A stretch of 63,195 nt of DNA from Methanocalculaceae archaeon (GTDB taxonomy: Archaea > Halobacteriota > Methanomicrobia > Methanomicrobiales > Methanocorpusculaceae), in assembly GCA_031262705.1 (NCBI GenBank), contig JAISHD010000006.1, positions 1 through 63,195 of the forward strand, written 5' to 3'. Each line of letters begins with the position of its first letter. The first letter of the stretch is position 1. The position numbers were made by a program, and so were the translations under genes. Below are positions 1 to 63,195 of this stretch, piece after piece. Under the pieces are notes generated by a model. It was not told the origin of the DNA. It worked only from the letters and a program-made list of their open reading frames with translations, and made no database searches.

Positions 1-477
1 GAAGAGCAGTTTCGGTGCGTACCCGAACTCGCGGATGGCTGCCTCGATCCGCTCAGCAGCGGTGTCGGCGGTGATGTGGTGATCCGGGGTCGGCGGAATT
101 TCCCGGACTACCCCGTTGACCACTTCAACCGAGAGATACGCGGTGTAGTGTCCCATGCCGGTCATCATTACCGGTTCGCCTTTGCCGACGAGAGCGCCGG
201 TCACTTCCTGAAACGCTCTGCGTGCACCCGGCACCACCTGCGACTGATCCATGCCGAGCCATGCGGAGAGGTCTGCGTGGAACTCTGCGATGGGCGGGTT
301 TGCAACGTAGTCCAGACGGAACGGTTTGTGGCAGTGATCACAGACCGAGTAGCCGTCGCCCCAGGCAATTACTGCCTTCATTGCTTCCGGCGTCAGTCTG
401 CCTGCGGCCTGGATGGGATCGAGATTGATCGAGGACTCTTCCACGGTCCGCGTTTCAATTCCCGCAGCACATCTCAT
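1..477 (-). CDS. pscS: O-phospho-L-seryl-tRNA:Cys-tRNA synthase (SepCysS), 3' end outside window
   Basis: Minus-strand reading from ATG at 477: MRCAAGIETRTVEESSINLDPIQAAGRLTPEAMKAVIAWGDGYSVCDHCHKPFRLDYVANPPIAEFHADLSAWLGMDQSQVVPGARRAFQEV, typical of the SepCysS N-terminus (INLDPIQ.GGRLTPEA..). Open to the window edge. Confidence 0.85.
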   Translation of the reverse strand, partial: MRCAAGIETRTVEESSINLDPIQAAGRLTPEAMKAVIAWGDGYSVCDHCHKPFRLDYVANPPIAEFHADLSAWLGMDQSQVVPGARRAFQEVTGALVGKGEPVMMTGMGHYTAYLSVEVVNGVVREIPPTPDHHITADTAAERIEAAIREFGYAPKLLF

Positions 478-479
478 CG

Positions 480-659
480 TCACAAGAGTTCCTCCTCAAG
501 GGTGGCAAGCTGTTTTCGTACCGCGTCAATCGATCGTCTGGCTGTTTCCTTCTCTTCATCGTTCAGCTGATGCAGAGGCGCTGTCCGGCGAAGTATGGTC
601 CGGATGTCGGTCAGGTGAAAGAGACCGGCAAATACTGCATCAATTGCTTTTTGTGACAT
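480..659 (-). CDS. Small alpha-helical protein immediately upstream of SepCysS
   Basis: MSQKAIDAVFAGLFHLTDIRTILRRTAPLHQLNDEEKETARRSIDAVRKQLATLEEELL; stop lies just before the pscS start; charged helical composition. Confidence 0.6.
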   Translation of the reverse strand: MSQKAIDAVFAGLFHLTDIRTILRRTAPLHQLNDEEKETARRSIDAVRKQLATLEEELL

Positions 660-814
660 AGATATCATCATGCATATCCGGCATTTGCTAACCCGCATGG
701 ATACAGTGCGGCTGGTTTTATTTCATGTTAGAATTATGTATCTCCCAAAGAACGGGAAGACACGCTCATACTGAGCGTATGGCCGATAAGAAAATTTTTC
801 CCGTTGCGGGGAAG

Positions 815-886
815 AGCCAGGTGCCTGAATTGAACAGGCGTGGAACTGCTCTGCAGGCAGTCGCGTAGCCACTCCGCCAACCTGGC
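815..886 (-). tRNA. tRNA-Cys (anticodon GCA)
   Basis: Minus strand GCCAGGTTGGCGGAGTGGCTACGCGACTGCCTGCAGAGCAGTTCCACGCCTGTTCAATTCAGGCACCTGGCT: acceptor GCCAGGT/ACCTGGC, anticodon stem ACTGC/GCAGT with loop CTGCAGA, T-arm GCCTG-TTCAATT-CAGGC, U73 discriminator, CCA not encoded. Confidence 0.95.
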
Positions 887-923
887 AGAAATCATCTCCT
901 TGCCGGAGATAGTTTCCTGAGAA

Positions 924-950
924 TTCACAATGTGAACTTCACAATGTGAA
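924..950. promoter_or_regulatory. Two tandem palindromic operator-like sites TTCACAATGTGAA (924-936, 938-950)
   Basis: Exact 13-mer palindromes with one central base, placed between tRNA-Cys and its TATA-like box (minus AAATAAATATAAATAGG near 970-985). Confidence 0.75.
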
Positions 951-1135
951 TACAAGATTGTCTTCACTCCTATTTATATTTATTTGGAGTTCCGCCTTTT
1001 TCCGAAATGTTTGGCATGGTCCATGTACCAAATCCCGCAAAACCACGCGGACTCCCGTTGTTCATCATCACCATCCGCACCGGATGAACAGACCTGCGGC
1101 ATGAAAATCTATTTACCTGCAAAAGAAAAATGATT

Positions 1136-1150
1136 ATTCACAGTGTGAAT
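1136..1150. promoter_or_regulatory. Palindromic operator-like site ATTCACAGTGTGAAT
   Basis: Perfect 15-mer palindrome (central G), same half-sites as 924-950, about 24 bp upstream of the metY-like start. Confidence 0.75.
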
Positions 1151-1173
1151 ATGACACGCAGGAGAATTTTTCC

Positions 1174-2448
1174 ATGACCAATACCTACAAAAAAGAAACG
1201 CTCGCCATACATGCCGGACAAAAACCGGATCCCGCAACCGGCGCCCGCGCCGAACCCATCTATATGACAACGGCCTACGTCTTCCGTGATGCAGCGCAGG
1301 CGGCGGGACGCTTCAGCCTCACTGAGGAGGGAAACATCTATACCCGCCTCACCAACCCGAACAACAGTTCGTTTGAGGAAAAAATTGCCGCACTCGAAGG
1401 AGGGACTGCGGCAATCAGCACCGCGTCCGGCATGGCTGCGATCAGCTACGCGGTTCTCGCTGTAACCCGCCCGGGGGATGAGATCGTCTCCGCCGACAAC
1501 CTCTACGGCGGAACCTATGAACTCTTTCACCACACACTGCCGAGTCTCGGACGAACCGTCCGGTTTGTCAGTTCCGGCAGCCTTGCGGAGCTGAAAGAGG
1601 CGATAACCGAAAAGACCCGTGCCGTATATTTTGAGTCCATCGGAAATCCGAAGCTTGACATCCCCGATTTTGCGGCGGTCGCAAAGATAGCTCATGACGC
1701 AGGAGTCCCTTTCATCGTTGACAACACCGTCGGCGTCGGCACGGTGCGGCCGATCGAACACGGCGCAGACATCGTTGTCATGTCTGCAACAAAGTATGTC
1801 AACGGCCACGGAACCGCACTTGCCGGCGTCATCGTTGAGAGCGGCAGATTCCCCTGGGACAACGGCAGGTTCCCCATGTTCACCGAGCCGGACCCGGCCT
1901 ACCACGGTCTTGTACACTACAAAGCCTTCGGCCCTGCCACCGTCTCAACCAGTATCCGCGTCTCCCTGATGCGGGACATCGGTGCAACCCTCAGTCCGTT
2001 CCATGCCTGGCTTTCCTCTATCGGTCTTGAAACCCTCTATCTCCGAGTGGGAAGGCATGCGGAGAATGCTCTTGCGGTTGCCGAGCATCTCAAAAACCAT
2101 CCCAAGGTTGCCTGGGTCAACTATCCGGGACTTGCCGATCACCCTTCGCATGCAAATGCCGTCAGGTACTTCGGAGGTTCCGGCGGTCCGCTGATCACCT
2201 TCGGGGTGAAGGGCGGATACGATGCAGCCGTCATCGTGCAGAACAGTGTAAAACTCTTCTCGCTTCTTGCAAACATCGGTGATGCAAAATCCCTCATCAT
2301 TCACCCGGCCTCAACCACCCACCAGCAGTTATCCGCCGAGGAACAGCGGGCAACCGGGGTAACCCCCGATACCATCCGGCTCTCCATCGGTCTTGAGAAT
2401 GCCGCAGACATCATCGCCGACCTTGATGCGGCGCTGGAAAAGATCTGA
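1174..2448 (+). CDS. metY: O-acetylhomoserine aminocarboxypropyltransferase/cysteine synthase family, PLP-dependent
   Basis: MTNTYKKETLAIHAGQKPDPATGARAEPIYMTTAYVF...TASGMAAISYAVL...SATKYVNGHGT: Cys/Met metabolism PLP enzyme with Lys motif SATKY. Confidence 0.9.
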   Translation: MTNTYKKETLAIHAGQKPDPATGARAEPIYMTTAYVFRDAAQAAGRFSLTEEGNIYTRLTNPNNSSFEEKIAALEGGTAAISTASGMAAISYAVLAVTRPGDEIVSADNLYGGTYELFHHTLPSLGRTVRFVSSGSLAELKEAITEKTRAVYFESIGNPKLDIPDFAAVAKIAHDAGVPFIVDNTVGVGTVRPIEHGADIVVMSATKYVNGHGTALAGVIVESGRFPWDNGRFPMFTEPDPAYHGLVHYKAFGPATVSTSIRVSLMRDIGATLSPFHAWLSSIGLETLYLRVGRHAENALAVAEHLKNHPKVAWVNYPGLADHPSHANAVRYFGGSGGPLITFGVKGGYDAAVIVQNSVKLFSLLANIGDAKSLIIHPASTTHQQLSAEEQRATGVTPDTIRLSIGLENAADIIADLDAALEKI

Positions 2449-2467
2449 AAAAATATTTTTTTTATTT

Positions 2468-5246
2468 TTATCTGCGCAGCGTTCCAAGCACCGCCGCACC
2501 GCAGACGATCAGTCCCGCCCACCAGAAGACCGACGGGGACTCGGTTGGTGACGGCGGAACGGTTGTGGAGACCGTGGTCACCGGTGTGGTCTCTGTTGAT
2601 TCAGGTGTCGGTGTCTCCGTCGGCTTTGGTACCACGTCAAACGTTGCGGAAGAACTTGTGGAGACGGAGACACCCGAAATCTTCACGGTATAGGTGTCGG
2701 CGGAAAGTATCGATCCGTCCACGGAAAAACTCCAGGAGTTGTCGGGAGACCCTTTTACCACCGCAACCGATCCCGCGGTTCCGTATGATGATACAGGATC
2801 ATTTTTGCCGGAAGGAACAAAGGAGGCGGGTACAACCTCGACCAGCAGTTTGTCCTGCGGCGCAAGATTTGTTCTGCCGGACACGACAAACAATTCCCCG
2901 AGATACCGAGTGCCGACCGGCGTGATCTCAATGTACGGCGACTGCACGGTCAGGGTCAGCGTGGTGTAGAGATCATCGATGTAGGGGGAGGCAAGCATCT
3001 TTACCAGAGCGTTCGCTGCCTGAGGACCCTGCAGCCGGCCGGAGCCTTCCACCACAAACGAACGCTGGGTTCCGCCGCCCGGAGCTACCATCGCGAGGAC
3101 TGTTTTGCCGTCCTGATGGATCTCCTGCACGCCGAACCTGCCGTCGTTCATGGGGTGTTCAACCACTACGAAGTACTCGCCTGCGGACATGCTTTCCGGA
3201 ATTGCCATCCAGTAATCGTACCCGCCGTCGTTCACCGAAACAGTTCTGCGTTCATAGTAGTTTGAACCGAAGATGAAGATCGCAACCGTGGACGGGCTGC
3301 CGGTGACGGTTCCGGTGATGTGTACGGTGTCGCCTTTGGCTGCGGCAAACGATGATGTTGTGGTGCTGAGACCCGGCTGTTTCAGCTGCACGGGGTAGGT
3401 TGCATACTGGGTGCCGGAGAGGTGGGACTTGTCGTTCATCGTGCTGACCGCGTAGATGGTGTAGGCGCCCGCGTCAAGACCGGTTGAGCCGGTGTTCCAC
3501 CGGTACTCCCAGGTGTGATCGGATTTGACGGAGACTTTGGTGAGTTCGCCGGATGCACGTGTTGCAAGACTGACACCGTTGGAGTTCAGGTTCGGGCCGG
3601 TGAGGAAGAGGTAGGTGGTGTCGGAGTCGGTGTTGGTTCCGGAGAGCCGTATTTCTTCCCCGAGATAGTAGGTGTTCTTGGAGTCGGATGCGGTCATGCC
3701 CATGCCGCCAACAGTTATTCTGATGCTGACCCGGTCATAATCGCTTCCTTTTCCGGCTACTGTTCCGTAGTCAACGATGTCGTTTATCCGGATGGTGTAG
3801 GAACCTTCCTCGACCGGACGACCGCTTACGGGGCTGGTGGAGTACTGAACCACCCGTTTTCCGGAGGCGTCGGTGGTGACAACACCCCATGAGTTCGGAT
3901 CGCCTGCTGCACCGTCGGGAAGCAGGACGGATTTTTCACCGCCACCGATGCTGACCTTTGGATTTTCCGAGCCGCGGACAACACCGGGCTGGCCTGCGAT
4001 CAGCTGCGGGGCCGGGCTGCGGCCCGCGTCAAGAGTGATGAGGTAGGGGGTGTTCGGCAGACTGCTGACGGTTACGGTGAACGGATTGCTCCGGACAACG
4101 GTTTCACTGCCGGTTGTGAGCGAAATTCCGGTGCTGCTGCCGAGGTAGTAGGTGACGGTGTTGGATTTCTTTGCGTAGTTGGCAAAGACCTGCGGCGTTA
4201 TCCACTCGGCGCGGGAGGTGTAGGTTCCGCCGCGCAGGGCGGAGTCGGCAAGAGAGATGTCACGGGTTGTGACACGGACGGAGTTGATATCGATTGAGGA
4301 AAGGTCAGCGGATCCGAGCATGGTGGTCTGGCCGCCAACAGGTGTGGTTACGATGATCTGCGCTTTTGCGCCGATGCCGGACGGGCCTACCTTGGGAGAG
4401 TCGATGATGTAGTGGATGCTGCTGCTTTTGCTGACGGCTTTGCCGTCCACGGAGTCGGTGGAGCCTGCATACTCGGCACGGAGGATGAGATCAGGCTGCC
4501 AGATGTAGAGGTAGCTGCCGGTCCATTCACTGCCGTTATAGATCCGATAGGCACCGGTATAACCTCCAACAGAGATATCCAAGAGATTGATGACGCCGTT
4601 TGTATCCGCCTGAATGGTGTTGAGAGCAGTCGGGCTTGCCGATCCGCTCATATAGGAGATGGCCGCTCATATAGGAGATGGAGGTCGCGGTACGGCCATC
4701 TTCGGTTATATTTATCCGGATTTTTTCATAGACGAAGGCGGTACTGCCGGGATACACGGTTCGGGCATCGCTGCTGGTAAGGGGATAGGAGTCGGCAGTC
4801 CCGCCGGAGAGGTATTGTGGAAGTGGAGCGGATGCGGGCTGTAGTTCTTCCTCCTGCGACTGAGAAGATGCTGCGCCAGCCTTTTCAAGAGCTTCACTCT
4901 GTACAGTCTGTATTTCGGGGATGAGATTTTTTATGTCATTTCCACTCTTCGGAAAAGAGAGTTTACTTGTGTCGGAGTACTGTTTCTGCTCCGGAGATTC
5001 TTGTCCGTCGGTCGTCTCTTCAGGTGACGGAACTGTTGTGGACACAGTTGCAGGCACGACAGTCGCTTCAGGTGACGGAACCGTTGTGGACGCAGTTGTA
5101 GGAACGACAGTCGCTTCAGGTGACGGAACTGTTGTGTTCTTCACAGGGGGAAAAATCTCCGCCGTCCCGTCTTCATCAGCCGCAGCTCCCACAGCGAAAA
5201 GCAGCGCAAAAACGATCAGCACACACACATATTTTCTCAGGGACAC
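2468..5246 (-). pseudogene. Large surface/S-layer-like protein with signal peptide and C-terminal anchor, split by a 19-bp tandem duplication
   Basis: ORFs 4536..5381 and 2468..4651 are halves of one protein; removing one copy of ccgctcatataggagatgg joins ...TATSISYMSG|SASPTALNTIQ in frame. Signal-like N-term VSLRKYVCVLIVFALLFAVGAAADE; C-term Thr/Pro-rich then FWWAGLIVCGAAVLGTLRR. Confidence 0.8.
4644..4681. repeat. 19-bp perfect tandem duplication (ccgctcatataggagatgg x2)
   Basis: Identical units 4644-4662 and 4663-4681; 19 mod 3 = 1, so frameshifting. Confidence 0.95.
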
Positions 5247-5313
5247 ATTTTCTCTCCGAAATTTACTAAAAAAATAGATGACAGGAGAGTATAAAATCCT
5301 GCGGGTGGGGGTA

Positions 5314-5775
5314 TTATTCTTCCTTTTTTGCAGAAATACCGGCAATAGAACAGCTTGCCCCGCACTGCTCCTTGACAACATCAGGAATCACACGATAGGC
5401 ATTTGCCAGAACCGATGAGTTCGCAAGAAGTCCGGCAACCAGCACCGCCTCTAAAATCTCCTCTTTCGGGATACCCATCTTCTTTGCCACCTGCATGTGA
5501 TACGCCGTACAGTGATCACAGCGGAGTGCAGCCCCCACTGCAAGGCTGATCAGCTCGATCACCCTTGGTTCCAGACTACTCATCTGATTCACCGCATTCT
5601 TGTAGAGAAGATGTGAGATCAGCGCCTCAGGACAGTCCTCAAGCTTTTTGTAAATTAACGGGGCTGTTCCGTACTCCTCCTCGACACGGGCCAGCCAGTC
5701 CGCCGCTGTTGCTTTCGCACCCTTCGTCTCAACCTCACGGATGGCCTCCTGAAAATCCAAATCAAACTCAACCAT
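5314..5775 (-). CDS. Carboxymuconolactone decarboxylase family (AhpD-like) protein
   Basis: LISLAVGAALRCDHCTAYHMQVAKKMGIPKEEILEAVLVA: CxxC...H motif. Confidence 0.9.
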   Translation of the reverse strand: MVEFDLDFQEAIREVETKGAKATAADWLARVEEEYGTAPLIYKKLEDCPEALISHLLYKNAVNQMSSLEPRVIELISLAVGAALRCDHCTAYHMQVAKKMGIPKEEILEAVLVAGLLANSSVLANAYRVIPDVVKEQCGASCSIAGISAKKEE

Positions 5776-5778
5776 TTT

Positions 5779-6717
5779 TCACACCACAATATTTGTCTCC
5801 GACAGCGGACGGATCCGAATCAGAATATAGTTGCGCATCCGGGACGGCAGAACATCCGCCACATCGCCAACCGTAATATCACCCTCAATCACCAGATCGC
5901 GGATGCGCTGTGCATACTCCTCATATGCGAGCTTTACCCGCAGACCGGTCAGCTGTACCGCAATCGGCGACGGCGAGTACACATACTCGATCTCCGGAAT
6001 CTCCTGCTTGATCATATCCTGAATCCGTGCGGGCGACACCGAGAGCGGATCATGTGACAGCTCTTTTCGTTTCTCGGAGATCACCCGTTCCACCTCCTCG
6101 ATCACCAGATCAAGCCGGTGAATATCCGCCTCCGTCTGCGTCCGGTGCATGAACCGGCCGAGACCGCCAACATATCCTGCCACCGGAGGATCGGTCTGCT
6201 TCCCCAGCTGCTCGCGTGACGGCCCGCCGGTCAGAATGATCGGTACCGTAACGCCGCGGCGGAGCTTTGGAAACTTCTTTTCAATACAGGTTGCAAAGTT
6301 GCCGAGCACATAGATTGCCATGTCGTGCTCATTGATCAAGTCGCGCTCCTCGTCATTGATCTGCGAGATGCGTTTGCCAAATCCTCTGGCCATACCGAGA
6401 ATGTTCGATTTCGAGCCGTGACTGCGCAGATACTCGGCAACATCGCAGGCGGAATGCGGCAGGTGATGAATCTCAAGACTCGGGATCACCACGGCAATCT
6501 CCGTTCCGACCAGCGGCGAGGTCTGTACCTCACCCGCAAGCGGGCGAGAGAACTCCTTCAGCCCTTCGATGTCTTCCTGCGGCATCAGCAACTGCAGTAC
6601 AACCTCATTTGCAATGTTGTGCCGCTGCACAATATAGCCGCCAAGATCCTCAATGTAGTCAACAACCTCATCGAGCCGATAGACTCCGCCTTTGTAGGTA
6701 ACCGGAACAAGAATCAT
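5779..6717 (-). CDS. Methanogenesis marker protein 7 (McrC-like)
   Basis: 312 aa; sequence and position within the marker-protein cluster. Confidence 0.85.
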   Translation of the reverse strand: MILVPVTYKGGVYRLDEVVDYIEDLGGYIVQRHNIANEVVLQLLMPQEDIEGLKEFSRPLAGEVQTSPLVGTEIAVVIPSLEIHHLPHSACDVAEYLRSHGSKSNILGMARGFGKRISQINDEERDLINEHDMAIYVLGNFATCIEKKFPKLRRGVTVPIILTGGPSREQLGKQTDPPVAGYVGGLGRFMHRTQTEADIHRLDLVIEEVERVISEKRKELSHDPLSVSPARIQDMIKQEIPEIEYVYSPSPIAVQLTGLRVKLAYEEYAQRIRDLVIEGDITVGDVADVLPSRMRNYILIRIRPLSETNIVV

Positions 6718-7295
6718 CGCAACTCCTCCTCCATGAGAATGAACCGGTCAGCAATAATACGATCAACATCCTCAGCCGGAAGCGTGTTCTCGCTTGCCGC
6801 ATAGGAGAAGCGGTCGGAGCCGTAATTCTCGCGGCGGACCTTGAATCCTTCCGGGGCAATTACCTGAATCGCATAGATCAGATCCTTAAACAGCGATTCC
6901 GCCGGATCAATGACGTTCCAGTTTTCGAGATCCTTGGGAATGTCGACGTTGTTGATGAGAACCGTGAATCGATCGGGTTGGTCAACGTTGTCGTGGCCGA
7001 GCCGGTTCCACAGCATCTTCAGCATCGCAGCAAGATACGTCTCGTCACCGACTGCAATCGTTGCCTTGCCGTCCTGCACCAGCACATTACCAACGTCTGA
7101 TACCCGGATAGCCGCACGCGGAGGACGGATCAGACCGGTTGCTACAAACAGCGGATACTCGGGGTCAATGTAGAGGTGCAGACCCCTGACAATTGAGAGC
7201 AGGTTGTGATCCTGCAGAACGGTTGTTGCGATTTTATTGTAGTTATCGGCACCATCCTCCGTGGACTCAACCGCGAAGTAGTCTAAACCTGCCAT
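6714..7295 (-). CDS. Methanogenesis marker protein 17
   Basis: 193 aa MAGLDYFAVESTEDGADNYNKIATTVLQDHNLL...; cluster order. Confidence 0.8.
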   Translation of the reverse strand: MAGLDYFAVESTEDGADNYNKIATTVLQDHNLLSIVRGLHLYIDPEYPLFVATGLIRPPRAAIRVSDVGNVLVQDGKATIAVGDETYLAAMLKMLWNRLGHDNVDQPDRFTVLINNVDIPKDLENWNVIDPAESLFKDLIYAIQVIAPEGFKVRRENYGSDRFSYAASENTLPAEDVDRIIADRFILMEEELR

Positions 7296-8549
7296 CTACG
7301 CCTCCTTTTTCTTGTCAATGAAACCGGAGGCTAAAAGTGCCCCTCCGGTTGCGCCGATGTACTGCGAGTGGTGCGGAACAACGACTTCGGTGTTGAGCAT
7401 GCGGCCCATAGCGCGGACGAGTCCCTGAATCAGGGACGAGCCGCCGACCATGATGACCGGCTCTTTGATGTCAACCTCCTGAAGCTGCTGTTCGTACACC
7501 TGCTGGGCAACGCTGTGACAGGCTGCCGCCGCCACATCTTCGCGTTTGTATCCTGCAGCAAGGGCGTTCACCAGCGACTGGGTACCGAACACGATACAAT
7601 AGCTGTTCATCGGTACATCCTCTCCGCCCTCGCTTTTCATGGAAAGAGCACCAAGCTCGGTGATGTCAACGTCGAGACGCTTTGCGGTCATTTCAAGGAA
7701 TCTGCCGGACGCTCCGGCACAGATGCCGCCCATCGTAAACGATCCCGGAATGCCGTCGTTGACACTGATGGCTTTGTTGTCCATACCGCCGATGTCAATT
7801 ACGGTTGCAAAACCTTTCTGGGCATTTGCAAGATAAACCGCTCCTTTGGAGTTGACTGTCAGCTCTTCCTGCACAAGGTCGGCATTCATGTGTTTGCCGA
7901 CAAGGAATCTTCCGTATCCGGTTGTTGCGGTTGCCTCAATATCAGACATCTTGAGTCCTGACTCTTCAAGTGCCAGAGCGATGACTTCGTCGGCACTCTT
8001 GAGAACCTCAGTCGTCGGTCGCCAGCCGGTGCCGATGATCTCGTTATCCTGCATGATGATGCACTTCGTGGTTGATGAACCGGAGTCCACACCCATGGTG
8101 GTACCGACCTGTACCTCGCGTGCCATGAGGCTGCGTCTGCGGGCAATGGTGGTCAGAGCTTCGAGTCTCGTGAGAAGCGTCGACGCGCCGGTTCGCTCGT
8201 TGAAGGAGTAGGACACCACCGGAATACGGGAGTTCTCCACGATGTAGCGGCGGAGTTCGTTTCTGACAATTGCTGCTTCCGCGCAGCGGAAGCAGCTTGC
8301 AATGAAGATGCCGTCCGCTTCGATGCGGCCTTCGACAATGGCCTGTGCACGGGAGATGGCAAGTTTCAGATCAGGACTTTTGACCGGCAGACCAAAGTCC
8401 TTGTAAGCGCATTTGACGTCCTTTAATGCGACATCGGGATAGAACATCTTGCTGCCGACGGTCTCGGCAGCAGTGGTGATCTCATTCTGGATTCCGCTGT
8501 ACTCTGCACCACAGGTGATCTGGGCGATTCTGACAGGCTGTTCGCTCAT
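7296..8549 (-). CDS. Methanogenesis marker protein 15 (BadF/BcrA-type ATPase fold)
   Basis: [17 protein letters not shown]...[38 protein letters not shown] ATPase motifs. Confidence 0.85.
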
Positions 8550-8992
8550 TGTTGTACCTCCAGATTTTTCAGGAACTCTTTAATTGCGGCAACAAACGTG
8601 ACTCCTTCCTCCTTTGAGGCCGGATAGCGGAGTTCAAGTCGCGGGATTTCCTTTTCGCGGAGCATGAAGGCAAGAAGTTCGTTGGTTCGTGCACAGCCCA
8701 TGCAGCCGAAGGCGAGATCGGGCTCATCGATGATGATCGCGGCTTCCGCCTCCTCAACCAGCGGGCCGTAGAGGGACATGCGTCCCCGGATGCCGGACGG
8801 CACTTCGACGGCGGCCCATTTGAGACCTTTCTGCGGATCATCGGGGGTCATCTGAATCGGGGGCGAGTCAAAGCCCGGAGTCTGAATGTGTTCGCGAATT
8901 GAGATTGCCGATCCGAGCGGCTGATGGCCGAAGCGTGCCACGAGATCGGATAAGATGAGGCTGGTTGCCGGATAGATGAATACTTTTGCCAT
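8546..8992 (-). CDS. Methanogenesis marker protein 5
   Basis: 148 aa; cluster order mmp3-6-5-15-17-7. Confidence 0.8.
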
Positions 8993-8997
8993 GGTGT

Positions 8998-9456
8998 TTA
9001 CTCCTCCTTCATAAGGGATTCCAGAATGTCGATGTCAAGAGCTTTCGGCATCGACATCTCCTGACCGGCTGCTGCTTTGAGTTCTTCGGGGGTCATACGA
9101 TCGGTCTCCTGCAGGCCGTATGCGATGTAGCGCACAAGACCCATTTCATATTCATGACCGAGATAGCCGGGACGTGCGCCGCCGAGGTCGGCACGGCACC
9201 TGCGTGCGTCACCCGGCGGGAAACCGCGGTCCTTGACGTAGATACGGTAGGGATCCAGCTTTCGCAGGTGGGCGATGATCCGTTCCACGTCCTCCGGGCT
9301 GCCGGTGATCTGGCAACCGAAACAGGTCTCCTTGATCATGACGCCCTGGGCAATTTCATAGGCTGCGGTTGCAATGTCCTGCGGGGTTGTGTCGGGCGAG
9401 TCAACGAAGACGTACTTGGTAATGGTTCCCACATACTGGGGCACATAGGGTTTCAC
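8998..9456 (-). CDS. Methanogenesis marker protein 6
   Basis: 152 aa MKPYVPQYVGTITKYVFVDSPDTTPQDIA...; cluster order. Confidence 0.8.
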   Translation of the reverse strand: MKPYVPQYVGTITKYVFVDSPDTTPQDIATAAYEIAQGVMIKETCFGCQITGSPEDVERIIAHLRKLDPYRIYVKDRGFPPGDARRCRADLGGARPGYLGHEYEMGLVRYIAYGLQETDRMTPEELKAAAGQEMSMPKALDIDILESLMKEE

Positions 9457-11018
9457 GGCTTCACCTCACGGATAAAAACAGTTGAGCCATCTTTAATAAG
9501 GGGAAGCTTGTCGATGTCAAGAACCGTTCCGACCACGTTGGTTCCCTCGAACGGTTCCCCGGTCGGTCCATACTCTTTGTTTGCGACACTGCGCACACCG
9601 GTCATGCCTCGTGCTTTTCTGGCGTCATTGGTGATCGCAAGAGAGTAGGGGGGAACAGGTTGCTTGGGAACGTTCTCCGGAATGATGTTGACGTTTGAGG
9701 CGAACTTCGGTTTGAAGAGGTACATCTCGTTGTCGATGTTGTAGAAGAACGGCATGCTGCCGATGGCATATATTTTGAGGCTGGTGACGCGGCGGAAGAG
9801 ATCAACCGTCCGAGGGGCATGCTCGTAGTCCAGCGTGATGTCAATGACATCTTTGAGAGCAACGGTTGAGAGAGCAACCTTTCCCTCTTTGAGGATTTCA
9901 AGGGTTGTTGCCGGCTTCTGGTCGATGACTATCCGTCCATCAACGTCGCGGTTGTCGGCAAGCACGCGAAGTCCCCGTGCTTTAGCACGGGCGACGGCCT
10001 CTCCCAGCGGGAGGCCGCGAAGGTCAAGCTGTTTTGGGACGACTTTGACGGACAGTTTTGTTCCGGCACCGGCAAACCGGGCGAGTTCAATGCCGCGGAA
10101 AACCGTTCCGGTACGGGTATGGTACTGGTTGCTTGGGACGTCTTTGGTGTAGATGTAGATGGCGCCCGAGCTTTTTCCCGAGGTTCGCACAGTGACAGTT
10201 CCTTCCCGTCTGGGTTTTTGCAGCTCCATAGGGACGGTGAGTTTTCCTTCGGCATGATCGCGGATGTAAGTGGACGCTGTCCGATCAATCAGGTACTCGG
10301 AGTTGCGCAGTGCAAACAGGAGATGTTCAACCGATCTGGTGCAGGATGTATCAATCTCGGTGTGATCCTCCTTGTAGCCTTCTGCGTTGATGTGGATCTC
10401 GGAAAATATCTGCATGCCGTCTTCAACTGCGAGGGAGAGATCGGTGGTTACAGTAGCGTTGGTTGTATCGACCGAGGAGAAGACGTGTTCAATTCTGGTG
10501 ATGCGGTCGCCGTTTCTCCACCGGTTCATGATGCCGAGACCGGAGATGACGGTGCCGAGAATTGCCCCTCCGGCTGCTGCCCCGTGGTCTCCCATGTGCT
10601 GGAGACGAGAGAACATGAGGTAGGAGGTATCGGAGTCGTAGCCGCCGCAGCCGAGGCAGAGTACGCCGCGGTCATAGCGGTAGGATTGGTGATCGGGGAT
10701 GAAGTCTGCCCTGAAGGGGCCGAAGGCAACGGCGTATTTGTCTTCCCAGTGAACCCGGAGGTTTGTGCTGGAAACGTCCCCGGTTGGTACCGGCATGAAG
10801 ACGCTCGGCAGGAGTTCGACGACGATGTCGCCCGCGGTTGTTGCAAACCGGAGCTGGGATGTATCGCGCGACACATCCGCATCCTCTGACGCGGCGACTC
10901 CGGGGCTGAGGACGGCAACACTGTATCCTGCCGGGTGTTCCGGTAGGAGGGTGGCTAGTGTGGTTCCTTTGGGGACAACTTTCGTTTCCCCGTTGAGGAA
11001 TATCTGCATGTTTGTCAC
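9453..11018 (-). CDS. Methanogenesis marker protein 3 (UPF0288 family)
   Basis: 521 aa; MTNMQIFLNGETKVVPKGTTLATLLPEH..., RGIELARFAGAGTKLSVKVVP; cluster order. Confidence 0.85.
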   Translation of the reverse strand: MTNMQIFLNGETKVVPKGTTLATLLPEHPAGYSVAVLSPGVAASEDADVSRDTSQLRFATTAGDIVVELLPSVFMPVPTGDVSSTNLRVHWEDKYAVAFGPFRADFIPDHQSYRYDRGVLCLGCGGYDSDTSYLMFSRLQHMGDHGAAAGGAILGTVISGLGIMNRWRNGDRITRIEHVFSSVDTTNATVTTDLSLAVEDGMQIFSEIHINAEGYKEDHTEIDTSCTRSVEHLLFALRNSEYLIDRTASTYIRDHAEGKLTVPMELQKPRREGTVTVRTSGKSSGAIYIYTKDVPSNQYHTRTGTVFRGIELARFAGAGTKLSVKVVPKQLDLRGLPLGEAVARAKARGLRVLADNRDVDGRIVIDQKPATTLEILKEGKVALSTVALKDVIDITLDYEHAPRTVDLFRRVTSLKIYAIGSMPFFYNIDNEMYLFKPKFASNVNIIPENVPKQPVPPYSLAITNDARKARGMTGVRSVANKEYGPTGEPFEGTNVVGTVLDIDKLPLIKDGSTVFIREVKP

Positions 11019-11039
11019 GATAACTCTCTTTTTCAGATT

Positions 11040-12839
11040 TTACATCTCGAACATTTCATCAGTGCTGGTGTGAAGTGTTCCGGCGTTCTGCTCCGGAACA
11101 TCTTCACCTTTGGGATCGGCCTGGGTTGGCACGGATTTGGGGGCGTTGTCCATGGCGCGGTCCCGTTCAGTTGCGACTGCACGCGCCATGATGTCCTTCT
11201 CAGCGTCGGTCAGGGCGGCGAGTACTTCATGGGTGGGGCCTATCTTGATGATCTTTCCGCCGCGCATGAACATGCAGCGGTCGCAGACGTCGCGGACGAA
11301 CTCCATGTCGTGTGAGACGATGACAAAGGTTTCATCCATTTCTTCACGGGCGTGGATGATGGAGTGTTTGACGTCCACTTTGGTGATGGGGTCCATGGTT
11401 CCGGTGGGTTCGTCAAGGAGGATGATGCGGGGTTCGCGGATGAGGACCTGAGCAAGGGCAACGCGGTGCTTTTCTCCTTCGGAGAGGCTTGCCGGATAGC
11501 GGTGAAGAACGTCTTTTGCTTTCTTTTCGGTGAATCCTGCCATCTGAAGGGTGATCATTGCTTTGCGGGTGGCAAGTTCTTTGGGGAACTCAAGGCCGAT
11601 GGCATCAGTTAAGTTGTCGATGATGGTACGGTGGGGATAGAGATCGTACTCCTGGTGCAACAGGCCGATGTATTTTTTGGCCCGGCCGCGGTAGAGGTAG
11701 CCGGGTTTGGTCATGTCGATCCACTCGTCCCCGATGCGGACCTCCAGTTTTCCGGCGGTTGGTTCGTAGAGTCCGGCAATCATCTTGGACAGTGTGGTTT
11801 TTCCTCCGCCGGAAACACCGATGATGCCGAAGATTTCCCGTTCGTTTATGTCGAAGCTGATTTTGTCGACTGCGTTGATGACACCCCGGTCAACGGCGAT
11901 GAATTTTTTGGAGAGGTTCTCGGCGCGGACGATGGGGCTGCCGATCTCCTGATCGGTGTAAACCAGATCGTCATGGTAGTCTTCCATGAATGCAGATATG
12001 ATCTCTTCGGGTGTACCGATTCTGGTGATCCTTCCATCGTCAAGAAGTACTGCACGGTCGGCGACGTCTTCTAAGACCTGCGAGAAGTGGGAAGTGATCA
12101 GCATTCCCATGCCGTTTTCCTGTGATGCTTCTTTGAGAAGATCATGAACAATTTTGGCGGTCTTGGGATCAAGAGTGCCGGTGGGTTCGTCGGCAAAGAG
12201 GAACATGGGATCGCGAGCGAGCTGGCGGGCGAGGACGACACGCTGTTTTTCTCCGCCGGAGAGATCGCGGGCGATATGCATCATGCGGTGGGTAAGACGT
12301 ACTTCGTCGAGCAGGTCGGCGGCACGGCCAATGGCTTTTTCGGACGGGTAGTCGATGTCATCCAAGGCCCGGAGCACGTTTTCAATGACGCGATCGTCGC
12401 CGTAGAGAGCGAATGTCCGCTGAAACATGATGGCGGTTCTTGCCATGATGCGGGTTTTGAGTGTTTCGTTTTCCGGTGCCCAGAAGTCAATGTCGCGGAT
12501 CTGGAGTTTTCCTCCACAGTTACTGCAGGCAGAACCGGCACGGCTTGGGAGTTCAACTCTGCCGCAGTCAGGGCAGACGGCGACATGATAGATGACCTGT
12601 CCTGAGGTGGGAGGGTGATCGATGCCGCGGACGAGGTGGATCAGAACGGTTTTTCCGCACCCGGATCGTCCGATGATGCCGACGATCTCTCCTTCCGTTA
12701 TCTCGAGGTTGATATTGTCCAAAACCCGTACCATCTCCTGTGCTGTCGCACACTGGGCATTGTTGGAAGGACCGTCGGACGGGCCATATGCAGGAAAATC
12801 CATGCAGAGGTCCTTAATGGTGATAAACGGTGTCGTCAT
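11040..12839 (-). CDS. atwA: Methyl-coenzyme M reductase activation component A2 (dual ABC ATPase)
   Basis: 599 aa with two ABC cassettes ([46 protein letters not shown]), next to marker proteins. Confidence 0.92.
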
Positions 12840-13136
12840 TCAAACATCCTCTATAATGCTAATTGTATGTGCTCTGAGGTGTTATTAGTGTTTAGAAGAA
12901 TGCATTCCGGGGGTTTTCCGGAAGCTGCCGAGGATGCGTGATGGATGGACATGAGATGAAAAGACCGCCACTTATCCTCCTGCATTTTCAGAAAAAAGAT
13001 TCCGGAAAGATTCAACGAAATATTTTTGTCACTTCAGAGTTTTCCGTGATGGTATCCAAAAAAGAAAAAATCTCCGCAGCAGCACTCTGCCGGTGTTCCT
13101 CTGCAGAGGAACACCAGTGTCACAGGGAGTGGTTAC

Positions 13137-13418
13137 CCGTGGTAGAGGCGGATACTGCGGATGACCCGGTCTTCTTCGATGTCCCAGCGGTCTTCGCATT
13201 CTTCGTCAAAAAAGAACCGGTGACCCACCCTGTCCCATCCCCCCATACGAATCCACATACACCTCGCCGCCGGGAGATCGTGAACGTGGCCCCATCGGTC
13301 TCGATACCATAGTGTACAGACACTCCTCCACCATAAGCTCCACGGAGGTCGAGGTTGCCACGCAGTTCTTGATACTTGCAGTATCGGACATCATGAACAA
13401 GCCTTCCCGGATATCCAT
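13137..13418 (-). pseudogene. Decayed small gene spread over three reading frames
   Basis: Protein-like segments in successive frames: MDIREGLFMMSDTASIK / ELRGNLDLRGAYGGGVSVHYGIETDGATFTISR / GEVYVDSYGGMGQG / GHRFFFDEECEDRWDIEEDRVIRSIRLYHG*. Confidence 0.5.
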
Positions 13419-13460
13419 CCCTCAGCCCCCCGCAAACGTCGCTGACAACAAAAAAAAGGA

Positions 13461-15386
13461 TTAGACCAGCCGGTAAGTCTCAAGATTCTGAGGTGCCACC
13501 GTCTGAATATGGAATTTCTTGTAGATCGAGCTTGCCAGATCGATCGTCTTTGACTCCTCGCCGTGGATCGTAAACACCCGCTCCGGCTTCGGCTGGAGAT
13601 ACTGCACATAGTTCATCAGCTGGCGGCGGTCTGCATGTCCGGAGAAACCTTCCACCGTCTGCACCTCCATATTGATGATGATGCTGCCCTTCTTCCCGAC
13701 CGGCACTTCGCGCCATCCCTTCTGAATACGGCGGCCGTACGTTCCTTCCGCCTGATATCCGACAAAGATCAGCATGTTCTTCTTCGACTCCGCAAGGTTT
13801 CCGAGATATTCAATAACCGGCCCGCCGTTCAGCATACCGCTCGTTGAAATAATCACGCATGGATCCTCTGAGAAGATAATCTGTTGGCGCTTCTCTTGTG
13901 AATCCACCTGTTCAAAGCATTCTGCAAGGAACGGGTTGTAATTGTCACGGAAGATCAGATTCCGGAGATCATTGTTCAGATACTCAGGATATGCCGTATG
14001 CAGAGCAGTTGCCTCCTTAATCATCCCGTCAAGATAGATTTTGCACTTTGGAACCCGCTGATTCCGGAATCCTTCCTCAAGGGCAAGCATCAGCTCGTGC
14101 GACCTTCCGACCGCAAACGCCGGAACCAGAACTTTTCCGCCGCGCTCCAGCGTCGTGTTGATAACCTCATAGAGATGATCCTCGGCATCCTTTCTTGATG
14201 GGGAGAAGTCCTCGGAACCTCCGTAAGTACTCTCCATCACCAGCGCCTCAAGACGCGGAAACTGTGAGACCGCAGGATTGAACAGCCGGCTCTTGCTGTA
14301 GAAGAAATCACCGGTGAATGCAATGTTGTAGAGACCGTTTCCTACATTGAAATGGGCAATGGCCGAACCAAGAATGTGGCCTGCATTGTGCAGCGTCAGC
14401 TTCAGATCAGGTGCAATATCCGTCACATCTCCATAGCCGAGGGCAATCGTGTGCTTGACAAACTCGCGAATTTCGTTTGAAGAGTACGGCGGGACCTTGT
14501 CCTCCTTGTTGTTCACATCAAGATAGTCCAGTTGGAGCATGGCGGCGGTGTCTCGGGTTGCGGGTGTTGTGTACACCGGGCCGTCGTAACCGTAACGGTA
14601 CAGCAGCGGGATGTATGCGGAATGATCCAGATGGGCGTGAGTTAAGACAACAGCATCAAGGGATGTGAACGGAAAAATCTCCGGAACATTCAGGAACGGT
14701 GAAGACGAGCTGCCGGTAGCGCCCGGCGACTCGCCGCAGTCGATTAAGACCTTGCTTTCCGGTGTGGAGAGCAGGAATGCTGCCCGGCCCACCTGACGGC
14801 AGCACCCGAGCGTGGTAAGACGGAGCCACTGTTCCTTGTCGCGTCCCGAGTACATCGAGTCACGGTGAATACGGCGTCCGCACTTGCGCAGGAACTCTTT
14901 TCGTTCATCCCGGGTTTCACGCAGGAACTGGCGCACCTGCTTGATCGTCACCGAGGGAATCGGCGGCGTCCGCACACCCTTCGGTGTCCAGCCCACTTTC
15001 ATCGTAATGTCGCGGAGCGTTGATCCGTTCTTGCCGATGACAACCCCCGGCTTCTCCGCTTCAATCAGGACCTCGCCCGTATCAGTATCGAAGAAAATAT
15101 CCGTAATCCCCGCACTCTCCGGAACAACGCTCTTGATCATATCGTACGCCTGTTCCGTATCGCCGAGAATGTTCGGCCGCACCACAATCCTCTTGCGCAG
15201 ATCGCGGGCAAGAGTACGGATCAGATCCTGCTCCTCGGCAAACCGTTTCGGATCATCGGTATAGATTACCATCTCCGGGCCTTCATATTCAACATCGGTT
15301 ACGGTAACTCCGCGGGGGACCTTCCGATTAATAGTATCTTTCAGTTCTTTGAGTCTGTCTTCAACCTGCATAGAAATCGTTTCCAA
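13461..15386 (-). CDS. fttA: Archaeal CPSF1 / FttA transcription termination RNase (KH-KH-beta-CASP)
   Basis: KH region (EKPGVVIGKNGSTLRDI) plus metallo-beta-lactamase HAHLDHS and beta-CASP motifs. Confidence 0.93.
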   Translation of the reverse strand: METISMQVEDRLKELKDTINRKVPRGVTVTDVEYEGPEMVIYTDDPKRFAEEQDLIRTLARDLRKRIVVRPNILGDTEQAYDMIKSVVPESAGITDIFFDTDTGEVLIEAEKPGVVIGKNGSTLRDITMKVGWTPKGVRTPPIPSVTIKQVRQFLRETRDERKEFLRKCGRRIHRDSMYSGRDKEQWLRLTTLGCCRQVGRAAFLLSTPESKVLIDCGESPGATGSSSSPFLNVPEIFPFTSLDAVVLTHAHLDHSAYIPLLYRYGYDGPVYTTPATRDTAAMLQLDYLDVNNKEDKVPPYSSNEIREFVKHTIALGYGDVTDIAPDLKLTLHNAGHILGSAIAHFNVGNGLYNIAFTGDFFYSKSRLFNPAVSQFPRLEALVMESTYGGSEDFSPSRKDAEDHLYEVINTTLERGGKVLVPAFAVGRSHELMLALEEGFRNQRVPKCKIYLDGMIKEATALHTAYPEYLNNDLRNLIFRDNYNPFLAECFEQVDSQEKRQQIIFSEDPCVIISTSGMLNGGPVIEYLGNLAESKKNMLIFVGYQAEGTYGRRIQKGWREVPVGKKGSIIINMEVQTVEGFSGHADRRQLMNYVQYLQPKPERVFTIHGEESKTIDLASSIYKKFHIQTVAPQNLETYRLV

Positions 15387-15400
15387 AAAAGTATAAAAAA

Positions 15401-16069
15401 TCAGAGTGAGGCAGAGGATGCCGGAAGTATCTCTGCTATTTCTGCCTCCGGGACGTACTCGAATTTGTCCCGGGTTATGACCACGACGTTGTATCCCTCG
15501 CCGGATGCTGCGTCGCGCCGCATTGCTGCGCGAAGCGCCCGGACCGCAATATCAACGGCTTCAGCTTCGTTCATGTCCGGCTTGAATCTGTCCTCAAGAA
15601 CACCGTAGGCGGTGAGGGAACCGGAACCAGTCGAGACAAAGTCCTCTTCAAGCGTTGCACCGCCTGCTGCATCTACTGAATAGATGGACGGGCCGTTTGT
15701 ATCAACGCCTCCGACAAGGAGCTGAACGTAGTAGGGGGAGAACCGATTCTGGTTCAGATAGTTGGACAGAATGGTTGCTGCCGCACCGACACTGATCTCC
15801 TTTCCACGGCGGATCTGGTAGAGGTTGCACTCAACGTTGATGATTCTGACCAGCTGCTGGGCATCGCCGACTCCGCCGGCAATGGTCATGCCGATATGAT
15901 CCGTGATGCTGTGTACTTTCTTTGCCTTTTTGCTGGCGATGAGGGTGCCCATCGTGGCACGCCGTTCGGTCGCAAGGACAACACCGCCCTGGAAAACGAT
16001 ACCGACAGTGGTAGTTCCCGTTTTAACGTCCTGATATTCCTGTGACATGGAGACCTCGTACGTGGACAC
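15401..16069 (-). CDS. psmB: Proteasome beta subunit
   Basis: KTGTTTVGIVFQGGVVLATERRATMGTLIASKKAKKVHSI; start may be the internal MSQEYQD. Confidence 0.93.
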   Translation of the reverse strand: MSTYEVSMSQEYQDVKTGTTTVGIVFQGGVVLATERRATMGTLIASKKAKKVHSITDHIGMTIAGGVGDAQQLVRIINVECNLYQIRRGKEISVGAAATILSNYLNQNRFSPYYVQLLVGGVDTNGPSIYSVDAAGGATLEEDFVSTGSGSLTAYGVLEDRFKPDMNEAEAVDIAVRALRAAMRRDAASGEGYNVVVITRDKFEYVPEAEIAEILPASSASL

Positions 16070-16133
16070 CTGTTCTGCTGTCCCCCTGCGGGGCTGCTAT
16101 TTTACAGGTAACGCTTGAGAGTTTGTGAGTAAA

Positions 16134-16309
16134 GTCGCAAGGCACAGCCCTGCTCCGCTCCTCCCCAAAGGAGTCACAGTCGCAAGGAAATGTCTTGTTC
16201 TGCTTCTCCCTGATGGAACCACAGTTGCAAGGATGTATCTTGTTCTGCTTCACCTTTTCAGGGAATCGCAGTCGCACGGCAAAACTGTGAACCGCTCCCC
16301 CATTCCGGA
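16134..16309. repeat. Degenerate tandem repeats, period about 45 bp, ~4 units
   Basis: Units start GT(C/T)GCA(A/C)GG at 16134, 16179, 16224 and 16271; shared cttgttctgcttc core in units 2 and 3. Confidence 0.75.
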
Positions 16310-16461
16310 GTCGCGACCGCATGCATATCTGCCGCGGCGAAAAGCGCTATTATATTAATGTGCGCAGGATGAGATAAAGTTGCCGACCGCGATACATGAA
16401 AAAATGAAGAACAGGTAAAAACAGAGGATTACTCCCCGCTGATATCCTGCTCATCTGTTCT

Positions 16462-17721
16462 CTACTGGGGCAGAATGAGTTTCAGTTTGAGGATCTGGCG
16501 TCCACGCATTTTCGTGACGACGATGGTAATAATGTACTGCTCGGCAATAGTGATCGACTCTCCGAGCCTGGGGATGTGGCCGAGCCGTGAGAAGACGAGG
16601 CCGCCAATGGTTTCATAGTTGCCCGGGTCTTCGGGCAGACTGATCTCGAAGTGTTCGTTGAGCAGGGTAACACGTGCCTGAGCATCCACCATATAGAGGC
16701 CCTCCCCGATCTCAATGATGTCGGCAACCTCGTCGGTATCCGACTCATCCATGATGTCGCCTACCAGCTCTTCGAGGATGTCCTCAAACGTCACCACACC
16801 GGAAAATCCACCAAACTCATCCAGAACAATTGCCATGTGCATACGGCGCAGCTGCAGTTCGCGCAGAAGATCATCGATCTTCTTGGACTCCGGCACGCAG
16901 TACACATCAAACATCAGCGTCTTTACAAATGCACGGTGGTTTCCTGCGGTGTAGGCATTAAACAGGTCTTTGATGTTCAGCGTTCCGACAATGTTTTCGG
17001 TATGCTCATGGTACACCGGCACCCGCGAGTATCCGGTGTCGCGGAAGTGGACAACCGCATCCTCAAGCGAGGAGATATCCTCAATTACCGCAACATCCGG
17101 ACGGGGCGTCATGATCTCTTTTGCGGTGGTATCATTGAACCGGAGAACGGAGTAGATCATCTCCTTTTCGTCCTCTTCAATAGCCCCTTCCATCTCGCCG
17201 ACATCGATCCACTCGCGAATCTCCTCTTCCGTTACAGCAGGAACATCTGCCGTACCATTTTTGCCGGCACGCCGGAGACGGTCGTACACCCAGAAGAAAG
17301 GGGAAAGCACGAGTGTCATATAATAGATAGGCGTTGCAACAAACAGCGCAACCGCCTCGGTTCTGCGGGTTGCAAACGTCTTCGGCCCGATCTCACCGAA
17401 TATTAACAGGAGCAGTGTTACCACACCCGTAGCGATGGCAACTCCCGCATCACCGAAGATGCTAAACGCAACCGCCGTTGCGATTGCCGAAGCTCCGACG
17501 TTTACGATGTTGTTGCCGATAAGGATCGTAATCAGAAAATGGTCAGGGTTGCTCTTCAGTTTTTCAAGGCGTTTTCCGGCAGCTCCTCTCTCCTCGGAAA
17601 GAATACGAACCTTCGCACGGGTGATCCCGACAAGCGCAACCTCGGAAGCCGAGAAAAACGCGGAGAAGATCAGCAGGATCACAAAAATAACAATATTCGA
17701 GTATTCTATCATATATTCCAC
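16462..17721 (-). CDS. CNNM/CorC-HlyC family membrane protein (DUF21 + CBS pair + CorC_HlyC)
   Basis: FFSASEVALVGITRAKVR..., EIMTPRPDVAVI, VVTFEDILEELVGDI. Confidence 0.9.
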   Translation of the reverse strand: MEYMIEYSNIVIFVILLIFSAFFSASEVALVGITRAKVRILSEERGAAGKRLEKLKSNPDHFLITILIGNNIVNVGASAIATAVAFSIFGDAGVAIATGVVTLLLLIFGEIGPKTFATRRTEAVALFVATPIYYMTLVLSPFFWVYDRLRRAGKNGTADVPAVTEEEIREWIDVGEMEGAIEEDEKEMIYSVLRFNDTTAKEIMTPRPDVAVIEDISSLEDAVVHFRDTGYSRVPVYHEHTENIVGTLNIKDLFNAYTAGNHRAFVKTLMFDVYCVPESKKIDDLLRELQLRRMHMAIVLDEFGGFSGVVTFEDILEELVGDIMDESDTDEVADIIEIGEGLYMVDAQARVTLLNEHFEISLPEDPGNYETIGGLVFSRLGHIPRLGESITIAEQYIITIVVTKMRGRQILKLKLILPQ

Positions 17722-17772
17722 GCCGCAGGTGCGGCAGATCTATTCCGGTGTCCTGAACCCGTGATCATCGTC

Positions 17773-17816
17773 ATGTGCAAATCTCTTTCTTACTATGTGC
17801 AAATCTCTTTCTTACT
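17773..17816. repeat. 22-bp perfect tandem duplication (atgtgcaaatctctttcttact x2)
   Basis: Units 17773-17794 and 17795-17816, intergenic. Confidence 0.95.
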
Positions 17817-17832
17817 ATATGGATGATCGTCC

Positions 17833-18681
17833 TTAAATTGATCGGAGATCCGAAAACCATACAGCCTCGACAGCAAGTACAGATGTTTTTTCTGCATAGT
17901 CGGGATTCTTCCGGAAGTTGAGGTCTTCAAGTTCAAACGTCACCAGTCCCGCATATTTTGCTGCGGCAAGTTCTTTTTTGAGTCGCTCACCCGCGGAAGT
18001 TCCGGCGAGCGGAGTGTGCATCATCTTTTCGGTTCCAAGGCTCGCATGAATGTTGACCATTCGGTCTTTGCAGTCGCGGAGAAACGCGAACGGATCGTTT
18101 GGCAGTGCTGCCTGTGCATGCGCATAGTCCCAGGTAAAAGAAAGCCATGCGTACTCATCCAGAACTCCGCGTACCGAATCAGGCGTTACCAGCTGGGCGT
18201 TTATTGCGGGAGGCATGTTTTCGATTGCAACGGTAACATCTGTACCGAATGCACATCTGGAGACAGTGTCCAGATAGGTGGAGAGACGCGCACGATCCAG
18301 CGGACCGACCGGACGTTTTGCCGTCCGTTTCCCCGGATGGATAGTGACCACACCACCGCCGAGCTGATCCAGCATCTCAATGGTTTTACAGGTATACTCA
18401 GCCGAAAGTTTGGCGACACCGGGATTAAACGAACAGGGATTGAGATCAAAAATCGGCGCATGCATAGCGATGGGTGCAAGGCGCGGGTACTGGTTCATCA
18501 GATCGCGCAGCACCGAAGAGTCTGCGCCCTGCATCCAGAACTCTGGTGTTTCCATCCAGAACTCGATATGATCCAGTCCCGCGGAGTCCATCGCAGAGAA
18601 TATTTCTGCGGGTTGATACTCGTGGAAGAACATACTGGATGCGCCAAGCCGGATCATGGTGATCAGATAGGTTTCTTTCAT
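17833..18681 (-). CDS. Sugar phosphate isomerase/epimerase family (TIM barrel, AP_endonuc_2-like)
   Basis: HIEFWMETPEFW, VTIHPGKR, VAIENMPP, FTWDYAHA, NIHASLG motifs. Confidence 0.85.
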   Translation of the reverse strand: MKETYLITMIRLGASSMFFHEYQPAEIFSAMDSAGLDHIEFWMETPEFWMQGADSSVLRDLMNQYPRLAPIAMHAPIFDLNPCSFNPGVAKLSAEYTCKTIEMLDQLGGGVVTIHPGKRTAKRPVGPLDRARLSTYLDTVSRCAFGTDVTVAIENMPPAINAQLVTPDSVRGVLDEYAWLSFTWDYAHAQAALPNDPFAFLRDCKDRMVNIHASLGTEKMMHTPLAGTSAGERLKKELAAAKYAGLVTFELEDLNFRKNPDYAEKTSVLAVEAVWFSDLRSI

Positions 18682-18702
18682 CCTAATACCAACCTATGGG
18701 TA

Positions 18703-20115
18703 ATGGCAGGAAAGGGGCAGCAGATGCAGTTGACATTTGGTGATGCAGAACCTGATGAGGGGACCCCACACATCATCGCGCCGATTCTGGAGAACTCGAC
18801 GCTTGCGGCAGGTGAGCCGCAGGCATCGAATGAACCTGCAGTTCTGAGTGTGTCTGATCTTGCGGAGCGGATACGCGATGCTATTGATACACCCCTTCTT
18901 ACCAATGTCTGTGTGCAGGGAGAGATCACCGGATACCGTCCGCACTCTTCAGGACATATGTACTTCTCACTGTCCGAACACGGCGACGACAAAGCGACGA
19001 TGCCCTGTGTTATGTGGAAGTACGCGGCAAAGACGGTGGCGTTTCCGGTGAAGGACGGAGTGCTGGTCCGGGCAACCGGTTATGTGGACTTTTATCCACC
19101 GTACGGGAAGATGCAGTTCGTGATTAAGAAGCTTGAGCCCGCTCTATTTGGAAAAACCGGGCTGTATCTTCAGAAGGAGGAGTGGAAAAAGCAGCTGACC
19201 GCAGAGGGCGTGATCCCGCGTGCGGAGTGCGACCGCCGTTCGCCGCCGGTGTTTCCTTCCTGCGTCGGAGTGGTGACGTCACGGACAGGTTCGGTTCTGC
19301 AGGACATCCGCAGTGTTATCACGCGCCGGTATCCGCTGCCGGTTCTGCTTGCGCACACGGCGGTGCAGGGCGATGGTGCGCACATCCAGATTGCTGCGGC
19401 GATCCGGTCTTTGCAGGGAAAAGCGGACGTGATCATTGTTGCCCGGGGCGGCGGAAGTTTTGAAGATCTGTTCGAGTTTAATCATCCGGACGTGGTGCGG
19501 GCAATTGCCGCGTCCGCCGTCCCAGTAATCAGCGCAGTGGGCCATGAGACGGATACGACGCTTGCTGATTATGCTGCCGACCGCCGCGTGCCGACCCCGT
19601 CGGCTGCGGCGGAGACGGTCGTGCCCGACCGATCGGTTCTTCTGCAGCAGCTTGAAGAGATGCGCAGAACTATCCGCGACAATGTTGCGGGACGGTTCAC
19701 GGCAGAGCGAAGTACGCTTGCGGAACTCGCCGAGCGGGTTGAGCCCTCAAGACTTTCGCGGAAGCTGGATCAGATGCACCAGCAGACGGCGGACTTTGCC
19801 GAGCGGATCACGTCTGCTTTCCTTCGAAGAGTTTCATCCGAACGCGAGCTGTGCAGAACACTCGGTGAGACGGTTGCCAAGTCGGTACGGACACGTATTG
19901 CAACCGCCCGGCTGGAGCTTCTTGCCCAGAAAGAGATCATCCTCGGCAGAGATCCGTATAAACCGCTTGAACTCGGTTATGCCCTTGTCTGGAAGGAAGG
20001 GACAGTGATCCGTTCGGCAAAAAATATCAGTACAGGCGACAGTCTGTCCCTCCGACTTTCGGACGGAGAGGCGGTCGCAGTCGTGGAGAACGTTACTTAT
20101 GACAGAGATACCTGA
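18703..20115 (+). CDS. xseA: Exodeoxyribonuclease VII large subunit
   Basis: LTNVCVQGEITGYRPHSSGHMYFSL...VARGGGSFEDLFEFNHPDVVRAIA...VISAVGHETDTTLADYAADRRVPTPSAAAE; alternative start at 18724. Confidence 0.93.
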   Translation: MAGKGQQMQLTFGDAEPDEGTPHIIAPILENSTLAAGEPQASNEPAVLSVSDLAERIRDAIDTPLLTNVCVQGEITGYRPHSSGHMYFSLSEHGDDKATMPCVMWKYAAKTVAFPVKDGVLVRATGYVDFYPPYGKMQFVIKKLEPALFGKTGLYLQKEEWKKQLTAEGVIPRAECDRRSPPVFPSCVGVVTSRTGSVLQDIRSVITRRYPLPVLLAHTAVQGDGAHIQIAAAIRSLQGKADVIIVARGGGSFEDLFEFNHPDVVRAIAASAVPVISAVGHETDTTLADYAADRRVPTPSAAAETVVPDRSVLLQQLEEMRRTIRDNVAGRFTAERSTLAELAERVEPSRLSRKLDQMHQQTADFAERITSAFLRRVSSERELCRTLGETVAKSVRTRIATARLELLAQKEIILGRDPYKPLELGYALVWKEGTVIRSAKNISTGDSLSLRLSDGEAVAVVENVTYDRDT

Positions 20116-20299
20116 AGATCAGACGTATGAATCGATGATCGCCGAGTTGAAGGCGATTGCAAAGCAGCTTGATGACCCTGAGACACCGATTGAGGAGGCG
20201 ATGCGCCTGCATCAGCGGGGACTTACACTGATCCGCATCTGCGAGGAGTTTTTGCAGAAGGCGGAGCTGACGATTACGGAAGTTCAGCCCGAAGAGTAA
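20099..20299 (+). CDS. xseB: Exodeoxyribonuclease VII small subunit
   Basis: 66 aa overlapping the xseA end; ESMIAELKAIAKQLDDPETPIEEAMRLHQRGLTLIRICEEFLQKAE. Confidence 0.9.
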   Translation: MTEIPEDQTYESMIAELKAIAKQLDDPETPIEEAMRLHQRGLTLIRICEEFLQKAELTITEVQPEE

Positions 20300-20732
20300 C
20301 GCTCATCTCTTCTTCGTTCTGCAGCTTTTCGATCAGCTCGCGCGGGAGCTGACATGCGGTGTGGTCGCTGTAAACAGCAATGGTGCGGGGGCAGAGGAAG
20401 GTACTGCGCCGCCAGACGAGATCGGTTTCGTGCGTGAGCGTGATACCGGAGCATCCCTCGGACCGGACGGTTGCGGTGATGCCGCCGCAGGAAAGAGTGG
20501 TCGTGAGGACGGTTCCGTCACGGGAAAGGGCGTCACGAAATGCAGGGGAAAGATCAGCGGCACCGCGGTCTGCGCCGACCGCGATGATGCAGTCCTCGTT
20601 GGGAGAGAGATCGGTTTCTTTGGTGATCTCAAAGGTACTTTTGTGCAGTGCCCGGACATTTTTGTGGCCGCGACAGTGGATGGTTTCGGTGATCTCCATT
20701 GCTTTTGCTATGATCTGGTTGTGCGGGGACAA
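20274..20732 (-). CDS. DUF371 domain-containing protein
   Basis: ETIHCRGHKNVRALHKSTFEITKETDLSPNEDCIIAVGAD; convergent 26-nt 3' overlap with xseB. Confidence 0.8.
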   Translation of the reverse strand: MSPHNQIIAKAMEITETIHCRGHKNVRALHKSTFEITKETDLSPNEDCIIAVGADRGAADLSPAFRDALSRDGTVLTTTLSCGGITATVRSEGCSGITLTHETDLVWRRSTFLCPRTIAVYSDHTACQLPRELIEKLQNEEEMSVTLRAELP

Positions 20733-20786
20733 ATAGATTGTCCCAGCGTTTCGGTCAGCAGTAGCTTAACTATCTCAAAAGGCAAC

Positions 20787-21380
20787 ATGATTAGCATAAT
20801 GGATACCGATATGATAATTCTTGACTGTCCTGTCTGTGGTGAGGAGACGGATTTTGAAATCCTCAAAGAGCCGCCGGAGGCAGTCGTGCGCTGTACTGAA
20901 TGCGGCCACACCATGCGGGTCACGCTGAAAGAACCGAAAATCTTCACCATCAAAACCATAGTCAGCTACGGCACCGAGTCCCATACCGGAACCATCGAGC
21001 TTATGGAAGGAGATATCTGCTCTGTCGGGGACTTCCTGGTAGCAGAGGTCGGCGACGAATCCTACAGTGTTGAGGTCATGTCCATTGAGCGTGACAATGC
21101 CCGCAGAACCAAACTTCCGGTTGAGAAGATTGAGGTTCTCTGGACGCGTCTTGTGGACAAAGTCATCATCCGCGCTTCCTTAAACAAAGGCGCGATTACC
21201 ATCCCGCTCTACGAACAGGTGCCGGGAGACAAAGTCTACACCGTCGATCACATCACTTCTGTCGGCGGAAAACAGTTCCGGATTACCCGCATCAAACTTC
21301 GGAAAGGAAACATCATCCAGCGAAAAGATAAGACCGCACAGGCACATGAGATCAAACGCATCTACGGTGAGCGATCATAA
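20787..21380 (+). CDS. HVO_0476-family zinc finger protein
   Basis: ILDCPVCGEETDFEILKEPPEAVVRCTECGHTMRV...; called ORF start at 20361 is an extension. Confidence 0.8.
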   Translation: MISIMDTDMIILDCPVCGEETDFEILKEPPEAVVRCTECGHTMRVTLKEPKIFTIKTIVSYGTESHTGTIELMEGDICSVGDFLVAEVGDESYSVEVMSIERDNARRTKLPVEKIEVLWTRLVDKVIIRASLNKGAITIPLYEQVPGDKVYTVDHITSVGGKQFRITRIKLRKGNIIQRKDKTAQAHEIKRIYGERS

Positions 21381-21382
21381 CA

Positions 21383-21455
21383 TCACCAAAAATTTTTTCG
21401 AAAATATTTTTTCGCGGAAAAAAATTTCCGGAATTTTTTTTTGAAAAATAAAAAA
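21383..21455. terminator. AT-rich convergent terminator region
   Basis: Inverted GGAAAaaaaTTTCC and long T tracts between convergent genes. Confidence 0.5.
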
Positions 21456-21902
21456 TCAGATCCGCATCTCTGCCGCACGCACCAGAACAAGACCTGATGC
21501 AAGAATTTTTTCGACTGCCGCTTCCAGAGAAATATTGGTATTGGAAACGTACACCACCAGCGTCGGTGTGGTTGTGCTCCGCGAAGCGTAGGCGTACTCA
21601 ATGTTCAGGCCTGCTGCACCGAACTTTGATGCAACATCATAGAGACCGCCCGGGACATCCGACATCTTCACTGCAACGACATCCGTAAACTTCAGCAGAT
21701 AATTCTTTTTCTCAAACGCCGCAAACACTGCATCAGGTTTGTCCACGACCGCCCGCACCACACCAAAGTTGTTCGCCTCCGCAATGCAGAATGCCGAGAT
21801 GTTTACCTCATTGTCCAAAAAGATCTTTGCGATCTCTGCCAGTGTTCCGGGTGTGTTGGGGGCAAAGATCGAGAGCTGTTTGATACGATATTCACTGGTC
21901 AT
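21456..21902 (-). CDS. Tandem ACT-domain protein (paralog 1)
   Basis: IKQLSIFAPNTPGTLAEIAKIFLDNEVNISAFCIAEANNFGVVRAVVDKPD. Confidence 0.88.
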   Translation of the reverse strand: MTSEYRIKQLSIFAPNTPGTLAEIAKIFLDNEVNISAFCIAEANNFGVVRAVVDKPDAVFAAFEKKNYLLKFTDVVAVKMSDVPGGLYDVASKFGAAGLNIEYAYASRSTTTPTLVVYVSNTNISLEAAVEKILASGLVLVRAAEMRI

Positions 21903-22183
21903 GACGAAATCCTCTTACTGTCTATCTCCCACGGGAAAGTGTATTAAGTTTTTGATGATGAACACTGTGATGCCGGGAAAAGACTTCTGCCTCTATTTTT
22001 CAAAAAAACCAACTAAAATTTTCGTGAACCTCCGTGTACTCTGTGAATCCCGAGAAACAGAGAGCAAGACGGAAGGGCTTGCGATTCGGGTTACGCCAAA
22101 CAAAATCACATCCGCCTGTAGTATCCGGAAAAGATCACCATGAACTGTCTTCGGACAGCAAAGTACTTACAAAAAAAAAGAAA

Positions 22184-22621
22184 TTAAAAATTATAATCCG
22201 TCGCCGGAACAAGTTCAAGACCCGCGGCAAGAATCTTCTCCACCGCATCCTCGGGACTTGACACCTTCACAATCAGCGTGCCGAACGTTCCCGTGCGGAA
22301 CGCATACGCGTACTCAATGTTGATACCGATACTGCCCAGAAGATTTGCCACATGGTACAGACCACCCGGAACATCATTCATCTTGATGCCCAGAACATCG
22401 GTGTACTGCAGTGCATAATTCTGTTTCGAAAACGCATCGAATGCAAGCTCCGGCTTATCCACAATCGCCCGCACCACACCGAAACTGTTTGCCTCGGCAA
22501 TACTGAACGCATGGATATTGACTTTGCTCTCCTCGAACACTTTTGCAACTGCTGCAAGTCGTCCGGATTTATTTTCCGAAAATATCGAAAGTTGTTTGAT
22601 GAAATACTTGTTTCGCGTCAT
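22184..22621 (-). CDS. Tandem ACT-domain protein (paralog 2)
   Basis: IKQLSIFSENKSGRLAAVAKVFEESKVNIHAFSIAEANSFGVVRAIVDKPE; close paralog of 21456..21902. Confidence 0.88.
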   Translation of the reverse strand: MTRNKYFIKQLSIFSENKSGRLAAVAKVFEESKVNIHAFSIAEANSFGVVRAIVDKPELAFDAFSKQNYALQYTDVLGIKMNDVPGGLYHVANLLGSIGINIEYAYAFRTGTFGTLIVKVSSPEDAVEKILAAGLELVPATDYNF

Positions 22622-23923
22622 TTAAAACACCCGGTGATCCATAACACGTTTTGCTTTCCCCTCAAAACGCGGGAGGGAGTTCGGCGGGCACAGCTCAACC
22701 TTCGCAGACACATTCAGCGCATCGCGCAGTGTCCGCTCCACCCGGGACTGCAGACCGATCAGACCATTGATGCTGTCCGTCATCGCATCCGGCTTTAACT
22801 CTACCTTCACCAGCATATCATCCAGCGGGCCAGTGCGGGTAATCTCCAGCATAAAGTGGCTCGTCAGTTCCGGCACGCGGAGAAGCGCGTGCTCCACCGC
22901 CGACGGGAACACATTGATACCGCGGATAACCAGCATGTCATCAACCCTTCCCTGCAGACGATCAATACGCGGAGACGTTCTGCCGCAGGGACAGTCTCCC
23001 TCAAGAATTGAGGTAATGTCACCGATACGGTAACGAATCATCGGAATAGCCTCTTTCTTCAGAATCGTCATCGTCAGCTCACCCTTCTCTCCCGGAGGAA
23101 GCACCTCACCGGTTTCGGGATCCAGAATCTCTGTATAGGCAATATCGCCGCAGATGTGCATACCGTTCAGCTCACCGCAGTCGGTAAACATCGGCCCCGA
23201 AATCTCAGACGTTCCGAAGATGTTGTGGGCGACAACCCCGGACTGCTCATGGATGTACTGCCGCATAGACTCGGACCACGGCTCGGCACCAAGAATTGCA
23301 GTCCTGAGCTTCGTATCCTTCGCAATATCAACATCCATCTTCTTCGCCACATCAATTAAGTGGATGAAGTAGGAAGGAGTACAGGCAACCGCCGTTGTCT
23401 CCAGATCCAAAATCAGCTCAATCTGCCGCTCGGAGTTTCCGGTGGATGCCGGAATCACCGTTGTGCCCATCTTTTCACCACCGTAGTGCAGACCAAGCCC
23501 CCCAGTAAACAGACCGTATCCATAGGCAACCTGCAGCACATCGCCGCGGCCGAGACCGCAGGACACAAGGGATCGTGCCACCGCCTCTGCCCATAGTTCC
23601 ACATCATTTTTCGTGTAGGCAACCACCGTTGGTTTGCCGGTCGTCCCCGAGGAGACATGATAACGGACGAGATCCTCCTTTGGACAGCAGACAAGTTTGT
23701 CCGGATAATTGTTGCGAAGATCCGTCTTCTTCATCGTCGGAAGCTTTGCAATATCTGCAATGGATTTAATGTCGGATGGAAGAACACCTGCCGCCTTCAT
23801 CTTGTCGTGATAGAAGACAGAGTTTGCATAGAGACGTTCGACAAGGACTTTCATCTCCTGGTACTGCAGTTTTTCCAACTCTGCTCTGGGAAGCGTTTCA
23901 ATTTTTTCGTTATAGTATGCCAT
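22622..23923 (-). CDS. paaK: Phenylacetate-CoA ligase family (paralog A)
   Basis: RYHVSSGTTGKPTVVAYTKNDVELW...; adenylate-forming motif. Confidence 0.9.
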   Translation of the reverse strand: MAYYNEKIETLPRAELEKLQYQEMKVLVERLYANSVFYHDKMKAAGVLPSDIKSIADIAKLPTMKKTDLRNNYPDKLVCCPKEDLVRYHVSSGTTGKPTVVAYTKNDVELWAEAVARSLVSCGLGRGDVLQVAYGYGLFTGGLGLHYGGEKMGTTVIPASTGNSERQIELILDLETTAVACTPSYFIHLIDVAKKMDVDIAKDTKLRTAILGAEPWSESMRQYIHEQSGVVAHNIFGTSEISGPMFTDCGELNGMHICGDIAYTEILDPETGEVLPPGEKGELTMTILKKEAIPMIRYRIGDITSILEGDCPCGRTSPRIDRLQGRVDDMLVIRGINVFPSAVEHALLRVPELTSHFMLEITRTGPLDDMLVKVELKPDAMTDSINGLIGLQSRVERTLRDALNVSAKVELCPPNSLPRFEGKAKRVMDHRVF

Positions 23924-23925
23924 AG

Positions 23926-25212
23926 TTAGATTGTCCTCCGGTCCACAACCCGCTTTGCCTTGCCCTCGAACCGGGGAAGGGATCCTGGTTCGACGAGCTG
24001 GACATTGGCGCGAAGAGTAAGGGTTTCATGCAACGCTTTACCGATTTTGTTCTGGAGTCTGGCGAGATCGCTCAGCTCGCCGCTGAAGAGATGTTTGTTG
24101 ATCTCAACATCAATTGTCATCTCATCCAGATGATTCACGCGGTCAATGTACACCATAAACTGGTCGCCAACCTCAGGAATATTCTTGAGCACATGCTCAA
24201 TCTGGGACGGGAACACGTTAATGCCGCGCACGGTCAGCATATCATCGCTTCTGCCGAACAGCCGTGCAATCTTCTGACCACGACCACAGGGACAGTCATC
24301 CTCCATCAGCATCGTAATGTCACCCGTACGGTACCGGAGAAGCGGCATTGCTTCTTTGACGAGCGGCGTTACCACCATCTCACCCTTCTCGCCTGCCGGC
24401 AGAACCTCACCGGTCTTCGGGTCAATGATCTCCACAATGTAGCAGTCGTGCCAGATGTGCAGACCATCCTGCTCGGGACACTCAAACGCAACTCCCGGAC
24501 CGAACAGCTCGCTCATGCCGTAGCTGTCGTAGGCTTTGATGTTGAGACGGTTTTCGAGATCGCGGCGCATGTTCTCTGACCATGCCTCAGCACCGAATAC
24601 CCCGATTCGGAGTGAATCAAGGTTTGCGTGCATGTCCTCGGCAACCTCGGTGAGATGCATTGCGTAACTTGGTGTGCAGTGAATCGCGTTTACCCCGAAA
24701 TCCTGAATCATCTCAATCTGCCGCTTGGTATTGCCGACACCCGCCGGAACAACGGCACAGCCGATCCTTTCCGCACCGTAATGGAAGCCGAGACCCCCGG
24801 TAAACAGCGAATAGTTGGAGGCGTTCTGGAACATATCGCCTTCGCGGAGTCCGACCATCGTCAGGTTACGGGCAATTAATTCCGACCAGCTGTTCAGATC
24901 ATTTTTGGTATAGGCGACGACCGTCGGTTTGCCGGTTGTGCCTGACGTTGTGTGAATCCGGTTGATCCGGCTCATCGGAACCGCGAGGAACCCAAATGGA
25001 TATCCGCCGCGAAGATCGGCTTTCTTGGTAAAAGGGATCTTTGACAGGTCGTCGAGTGTTTTGATGTCTTCCGGGCGAATGCCTGCCTCGGCAAACATCT
25101 TCTGATAGAAACCGATATTCTGCGTTCGTGCAACAGTTTCCTTCAGCCGCTTCAGCTGAAGTTCCTGCAGCTCTTTTCCACGCAGGGTCTCCATTTTTTC
25201 ATTCCAAAACAT
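23926..25212 (-). CDS. paaK: Phenylacetate-CoA ligase family (paralog B)
   Basis: RIHTTSGTTGKPTVVAYTKNDLNSW...; 2-nt gap to paralog A. Confidence 0.9.
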   Translation of the reverse strand: MFWNEKMETLRGKELQELQLKRLKETVARTQNIGFYQKMFAEAGIRPEDIKTLDDLSKIPFTKKADLRGGYPFGFLAVPMSRINRIHTTSGTTGKPTVVAYTKNDLNSWSELIARNLTMVGLREGDMFQNASNYSLFTGGLGFHYGAERIGCAVVPAGVGNTKRQIEMIQDFGVNAIHCTPSYAMHLTEVAEDMHANLDSLRIGVFGAEAWSENMRRDLENRLNIKAYDSYGMSELFGPGVAFECPEQDGLHIWHDCYIVEIIDPKTGEVLPAGEKGEMVVTPLVKEAMPLLRYRTGDITMLMEDDCPCGRGQKIARLFGRSDDMLTVRGINVFPSQIEHVLKNIPEVGDQFMVYIDRVNHLDEMTIDVEINKHLFSGELSDLARLQNKIGKALHETLTLRANVQLVEPGSLPRFEGKAKRVVDRRTI

Positions 25213-25299
25213 AAGGCAGTCCTTACAAATCCTGTGCAGTCAGGCCCTGTGAGACTCCGTGACACAGCATGTCATGCCAGGGCTTAGCATCCTATCATG

Positions 25300-25318
25300 T
25301 ATGTTTTCCGTAAACATA
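25300..25318. promoter_or_regulatory. Inverted repeat TATGTTT-N5-AAACATA upstream of the paaK operon
   Basis: Perfect 7-bp arms 25300-25306 / 25312-25318 in the divergent intergenic region; further ATCCT/AGGAT flanks. Confidence 0.5.
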
Positions 25319-25406
25319 AGGATTATCATAAGCCGGCAGGGCACTTTGATCGATTGTGACGAATTCTGAAAGTAAGGTTATTAGGATATACGGGCAATAT
25401 GGTTGT

Positions 25407-25586
25407 ATGGATAAAACAGGTCTTGCAACCCTGCTGGTTGGTATCGTTCTTTTAATCGTCGGTGCTGTTCTGATGTGGTACTGGCTGCCCCAGTTTATTC
25501 AGGTGCTGCTCGGCGGCATCGGAATTATTCTTGCGGTTGCCGGTCTTTGCAGTATTGTTCTCGGCTATCTGATGATCAAAGAATAA
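25407..25586 (+). CDS. Small two-TM membrane protein
   Basis: MDKTGLATLLVGIVLLIVGAVLMWYWLPQFIQVLLGGIGIILAVAGLCSIVLGYLMIKE. Confidence 0.65.
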   Translation: MDKTGLATLLVGIVLLIVGAVLMWYWLPQFIQVLLGGIGIILAVAGLCSIVLGYLMIKE

Positions 25587-25598
25587 TCCCCTTTTTTT

Positions 25599-26405
25599 AT
25601 GCAGACGTTTCCGATTGATGATCTCTGGTTTAACCTTGGGTTAAGCGTTTCCTGTGGGCAGGCATTCCGATGGAGAAAATACGGAAACGTCTGGTATGCT
25701 CCTTCACCCTATGGAGAACCTGTGGTTTGGAAGGTACGGCAGACCGCTGGTGCTATCAAGTACGAAGGAATGAGTGAGACAGATCTCATCCGCTACTTTT
25801 CTCTGGATCATGATCTTGCAGACATTCTTTTCCGCATCGACCGTGACCCGCTGATTCATGATGCGATCATTCGGTGCCGGGGGCTGCGGATTATGCGTCA
25901 GGATCCGTGGGAGTGTCTCGTCTCCTACATCTGTTCCAGCTGTGCCAACATTCCGGGTATTCAGATGCGGATAGAAAATATCGCGGAAAAGTACGGCACA
26001 AAAATTCCCTGCGACAATAAAATATTTTATTCGTTCCCTCTGCCCGAGACTATCGCCGCAGCTCCGGTCTGTGACATTCGATCCTGCAAGGTCGGATACC
26101 GCGACGCCTACATATGCGGTGCGGCAGCGATGGCGGCGAAGAATCCCGGGTGGCAGGATGCGGTGCGCAGCCTTCCCTATCCGGAGGCACAGAAAAAACT
26201 CTGCGAGCTAAACGGTGTCGGGCCGAAGGTCGCGGACTGCGTGCTGCTGTTTGCATTTGAAAAATTTGAGGCGGTACCGATCGATGTATGGATAGAACGA
26301 ATTCTGCGTACCAAATATGTCGGCGGGGAAAAGAAACTCGCCTATGCAAAAGCAGGGGCATATGCCCGTGAACACTTCGGAAAGTTTGCCGGATATGCCC
26401 AGTAG
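25599..26405 (+). CDS. ogg: 8-oxoguanine DNA glycosylase (OGG1-like HhH-GPD)
   Basis: SCGQAFRWRK, ELNGVGPKVADCVLLFAF, VPIDVWIERI. Confidence 0.9.
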   Translation: MQTFPIDDLWFNLGLSVSCGQAFRWRKYGNVWYAPSPYGEPVVWKVRQTAGAIKYEGMSETDLIRYFSLDHDLADILFRIDRDPLIHDAIIRCRGLRIMRQDPWECLVSYICSSCANIPGIQMRIENIAEKYGTKIPCDNKIFYSFPLPETIAAAPVCDIRSCKVGYRDAYICGAAAMAAKNPGWQDAVRSLPYPEAQKKLCELNGVGPKVADCVLLFAFEKFEAVPIDVWIERILRTKYVGGEKKLAYAKAGAYAREHFGKFAGYAQ

Positions 26406-26674
26406 TATCTGTTTGCGTCCCGCGAGATCATCAGCAGAAAAGGGGAGTAACTGTTATCGGGGATAGATATAGAATATGAATACCGGTTCCGCATGAATCT
26501 TTTGTTTTCAAATACTCAGCCGGTACGTGAGGAGAAAACCGGGACACAGCTTTGATCCTGAATATAGCCTGTCTGATTATTTGAAAAATGTAATTTTTCC
26601 CGCAATCCCAAGCGGTATGCATTTTCACTCCACGCGGTGCGGAAGTTATATGCAGTCGGCACCAACAAAACGCT

Positions 26675-26992
26675 ATGACCTCAACAGAAGAGTTTGTCCG
26701 CTATGTTTGTGATATGATTGATGGAGCAGGCAGTATCCGGTACCGGAAACTGTTCGGCGAGTACGGGATTTACTGTGACGGTGTGTACTGCGCCTGCATC
26801 TGTGACAACATGTTGTTAGTAAAAATTACTGAAGGCGGAAAACAGCTGTTGCCGGATGCTGAGACTGCGTATCCCTATGAAGGATCCAGAACCAGATGTT
26901 TTCTCATCACCGAGTTCAATGATCAAAAACTTCTGGAACGCCTCATCCGTACAACCTGTGGAGAGCTGCAAAAAACAAAATCCAGAAAATAA
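26675..26992 (+). CDS. TfoX/Sxy N-terminal domain protein
   Basis: IRYRKLFGEYGIYCDGVYCACICDNMLLVKITEGGK. Confidence 0.82.
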   Translation: MTSTEEFVRYVCDMIDGAGSIRYRKLFGEYGIYCDGVYCACICDNMLLVKITEGGKQLLPDAETAYPYEGSRTRCFLITEFNDQKLLERLIRTTCGELQKTKSRK

Positions 26993-27253
26993 TCCAGTGA
27001 TATCAGAAAGTCTGTCCGACAGAAAAAACGAATCTGTTGGCCAATTCGTCCGACTGAAACATGACGCCCCATCATGTTTGATGCTGGGAGTTACGCACTT
27101 GCATACTCACCAATTCGTGGAAATACATGTATCCCCTGTCAGGCAGACTTTTTTCTGTCACCGGAGAGTAAACGAAAAATACCGAAATACATTTGTTTTT
27201 CTCCGTAATACCTCTTCATTAAGAATAATTCATTCCTCCCTCGCAATAGCAAA

Positions 27254-27293
27254 TGACTATATTTTGACTATGCAAATTATATTTATTGACTAT
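27254..27293. repeat. Three TGACTAT direct repeats at 11- and 22-bp spacing
   Basis: TGACTAT at 27254, 27265 and 27287 in an AT-rich upstream region. Confidence 0.7.
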
Positions 27294-27333
27294 CAATATA
27301 ATTATATCTATCCATTGGAAAACTTGTAATCTA

Positions 27334-27766
27334 ATGGCGGGCAGTACCCGGAAGCATCCCCCGGATCAGATAAACTTGCGGCTCGGTGCCGATTTCATTC
27401 AGAAGTTCAATGAGTACATGAGAGAGCGGTCAGAGACAAAGATCCAGTTTATCCGTTCTGCTCTGGAGTACTGGATGTTCTGTGGATGGAGACAAGGAGA
27501 AAATTGGGGAAAAGCTTCAGCTGGCAGAACAGGTTATTGTACTTCAGCGGGAGAGAATTGACGAACTCCGCACATTTCAGGAAAGATGTATCGCATATCA
27601 GCGTGAGATCATCCAAGAAAAAGACAAAAGAATTCGATATCTCACTGAGCAGCTGAGAAAAAATCTCAAAACAGACACTTATTACTCAGACGGCCTGCTT
27701 GAGGAGCCTGCCATTGCCGAATCGGAGCCTTCATACCACAACCCGGACACTACCACGGAAAAATAA
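27334..27766 (+). pseudogene. RHH-like N-terminus plus coiled-coil protein interrupted by a probable 1-nt frameshift
   Basis: MAGSTRKHPPDQINLRLGADFIQKFNEYMRERSETKIQFIRSALEYWM then +1 frame SVDGDKEKIGEKLQLAEQVIVLQRERIDEL...; removing one T at 27478-27479 joins them. Confidence 0.6.
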
Positions 27767-27796
27767 TTTTTTCAAAAAAAATATTGTAACTTCTTT

Positions 27797-29143
27797 TTAC
27801 ATCGGACCCATGCCGCCAAGATCGCCGCCCCCCTTGCTCATCTGCTTCATCATCTTGTTCATCGCCATCCGGTTTCCGCGGAATCCTTTCAGCGTCTTCT
27901 GCATCATCTTGTAATATTTAATAAGCTCGCGGACCTCATCAACCGTGGCTCCGGATCCTTTCGCAACCCGCGTCATCCGTGATGTATTGATCAGAGACGG
28001 TTCGTCCAGCTCCTGCGGCGTCATCGAGTCCATGATGATCCGGAACTTCTTCATTCGATCCGCAGTTCCGTCAAGAGCCTCGGACGGAACATTCATTCCG
28101 CCGAGCGGCAGCATCGAGAGCACCTGTTTTAACGGTCCCATCTTCTGCACCGCTTCAAGCTGCTTGTACATATCGTTCAGTGTGAACTTACCGCGCAGCA
28201 TCGCATTTACGTCCACATCCTCCGGCTTGATGGCCTCTTCGGCCTTCTCGACAAGCGCCTTCAGATCGCCCATGCCAAGCAGACGGGAGATGAAACCGTT
28301 CGCATCGAACCGCTCCAGATCCTCTATCGTCTCACCGTTACCGATGAACACAATTCCAGACTCCGTCTCGGATACTGCGGACATCGCACCTCCGCCTTTC
28401 GCCGTTCCATCCATCTTGGTAACGATCACACCGTCGATGCCGATGGCTTCATGGAACCGCTTCGCCTGATCGCGTGCCGCCTGACCCAGTGCTGCATCAA
28501 TCACCAGCCAGCGGTGATCCGGCTTGAGCAGATCATTGATCTGCATAATCTCCTCGATCAGATCATCCTCCAGCGCGTGGCGGCCCGCCGTATCCACAAT
28601 GACAACTTCCACATCCTTCAGCGCCGCAAGACCGTCGCGGGTGATCTTCACCGCATCTTTTTCCTTGGGATCACCATAGCAGGGAACATTGATCTTTCTG
28701 CACAGCGTCTCCAGCTGTGCATAGGCGCCCGGCCGGAAGTTGTCGGCACCGATTGCTCCGACCCTCAGACCCTTGCGCTGGAAGTAGCGGCACAGTTTCC
28801 CGGTCGTTGTCGTCTTACCAGATCCTTGAAGACCCGCCATCAGAATCTTCTGGGGACGCAGACTAAACTCTGCCTCTTTGCCGACGAGTTTCACCAGCTC
28901 CTGATACACAATCCGCAGCACATGCTCGCGGACGTTCATTCCTTTGGGAAGATCCTCATCCAGAGCCCGCGACTTGATCGACTGTGACAGCTGCATCACG
29001 AGCTTCACGTTCACATCCGCCGATAACAGCGCCCGTTGGAGGTCGCGAACCAGTTCGTCCACCGCAGCACGGTCGATGACCGTCTTTCCGGCGAGCTTCT
29101 TCATCGCGTCTTTCAGCGAGTTGGAAAGATTATCGAGTCCCAT
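27797..29143 (-). CDS. srp54: Signal recognition particle 54 kDa protein
   Basis: [25 protein letters not shown]-domain. Confidence 0.95.
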
Positions 29144-30291
29144 TATTCCTCATCTCCGAAGATTTCATCGATAATCAATGCAGGGGTGAAAGGCTTCATG
29201 TCCGAGTACTCCTGACCGACACCGAGGAACACCAGCGGTTTGCCGATGGTATAGGCTATAGAAATTGCTGCGCCGCCTTTCGGGTCCATGTCCACTTTGG
29301 TCAGAATAACACCATTGGTGGAAACGGTTTTTTCGAACTCTTCAGCACGAATCACCGCATCGTTTCCGGCAACCGCCTCGTCCACATAGAAGACGAGGTC
29401 GGGTTTCATCACCCGTTTGATCTTCTCCAGCTGGTTCATCAGGTTGACGCGGTTGTGGAATCGTCCCGCAGAGTCGGCTAACACGACATCAATGTTGTGG
29501 GCTTTGGCGTACTCCACCGTATCATAGAGCACGGCGGACGGGTCTGCTCCCTCCTGATGAGCAATAAGTTTGATCCCGAGCCGGTCACAGTGCACACGAA
29601 TCTGTTCAATCGCTCCGGCACGGAACGTATCACCTGCACCGACAACAACAGACAGCCCCTGACTACGGAGATAATATGCTATTTTTGCAACAGAAGTGGT
29701 CTTGCCGGTACCGTTTACGCCGGTGAAGAGAATCTTCACCGGCTTATCGTGTGCCTTGATGTACGCGACCAGATCAAATCCGTCACCAAGCACCTCCTCA
29801 ATTGCGTGCTTCAGTGCGTTGGTCACGACCTCTTCGGGTGATTCACGGATTTTCCGGTGAGTTCCGACCAGTTCTTTTTTCATGTGATCGGTAATCGCCT
29901 CTGCAACCGGAAACGCAACGTCGGACTCAAGAAGCACCATCTGCAGTTCGAACAGTGTTTCGTCAATGTCTTTTTCCGAGAGAACAAACTCCCGCTCAAC
30001 AACCAGTGTCTTTAACTTGCCGAAAAACCCGGATTTTTTCGCGTCAGTCCCCCCAGGTTTTTCTGCGGGAAGAGAAACTGCAGTCCCAACCATAGAAGAA
30101 GGAACGGAAGCAGGAGTTGGCACTGCAGCTTCCGTTTCCGGCACCCCGACCGGTTCAGGGGCATCGGGGACGGCAGGGGCTTCGAGCAGGGGCACGTCAG
30201 CCTCGACCTCAGTTGTCACCGAGGCGGACTCCACACTCTTGCCCAGTTTTTGGGTAATACCGCCGAGTTTTTTCTTCAGCCCTTCAAACAT
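29143..30291 (-). CDS. ftsY: SRP receptor FtsY
   Basis: [53 protein letters not shown]. Confidence 0.95.
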
Positions 30292-30471
30292 TATTTATTC
30301 ATTCCCCCTGAGAGTATAAATTGCCTCTGCTCTTTACCTCAAGACCGGCAAATCCCTGATTTTACCCGACATTTTGGAGAGAACCATGTACAACAAAGTC
30401 CAGCCTCCATAGGCTGCTCACGGATAAAAGTACAACGCCAAAATTTTGCAAAACAAAAGAGAAAGAAAATA

Positions 30472-30921
30472 TCAGCGGATCTGCTGCTGTGCAGAAGCAT
30501 AAATCTCCTGCATGCGCTGCTCTACCGCTGCCATCTGACTCTGCAGCTTTCCAAGAGACTCGGAGAGCCGTTTGCCGGATGCATCCATCTCGGTGATCCG
30601 GTCGCGCAGGAAAGAGACTGCCTCTTCGGTTGATTTCTCAACCGTAACCCCTGCGCCAATCCCGACAAGCATCTTCTTCGTATCCGCAACCGTTGCACGA
30701 ACCGACACACCGCCGCCGAGACTTAAGAGAGTGGAAACCTCTCCGTCTGCGGATGCCAGAACCTCCAGTGCCTCAATAGAGGCAAGAGACTCGGCACGTG
30801 CTGATTCGATAAACCGCAACTGCTGGGACAGAAGTTCAAACTGCTGGGAATACTCTGCGGCATAGGAACGGAGGGTCTGTACCTCCTGCTCCAGAGTTGC
30901 CTGATTTGCATTACTCGCCAT
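30472..30921 (-). CDS. pfdA: Prefoldin subunit alpha
   Basis: Coiled-coil protein with LLSLGGGVSVRATVADTKKMLVGIGAGVTVEKS; archaeal operon context. Confidence 0.9.
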   Translation of the reverse strand: MASNANQATLEQEVQTLRSYAAEYSQQFELLSQQLRFIESARAESLASIEALEVLASADGEVSTLLSLGGGVSVRATVADTKKMLVGIGAGVTVEKSTEEAVSFLRDRITEMDASGKRLSESLGKLQSQMAAVEQRMQEIYASAQQQIR

Positions 30922-31096
30922 TGATAGCCTTTACAGAATCAACAGTAATATATTTGCGCTCAAGCCGGTGCTTGCTGCCAATCGTTGCAAGAGTAAACTC
31001 TCCTGCAAGACGCTCGCTTGGTGCATCGACTGTCTTTGTATAGGGCTTCATCAGTCCATCGTTTTTGAACGTGCCCTTAACCTCGAATTTCGGCAT
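30911..31096 (-). CDS. rpl18a: 50S ribosomal protein L18a (LX)
   Basis: MPKFEVKGTFKNDGLMKPYTKTVDAPSERLAGEFTLATIGSKHRLERKYI. Confidence 0.92.
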   Translation of the reverse strand: MPKFEVKGTFKNDGLMKPYTKTVDAPSERLAGEFTLATIGSKHRLERKYITVDSVKAINGE

Positions 31097-31107
31097 ATTT
31101 TTTCACC

Positions 31108-31776
31108 TCACAGAAATCCAAATACATCTTCAATTCTACCGAGTTCAAAACCCGTGGTAGCGTTTCCTGCCAGATAACCCTTGCTGTTCACGAGCAAACC
31201 GGTTCCGATCAGCCCTGAACCCATGTTCACGGATCCGGTACCGACGGAAACGTCCGCTGTCGGAAGACTGTTCTCGAGATGATCCAGTTCGCCGGGGGTA
31301 CTTCGGGCTGGCAGCAGAACACCTGCGTTCGTGCAGGCACCTGCCATACCAACCGTTCCGACACCGCCGAATGACATCGGGATCGTCTCGACTTTCAGGA
31401 ACTCAGCCACCATCCTGCGCATCGCAGACGACATGTCTGGATGCACAACCGCGAATGAATCATTGGTAAGAATAACGTTCCCTGCCGCATTCATTTCTTC
31501 CCCAAGGAGCAGGACGTCGCCGTACTCCTGCAGAAGCTCAAGTTCTGAATCGTGAATGAGACCGGAAACAACAAATCCGCGGGAATTTCCGGTAAAAAGG
31601 AGACCGATCACGGACGACCCCTGAATAAAGGTAGGAATAACCTCTACTTCAAGAGCTTCCGCTATTTTTGTTCTGAACTCCTCCGGAGAGTCGATCGGAA
31701 CAAATGCGATGTCTTCAAAGACGCGGGCAAAGACGCCGATGTTCGGGTCGCCATTCAGTGACAGGGTGTGGTCCAT
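31108..31776 (-). CDS. eif6: Translation initiation factor IF-6
   Basis: GDPNIGVFARVFEDIAFVP..., GNVILTNDSFAVVHPDMS. Confidence 0.95.
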   Translation of the reverse strand: MDHTLSLNGDPNIGVFARVFEDIAFVPIDSPEEFRTKIAEALEVEVIPTFIQGSSVIGLLFTGNSRGFVVSGLIHDSELELLQEYGDVLLLGEEMNAAGNVILTNDSFAVVHPDMSSAMRRMVAEFLKVETIPMSFGGVGTVGMAGACTNAGVLLPARSTPGELDHLENSLPTADVSVGTGSVNMGSGLIGTGLLVNSKGYLAGNATTGFELGRIEDVFGFL

Positions 31777-32040
31777 TTATTCCTCAGCAAGTTCTGCCTG
31801 GACTTGTCCGTCTTCGAACTTCATTGCACGAACACGAATGCGTCTTGGCGGTTTCTGGGATCCGCGTGCCCAGACTGCTTCGTTAATGCTCTTGTCGAGC
31901 TTAACGTCATCACTTTTCATGTGATGCTCAAGGTAGCCGCGGATGTCTTTGATTGCAGCGTTTGCACGCTTGTAGCATGGAACGCGCTTGACATCACGGA
32001 GCGGAATAACATATACCTGTTCCTTTTGTGCTTCTACCAT
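31777..32040 (-). CDS. rpl31e: 50S ribosomal protein L31e
   Basis: [51 protein letters not shown]. Confidence 0.93.
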
Positions 32041-32045
32041 TTTTC

Positions 32046-32198
32046 TTACACCTTCAGAGTGCTGCGTCTCCAGTTACGTCTGCACGGGTGAGACACAAAG
32101 TTACGCTTGGTTTTGATCATGACCCAGGCTGGAACGCGACGGTTCTGCTGGGTTGCCTTTGCAAGACGAATCTTACGAGCTTTAGTAAGTTTGCTCAT
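32046..32198 (-). CDS. rpl39e: 50S ribosomal protein L39e (absent from supplied ORF track because short)
   Basis: 50-aa minus-strand reading starting [34 protein letters not shown], ending ...STLKV*. Confidence 0.93.
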
Positions 32199-32200
32199 GG

Positions 32201-32794
32201 TTAATCACCATTCTTTTTTCGAATGATCAAAGACTGTTCATGGTTTTTCGGGAAGAACGGCACATAGTCAATCCCCCGCCGAACCATTTCGGCTCTGATC
32301 TCACTTTCGAAATCACCGTTTGGAATCGTTCCTGTTTCGCCGTAGGCGATCTCAAAGAACCGTTCACATAACCGGATGATTTCTTTTTTTCCGATGCCGA
32401 GCAGAGGCCGCACATAGCTGACCCCGTACTTCATCTCAAGGCTCTGTACTTCGGGACTTGTCCGCATCGGGACCCGGTCATCACGACGGGTTCCGTCGGC
32501 GACCACCTCATATTCCTGCGCAAGTGCACAGAGAGACCGTCGGTGGATTTCATTGATAGCATCTGCGGGATGCCCGTCGTCAACAATTCTGTTGACAACC
32601 TCATCAAGGAAACCTGGCGCAAAGACATGTTTCTTCCAAGGGAAACCGGTTGCCTTTGCCGCCGCCTCAATTGAAGGAACTGTGTGGTCTGGATTAAACA
32701 CGAATGTTATCAGCTCCACCTCATAGTCCCGCGCAAGCAGAACTGCGGCAAGCGTACTGTCCTTGCCGCCGCTGTAGAGCACACCCGCTTTCAT
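32201..32794 (-). CDS. PP-loop alpha hydrolase family ATPase (asparagine synthase-like)
   Basis: [23 protein letters not shown]-loop motif. Confidence 0.85.
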
Positions 32795-33123
32795 CCAACC
32801 CTGCGGATATTGAATTCCTTTTTCTGCGGTACAATCTGCGAGAGCAGCTGCTTGAGTTGGTCATCAGTGATTTTCTGACGCAGGCGTCCCGACTGGGCGA
32901 GAGCGACAATCTGCTGCTCGACTGCGGCGGCAAACTCAGGCTTGGTCAGCTTGATAGTGTTCAGCCGCTCGCGGGCTTCAGGTTCCATTGCCTGCATGAG
33001 AACAGACTGAATCTGTGCCTGCATCTGCTGCTGGCGCTGAGCCTGTTCCTGTTCGGCCATCTGCTGCTGCTGGAGCTGCATCATGCGTTGCCGGCGGATT
33101 TCTGCGAGTTCATCGTCTCCCAT
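32791..33123 (-). CDS. PDCD5-family DNA-binding protein
   Basis: MGDDELAEIRRQRMMQLQQQQ...RLNTIKLTKPEFAAAVEQQIVALAQSGRLRQKITDDQLKQLL. Confidence 0.93.
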   Translation of the reverse strand: MGDDELAEIRRQRMMQLQQQQMAEQEQAQRQQQMQAQIQSVLMQAMEPEARERLNTIKLTKPEFAAAVEQQIVALAQSGRLRQKITDDQLKQLLSQIVPQKKEFNIRRVG

Positions 33124-33156
33124 TTCTGGTCACCATTCTGTTTTGTCAGATATTCG

Positions 33157-33606
33157 TTAGTACTTTGCAAGGCCCGGAGTTTCCTTGACCGCGTCTTCCT
33201 TTAAGGAGTGGGCGATGTTGTCAAGGAACTTGCGGCCTTTTGCGGACACGTTGCGGCCGCCGGTAATTTTTTCGATGTAGCCGGCTGCTTCAAGCTGCTG
33301 CATGACTTTTCTTGCAATGCTGCCGCTTCCCTTTCTGAAGTGGGAAGGCTTGGAGCCGCGATCCTGCCTACCGCCGTAAACCGAGCGCATACGCTCGACT
33401 CCGATCGGGCCGTCAACATAGATACGACGCAGCACTGCTGCGGAACGGATGTACCACCAGTCTGGATTCTCCGGCGGCATCTGCTTGTGTACTCCTGTTT
33501 TTACATACTCGGACCACTCGGGTGCCTTGATTTCGGACTCGTTCTTGAGTTCCTCAGCAACCTTTGCGATGAGTGCATTGGCAGGGATGTCAAATACTGT
33601 AGTCAT
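33157..33606 (-). CDS. rps19e: 30S ribosomal protein S19e
   Basis: [20 protein letters not shown]...[37 protein letters not shown]. Confidence 0.94.
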
Positions 33607-33736
33607 AGACTTTTCCTCACTGTAAGCCCGTACCTTTCGGCACGATTTGGTTGCATGAGAGACTCTCTGCAACACATGACATTAACAGTCTGTATCAATT
33701 GGTGCCCGGACAATAAATAAGTTCGTGAAAAAAGGT

Positions 33737-33833
33737 TTTGTTCTAAAAGTCTGAAAAGCTTCAGGCTGTATAAGAAAAAAATTCCGCATAAGAAAGACTT
33801 TGGCACCGGTTTTACTTAGGGCAAAGTCTGAAA
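33737..33833. repeat. Diverged ~95-bp direct repeat, copy A
   Basis: Core tttgttctaaaagtctgaaaagcttcaggctg (33737-33768) matches copy B at 34265-34296 at most positions. Confidence 0.7.
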
Positions 33834-33847
33834 TGCGTTTGGGAAAA

Positions 33848-34198
33848 TTATTTTTTCTCGAGATAAAATGATTTTATTCTGTCGCGTGCCGACTGCTTTT
33901 TGGCAGAGTTCTTTCCTTTCACCGGTACTGATGCAGGAAGTTTGCCCCGATTCTTTGATCCGAGAACAACCATTCTGCCGCGTGAGTCCAGCACCTCTGC
34001 CGACGTTTTCTGGGCAAGCTCAAGAATTTCTTCTTCATCAAGATCACAGCTCTGCAGCCATTTGATCTTGATAACTTTTCTTGCCTCGAGCTGGCGGCGT
34101 GTTTCCTCCACCAGATCCTCGGTGCAGCCGTTTTTTCCAACCCAGATCGTGGGCTTTAATGTTTGAATATAAGATTCCGTATCGGATGATTTGGGCAC
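33848..34198 (-). CDS. yhbY: YhbY-family (CRM domain) RNA-binding protein
   Basis: LKPTIWVGKNGCTEDLVEETRRQLEARKVIKIKWLQ...VLDSRGRMVVLGSKNRG. Confidence 0.9.
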   Translation of the reverse strand: MPKSSDTESYIQTLKPTIWVGKNGCTEDLVEETRRQLEARKVIKIKWLQSCDLDEEEILELAQKTSAEVLDSRGRMVVLGSKNRGKLPASVPVKGKNSAKKQSARDRIKSFYLEKK

Positions 34199-34264
34199 GT
34201 GTGGTATCCCCTCGTGCCGTATATATTAGACAGTTGTGGGGATAAGAGTTCCCCTCAAAAAGAC

Positions 34265-34360
34265 TTTGTTCCAAAAGTCAGAAAAGCTTCAGGTTGCAGG
34301 AACAGAAATTTTCCGAATAAAAATACGTTGACGTTGGTTTTGCTTGGAGTGGCCAGAGAA
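34265..34360. repeat. Diverged ~95-bp direct repeat, copy B
   Basis: tttgttccaaaagtcagaaaagcttcaggttg (34265-34296) plus weaker downstream match (ttccg.ataa...ggttttgctt). Confidence 0.7.
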
Positions 34361-34584
34361 TACAGAGATTTCTGTGTGATCCCTGATTCCTTCGTGTAAA
34401 ACCAAACTCAGAGACTCGCGAACATCTAAATTAGAATGCAACCATTATTTATGAATAAGTTTTGATTTTTGGAGCAAAACTCCGCAACAATTTTAGAAAA
34501 ACGAGGGAGAGATGCAATAGGCGACAGAGTTCAGTACAGCATCACTGCCGTAGATATAAAATGAGCAAAAAAAATGTGTTTTGT

Positions 34585-35025
34585 TCAGTTGAACTGCAGG
34601 CGTGAGTAATCAATGACAGTTGTTGTTCCATCGTCAAAGATCGCTTCCACTACCACAAACCGGGAACCGACAACCCCTAACGCAATCCCATTGAACATAA
34701 TCTGCTGTCTAGAAGTAATACTATACTGATAATTGGCAGCAGACGTTGTCTCGGGAGCCCCATCAATGTAGACATGAAGACCTGTTACGCGTGGTGCATC
34801 CTCACCGCCGATAATGGAAACAACCACATCATTGCCGGAGAGATGGACAGTAACATCTACATTTCCGTACGAGGTATCTACAATTTCACCCATAGCAAAG
34901 ATGCCAACAATCACCAGTCCGATCACAATACCGATGACAAGAAGTATACCGATCAGCGAGGAAAATCCGCTTGAAGCGGATTTTTTGCCCAGAAATGCCT
35001 GAGGAAAAATTATTGTATCATTCAT
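34585..35025 (-). CDS. Archaeal type IV pilin-like protein
   Basis: KKSASSGFSSLIGILLVIGIVIGLVIVGIFA: pilin-like signal plus hydrophobic helix; start uncertain (ORF opens at 35043). Confidence 0.7.
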   Translation of the reverse strand: MNDTIIFPQAFLGKKSASSGFSSLIGILLVIGIVIGLVIVGIFAMGEIVDTSYGNVDVTVHLSGNDVVVSIIGGEDAPRVTGLHVYIDGAPETTSAANYQYSITSRQQIMFNGIALGVVGSRFVVVEAIFDDGTTTVIDYSRLQFN

Positions 35026-36730
35026 GATGTCCCTCACCTTCAATCACAACAAACGAATCTAAGGGAGTACTGCTCACTACACACCATTCGTCGTCCACAG
35101 GCTGAACGTACACCAGAATCATGGTATACGCTCCGGTTGTGCTGTCAGCGGTCTCGGTCAGTACATAGCCTCCTCCCTGTTTTGCAACCATTACGATCTC
35201 ACGAATAACCGAGGTGCCGTGCGGGTCAGTAAGGTAGAAAATGTCCTTTCCGACCATTTGCGGATTGGTTTCATCAGCAAGCAGGATGCCGTTATAATCC
35301 ACTGCAAAGATATGATCCTCTCCTGAGGTCAGTTCGTCGGACGGATCCATTATCATGGCAAGAGCTGCCTCTTTACCGTACGTTGCAATGTAGTCCTGGA
35401 CTGCCTGTACGGTGCGAACCAGAGTATATCTGTCCCTGATATCATACGTAACGGTGTGGTTGAGTATCGGCATCTGTGCACCAACACACCAGTTCTCATC
35501 TATTGGAAGCACGTAGGCAACACCAAAGACGGCCTGATAATCCAAGTACGGCACTGCATCATAGTAATGAACATATCCGCCACCCTGCAGACATCGGTTG
35601 ATCATATTCTGTATTATCGTGAGACCCCACACTCCTTTGTGGTTAATTCTGTTCTCACCGACGAGATATTCTCTTGATGGCATGGAAAGAACCGTACCGT
35701 CCATGGTATAGGCAAATATCTCATAGTTCTCATCCGTGAACAGACCGTTCGGATTGCTCATGGCGGAAAGTGTTGCTATCTGACCGTTCCGTTTTGCATA
35801 GGCGGCCATCTGCTGAACGTCAGAGATCATCTTATCCACATTCGGGTTCGGCGGGAAGGTGATATCTACCGGATCTCTTGGATAGTCGGCAAGCACCAGT
35901 CTGAGATCCTGACCACCAAACGACAGGGTTTTCCAGATGACAGTTTTGTTGACACGGTCGCTGCCGCCCAACGGATAGAACTGATAGACTGCTGTTCCCT
36001 CCGGTTCTGCAAACACCCTGCCAAGGCCGTAATGCAGCTCAACCTGCTGCTGGTACCTGGGATTAATGTAATAATTTGTGCCGATATATGAGGAATCCGG
36101 GTGGTAAAGAACATCTCCGTTATTGTTTCCGACCCACAATTCGTAGGTGGTATTCTTGTAAAATGGTGTTCCTGGCGTTTCATTTATTAGAACATTGGGA
36201 GTCTGAGTAACACACAGGTAACCGTTGTAGGTTCCGTCTCTGGAGTACACTGGTACAATGAGACAGAGCACCATTCCGTACGTGTTGGAGTACACCGGAC
36301 CCATCAGCAGAATGTCATTCTCCGCAAACGACTCTTCAGTAATGCTTTTGAATTCGGGAGATGCCAAAAGCATTGGCTGATTAAACATCGGATAGGTAAC
36401 AGTAGTACCGTTTGCATCAACCCACGCAACACCTGTCGATTCAGGGAATATTTTATAGAGTTCATGCAGCATATTTTTTGCACTGTTGTCCTGTGGAGTT
36501 AATGAGGAGAGATTTTTTGCTGCAGACTGCACTTCGAAACCAAATGCAGTCAACGATACGTTCACGGAGTGATAGAGGTCTTCAGACATTGCCACGAAGT
36601 CATCCGAGACGGTGACATTCTGAGAAGAGGGGGGAGGGGACGAATGTACATGTACAACGGATACCGCAACCGCAACAACACAGATAACAGCAATAATGAG
36701 GACAAGACCGAGAAGAAGACGTGTGTCCAT
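35018..36730 (-). CDS. Membrane-anchored Cache-domain sensor-like protein without cytoplasmic output domain
   Basis: N-terminal TM MDTRLLLGLVLIIAVICVVAVAVSVV, then tandem Cache-like repeats (GVAWVDANGTTVTYP, VYSRDGTYNGYLCV, WCVGAQMPI, WCVVSSTPL). Confidence 0.75.
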   Translation of the reverse strand: MDTRLLLGLVLIIAVICVVAVAVSVVHVHSSPPPSSQNVTVSDDFVAMSEDLYHSVNVSLTAFGFEVQSAAKNLSSLTPQDNSAKNMLHELYKIFPESTGVAWVDANGTTVTYPMFNQPMLLASPEFKSITEESFAENDILLMGPVYSNTYGMVLCLIVPVYSRDGTYNGYLCVTQTPNVLINETPGTPFYKNTTYELWVGNNNGDVLYHPDSSYIGTNYYINPRYQQQVELHYGLGRVFAEPEGTAVYQFYPLGGSDRVNKTVIWKTLSFGGQDLRLVLADYPRDPVDITFPPNPNVDKMISDVQQMAAYAKRNGQIATLSAMSNPNGLFTDENYEIFAYTMDGTVLSMPSREYLVGENRINHKGVWGLTIIQNMINRCLQGGGYVHYYDAVPYLDYQAVFGVAYVLPIDENWCVGAQMPILNHTVTYDIRDRYTLVRTVQAVQDYIATYGKEAALAMIMDPSDELTSGEDHIFAVDYNGILLADETNPQMVGKDIFYLTDPHGTSVIREIVMVAKQGGGYVLTETADSTTGAYTMILVYVQPVDDEWCVVSSTPLDSFVVIEGEGHHE

Positions 36731-36859
36731 AACTTAATCTTCGTATCTATAGGAGTGCTGGTATAATGAATATTGCTGACAAAATATATCTTACATTTGT
36801 ACCCCATAGAGCATACAATACGAGTCAGGGCACAGGTGCACCTTCCCTGAACAACCGCC

Positions 36860-37080
36860 GGGGACAAAGAGATCTGCGTTTGCCACATACATTGCCGCAA
36901 ACAGATCTGATTCAAAGGCCGCTTTGGATCGGATCCGAACGTTGTGAACCACCATCGCCAAAATACCGGCAGTTTTTCCCGTTCAGTCACAGAGACATTC
37001 TTTGTTGTTCGTAATGAGAGCAACAACTCTCCGCTAATTTTCCTTGCGATCTCTAAGGAAATTGCGATGAGAGTTATGTC
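36860..37080 (-). pseudogene. Decayed duplicate of purN
   Basis: Plus-strand acatacattgccgcaaacagatctgattcaaaggccgctttgg... and ...ttgttgttcgtaatgagagcaacaactctccgctaattt parallel functional purN at 38213-38385. Confidence 0.75.
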
Positions 37081-37089
37081 AGTACATCT

Positions 37090-37510
37090 GTTCTTCCTTG
37101 TACTCTCCGGATACCTGAATCGTCTTATTGGGTGCCGGAAATTCAGAATCTCGCCGTCGATTATTGAGTTCACAGGACCTATCAGAATAGTCTGATTGTT
37201 TTGTTCGAAGAAGGCCTGATCGAACTCTCAGAAGTCTGTTGAGTTTTTTACCTCCTTCAGACTGAATGTGGGAATGGAATCGTATATTTCACCATTCGGA
37301 CCTATGCGGGAAATTCCAACAGATCTCGGAAATGTCTTATACAGATTCCAAAGAACATCATCGATCGCAGAAATATTATCCGCAGGAATTCCGGAAAGGA
37401 GGAAGGCAGCATGAGACAGCTCTGCGTCAACCACACTGCATTGAGAAGAAAAGGTTTCAGCATTATTCTCAGTCAGTACATCGAGACAATCAGCTTCATG
37501 TGAGAAAGAT
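37090..37510 (-). pseudogene. Decayed duplicate of the Cache-domain gene
   Basis: VDAELSHAAFLLSGIPADNISAIDDVLWNLYKTFPRSVGISRIGPNGEIYDSIPTF... then ...ILIGPVNS..DGE parallels NMLHELYKIFPESTGVAWVDANGTTVTYPMF...ILLMGPVYS of 35018..36730; interrupted by stops. Confidence 0.65.
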
Positions 37511-37531
37511 AGGCAGAAAATAAATACAGAG

Positions 37532-37834
37532 TCAATGAAGAGGATAACGGGTCACTGCTCCGCAGACCTTGCAGGTGGAGATGACCTTCCCGTGTTGAAT
37601 GCGAACGCGGTGGTTTTTTCCCGGAACAAAGTATGCGTGGCAGACCGGGCAGAAGGATCGGCGGTACGATCTGGGCATTCGCAGCCGCCTGCGCATCGCA
37701 ATCTCGCGGGAGAGTGCCACATACCGGTTGGCAAGGACTGGATCCGCCCGGTTCTTATACGCCTGATCGAAGAGAATCTCAATTCGATCAAGTGCGATCT
37801 CTTTTGCGGTAGGACTCTTTCTGTGCTGCGCCAT
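37532..37834 (-). CDS. rnp4: Ribonuclease P protein component 4 (Rpp21/Rpr2)
   Basis: KEIALDRIEILFDQA, SREIAMRRRLRMPRSYRRSFCPVCHAYFVPGKN, CKVCG zinc motif. Confidence 0.9.
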   Translation of the reverse strand: MAQHRKSPTAKEIALDRIEILFDQAYKNRADPVLANRYVALSREIAMRRRLRMPRSYRRSFCPVCHAYFVPGKNHRVRIQHGKVISTCKVCGAVTRYPLH

Positions 37835-37838
37835 GTAC

Positions 37839-38453
37839 TCAGGGTGTCTCCGACAGAATCTTCACATGACGTCCGGACACTACCAGCCGGTCGGCACAGA
37901 ACAACGCAACCGCTTCGGGGAATGCAATGTGTTCCTGTGCAAGAATCCGTTCGTCGAGCGCTTCCTCATCGTCATCATCCAACACCGGAACCGCCTTCTG
38001 CAGGATGATCGGTCCTGAGTCCAGTCCCTCGTCCACGAAATGTACTGTGCATCCTGCAATCTTGACCCCGTACTCCAGAGCCTGCCGCTGACCATGCAGA
38101 CCGGGGAATGCCGGAAGCAGTGCAGGGTGAATGTTGATCATCATCCCGAAAAACGCCCGGATAATTTCTGTTCCAATAATGCGCATATATCCGGCACAGA
38201 CAAACAGATCCGCATTTGCAGCATGCATTGCCGCAAGCAGGTCTGATTCAAAGGAAGATTTGGCCGGATAGTCTCGGTAGTTGACTACTACCACCGGAAC
38301 ATCGGCAGCTTTTGCCCGCTCAATTGCATAGGCATCCTTGTTGTCCGTAATGAGAACAACACATTCTCCGTTAATCTCCCCTCGGGAAAGGGCATCAAGT
38401 ATCGCCTGAAAGTTTGAGCCGCGTCCCGAAGCAAGTACCGCAATCCGCTTCAT
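37839..38453 (-). CDS. purN: Phosphoribosylglycinamide formyltransferase
   Basis: MKRIAVLASGRGSNFQAILDAL..., NIHPALLPAFPGLHG, CTVHFVDEGLDSGPII. Confidence 0.94.
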   Translation of the reverse strand: MKRIAVLASGRGSNFQAILDALSRGEINGECVVLITDNKDAYAIERAKAADVPVVVVNYRDYPAKSSFESDLLAAMHAANADLFVCAGYMRIIGTEIIRAFFGMMINIHPALLPAFPGLHGQRQALEYGVKIAGCTVHFVDEGLDSGPIILQKAVPVLDDDDEEALDERILAQEHIAFPEAVALFCADRLVVSGRHVKILSETP

Positions 38454-38713
38454 GTTACAGGTATATTGGACGCAGACGGATTATTATATTTCCCAAGATC
38501 GTTACTTCTCATCCGGAGCTGACGCTCCCTTCGGTCGCTATACAGCCTTCAGCCTCCAACCTCAGAGAAACATACAATTTCAGTGGACTTGCCGCTTTGC
38601 GGCTGCGAAAAGCAGAAGTTGATGCTGTGGTGTGGAGTGCAGCAAGCCCCAGAGGAACGGCAGTCACCGCACACGGCGCAGAGCGGCTCAATTCTGGTAG
38701 CAATTGTGGGGAG

Positions 38714-39649
38714 CTATTTTCCCGGCACCGCAGATGCCTTGCCGGACACAGCCTCCGCCCCAAGATAGGGATAGGCGATACCGAAGAAGATCAGGGCAAT
38801 ACCAACCCACTGTACCCAGGAGACCGCTTCGGAAAGAATGATCACCGCACAGATGATCGAGGCGGGAAGTTCAGAAGAACTGAGAATCGTCGCAGCTCCG
38901 GTTGAGATACGCGGCGTTCCGATCGAAAACAGAAACATCGGAAGAGCACAGCCGAACAGACCAAGAATAATACCATAAACCCAGATGCCGGAGAACGCCG
39001 TACCGCTCACAATATATGCAGGCGACATGATGCAAAGCAGCAGGGCAAGCGAGCAGGACATGATCACAAAGCTCCGGGTCAGTGGATGCATTTCCGGCTC
39101 TGTATGGCCAAGCAGGAACATGTAGAGAGCATAAAACAGAGCCGACAGCATGCCGAAGGCCACACCTTCGACAGTCAGCAGAATACTGCTGCCCACAAGG
39201 CCTGCGGCAAGAACCGTTCCGGCGATCAGGATCACAACCGCAGTCATCGTACGTCGCGACGGCATCCGCCAATCCATCAGAGCCTGAATGATCACGCCGA
39301 TCCATGTAAACTGGAACAGCAGAATAACCGAGACCGATGCCGGAACACTCTGCAGGGAAAAACAGTAGCAGACGCTCACCAGCGCAATCGCGGCCCCGGT
39401 TGCAAACAACCGCAGCACCCGCCTTATCGTCCACGGTACGGAGGAATCAGGCCGATGCAGAGATCCTTTGAGAAATCCTGCACCGACCAGAACCAGCAGA
39501 ATCAGCCAGGCGTAAAAGTACTGGCTCATCACCACATCGTTTGCCGAAAATCCTGCTTCATAGGCTATCTTAATCGTTGGTGATGATGGACCATAGCAGC
39601 ATCCGCCAAGAAAAACCAGCAAGGGAAACAGGAGCCAGCGGCCGTTCAT
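38714..39649 (-). CDS. EamA/DMT-family transporter
   Basis: Ten-TM protein with two repeated halves; SSSELPASIICAVIILSEAVSWVQWVGIALIFFGIAY. Confidence 0.85.
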   Translation of the reverse strand: MNGRWLLFPLLVFLGGCCYGPSSPTIKIAYEAGFSANDVVMSQYFYAWLILLVLVGAGFLKGSLHRPDSSVPWTIRRVLRLFATGAAIALVSVCYCFSLQSVPASVSVILLFQFTWIGVIIQALMDWRMPSRRTMTAVVILIAGTVLAAGLVGSSILLTVEGVAFGMLSALFYALYMFLLGHTEPEMHPLTRSFVIMSCSLALLLCIMSPAYIVSGTAFSGIWVYGIILGLFGCALPMFLFSIGTPRISTGAATILSSSELPASIICAVIILSEAVSWVQWVGIALIFFGIAYPYLGAEAVSGKASAVPGK

Positions 39650-39699
39650 AAAATTATACTCTTATGAGGTTTTTATCCTCATAAGCACTCTCCTTTCAT

Positions 39700-41031
39700 T
39701 CAGCGGAAAAAGTACGGCATGATAATAGGAATGATGATCACGACAATCAGGAGATTGGTAATCATGCTGCACAGGGGCTGGGCATACTGTTCCTTGCCGC
39801 GTTTGGTAAGGAAACTCTTCACGCCTTCGCGCAGCATCTGGCCGCCGTCCAGCGGACCGAGCGGCAGGACATTGAACGTACCCAGCAGGATGTTTACCCA
39901 GGCACACCAGTAGAGCACATGAACAACCTCCCAGAATCCCTCGAACGGTGCGGACAGGAATGCCGGATCAGGTGTGTCCGTTACCAGTATGGCAAAGGAG
40001 CTGCTTCCCGTGATGGAGGAGAACGGCAGAACGAGGAAGTTCAGTGCAGACACAAGCATGTCTGCAGGTGTCGTCGGGTGTGTCCATGCATGCAGGGTAT
40101 CAGTTATCGCCTGTGGATTGCCATACAGAACACCCATGAATCCGGAACCGGCATCTCCGACCACAGAACTGGCAGCTTCAGGGGGGATTGCCGTGAGCGT
40201 TATGTCATACATCTGCTGCGCACCTTTGTACTCACCGAGTACCTGAATTGTCTGGCCTGGCACCGTTGAGGAAAGAATCGCGGACATATCCGTACTGTTC
40301 GCAACCGGAACACCGTCAATTGCAAGAATCACTGTCCCTGGCTGCATGCCCGCAAGGTCTGCCGGGTATCCCTCATAGATTCCCTGCACAAACGGTACTG
40401 TTCCCGGAACAACCATGCCGAGCAGCAGCACAAGCGCAACAATGCATATCGCGCCTACCATCATATTGTTGGTGATGCCCGCACCAAACATGCGGAGTTT
40501 TGTTGCAAGCGGGGACTTTTCGATCTCCTCTTCGTCCGGTTCAACGAATGCACCGATAGGGATCACCAGTGCAAGGATTCCGGTGTACTTCACGCGGATA
40601 TTTTCCACCCGGGAAAGAAGTCCATGCCCAAACTCATGAATGACCACAGCGAACACCAACGCAAACCAGACTGCAAAGGTGGAAGGAACGAAGTCATTCA
40701 CGCCCGGGATCAGAAGTAAATTTTGTGGCTGAATAATCGGCGATGGATCGGGCTGAATCAGCATCGTCAGATATGCGGTGAGAATGATCATCGCCGTCAT
40801 CAGAATACCACAGACCGCAACGACCACAACCCCAAGTGTTCCGTACACCAGAAAGGTTCTGCGGAAGCGTGCCAGTACATCAAAGATACCGGTCCGGGAC
40901 GTCCGGATCATCAGGCATGGCCCCATAAAAGCAAAAATCTCGGGATGGAAGTTGCGTTTTTTAATTGTCCAGCATACGCCCGCGTACACAAGTACGCAAA
41001 TGATCACCGGGACTATCCATCCGAACTCCAT
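39700..41031 (-). CDS. Site-2 protease-type M50 metalloprotease with PDZ domain
   Basis: HEFGHG motif, PDZ GYPADLAGMQPGTVILAIDGVPV, NVLPLGPLDGG. Confidence 0.9.
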   Translation of the reverse strand: MEFGWIVPVIICVLVYAGVCWTIKKRNFHPEIFAFMGPCLMIRTSRTGIFDVLARFRRTFLVYGTLGVVVVAVCGILMTAMIILTAYLTMLIQPDPSPIIQPQNLLLIPGVNDFVPSTFAVWFALVFAVVIHEFGHGLLSRVENIRVKYTGILALVIPIGAFVEPDEEEIEKSPLATKLRMFGAGITNNMMVGAICIVALVLLLGMVVPGTVPFVQGIYEGYPADLAGMQPGTVILAIDGVPVANSTDMSAILSSTVPGQTIQVLGEYKGAQQMYDITLTAIPPEAASSVVGDAGSGFMGVLYGNPQAITDTLHAWTHPTTPADMLVSALNFLVLPFSSITGSSSFAILVTDTPDPAFLSAPFEGFWEVVHVLYWCAWVNILLGTFNVLPLGPLDGGQMLREGVKSFLTKRGKEQYAQPLCSMITNLLIVVIIIPIIMPYFFR

Positions 41032-41123
41032 TGTTCTGTATTGTTCTGCGGTGAAAGGCTAAAAAGTTGATCGTAGAGGGAAGGTCAGGACGGTGATGTC
41101 AGGAAAAAATCCGGCAGCACATG

Positions 41124-41787
41124 TCAGAAAAAATCCGCGAGACTCTGTTGGGAAATGCGGGCAATGATCTCATCCACCGTCTTCCATGTCCGGCGGGCAC
41201 ACGACGGCGGGCATCCGTGTTCGTGGATATATCCCTCAAGAAACCGGATCGTCACCGGGTCTGACGGATACCCGCTGCCGAGGTTTCCAAATTCTTTGGA
41301 AAGTTCATCAACCAGCCGGTCGCGGGTAACTTTTGCCACGATGCTGGCCGCCCCCACAATCAGAAATTTGTCGTCTGCTCTATGCTCGGAGATCATCTGA
41401 AGCCCCGGCATGCCGGACAGATCACGCACACTGAATCCGAACCGTGCGGCATTCACATCGCAGGCATCCACATATGCCGTGTCGGGCGGGCACAAGGGAC
41501 CGGATCACCGCGGCATGACAGGACGCGGTAAATGCATTCATCGTTCCCGGCCGTGCATCGATCTCCTCTGGAGTCTTCACCACGACCGCGGTCTTCCATC
41601 GCTTGGTGATCTCTCCGTACAACTCCTCGCGCCGGTGCGGTGTCAACTGTTTTGAGTCACGGAGACCAAGACCCTCCAACTCTGCTGCGTCTGCAACCAG
41701 CACTCCGGCTGTCACCACCGGCCCGAGAACCGAACCTTTGCCCGCCTCATCAACCCCGCAGATGCTCATCTGATCAGTATCTATCAC
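41124..41787 (-). pseudogene. rnhB: Ribonuclease HII interrupted by one frameshift near 41490
   Basis: N-part ICGVDEAGKGSVLGPVVTAGVL...AAVIRSL then new frame CPPDTAYVDACDVNAARFG...ASIVAKVTRDRLVDEL; together a full RNase HII. Confidence 0.8.
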
Positions 41788-41828
41788 AGGGAATAGGTAT
41801 AATACCCCACGATCCCAAACGATTCAGT

Positions 41829-42485
41829 ATGTATCTCATCATCGTAGGTCTTGGCGGCATCGGCAGAAGCCTTGCCGGCATCGCCTCCGAGAACGGTCAC
41901 AGTGTGGTTGTCATCGACCGCGACGAGGAGCGGTGTGCAGAAATTCTTACACAGTATGATCTCCTTGCGATCGCCGGAAACGCCACCGACAAAGCGGTGC
42001 TTGAGGACGCAGGAGTTGATCGGGCCGATGCCCTTGTTGCGACAACGAGTGATGATGCCCTTAACCTGATGGCATGCTGGCTTGCAAAGCGCTACAATGT
42101 ACGGACTCTTGTCTCCATCGTCAATCAGAAAGAACATTCGGAGCTGTTCAAAGAGGTCGGGGTTCGGATCAGCGAAAATCCGGACGAGATCGTTGCCCGC
42201 AGCCTGTATGTCTGGTCAGAAAATCCCGACACCCAGTTGCTCGCATCCATTGAAGGCGGGAGTATCTTCGAGATCAAAGTCAGCGAAGGAGCACAGGGTG
42301 TCAGTAAAACGGTGCGTGAAGTTTCTGATGTCAAAGATATGCTTTACATCGCCATCCGAAGAAACGGAAAGCTCATCATCCCTTCAGGAAACGTCACCTT
42401 CCAGCCTGATGATGTTATCACGGTTTTCACCAAGAAGGAAGCGGAAGGCAGGTCTGTTGAGTATATGGACAGCCTCTTCCACTAA
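41829..42485 (+). CDS. trkA: TrkA-type K+ uptake regulatory protein (RCK N + C)
   Basis: MYLIIVGLGGIGRSLAGIASENGHSVVVIDRDEERC...GNATDKAVLEDAGVDRADALVATTSDD. Confidence 0.9.
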   Translation: MYLIIVGLGGIGRSLAGIASENGHSVVVIDRDEERCAEILTQYDLLAIAGNATDKAVLEDAGVDRADALVATTSDDALNLMACWLAKRYNVRTLVSIVNQKEHSELFKEVGVRISENPDEIVARSLYVWSENPDTQLLASIEGGSIFEIKVSEGAQGVSKTVREVSDVKDMLYIAIRRNGKLIIPSGNVTFQPDDVITVFTKKEAEGRSVEYMDSLFH

Positions 42486-42545
42486 CGAAAAATACTTTTT
42501 TTGAATTACTAAAAAAACAGGTGTCAGGGAGTAATCCGGAAAGGA

Positions 42546-43643
42546 TTATCCGAGTTCATCCCAGTCGTTTTCATTCCGGCGACGGATAACCATAATCGCA
42601 CCGATGATCACGATTACTGCGACAACACCGATAACAATGTACATTGCATACGGTCCTATCGCAGCAAGGGGAGACTTCTGTGCTTCTTCCCAGAGTGTAT
42701 TAGACGTCTCAAGTGTGCTGACCGAGCTGTTCAGTGCTTCAATAGACTGGGTCCGGGTGGTTGTGGCGGATACGGAACTGGTTGATGCATCGTATGCAGC
42801 TTTTGCAGTGTTGTACACGTTCTGTGCAGTCTGTTTGGAGTTGGACAGAAGAATTACCCTGTTATCGGTACTCCAGCCACCTTTTGCGTTCAGATTTGCA
42901 ATATTCTGCTCAATTGCATCAAGGTTGCTCTTGGTCTTCACCAGAGCAGCATTGACCATCTCTTTTGCTGCATCTCCCAGAGCTGCACTTGCCGAGATAA
43001 TTTCCTTTGAAGCAGTGGCAACATCGGTTCTGTGATCATCAGCAGCCTTCAGGTCATTTCTTGCCGTTTCCAGTTTGAAAATTGCTGCAGCGACATCCAC
43101 TCCCTGTTTAGAAAGCTCGGTGATCTGGGAATCCAGCTCATCGATTGCTTTTCCGACTTCATCAATCTGTTTCGGAACATCATCCGGATTATAGACCATC
43201 TGCTTCTTCGACGAGTAGGTTGAGATAACACTCTCGGAACTACTGACTTCTTCAACCGTTATGACAGTAATCTCTGATCCTGCCGTGTTGTCCGGGACTT
43301 TTCCATCCAGATAGATGGTCAAAACAGTGTCCTGCGGCAGTTTTGTGAGGGGATAACCATCAATGTATCGTTTGCCTGCAGGGAACTCTGTAATCGGTGT
43401 ACCGTCGGTTGATGCGAGGGATCCGGTCCAGACTGCGGAGGTCAGATCCGTGTACATATTAATACGGTAAACAGTACTGTCCTGCAGAATTTTGATGGTC
43501 ATCGTTGCCGAGACCGAGTCTCCGGGCATCAGATTTCCCGACGGATTGATGTTTGTCTCAGAGTTGCTGTTCCAAGCACTTGCAGTACCGACAAATGCTG
43601 CACAAAGCAGAAGAGCAATCAAAAAATATGTGGTTTTCTTCAT
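42546..43643 (-). CDS. Secreted/membrane coiled-coil protein, signal peptide and C-terminal TM
   Basis: MKKTTYFLIALLLCAAFVGTASA signal; C-term YAMYIVIGVVAVIVIIGAIMVIRRRNENDWDELG. Confidence 0.7.
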   Translation of the reverse strand: MKKTTYFLIALLLCAAFVGTASAWNSNSETNINPSGNLMPGDSVSATMTIKILQDSTVYRINMYTDLTSAVWTGSLASTDGTPITEFPAGKRYIDGYPLTKLPQDTVLTIYLDGKVPDNTAGSEITVITVEEVSSSESVISTYSSKKQMVYNPDDVPKQIDEVGKAIDELDSQITELSKQGVDVAAAIFKLETARNDLKAADDHRTDVATASKEIISASAALGDAAKEMVNAALVKTKSNLDAIEQNIANLNAKGGWSTDNRVILLSNSKQTAQNVYNTAKAAYDASTSSVSATTTRTQSIEALNSSVSTLETSNTLWEEAQKSPLAAIGPYAMYIVIGVVAVIVIIGAIMVIRRRNENDWDELG

Positions 43644-43651
43644 ATACTACC

Positions 43652-44860
43652 TCACTCAAACAGTGGGTCGACTCCATCCTCGAACATTGCAGTATGCGAC
43701 CGCTCACGGGACTTCACAACCTCTTCCTTTGCCTCTTTTGCAAGCTCCATTAGCTCGCGGATACGCGGGGCGTCACCGATCGTTGCAAGCAGAACAACTG
43801 CTGCAACATATCCGCTGTCCACCGGATAGTCACCACCACGGACCTCAACGCCTGCGATGTTTTCTTCAACCCAGCTCTTGGACTTCTCAACACCTTTCCG
43901 GTCAAGTTCGCTCGGCGGGCCTGCAACCAGTACAAGAGCACGCTCTGCAGTTGAGTAATCACAGGGAAGTGTCAGGCGGCCAAGCATTGAACGGCGAACC
44001 AGACCGATGATCTTTGCGGACTTGTCCTCGCCGGATGCAATGTCCACATGCGGCTCGGCCTTCTTTTCTTTCTTGCCGAGGATCCCGGAGAGGAGACCGC
44101 TATTGCTGTCCTTCTTTGAGGACGACTTGCCACCGCTTTTTGTCATCGGGATCGCCTCGCTGATGGCGTAACCGACTGAGGAGATTCCTCCACCGCGGAG
44201 TGTGTTGATGATTTCACTGGAATCGACAACCATCTCACCAACACCATACTTGCTGACCTCGCCTGCATGGAACAGAACACCGAACCGACGGACAATTTCC
44301 TCATTGAGGCGCTCGTATGCGCTCTTCACACTTTCGCCGTCGTTCTTCCAAGCACTGTTGTCGAACACGATAACATTGTCCGCTTCGTTGACCAGCGTTG
44401 AAAGACTGCGTGCTGCATTTAAAGAATAGAGACGTCCTTCCTCGGGAGCAGGAATGACACCGACCGCGTACACCGGCTCGCGGTAAATACGTTTTAAATG
44501 ACGGCAAAGAACCGGTGAACCGCCGGATCCTGTTCCGCCGCCAAGACCTGCACATACAACGAATGCGTCGATGTCGTGCGTGCCGCGGCGGTCGATTGCA
44601 CTAATAATAGTGTCAATCTCATCTGCTGCTACTTTTGCACCAGTCACGTTGTCGGTACCGACACCGTGGCCTTTAACCATTGTCTGACCGATCAGGAGAC
44701 GATCTTCCATGGGAATGTTCTTAATTCCCATCAGATCGGTCCGGGCCGTATTGATAACAATACCGCGGAAACTCGTAGATCCTAACTTTCTGTCCTGTGC
44801 AAGGAACATATCCACAAGTTTGCCTCCTGCCTGTCCGAATCCTATAAAAAATACCCGCAT
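43652..44860 (-). CDS. cetZ: CetZ-like tubulin/FtsZ superfamily GTPase
   Basis: FFIGFGQAGGKLVDMF..., GLGGGTGSGGSPVLCRHLK tubulin signature. Confidence 0.85.
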   Translation of the reverse strand: MRVFFIGFGQAGGKLVDMFLAQDRKLGSTSFRGIVINTARTDLMGIKNIPMEDRLLIGQTMVKGHGVGTDNVTGAKVAADEIDTIISAIDRRGTHDIDAFVVCAGLGGGTGSGGSPVLCRHLKRIYREPVYAVGVIPAPEEGRLYSLNAARSLSTLVNEADNVIVFDNSAWKNDGESVKSAYERLNEEIVRRFGVLFHAGEVSKYGVGEMVVDSSEIINTLRGGGISSVGYAISEAIPMTKSGGKSSSKKDSNSGLLSGILGKKEKKAEPHVDIASGEDKSAKIIGLVRRSMLGRLTLPCDYSTAERALVLVAGPPSELDRKGVEKSKSWVEENIAGVEVRGGDYPVDSGYVAAVVLLATIGDAPRIRELMELAKEAKEEVVKSRERSHTAMFEDGVDPLFE

Positions 44861-44981
44861 TTACACTGACACCTTTTTGTTGAGTGTATGTATATCATTT
44901 CTTGGATATATATGACTGCATTAATTATACGGCTACGTTGGTCAAAAACTTTCTTATGATGCAGGTGTACTAAATAGTGTA

Positions 44982-46229
44982 ATGAAGATCGGTATTCTCG
45001 GTGCAGGCCTGACGGGACTTGCCGCTGCACAACGTCTGGCAAAGGCAGGAGAGGTCGTTGTATTTGAGAAGAGTGCAGTCGCCGGAGGATGTCTTTCCTC
45101 CAAACAGTACGGAACCTATACACTGGAAACCCTGTACCACCACTGCTTCTCCGGAGATACCGAACTCTTTTCCCTTCTGGAAAACCTCTGCCTCAAAGAG
45201 GATCTGATCTGGCTGAAAGGATCGACCGGCTACTATATGAACGGAGTGCTGCATCCGCTTACCACACCGGTAGAGATTCTCCGTTATCCCTGCCTCAGTT
45301 TTTTGCAGAAGGCACGACTTGGCATGTTCGTCTTAAGTTCCCGCAGGATAGATATGGCGGCGCTTGACAACGTCACCGCAAAAGAGTATCTCTACGAAAA
45401 AGTCGGTGAAGATATCTATGACGCCTTTTTCGCTCCGCTTCTTGCAAGCAAGTTCGGCAAGGTGAAGGATGAAGTATCCGCGGCCTGGCTGATGAGCAGA
45501 ATTGCGATCAGATCTGACCGCGGAGCGGAAGGCGAGCGGCTCGGGTACCTGAAAGGCGGCTGGCACCGGCTGATCGACGCCATGGTGCAGCAGCTTGAAG
45601 CAGCCAATGTGGATTTTCGGTTTTCCACACAGGTTGATGCACTCCGGCTTTCGGACGGAAAATGGAACATTAACGAGGAGGAGTTTGACGCAGTTGTATC
45701 CACCCTTCCGCCGCAGGTGACGAATTCACTGATGGATGAGGCAACCGCAGAACAGTTCTCCCTGCCCGAACTTTCCTATCAGGGGGCTGCCTGCATGACG
45801 CTGGGGCTCGCCCGCGATCCAGCGGCAGGAATTTACTGGACCAACATGGGCGATCCTGCACCCTACGGAGCGGTGGTTGTTCACACAAACTTTGTCCCCT
45901 ACGACTGGTACGGCGAGCATGTGGTGTATCTTGCCTCGTACTTCAAGGACACACCGGCAGCCGACCTCAAAGAGAGGATGATCGACGACTTCTGCAGCAG
46001 GTTTGGAATCGGAAAAGAGATAATTCATCACGCCGACCTGTACATCGATAAATTCGCGGGTCCCGTATATGTGACCGGCTACCGGAACACTATCCCAAAT
46101 ACCGATGCCGGACACAACCTGTTCATCGCCGGCATGTACTCGGAGGAGAACTGTCCGGAACGGAGCATGGAAGGCTCTATTCGTGCAGGACACCGCGCAG
46201 CTGCCCTGCTTGAGGAGAAACTTTCGTGA
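44982..46229 (+). CDS. NAD(P)/FAD-dependent oxidoreductase (protoporphyrinogen oxidase-like)
   Basis: MKIGILGAGLTGLAAAQRLAKAGEVVVFEKSAVAGG dinucleotide-binding motif. Confidence 0.88.
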   Translation: MKIGILGAGLTGLAAAQRLAKAGEVVVFEKSAVAGGCLSSKQYGTYTLETLYHHCFSGDTELFSLLENLCLKEDLIWLKGSTGYYMNGVLHPLTTPVEILRYPCLSFLQKARLGMFVLSSRRIDMAALDNVTAKEYLYEKVGEDIYDAFFAPLLASKFGKVKDEVSAAWLMSRIAIRSDRGAEGERLGYLKGGWHRLIDAMVQQLEAANVDFRFSTQVDALRLSDGKWNINEEEFDAVVSTLPPQVTNSLMDEATAEQFSLPELSYQGAACMTLGLARDPAAGIYWTNMGDPAPYGAVVVHTNFVPYDWYGEHVVYLASYFKDTPAADLKERMIDDFCSRFGIGKEIIHHADLYIDKFAGPVYVTGYRNTIPNTDAGHNLFIAGMYSEENCPERSMEGSIRAGHRAAALLEEKLS

Positions 46230-46942
46230 ATCCCATACAAATCACCGTAGTGCTGCCGGTCTATAATGATGTGGAGGCACTGAAGTCTGCAATCCCGAAA
46301 TCCCTTGAGGCTTTGACAGAGTTCGGCAGAAGTTTTGAACTGATTGTTGCCGAAGACGGGAGCACTGACGGCAGTCGTGAGCTGGTGGAGGATTGGGAAC
46401 AGAAGGACCCGCGTGTACGGCTGCTGCACAGCGATGAACGGCAGGGACGAGGGCGTGCACTGAACCGTGCACTTGCAGAATCGCACGGCGTGATATTCTG
46501 CTATTATGATGTGGATCTTGCAACCGACATCAACTATCTGCCCGAACTTCTGACGAGAGTTGAAAGCGGGGCGGCGGTTGCAACAGGGTCGCGTCTGATG
46601 CCGGAGAGCAAAATTATCCGGAGCGGCGACCGGGAGTTTGCAAGTCGCGGCTACAATACGCTTGTAAGACTGTTTCTTGGCAGTAAACTCCGGGATCATC
46701 AGTGCGGGTTTAAGGCGTACCGGGCCGATTTGCTGCGCGAACTCGTCCCGAAGATTCATGCGCCGCACTGGTTCTGGGATACCGAGTCGGTGGTGCTTGC
46801 ACAGCGTGCAGGACTCCGGGTTGATGAATTTCCGGTTGTCTGGACTCAGGGACCGGGGACGACGGTCCGGTTCAAGGATGTGTACGGGATGGGAATGGAT
46901 ATTCTGAAAATGTGGTGGCGGCTGCATGTGGAAAAAAATTAG
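46226..46942 (+). CDS. GT2 glycosyltransferase (dolichyl-phosphate glycosyltransferase-like), copy 1
   Basis: ITVVLPVYNDVEALKSAIPKSLEAL...EDGSTDGSRE..YYDVDLATDI...RDHQCGFKAYR. Confidence 0.88.
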   Translation: MNPIQITVVLPVYNDVEALKSAIPKSLEALTEFGRSFELIVAEDGSTDGSRELVEDWEQKDPRVRLLHSDERQGRGRALNRALAESHGVIFCYYDVDLATDINYLPELLTRVESGAAVATGSRLMPESKIIRSGDREFASRGYNTLVRLFLGSKLRDHQCGFKAYRADLLRELVPKIHAPHWFWDTESVVLAQRAGLRVDEFPVVWTQGPGTTVRFKDVYGMGMDILKMWWRLHVEKN

Positions 46943-47906
46943 TGCTGTTCTGTTTCCAAGTCTCATCGCTGCTGGCCTGATTGTGTTCATGCTCGTGAGA
47001 GTCTGGGATGATCTGCTGGTTGCGGTTCAGCATCTGGTTCCGCTCTATCTCATCGCAGCGATTCTGATCTGTCTTGCCGCATGGTATCTGCGCGGATGGC
47101 GGCACCAGTACATTATAGAGAGGCTGGGAACCAAAATTGGTCTTAACTTTTCCACGGCCTGTATCTATGTTTCACAGACAGCAAACCTTGTCATTCCCGC
47201 ACGTCTTGGTGACTTTGTCCGGCTGTTTATTCTGAAACACGAGAAGGGAACACCCTATACGAACGGGTTCACCTCAGTTGTTGCAGAACGCGTGTATGAT
47301 GTCGTCATCATCGCGGTTCTCGGGCTTCTTGCACTGCCGATGCTGGTCAGCCTTGCTCCTTCATGGTTCGTCTGGATGATCGTCTTTGTTCTGGGTGCGG
47401 GGGCAGTCTTTTTCCTGTTGCTTCTTCTCTCACGCAGGCTGCATGCAGAGAATAAAATCTTCAAAAAAATTCTGGAGGTTTTGGGTCAGCTCCGGCAGGT
47501 CTCCTCAACACCGGGATCGCTTGCGGCTCTGTCGATATCGTCCGCGGTCATCTGGATGATGGATGTGACCATCTGTTATCTTGTCTCGCTGATGTTCGGG
47601 GTTACGATTCCGTTTATGCTGGTGCTGCTTGCAATTGTGATCGGCAACCTCGTCAAAGCCGTCCCGATTACTCCCGGAGGAATCGGGACGTACGAGCTGG
47701 CGCTTGCGATCACGTTTGAGATCGGCGGCGTGCCCGCGGCGACGGCGACCCTGATTGCGGTGGTGGATCATCTGATCAAGAACCTTGTTACGCTTGCCGG
47801 AGGAGTTGTGTCCCTCTACTACTTCGGTGACTGGGCGGTGTCGCTGCTGAAGCGGCTGTTCCGTGAGGATGCAAAGAAGCTGAAGGAGGAGCATGGTTCC
47901 TCCTGA
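46926..47906 (+). CDS. Flippase-like integral membrane protein (AglD/UPF0104 family)
   Basis: Multi-TM; ARLGDFVRLFILKHEKGTPYTNGFTSVVAERVYDV; ITPGGIGTYELALAI. Confidence 0.85.
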   Translation: MWKKISAVLFPSLIAAGLIVFMLVRVWDDLLVAVQHLVPLYLIAAILICLAAWYLRGWRHQYIIERLGTKIGLNFSTACIYVSQTANLVIPARLGDFVRLFILKHEKGTPYTNGFTSVVAERVYDVVIIAVLGLLALPMLVSLAPSWFVWMIVFVLGAGAVFFLLLLLSRRLHAENKIFKKILEVLGQLRQVSSTPGSLAALSISSAVIWMMDVTICYLVSLMFGVTIPFMLVLLAIVIGNLVKAVPITPGGIGTYELALAITFEIGGVPAATATLIAVVDHLIKNLVTLAGGVVSLYYFGDWAVSLLKRLFREDAKKLKEEHGSS

Positions 47907-49899
47907 AGCACAGATACTGACGGTCATTCTCTGGCTGATAGTAGTGAAATTCTGCCAGATGGCCGTCTATCCGTATCTGAAGCCGGCGATCGGCAACCTT
48001 TCGTATGGTCTTGCCTATCCCTTTTCCATTCTGGTGCTGACCTTTGTTACCTGGTATCTGGGTGTGGCCGGCCTTCCGGTACAGCTCGCACTCCTGCTGT
48101 TCGCGGCAGCAGGTGTATATGCCATTGTTTCAAAGCGGTATGACCGAACGGAGATCCGGCAGAACCTGAAGGGATCTGGTGTTCCTCGGCGCATTTCTCC
48201 TGATGCTCATCTCGCGCTTCCTGACACCGGGAATTATTCCGAGCGGCGAGAAGTTCATGGACGCAGCGTTCCTCGGAAGCATTATGCTGGACCCGGCGGT
48301 TACCCCGCTGGACCCCTGGTATGCGGGGGGCGAACTGTCCATCTACTATTATCTCGGTCACTGGATGTGCGGGGTGCTCGGCATTTTTGCAGGCGGTGCA
48401 CCGACGGTTGTGTTTAATCTGATGCTGCCGACCGTGTTTGCACTTGCGGCCATTTCGGCGTATGCAATCGGAGTTCTTCTTCTAAAGCGGCATTAGTGGA
48501 TTCCGATGCTGGTTCTGATCCTCCCCAATGCCGCCCTTATCTGGCACACGATTGCGGGCGGCGGATCGCTCGGCATCTGGTGGGCGTCAACACGGGTAAT
48601 TGAAAATACCATCAATGAGTACCCGCTGTTCTCGTTCCTCTGGGGAGACCCGCATGCCCATGTGCTCGGCTGCTTTAATCAGCTGTTCTTCCTGTGTCTG
48701 CTTGCGGTGATGCTGGTCAGATGGAAGCTGCTGCCGGCGGGAGGAAAGTATCTGCTTTGCGTGATTCTTGCGCTGTCGCTTGGGACGATGCCTGCAATGA
48801 ACTCGTGGGATGTGATGGTGTATGCCGGCGTGTATCTCGTTGTTGCCGCGGTGATCTGGCTGATGCACGGACACAGCCTCCGCGATGCGGTGCGGTGCCG
48901 CTTGCACTGGTGCCGGTTCTTTCGCTTGCGTCCTATGCGCCGTTCCTGTACACGATGCTGTCCGGCGGCGGGTCCAGTGTCCAGGGATTTTTCCTGGTGA
49001 CCACCCCCTCACCGATCAACGAGTTCCTCGGCGTGTATCTGTTCTTTGTCGCGGTGTTTGTCATCTACGGATTTTCGGTTCTGAAAAAATATCCGTGGCT
49101 GATTGCAGTGCCGGTGATCTTTGCGGTTGCCGGGTATGCGAGTGCGGGGGTTGCGCTGTTCTGTATTCTGCTGCTGGCCGGAAAACGCAGCACGGCACCG
49201 GAGGTGCTGTTCGGGATTCTCGGCATGGCGATTGTGTTCCTGATGGAGTTCATCTATCTGAAGGATTACATGGGCGATGTGAACTACCGGATGAACACGG
49301 TGTTCAAGTTCGGATTCTGCGCCTGGTTTATGCTCGGGACCTCGGTGCTTCTGATGATTGGCCGGTATGCGGAGAGCCGGTTTGCAGAGATTCCCAAAGG
49401 CCGGGCTGTTGCGGTTGCCGCGGTGATTTTTGTGGTGCTTGCGGCGCTGATAGGATTCTGCGGGATTCAGCTCGGGTATCCGGGAGGGACACTGGACGGC
49501 TCGGCATGGCTGGAGAGCCACCATCCGGCGGATGCGGCAGGCATTGCGTTTCTGACCGGCGCTGCCTCGCCCGGCGAGATCGTGGTGGAAGCGGCGGATG
49601 GATCGTACGCGTACAACGGCCGTGTCTTGGCGATGACCGGACTCCCGACGATTGTCGGCTGGGTCGGACATGAGTCGGGATGGCGGAGCGGCGTGGGTGA
49701 TGCGGGAACGCGGTGGAGTGATGTCCGGAACATCTATGAGGATCCGTCCCGGACCGTTTCCCTGATGGACAAATACGGCGCGAAATATCTGTTCGTAGGC
49801 GATGTGGAGCAGGAGTTGTACACCGTGAACCTGCCGGACGAGGGCCTCGCCGAGATCTTTGCTGCGGACGGCGTGAGTATTTATCAGCGCAGCAACTAA
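47893..49899 (+). pseudogene. DUF2298-family polytopic membrane protein with three lesions
   Basis: Segments in frames 1-2-(TAG)-2-1: ...RQNLK / DLVFLGAFLLMLISRFLTPG...LLLKRH / TAG / WIPMLVLILPNAALIW...HSLRDA / VPLALVPVLSLASYAPFLY...IYQRSN. Confidence 0.8.
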
Positions 49900-49900
49900 C

Positions 49901-50644
49901 GTGTTAGAGAGAATGGATCATCCCGTACTTACCATTGTAATCCCGGTCTATAATGACGCGGCTGCCCTTCGGGCTGCGGTGCCCGCATCGGTGGAAGTAC
50001 TGGAGGGTCTTGGGCTGCCGTTTGAACTGATCCTCTGCGAGGATGCAAGTACCGACGGCAGCCGGGAAGCGGCAGTTGCGCTCGCCGCAGCGGACGACCG
50101 CATCCGGGTCAACCACAGCGATGTCCGGCGGGGAAAAGGCGGCGCTCTTTCCGATGCACTTGCGGCATCGCACGGAGATATCTTCTGTTTTTACGATGTG
50201 GATCTCTCGACGGATCTTGCGAATCTGCCAACACTTATTGATAAAATTCAGGCAGGTGCAGACATTGCTGTCGGATCCCGGTTCCTTGCGGAAAGTACGG
50301 TACTGCGTTCCGGGGAACGCGAGGCAACCAGTGTCGGGTTCAACCGGCTGGTGCGGCTGCTTCTTGCAAGCAGCATCCGCGATCATCAGTGCGGATTCAA
50401 GGCGTTCCGCCGCGAACGGCTTGTGAAACTGATGCCGTATGTGCAGGCGCGCGGGTGGACCTGGGACACCGAGGTTCTCGCACTTGCGCAAAGATGCGGC
50501 TATACTATTGAGGAGATTCCGATAACGTGGACGCAGGGCGAAAAGACGAATGTGCGAACCAGCGACATCTTTTCGATGGGCTGTTCAGTGCTGCAGCTTG
50601 CCTGGCGGATACGCATTGCGGGCCGGTATCCAAAGGACATCTGA
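49901..50644 (+). CDS. GT2 glycosyltransferase, copy 2
   Basis: LTIVIPVYNDAAALRAAVPASVEVL...CEDASTDGSREA..FYDVDLSTDL..RDHQCGFKAFR. Confidence 0.88.
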   Translation: MLERMDHPVLTIVIPVYNDAAALRAAVPASVEVLEGLGLPFELILCEDASTDGSREAAVALAAADDRIRVNHSDVRRGKGGALSDALAASHGDIFCFYDVDLSTDLANLPTLIDKIQAGADIAVGSRFLAESTVLRSGEREATSVGFNRLVRLLLASSIRDHQCGFKAFRRERLVKLMPYVQARGWTWDTEVLALAQRCGYTIEEIPITWTQGEKTNVRTSDIFSMGCSVLQLAWRIRIAGRYPKDI

Positions 50645-50794
50645 CTCCGTGTCCGGCGGAGATGTCCAAACCTTTATGCCGGACCCTCACCCATATATAG
50701 AGTTACGCCAGCAACGGTCTGTTACCTTACCAGTAGAGCCGCTGATGAGCGATGACGGATGGTCTTTGAACCGTCCCGAGTGAAGTGAGTCATT

Positions 50795-51163
50795 ATGGCA
50801 AAGATTTACCAGATGTTTGAAGTCCCTGAAGAACTTCAGAACAAAGCACTTGAAGCTCTTGAGCTTGCACGTGACACCGGAAAGATTAAGAAAGGCGCAA
50901 ACGAGGCAACCAAGGCCGTTGAGCGCGGAACCGCAGCTCTCGTCCTGATTGGTGCTGATGTTGCACCCGAAGAGATCGTCATGCATATTCCGGGACTTGC
51001 AGACGAAAAAGAGATTCCGTTCGTTTTTATCAACAAGCAGGCAGACATCGGTGCTGCATGCGGCCTTGACGTCGGCTGTACTGCTGTTGCAATTGTTAAA
51101 GTCGGCAAAGGCAAGGAAATCATCGAGGACCTTGCAGGCCAGATTAAGGCACTCAGAGGATAA
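50795..51163 (+). CDS. rpl7ae: 50S ribosomal protein L7Ae
   Basis: [51 protein letters not shown]. Confidence 0.96.
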
Positions 51164-51168
51164 ATACC

Positions 51169-51378
51169 ATGCCTGATGATGCAACGCCAGCAGAAGTCAT
51201 TGAGGTCATCGGCCTTACGGGTATGCACGGAGAAGCATCCCAGATCAAGTGCCGTGTCCTTGACGGCCCGAACAAGGGGAGGATTATCACCCGGAACACC
51301 TTCGGTCCGATCCGTGAGGGTGACATCCTGATGCTCCTTGAGACAGAACGTGAAGCAAAGAAGCTCTCAAGACGGTGA
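51169..51378 (+). CDS. rps28e: 30S ribosomal protein S28e
   Basis: [59 protein letters not shown]. Confidence 0.95.
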
Positions 51379-51385
51379 GTAAGAA

Positions 51386-51577
51386 ATGGTTGATATCTAT
51401 ACCTGCAGCTACTGCGGCAAACAGCTTGAGCCGGGAACCGGCAAACTGTTCGTCAGAAAGGACGGCGCAGTCTTCTACTTCTGCTCCTCCAAGTGTCAGA
51501 GCAACTACAAGCTCGGTCGTATCCCGCGCCGTGTTGCCTGGACAGCAGCCGGACGCAAGGCACGCGGCAAGGAGTAA
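51386..51577 (+). CDS. rpl24e: 50S ribosomal protein L24e
   Basis: [47 protein letters not shown]. Confidence 0.95.
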
Positions 51578-51581
51578 AACC

Positions 51582-52031
51582 ATGGAACGCACCTTTGTGA
51601 TGATCAAGCCGGACGGCGTCCAGCGTGGTCTGGTCGGTGAGATCCTTTCCCGCTTCGAGAAGAAGGGATTCAAGATCGTCGCTGCAAAGTTTGGCGTGCT
51701 TCCGGAAGCAATTGTGGACAAGCACTACGAGGAACACCTCGCAAAGCCGTTCTACCCGGGAATGAAGGCATACATTACCTCAGGTCCCGTGTTCCGCTTT
51801 GTTCTTGAGGGCGACAACGTTATTGCAACGGTTCGCAAGATGAACGGGGCAACCAACCCGGCAGAGGCAGCACCCGGCACAGTCCGCGGTGACTATGCTC
51901 TCTCAATCGGGAAGAATGTAATTCACGCATCCGATGCACCTGAGAGTGCAGCACGCGAGATTGACATTCACTTCACGGCAGCAGAGATCGTTTCGTACGA
52001 GAAAATCGACGAGACGCAGCTCTACGAGTAA
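51582..52031 (+). CDS. ndk: Nucleoside diphosphate kinase
   Basis: [37 protein letters not shown]...[16 protein letters not shown]. Confidence 0.96.
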
Positions 52032-52219
52032 GTATCCGGATTGTATCCGGAGTAATTCTTTTTTTTGAAACTATCTGGTTCCGCAGATAGGGTGGCGGTG
52101 ATTTTTAACGGTGTCTGTGTTTCTCATTGCCTCCGAAAAATATCTCCAAGAACAAATGAAAACTTTCAGTCCTCTTGAAAGTCGCGCTGTATAACCCCTG
52201 TAAAAAAAGTTCCGGGGAA

Positions 52220-53437
52220 TTACTTCCTCAGATAATCATACGCCGACAGCAGTGCCTTTACGCCTTCGCCGACGGAGGATGCGATCTGCTTTGCGGCAAC
52301 CGACGTAGAGTCACCCGCAGCAAAAAATCCGGGGACAGCTGTCTTACAGTTGATATCCACCAGAATCTCCTTTTCCGTATTCATAGGAACAAATCCTTCA
52401 AACATTGCCGTGTTCGGGTCAAGGCCGACACCGAGGAACGCACCGTCAACATTCAGCTTCTTTTCGGGAGACGACTTGAGGATACTGCCGAGGAATCCTT
52501 TCTTCTGTTCCGGTTCTGCGTCAACCGGCATCATCTTGACATACTCAAGCATGGTGCCGCCGCCAAACTCGGTGATGGTGAATCCGGTGTGGAAGGTGAC
52601 GTTCTTCATCTCGGTCAGCCGCCCGATGAGAACCGCGTCCGCATCCAGCGGGGTTGCAGAGATCACATGTACCTGTGCTGCAATCCCTGCCATCTCAATT
52701 GCCATGTCCATCGCCGTATTGCCGCCGCCGAGAACTGCAACCGTCTTCCCCTTGTACATCGGGCCGTCGCAGGTGGTACAGACGGCAATACCTTTGCCCA
52801 AATACTCAGCTTCGCCCGGTGCTCCGGAAAGGCGCGGTGATCTGCCGGTTGCGGCGATAACCGCCTTTGCAGTGTACTCCTTCTCGGAAAGCATGGTGAT
52901 ACTGAATCTGCCGTCTTTGACGGTAATTGCCATCCCGACATCTTCAACGAGCACAGCTCCTGCGTCACGGGCATGCTGTGCAAACTTCTGCATCAGGTCA
53001 TCACCCGGAATATCAGGGATTCCCGGATAGTTCTCGACCGAACTGCTCTTGGTTGCCATGCCGCCGACCGCTCCCCCGATAACGAGGGTTTCAAGGCCCT
53101 TGCGTCCTGCGTACATTGCAGCTGAAAGTCCGGCAGCGCCGGAACCAATGATGATCAGTTCATGATCCTTGGGAATATTTTTCGTCTCGTCTGCAGGTGA
53201 GGGAGCGTCCAGCAGCATTGCAACCATCACGAGATCGTCACCGATAACGATCTGACCGTCAATGATCGTTACCGGGACACCACGCTGGCCGGTCAGATCG
53301 ATCATTTTGTTTGCGGCGGCTTCATCCTCGCCTACATCATAATTGGTGTAGGAAACATGCTGTTTGTCCAGAAATCCTTTGAGATTCCGGCAGTGCGGGC
53401 ATCCTGCCAGAGAGTACACAACTACTTCGTGAGCCAT
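52220..53437 (-). CDS. Glutaredoxin-thioredoxin reductase fusion
   Basis: N-term glutaredoxin VVYSLAGCPHCRNLKGFLDKQHVSY; then TrxR ELIIIGSGAAGLSAAMYAGRKGLETLVIGG...CTTCDGP...FFAAGDST. Confidence 0.88.
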   Translation of the reverse strand: MAHEVVVYSLAGCPHCRNLKGFLDKQHVSYTNYDVGEDEAAANKMIDLTGQRGVPVTIIDGQIVIGDDLVMVAMLLDAPSPADETKNIPKDHELIIIGSGAAGLSAAMYAGRKGLETLVIGGAVGGMATKSSSVENYPGIPDIPGDDLMQKFAQHARDAGAVLVEDVGMAITVKDGRFSITMLSEKEYTAKAVIAATGRSPRLSGAPGEAEYLGKGIAVCTTCDGPMYKGKTVAVLGGGNTAMDMAIEMAGIAAQVHVISATPLDADAVLIGRLTEMKNVTFHTGFTITEFGGGTMLEYVKMMPVDAEPEQKKGFLGSILKSSPEKKLNVDGAFLGVGLDPNTAMFEGFVPMNTEKEILVDINCKTAVPGFFAAGDSTSVAAKQIASSVGEGVKALLSAYDYLRK

Positions 53438-53497
53438 AGTACAGATCGTTTGATCGCTGATGATTAATAACCTCAGGTAGAGGTGAAAAAAGGGAGG

Positions 53498-54067
53498 TCA
53501 GTATTTTTTGATGCGGATCGATTCTGCCTGCGGGGATTCTTCCTCTTCCAGCGGTGTGAGATTCTCCACCTTTTTGATGCCGATTGCATGTACCATCAGA
53601 TCACCGAAGATGGAAAAACGGCGGACCACCATGCCCACGACCTCAACATTGTCGCCAACGGCAACATCCACTTCGAGTGGTACGGATTTTTTTGCGAAAA
53701 TTGCAGCAGAACCATCGAAGATAGTGAGTGCGGGACGACAGAGCCAGACACCTTTGACGGCCTGGACAACACCTTCCACACGGACAGGCTTTCCAAGCAC
53801 AGACAGCGTGATCTGTTTTACGCGAACACGTTTGGACTGCTCCTCATACTCGGGCAGGAGCTTGACGTACTGGGATCCGACACTGTAACTGTTGAAGATT
53901 GGAATGATCAGCAGGATAAGCGATAAAGGAATGCCCCAGAACAGATACATTATTTCAGTTGTTGCCAGATAGGATGCGGTAAACAGTACGAGGAAGAATG
54001 CCACTACGAGGATGTGCAGTGGGGAGATACCGATTGTTACGCCATGAATTTTCATAAGTTTGTACAA
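53498..54067 (-). CDS. Membrane protein with two TM helices and soluble OB/NfeD-like region
   Basis: ISPLHILVVAFFLVLFTASYLATTEIMYLFWGIPLSLILLIIPIF; V-rich GDNVEVVGMVVRR. Confidence 0.6.
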   Translation of the reverse strand: MYKLMKIHGVTIGISPLHILVVAFFLVLFTASYLATTEIMYLFWGIPLSLILLIIPIFNSYSVGSQYVKLLPEYEEQSKRVRVKQITLSVLGKPVRVEGVVQAVKGVWLCRPALTIFDGSAAIFAKKSVPLEVDVAVGDNVEVVGMVVRRFSIFGDLMVHAIGIKKVENLTPLEEEESPQAESIRIKKY

Positions 54068-54209
54068 ACCCCCGGGATACCGGAACTCTTACTGTAAATG
54101 CATTCCGCCCCCATAAATACTTGTATGCTTTGATGTGATAAAAGAAAACAAAAAGAGGTGGATTGAGAAAGCGTATGGTTTAATCGCTTTTCAATCTCGT
54201 TCTGCTGTA

Positions 54210-55070
54210 TTACTTGACTTCGCAGATGTCACAGATCTCTTTCTTGAAGCAGAAGTTGTAGACAACTGCCATGAAGATAACTGCACCGACGATGTTTCCA
54301 AGCGTGGACCAGATGATGTTGTTCGTCCACATGGTTCCCCAGTTCAGGATCTCGGTGTTTGCCGTACCGTTCGCGATCGCGTTGGTGATGATACCTGCGG
54401 GGATGAAGTACATGTTTGCAACACAGTGTTCAAATCCGGAGGCAACGAAAGCCATGATCGGGAACCAGATTGCAACAATCTTGGAGATGACTTCATCTGC
54501 AGCAAGACCGAGGAACAGGGCAAGGCACACGAGCCAGTTACAAAGAATACCTTTGAAGAAGACCGAGACAATACCCATCGGGCCGAAGTAGGAGACCTTT
54601 GCAGTTGCAATTGCAATAGCACGAGTTCCAAATGCCGAAAGGGTGGCAACACCTGCTGCATCCCAGACTGTGTAGGGACCGTAGCTGACAAGGACTGCCA
54701 TGAAGAGCGATCCAACTAGGTTACCGATATAGACAACGATCCACAGATATATGAGACCCTTCAAACCGATATGACCGTGAAGGATTGACATCGGGGCGAA
54801 CATTGCATCACCGGTGAAAAGCTCTGCACCAGTGAGAACCACAAGAACTAAACCAATCGGGAACAGTGCTCCAAGAATAAACTGAGCAATACCTGCACCG
54901 AGAATATCTGCAACACCGGTCGAACCAACTGTTGCGAGCGCCGCACCCATTGCAATGTAGGCACCCGCAAGGAAGGCATGGACAAACATGCTGCCTGCAG
55001 GCAGGCCACACTTTGTCTTGCCTGCCTTTCCAATATTCACGCAAACCTGCGCCGGGCTGAATGTTACCAT
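54210..55070 (-). CDS. fdhC: Formate transporter (FNT family)
   Basis: GKAGKTKCGLPAGSMFVHAFLAGAYIAMGA...GAELFTGDAMF...GFEHCVANMYFIPAG. Confidence 0.93.
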   Translation of the reverse strand: MVTFSPAQVCVNIGKAGKTKCGLPAGSMFVHAFLAGAYIAMGAALATVGSTGVADILGAGIAQFILGALFPIGLVLVVLTGAELFTGDAMFAPMSILHGHIGLKGLIYLWIVVYIGNLVGSLFMAVLVSYGPYTVWDAAGVATLSAFGTRAIAIATAKVSYFGPMGIVSVFFKGILCNWLVCLALFLGLAADEVISKIVAIWFPIMAFVASGFEHCVANMYFIPAGIITNAIANGTANTEILNWGTMWTNNIIWSTLGNIVGAVIFMAVVYNFCFKKEICDICEVK

Positions 55071-55458
55071 GAATACACACCTCACATCCCTATCGCCGAG
55101 GCTGATAGAGTTGTGTTAATTGGGAATTGGAGGGAGGCATATTTATAACCCGACTATCGAATCCGATGATTCCTCGTCGTTATCAGGATTCTCTTTCCGG
55201 CAAGGTATATTAATGCAATTAACATTATGAATTGGTAAAATAATACATGGTTTTTTGAGTGACTCCAAATACTGCGCGGCATGTGAGGAAACAGGAATTG
55301 GGGCGCGTAACGATTATCTCCTATCTCAAATGGGAAAAGTATAGGGAAAATGTGTACCGGGGAGAAAGTTTTTGTATCAAAAAAGAGAGTATTTCCGATA
55401 TTTTGTAATTTGGCTGCCGCATGTCAGACACACGGATTTTTATCTATCCAGAACCGGA

Positions 55459-57135
55459 CTACATTGACTCCAGTGCTTCAATACCCAGTACATCAAGTGC
55501 TGCGGCAAGTGTGTTCCGGCTTGCATCAACCAGTGTAAGCCGGGCGTCACGGACGTATCCTTCGGCCTTCAGCACCGGTGCAAACCGGTAGAAGGAATTG
55601 AAGAGATCCGCAAGGTCACGGACATAGGTTGCAAGGAGGTGGGGACGCAGTTCTACGACGACCTTTTCAATCACATACGGGAACTGTGCGATGTGTTTTG
55701 CCAGAGCAGTTTCGTAAGGGTCGGAGAAACTGTAGTTCTCGGCAAAGCCGCCGTCGGCTTTTGCCTTCTCAAGGATGGAACAGGCCCGGGCGTGTGCATA
55801 CTGGATATAGGGTGCACTCTGCCGCTCAAAGTCAAGAGCTTCCTTCCAGTCAAAAACCGTTGATTTTTCTGCAGAGACTTTGACGATGTCATACCGCACC
55901 GCACCGACCGCGACCGCGGATGCAATCCGTTCGCGTTCAGCCTCACCAAGTTCAGGACGGCGGACGCTGACCTCTTCTAAGGCACGCTTCTTGGTCTCCG
56001 CCAGCAGTTCGTCTGCAGTGATGAAGACACCGCCGCGTGTGGTCATCGATCCTTCCGGCAGGGAGACGAACTCGAAGTGTACGATCTCCGGCGGACGTTC
56101 GCCTATCATGGCAAGCGTTGTCTGAAGCTGTGCGCCGATCAGTTTGTGATCGGCACCAAGGACATCGATGCTCCGGTCACACTGACTGTTTTTCCATAAA
56201 TGGAATGCGAGGTCGCGTGCCGCATAAACGGAGGTGCCGTTACTCCTGCGCAGTACATAGCGGTTGCCGAAGCCCTTGTCCGAGAGGTCAAGATACATCA
56301 TTTGCCCGTCATGCTGTGCTTCGGGAAGCGCTTCGACTCTTGCGAGAACCTTCTGCATGTCACCGTTCCAGAGGAAGGTGGTTTCACGGACGAACCGGTC
56401 GTGATGGACGTTCATCGCAGCAAGGGTTTCTTTGATGCCGTCAGCACAGATGTCCACAGAGTCGTGGAAGAGTCTGACGGTTTCCGGATCACCGGCCTCG
56501 ATCTTTTCCATCATTTCATCAAACTCAGGTTCGATCTCCGGTTTTTCCTTTGCGATTTTGTTTGCGTCGACATAGTGGCGCACGATAAACTCGTCGCCCT
56601 TTTCATTCGGCAGACGGTCATAGTGGAGATGTTTCACTCCCCAGGCAACGATTGCAATCTGGCGTCCCATGTCGTTTAGGTAGTACTGTGCTTCAACCGG
56701 GTATCCGGCTTTGCGGAATACCCGGACCAGTGTATCACCGATGACGGTGTTTCTGATGTGGCCGACGTGCAGCGGGCCGTTCGGGTTGGCACTGGTGTGT
56801 TCAAGGATGACCCGTTCGGTTCGTGCGGGAAGCTGGCCGTAGTCCGGGTGCCGGGCAGCACGAACGGAATCTGCAACGTATTCGCCGCTGAAGATGAAGT
56901 TGATGTAAGGACCAACTGCCGAAACATCAAGACCGGCGGCATCCGGATGTGCGATGATCTTTGCAACGATATCAGATGCGATCACGCCTGGATTTTTCCG
57001 TTCCTTTTTCGCCAGTGCGAAGGCAACCGTTGATGCAATGTCTGCATGGTCGCCGCCGTCTGTGAGCAGTACGTCGTCTTCTCCCGTGATGTCACGGAGA
57101 AGATGTTCTACTTTTTGAATATACTCCCGATACAT
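55459..57135 (-). CDS. argS: Arginyl-tRNA synthetase
   Basis: EHTSANPNGPLHVGHIRNTVIGDTL (HIGH-type), DALRP-like anticodon-binding C-term. Confidence 0.95.
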   Translation of the reverse strand: MYREYIQKVEHLLRDITGEDDVLLTDGGDHADIASTVAFALAKKERKNPGVIASDIVAKIIAHPDAAGLDVSAVGPYINFIFSGEYVADSVRAARHPDYGQLPARTERVILEHTSANPNGPLHVGHIRNTVIGDTLVRVFRKAGYPVEAQYYLNDMGRQIAIVAWGVKHLHYDRLPNEKGDEFIVRHYVDANKIAKEKPEIEPEFDEMMEKIEAGDPETVRLFHDSVDICADGIKETLAAMNVHHDRFVRETTFLWNGDMQKVLARVEALPEAQHDGQMMYLDLSDKGFGNRYVLRRSNGTSVYAARDLAFHLWKNSQCDRSIDVLGADHKLIGAQLQTTLAMIGERPPEIVHFEFVSLPEGSMTTRGGVFITADELLAETKKRALEEVSVRRPELGEAERERIASAVAVGAVRYDIVKVSAEKSTVFDWKEALDFERQSAPYIQYAHARACSILEKAKADGGFAENYSFSDPYETALAKHIAQFPYVIEKVVVELRPHLLATYVRDLADLFNSFYRFAPVLKAEGYVRDARLTLVDASRNTLAAALDVLGIEALESM

Positions 57136-57140
57136 GATTA

Positions 57141-58427
57141 TTACATCCCCGTCGGATACCGCAGGACTGCGGCAATACCGCCGAACGCACTGAAGAGCAT
57201 GGAGCCCTCCTCAAAGTCATCGGAGATGATTTCGACGCGGGTGTTGGACATATCCGCACGGTTGGTCAGTTCTTCGATAATATCCGTTTCATCCGCGAGG
57301 TAGAGCGGAGACTGGCATTTCGGACAGTGACCAAGGGACAGATCCTTAAACTTCTTTCCTGCTTCGACCTGCATGGTCTTTACTTCCTGATAACCGCAGT
57401 TGCCGCATTCAATGGTCAGCCGGGCTTTGCGCAGCTTTTCCGAGAGAAGAAGGGTGTCAACGGCCCCTGCTTCAAGGTTTGCACGGACGCTTTCTTCCCC
57501 GTATGCAGCACATCCGTTTTCTTTGATGAGTTCCTTGAAGAACCGCATCATCTCCTTCTTTTCGTCCATGATGTCAACACCGCGAAGTGCATCCTGGGCA
57601 TTGTCCACCAGTTCACGGAGACCGAACTCGTTGGTGTAGGAAGCGTCAAAGAGGCCGATGATCCGTTTCTTTATTTCGTGATGGAGGAAGTCGCCTTCGG
57701 CGAACTCTTCTTTGGTCGGCATCGGACCGCCGATTAAGAGACCTTTGAACTTTTCAAAGAAGTTCGGTTCCGCCAAGAATGCTTCGGACGCGCGCTCACC
57801 GACTTTCTTGTAGAACTCATGGATTGCGATCAGCCGGAGACGCTCGAAACGGACACTCGACTGACCACCTTTCCGCTGTTTGCCGGGAACGGTTGAGGTT
57901 GTTCCGTTGATCGGTTCGATGTGTGTTCCGCGCAGGAAGCCCCAGTAGGCTTCACGGCGGTCGATGACCAGCAGACCGTAGACGAACTTGTCGTCAAGCA
58001 TTGCTTTGAGCGGTTCAAGTTCGAAGTTGGAACTGCACCGGTAGCTGTAGGTACGGATGGTTTCCGGCGGTTCGACAATGATGGATTCAAGATCGGTTTT
58101 GTCTCCGCCGACGTTGATTGCCCCGCAAAAGACCGCCATGCCGTTTTCCAGCGGTGTCTTGTAGTATTTGAGCCGTGCAAGAATAGAGGAGATCGCACTC
58201 TGCACGTTTGTCCGCGTCTGTTTGCTCTTGATGTTTGCGCATTGTCCGTACTCGTCGCGGAGCTGGGAGGTTACGTCATAGATCTGTTTGTCCGGCGGGA
58301 TATACAGTGAGATTAACTCAGTACCGGATCCCTCCTTTTCTTCCAGCTTTTCCAGCGCCTTTTTGAATTCATACCGCTTTCGCGCTTCGTCCTTTTCAAT
58401 TTGTGCCTGGGATATTTCCTCTGCCAT
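57141..58427 (-). CDS. prf1: Peptide chain release factor aRF1
   Basis: LISLYIPPDKQIYDVTSQLRDEYGQCANIKSKQTRTNVQSAI; GGQSSVRFERLRL. Confidence 0.95.
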   Translation of the reverse strand: MAEEISQAQIEKDEARKRYEFKKALEKLEEKEGSGTELISLYIPPDKQIYDVTSQLRDEYGQCANIKSKQTRTNVQSAISSILARLKYYKTPLENGMAVFCGAINVGGDKTDLESIIVEPPETIRTYSYRCSSNFELEPLKAMLDDKFVYGLLVIDRREAYWGFLRGTHIEPINGTTSTVPGKQRKGGQSSVRFERLRLIAIHEFYKKVGERASEAFLAEPNFFEKFKGLLIGGPMPTKEEFAEGDFLHHEIKKRIIGLFDASYTNEFGLRELVDNAQDALRGVDIMDEKKEMMRFFKELIKENGCAAYGEESVRANLEAGAVDTLLLSEKLRKARLTIECGNCGYQEVKTMQVEAGKKFKDLSLGHCPKCQSPLYLADETDIIEELTNRADMSNTRVEIISDDFEEGSMLFSAFGGIAAVLRYPTGM

Positions 58428-58566
58428 TGTATATGCAAATCCTCAAAATCTTATTCGTTTATAGAATGTGGTGTACCATTGGTCGCGCAACCTGATTAAT
58501 GATGAGGTAGAGGTTGCCGATGCAAAAAGGAACACTCAAATTTGTATCACGCGTAAGATGTAAGTT

Positions 58567-60084
58567 ATGAACAAGAGTATTGGGTTAATACTTGGCATTG
58601 CGGCATTCATTGCCTTGTTGTTAATCCCGATAGATCCTGAGGTCCTTCCGACCGCAGCCCGATATGCTGCGGCCGTTACGGTGCTGATGGCTATTTTCTG
58701 GATCACCCAGCCGATTCCCATCGAAGCGACCGCCCTTATCCCGATTGTTGCGTTTCCGCTCCTTGGAATTCTCAGTCCTGCAGAGGCGTGCGCACCATAT
58801 GCAGACAAGGTTATATTCCTCTTCCTTGGCGGATTTATCATTGCGATGTCGATGCAGCGCTGGGGTCTTCACAAACGGATTGCGTTAAAGATTATCGAGT
58901 TTACGGGGACAAGTCCACGGCGTCTTATTCTCGGGTTTATGATCGCAACGGCGTTTTTGTCGATGTGGATGTCAAATACGGCGACTGCGATGATGATGGT
59001 GCCAATCGCGATTGCTATCATTGCGACGGTGCTCCCGACGAAGGTCTATAAGGACATGACGACGGAGCACAAGGCGTTTGCCGGGTGTATTGTTCTTGCG
59101 GTTGCGTATGCGGCAAGCATCGGCGGGATTGCGACACTTATCGGCACTCCTGCGAACGGTATTCTTGTTGCACAGGTGCAGACGATCTTCCCGGAAGCGC
59201 CTGCAATTGACTTTTTCACCTGGCTGAAGTTCGGTATTCCGCTGCTTCTGATCTTTATTCCGCTTGTATGGGTATGGCTGACCCGGGTTGCGTACCGCAA
59301 AATGCCGAAGACGCTTGATCATGCAAAGGAGGCTCTTGCGACCGAGGTTGCTGCGCTTGGTCCTATGTCTCGCGGTGAGAAGAATACGCTTGCAGTTTTC
59401 CTGCTGACGGCATTTATGTGGATTTTTGAGAAGAACAAGGATTTCGGGACGTTCACTCTTCCGGGTCTTGAGATGATCTTCCCGGGAATTGATGATTGTA
59501 CGGTTGCGATCTTTGGTGCTCTTCTGCTGTTTCTGCTTCCGGTCAACTGGAAGAAGCAGGAGTTTACGATGAACTGGCAGTGGGCTGTGCGGATTCCGTG
59601 GGGTATTCTGCTTCTGTTCGGCGGAGGTATGTGTTTGTCCGCTGCGTTCATCAAGAGCGGTCTTGCACAGTCGATTGTTGATTACTTTACCGTGCTGAAC
59701 GGTGTGCCGGTTATTCTGCTCGTGCTTATTATTGTGCTGGTGGTCTGTTTCCTGACGGAGGTTACATCGAATACGGCGATCGCGTCGGTGATGATGCCGA
59801 TTCTTGCGGTGACGGGGCTGTCGCTCGGTATTAATCCGTGGATTCTGATGATGACTGCTGCGGTGTGTTCGAGCTTTGCGTTTATGCTGCCGGTTGCAAC
59901 GCCGCCGAATGCTATTGCCTACAGTACGGAGTATGTTCAGATGAAGGATATGGTGAAGGCAGGATGGGCAATGAATCTGCTGGGCATCGCAGTGTTTATG
60001 ATTCTGCTGTACACGGTGGTGATGTGGGCGTTCGGCTTTACGATGGATCTGCCGGAGTGGGCGTTTACGACTACTATTAAATAA
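58567..60084 (+). CDS. SLC13/DASS family transporter
   Basis: TPANGILVAQVQTIF, FLTEVTSNTAIASVMMPILA, LPVATPPNAIAYSTEYVQMKDM. Confidence 0.9.
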   Translation: MNKSIGLILGIAAFIALLLIPIDPEVLPTAARYAAAVTVLMAIFWITQPIPIEATALIPIVAFPLLGILSPAEACAPYADKVIFLFLGGFIIAMSMQRWGLHKRIALKIIEFTGTSPRRLILGFMIATAFLSMWMSNTATAMMMVPIAIAIIATVLPTKVYKDMTTEHKAFAGCIVLAVAYAASIGGIATLIGTPANGILVAQVQTIFPEAPAIDFFTWLKFGIPLLLIFIPLVWVWLTRVAYRKMPKTLDHAKEALATEVAALGPMSRGEKNTLAVFLLTAFMWIFEKNKDFGTFTLPGLEMIFPGIDDCTVAIFGALLLFLLPVNWKKQEFTMNWQWAVRIPWGILLLFGGGMCLSAAFIKSGLAQSIVDYFTVLNGVPVILLVLIIVLVVCFLTEVTSNTAIASVMMPILAVTGLSLGINPWILMMTAAVCSSFAFMLPVATPPNAIAYSTEYVQMKDMVKAGWAMNLLGIAVFMILLYTVVMWAFGFTMDLPEWAFTTTIK

Positions 60085-60305
60085 AATTCTTTTTTTGTGT
60101 TGTTCCAAAAATCCGGCGGGACACGTTTTTTTCAGAGAATGAATGGGTGTGGTTTTGCTCCAGAAATAAACCATTTGCAAGAAGAGTCGTGGGAACAGAA
60201 ATCATTGTTGTATGGGGAAATTTTTTTGCACATACGGTAAGGGATGAGAGAGCAGTGCCTTTTTTTCCATAAGGTTGTTAATGTATAGTGTCCTATACAT
60301 CTTGC

Positions 60306-60956
60306 ATGAAATATCTTGCAGCGGTTCTTGCTGTTTTCTTGCTTGGCGGTCTCGTTTTTGCCGCAGGTTGTGTCGGCACGACTCCGTCGGGGCCGATACA
60401 GGCAGGTGACAATGTCACTGTTGAGTTTACGATGTACATCGGCGACACGGTGATGGTGACGTCGAATGAAACGAAGTATGATCAGATTTTGATGTCCGGG
60501 AAGATGCCAGTTCCGCTTATTCTGACCAAGGATCCGGTTATTACGGCAGGATCAGTCACGGACAATGACGATCTTACCATTCCTGCCAAAACCCACAAGA
60601 ATCCGTACTGGTTCCTGAAAGGAGAGTACAATGTTATTGCCGGAAACATTGTGGGCCTTGAGAAGGGTGATACGATCCGTATTCCTATCTATGCCGAGGG
60701 AACCGAAAAGACCGGATTCTGGACGAATGAGCAGTGTGAGGAACAGGGTCTTGACAAGCGTCTGGTAAAGGCGGGCGACCGGCTTACCTACACGAGAATG
60801 ATCGGCGACGCGACCAGTACCGGGGAAGGCGAGTATGATCAGAATAATCTTACGAATCAGCATTTCATGATTCATGAGATGCTGATTGTTGCCGTGACCG
60901 ATGAGGGTCTTACGTATCAGGAACTCTACGACACTGTTGAGATTACCATTGTATAG
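60306..60956 (+). CDS. Secreted lipoprotein, FKBP-like region
   Basis: MKYLAAVLAVFLLGGLVFAAGCVGT lipobox; QAGDNVTVEFTMYIGDTVMVTSNE...GLEKGDTIRIPIYAE. Confidence 0.65.
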   Translation: MKYLAAVLAVFLLGGLVFAAGCVGTTPSGPIQAGDNVTVEFTMYIGDTVMVTSNETKYDQILMSGKMPVPLILTKDPVITAGSVTDNDDLTIPAKTHKNPYWFLKGEYNVIAGNIVGLEKGDTIRIPIYAEGTEKTGFWTNEQCEEQGLDKRLVKAGDRLTYTRMIGDATSTGEGEYDQNNLTNQHFMIHEMLIVAVTDEGLTYQELYDTVEITIV

Positions 60957-61262
60957 GGAACGAGTCGTGCGCGGGAGGGGATCTGCCTTGCCGCAACAGC
61001 TCTCTTTTTTACCGAATCTTTTTTTCCATAAAATCTTTGTGGAGTCAGGGATGGGGATTTCAGACATGGCCCGGTGAGTTTGAAGCGGGGATATCCTGCG
61101 TGAAACTCCAAAAATCAGTCCGATTTCCTGATTTCTGAGAGAGACATCTTTAAGAAACCCCAGGGGTAACTACCATAGCGTAATACGTGTGGTGTCACGA
61201 GTGTGTCGGACATTTGAGTATTCCTGTAAATTTCCTCCCCGTACAAAATAGGAGTGTGGTCT

Positions 61263-62945
61263 ATGGGCTTAGAACAAATAAGCGAGTTTTTCGTCAACAA
61301 TCTCGTTCTGCTGATTGTTGTGGTCTATATGGCGATGATGATCGCCATCGGATACTTCGTCCAGCGTAAGGGTGCGGATAAAAGCGCAGAAAATTACCTG
61401 ATCGCAAACAAGGGCGTAGGACCTCTTATGGTCGGCGGCACGGTTTTCTCTACCAACTGGTGCGGCGGGGTGCTGCTGGGAGCTGCCGGAACGGCATATA
61501 TGGGATATGTGGTGTCCACGATTGCTGATCCGTGGGCTACGTGTCTGACACTTGTGCTGATGGCGGTTTTCTTTTGTGCGATTCTGCGCAAGCTGAAGAT
61601 TGCATCTCTTTCGGAGATGTACCGGCTCCGGTTCGGTAAGCGGGGGGCGACGGTTGCGACGCTGATGTGTATTCCGTCGATGATTACCTGGACTGCGGCG
61701 AATATTGTTGCACTGACGACCATTTTTAAGCTCTTTTTGGATTTTGATCCGCTGATCTGTGCGATTATTGCCGGTCTGATTGTTGTGCTGTATACATATC
61801 TCGGAGGTATGCTTGCGGTTGTGTATACGGATAATATTCAGGCGGTGATGATTATGCTTGGTCTGATCATTCTGATTCCGACCGGTATTGCATTTGTCGG
61901 CGGGTTTGATGCACTGGCTGCGGCGACGCCGGAGAATTTCTGGAACCTTCTGCCAAACGATGGTGCGGGAGCGGTTTTGACGGGATTCACGGTGGATCCG
62001 CTCGGCATCTTCACGTGGCTTGCAGGTCTTTCGGGGATGGGATTTGGGTATCTTGCGTCGGTTGAGCTGACACAGCGGGTTTTGTGCGCCCGTGATACGA
62101 AGGCGGCCCGTCAGGGTCTGCTTCTCGGGTCGGGCATGTATGCAATCGCGGGATTTTTTTCGATGATGATTGCCCTGATTGCAATTGTGATGGTTTCACA
62201 GGGTGCAACAACGCCGTCCGGCGTTCCGATAGGTGAGCTGCTCGCGGAGGACGGAAACTATGTGCTGCTGGTTCTTGCGGAACGGTTGTTTGATCCGAGT
62301 GTGATGGGGGTTGTTGGTGTTGTGCTGATGGCGATTTTCATCGGGTCTCTGCTTGCGGCGATCATGTCAACGTCAAGTTCAACGATCTTTGCGGCGTCTG
62401 CGGCTCTTTCGACGCTGATGCTGCATGGTTCGCTGTCGAAGTACGCAACCACGTCTCTGCAGGTGCTGCGGCTGACGCGGATGCTTGTGCTGGTGATAGG
62501 CGTCTTCTGTGTGTTTTTCAGTTTTGTCATAGACAGTCTGTACTGGATGATGATCTTTTCGTTTACAATCCTGTTCAACTGCATGTTCTGGGCGCTGGTC
62601 GGCGGTCTGTTCTGGAAGCGGTGCAATGCGTCGTCGGCGATTGCTTCGGTTCTGGTGGGTTTTGCGGGGGTTGTCATCTGCATTATTGCCCAGTCGATCT
62701 ATTTCGGTCAGATTGCGATTGAGCCGCAGAATAATCTGTGGATTGGTATTCAGACGTTTGTTCCATGGGTGCTTGGCGGTGTTGCGATGCTGGTGACTGC
62801 GCTTCTGACGCAGAAATCGGATCCGCCGGTGGCGTTGTGCAATACGGACGGGGAGCTGGTGAAGTGGGAGGATCTGCCGCTTTCGGCGGATACTGTTGCG
62901 GTGCGCAGACACATTGAGGAGATGAAAGCACGGGAAGAAGAGTGA
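61263..62945 (+). CDS. Sodium:solute symporter (SSF/SLC5)
   Basis: ENYLIANKGVGPLMVGGTVFSTNWCGGVLLGAAGTAYMGY...YTYLGGMLAVVYTDNIQAVMI. Confidence 0.9.
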   Translation: MGLEQISEFFVNNLVLLIVVVYMAMMIAIGYFVQRKGADKSAENYLIANKGVGPLMVGGTVFSTNWCGGVLLGAAGTAYMGYVVSTIADPWATCLTLVLMAVFFCAILRKLKIASLSEMYRLRFGKRGATVATLMCIPSMITWTAANIVALTTIFKLFLDFDPLICAIIAGLIVVLYTYLGGMLAVVYTDNIQAVMIMLGLIILIPTGIAFVGGFDALAAATPENFWNLLPNDGAGAVLTGFTVDPLGIFTWLAGLSGMGFGYLASVELTQRVLCARDTKAARQGLLLGSGMYAIAGFFSMMIALIAIVMVSQGATTPSGVPIGELLAEDGNYVLLVLAERLFDPSVMGVVGVVLMAIFIGSLLAAIMSTSSSTIFAASAALSTLMLHGSLSKYATTSLQVLRLTRMLVLVIGVFCVFFSFVIDSLYWMMIFSFTILFNCMFWALVGGLFWKRCNASSAIASVLVGFAGVVICIIAQSIYFGQIAIEPQNNLWIGIQTFVPWVLGGVAMLVTALLTQKSDPPVALCNTDGELVKWEDLPLSADTVAVRRHIEEMKAREEE

Positions 62946-63195
62946 GTTCTTTTTTTGGTTCTCTTTTTTTGGTGTTTTTGTACAGTGCAACGGGTGCTTG
63001 TGAAGTAATTGTTTGATTTCGTTTTTTGAATTAGCGTTTTCAGTTCCCCGGCCCAAGCGTTCCTGATGCGGCGGGAATATCGAATTCTCTTTTTCGTTCA
63101 CGTGTCTGTGAGATTGGTTTTACCGGATGTCTGAGTGCGGCGTACCGCCTCCGGCAATGGGGGACACCGATCCGATCGACAGTCATGAGTCATGA

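Follow-up and report, generated by a model that had tools for sequence, protein, structure and literature searches.

The tRNA-Cys/metY locus of the window (by which we mean the whole stretch of 63,195 nucleotides analysed) probably lies at the heart of a Methanocorpusculum regulon in which a repressor, acting on shared operators, controls the synthesis of sulfur amino acids and the mobilisation of sulfur; a 107-residue HTH protein would be the most likely repressor. The regulon, the positions of the sites, the operon and the conservation of the HTH gene and of its site were read from sequence, and protein-DNA binding, repression and the effector are inferred. An earlier note on this DNA had suggested that a single repressor governs both tRNA-Cys and sulfur amino-acid synthesis; this idea gained support, as sister species keep the sites at both genes with a fixed TATA spacing. 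Three points go beyond the earlier note: tRNA-Cys heads an operon for tRNA-dependent Cys synthesis, the regulon reaches further, to metX, nifS/iscU, fdhD/ycaO and larE, and a good candidate regulator is encoded elsewhere in the genome.

Operators at the divergent tRNA-Cys and metY promoters

The tRNA-Cys(GCA) gene (minus strand, positions 814 to 886, ARAGORN) has a U73 discriminator at position 815, and its CCA end is not encoded. Divergent from it lies a metY-like gene (plus strand, positions 1174 to 2448) for an O-acetylhomoserine sulfhydrylase of 424 amino acids, which scored 592.8 bits against TIGR01326, above the NCBIfam cut-off. Three copies of TTCACA-N-TGTGAA had been described between the two genes, and all three proved exact at the places claimed. 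Operator 1 of tRNA-Cys, the promoter-proximal one (minus strand, positions 938 to 950, TTCACATTGTGAA), is located at the predicted transcription start, and operator 2 (minus strand, positions 924 to 936) is repeated with a 14-bp period, the tandem reading TTCACAATGTGAA; the TATA-like box TATAAATA is found at positions 971 to 978 of the same strand. On the other side, the metY operator, TTCACAGTGTGAA, is an exact palindrome as described, but it spans positions 1137 to 1149 of the plus strand, the former span of 1136 to 1150 having taken in one flanking base on each side. The TATA-like box described for metY at about 1107 to 1114 is likewise present (TCTATTTA, plus strand), one position away, at 1108 to 1115. 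These boxes begin 28 bp (tRNA-Cys) and 29 bp (metY) from the first base of the operator.

Looking at the sister species, the distance from the predicted TATA box to the site was fixed within each promoter class (the transcription starts are unmapped). It was 27–28 bp in 11 of 13 tRNA-Cys promoters and 28–30 bp for metY in 12 of 13 species (25 bp in the remaining one), 9–11 bp for the HTH gene in 9 of 10 cases and 38–40 bp for nifS in all six, and the differences between classes were near whole helix turns. As for the two tRNA-Cys exceptions, the promoter-proximal copy of G013 carries two mismatches, and in G001 the scorer chose a neighbouring A+T-rich word. The 14-bp tandem was found in every sister species but G013, with its one copy at two mismatches. 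The 3'-most tRNA-Cys site ends 7 to 48 bp before the mature tRNA, and the tRNA leader varies in length by up to about 40 bases between species, with sites and TATA spacing constant.

Because the distance is fixed in each class, the sites fall in the interval from the TATA box to about +15, where archaeal repressors usually bind. Proteins bound there usually block TBP/TFB or polymerase, and activators bind upstream of the BRE. We thus infer from position, in the absence of expression data, that the sites very likely act in repression. They could instead be activator or anti-repressor sites, as position alone gives no sign of regulation; their overlap with the predicted start, or with the bases immediately downstream of the TATA box, makes this improbable. 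A third reading would have the tandem act as RNA, as a leader hairpin of the tRNA-Cys precursor involved in processing or attenuation, since its two copies could pair in the transcript with a stem of about 12 bp. However, the centre bases are mostly non-complementary (T/T, C/C in four, C/A, C/T), being complementary or G-U only in G001, G004, G008, G015 and G017, and no such hairpin is possible for the single copies at metY, nifS, metX and the HTH gene. We ruled out the hairpin for want of covariation at the centre bases and give it almost no credence, and we retain the reading as repressor operators.

Distribution of the operator and extent of the regulon

The assembly that contains the window, of the genus Methanocorpusculum, comprises 1.34 Mb and is 79% complete. 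A search of it for the palindrome, as the earlier note had advised, returned no exact copies other than the three of the window. Four places matched with at most one mismatch. With two mismatches allowed, 29 sites were recovered versus 17 for the control pattern (the palindrome read backwards), and these are mostly chance matches, the HTH site at C75:4879 excepted.

In the genus, 32 exact sites were spread over 14 of the 25 Methanocorpusculum genomes. The context of each was inspected, and every one lies just before one of a few genes: tRNA-Cys (19 sites), metY (8), fdhD/ycaO (3), nifS (1) or the small HTH gene (1). Outside the genus, a single exact site was found among 36 genomes. The tRNA-Cys operator is kept in 13 species, as is that of metY. 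The two genes are on separate contigs in G003, G012 and G014 and well apart in G015, G017 and G021, and in all of these the site is retained at both, which argues for a regulon rather than one conserved stretch. The palindromes are thus conserved among related genomes and not spread over random loci, and none of the refuting outcomes named in the earlier note was seen.

Chance, or passive conservation of flanks among close relatives, had to be considered because our own assembly is incomplete and some of the sister genomes are close. Yet the DNA around the sites has diverged while sites and TATA spacing stayed constant, and the same motif occurs at unlinked genes of one pathway. In addition, only about 0.08 matches would be expected by arithmetic for a random pattern of 12 specified bases in 1.34 Mb, and the backwards control gave 0 in the own assembly. 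Such an origin is therefore extremely unlikely and, as far as genome comparison alone can tell, the regulon is almost certainly real.

To the genes with exact sites we added members whose one-mismatch sites recur between species and are located at gene starts; one-mismatch sites within ORFs (e.g. L061-L064, L069, L072, L075-L078) were treated as chance. Copies with one or two mismatches add metX, iscS/nifS, larE and the HTH gene, the last of which has a site in all module genomes where it was found. The near-exact metX site precedes a homoserine O-acetyltransferase with CBS domains, whose copy in our own genome is at G000:C28:23531. There 96 bp separate the site (L043:1501-1513) from the predicted start, compared with about 60 bp for other species; the true metX start, or the existence of a leader, is therefore uncertain. 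Near-exact sites were also found at nifS/iscS, with iscU next in order, at larE-like genes and at fdhD. Three times an exact site lies between fdhD and a divergent ycaO gene of the McrA-glycine thioamidation family.

At some of these loci (L019:1498-3039, L025 and L036) the FdhD sulfurtransferase, one protein of 513 amino acids, contains the FdhD stretch at least twice. L019 and L025 have one site between the FdhD gene and the divergent YcaO gene, and L036 has three in a row with a 15-bp period. The sequence TTCACACTGTAAA was seen 12 bp before the start of an MFS transporter gene in two related species (L057:1444 and L058:1464), and this transporter is a possible extra member. Beside the operator-bearing tRNA-Cys of G013 (L108/L037) there is a metY remnant (G013:C78:7313-7723) with three internal stops and 39% identity; going by its sequence, metY has decayed in this genome and the tRNA-Cys operators persist.

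A small HTH protein as candidate regulator

The gene for the 107-residue HTH protein was found in 20 of the 25 genomes of the genus, and in our own at G000:C75:4901. Its promoter site, imperfect in most species (TTCACAGCGAGAA in our own genome), precedes the start codon by 21–25 bp in 13 genomes and by 46 bp in G009. The exception is G023, whose assembly is fragmented and slightly contaminated and whose HTH protein is of the second-clade type (see below). When the promoters were scored with a matrix trained on the tRNA-Cys and metY sites only, the HTH promoters having been left out, each exceeded its shuffles with p values of 0.002–0.007. The gene adjoins iscU-nifS in G014, G015, G017 and G021 and directly precedes fdhD in G020. 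In the protein, C6, C90 and C93 never vary and C102 is nearly always kept; a thiol or Fe-S signal is therefore plausible, cluster binding being an inference. Assignment to the XRE/HTH_3 family would rest on a Pfam HTH_3 score of 22.0 bits, slightly below the cut-off of 23. AlphaFold gave only a weak model (pLDDT 68), with helices at residues 32–39 and 43–50, and neither sequence nor fold, given this weak model, led to a useful PDB relative. The open literature that we searched held nothing on this HTH family or on an archaeal tRNA operator.

We think that this protein is probably the regulator, with DNA binding inferred. It could also be that the regulon is real and that its palindrome is bound by a different protein, for which the HTH gene is merely a further target. 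The HTH gene was not detected in G003 and G012, both of which have perfect operators, and more than one regulator gene could be a target, the promoters looked at being limited to those with near-exact sites. Nevertheless, the gaps in G003 and G012 fall at contig ends: in both, the syntenic stretch reaches fdhA and the contig stops there, so that neither absence nor presence of the gene is proven and a true loss was not retained as established. Moreover, the HTH gene is the only DNA-binding gene found with a promoter site at a fixed position, in 14 of 14 genomes tested. For the further HTH gene that came up, which encodes a TFX_C domain, the one-mismatch site is confined to one genome and lies 140 bp off.

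Homologues outside the operator-bearing clade bear on the same question from both sides. The closest relative outside the genus, in Methanoregulaceae archaeon Prado136, is 53% identical. Upstream of its gene is TTCACAATTGTGAA, in which the spacer is 2 bp in place of 1, and larE follows 56 bp downstream; a homologue in another family has thus retained the TTCACA/TGTGAA palindrome and an adjoining sulfur gene, which speaks against a different binder. In that genome (L227:94-2849) the HTH gene comes after homologues of a conserved methanogen cluster that is found at about 5.8–8.5 kb of the window, near tRNA-Cys/metY.

The opposite indication comes from a second Methanocorpusculum clade (G002, G007, G010, G011 and G019), in which neither metY nor an operator-linked tRNA-Cys was found. 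The recognition helix of its HTH proteins, APSAVSQYLSGKRG, is identical to that of the first clade, and no TTCACA site was found upstream of the HTH genes, which favours a different binder. If the HTH protein is the regulator, this motif-free clade means that specificity lies outside the recognition helix or that the operator has drifted. In several second-clade genomes the first-clade operator position, about 22 bp upstream of the HTH start, is occupied by a TAAACANCGTTAA-like sequence that resembles TAAAC(A/G)NCGTTA (L098, L100, L101, L103 and L104). A parallel regulon built on TAAACANCGTTAA was not retained: the exact search gave two autoregulatory sites and scattered single matches. Weighing both sides, we consider a different binder unlikely without dismissing it, and we keep the HTH protein as the candidate repressor.

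tRNA-Cys as a proposed regulated component of cysteine synthesis

On the minus strand of the window, tRNA-Cys is followed by a SepCysSn-like ORF of 59 amino acids (positions 480 to 659), whose location between tRNA-Cys and SepCysS is conserved, and by a second SepCysS paralogue (positions 1 to 483), truncated by the contig end and matched by the NCBIfam models PRK09331 (2.7e-57) and TIGR02539 (3.3e-33). The two ORFs overlap by 4 bases. The earlier note included neither the small ORF (659 to 480) nor the SepCysS start (483 to 1). The profile match of the 59-residue product to MJ1481 (3wks) reached only an E value of 0.79, below significance; its position, which agrees with the description in PMC5424206, and overlap fit SepCysSn. 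The gene order recurs in the sister genomes examined, except in G020, where the ORF scan recovered only SepCysS at the locus. In sister genomes SepCysS is complete and above the TIGR02539 cut-off, and the SepCysS proteins of this locus form their own clade (support 1.000), apart from SepCysS found elsewhere in the same genomes.

The arrangement itself is already known and not new: according to Mukai et al. 2017 (PMC5424206), clade VII SepCysS genes are often beside a tRNA-Cys gene, the N-terminal domain of SepCysE may be encoded by a split gene that precedes SepCysS, and Cys synthesis may in certain conditions be increased by having a second SepCysS. Headed by tRNA-Cys and encoding a SepCysSn-like protein as well as the second SepCysS, the operon would carry tRNA-dependent Cys synthesis. 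In the genus, SepCysS was above cut-off in 23 of 25 genomes, and CysRS in 0 of 25 versus 13 of 14 control genomes. As no CysRS is recognisable, we expect from these searches that Cys is made on tRNA-Cys, as it is in SepRS/SepCysS methanogens (PMC5424206, PMC5688128); the presence of SepRS was not tested.

A different kind of tRNA-Cys gene is linked to rRNA. In all ten such loci scanned, from eight genomes (L123-L128, L130 and L132-L134), tRNA-Cys is located between 23S and 5S rRNA. No site was found within 140 bases upstream of the eight for which upstream DNA was inspected, and their best matrix scores were those of background (p 0.4–0.7). G015 and G017 have three equally matching rRNA-linked copies each; none was found in the search of our own assembly, which is incomplete. 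In G018 and G020 the body of the operator-linked tRNA equals or resembles the rRNA-linked type and the operators are still present, which means that operator and tRNA sequence evolved apart. In G018, G020 and G023, two or three tRNA-Cys genes are arrayed behind or near the operator region (L116, L117 and L119).

We propose that the autoregulated HTH protein most likely binds TTCACA-N-TGTGAA (predicted target TTCACANTGTGAA) as a dimer, for which there are no binding data, and that the bound protein would block initiation at sites that lie downstream of the TATA box, as far as about +15. Under its control would be the tRNA-Cys/SepCysSn/second SepCysS operon, metY and metX, nifS/iscS with iscU, fdhD/ycaO, the larE-like genes and the HTH gene itself. 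The site pair of tRNA-Cys, at 14 bp, may give tighter or cooperative repression. The signal sensed could be cysteine-derived sulfur, perhaps via an Fe-S cluster, an effector that we infer from the cysteines. The tRNA-Cys gene would belong to the regulon because Cys is made on tRNA-Cys in these archaea, the tRNA being a pathway component and not merely a translation adaptor, and the rRNA-operon copies would supply constitutive tRNA-Cys for translation. Only tentatively, as a proposal that may well be wrong, we extend this to a division of labour: the operator-controlled tRNA-Cys would be a dedicated biosynthetic carrier, its transcripts induced with SepCysS2 and SepCysSn to make Cys that feeds the cellular sulfur pool (Fe-S clusters, methionine), and the rRNA-operon tRNA-Cys would serve translation.

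As with the bacterial MetJ, CymR, CysB and IscR, one DNA-binding protein would control sulfur amino-acid synthesis, and IscR also controls isc genes and itself; motif and protein family are different here, and we know of no tRNA gene among the members of those regulons. The small archaeal HTH repressors NrpR, MsvR, TrpY and MDR1-type are likewise autoregulated, with an operator that overlaps the promoter, but their operators (GGTAA-N6-TTACC for NrpR, TTCG-N6-CGAA for MsvR) and targets are others; to our knowledge none controls a tRNA gene. T-box riboswitches also link tRNA charging to amino-acid genes, but they are bacterial RNA elements with the tRNA as sensor, whereas the control proposed here acts on the tRNA gene itself, through an operator in the DNA. 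The clade VII SepCysS loci share with ours tRNA-Cys beside SepCysSn and a second SepCysS; here the operators are shared with metY, metX, nifS, fdhD and larE. We found no regulon described in the consulted parts of PMC5424206, nor any regulator, promoter or operator, and its main text does not mention Methanocorpusculum; the literature searched likewise did not report this operator, regulon or regulator. A repressor-operator regulon is of a known kind; what is new is that the regulated members include a tRNA gene along with the enzyme by which an amino acid is made on it.

How CysRS-less methanogens control the tRNA-based Cys route and its feed into the cell's large demand for sulfur is not clear from the literature consulted. 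The system's hosts include the named strains M. parvum XII and M. petauri MG and the predicted regulator has only 107 residues, which makes the proposal directly testable. The placing of tRNA-Cys under a sulfur amino-acid operator, with a second SepCysS in its operon, points to tRNA supply itself as a possible control point; if the division of labour is true, a tRNA gene would be regulated as an enzyme-like pathway component by its own transcriptional repressor.
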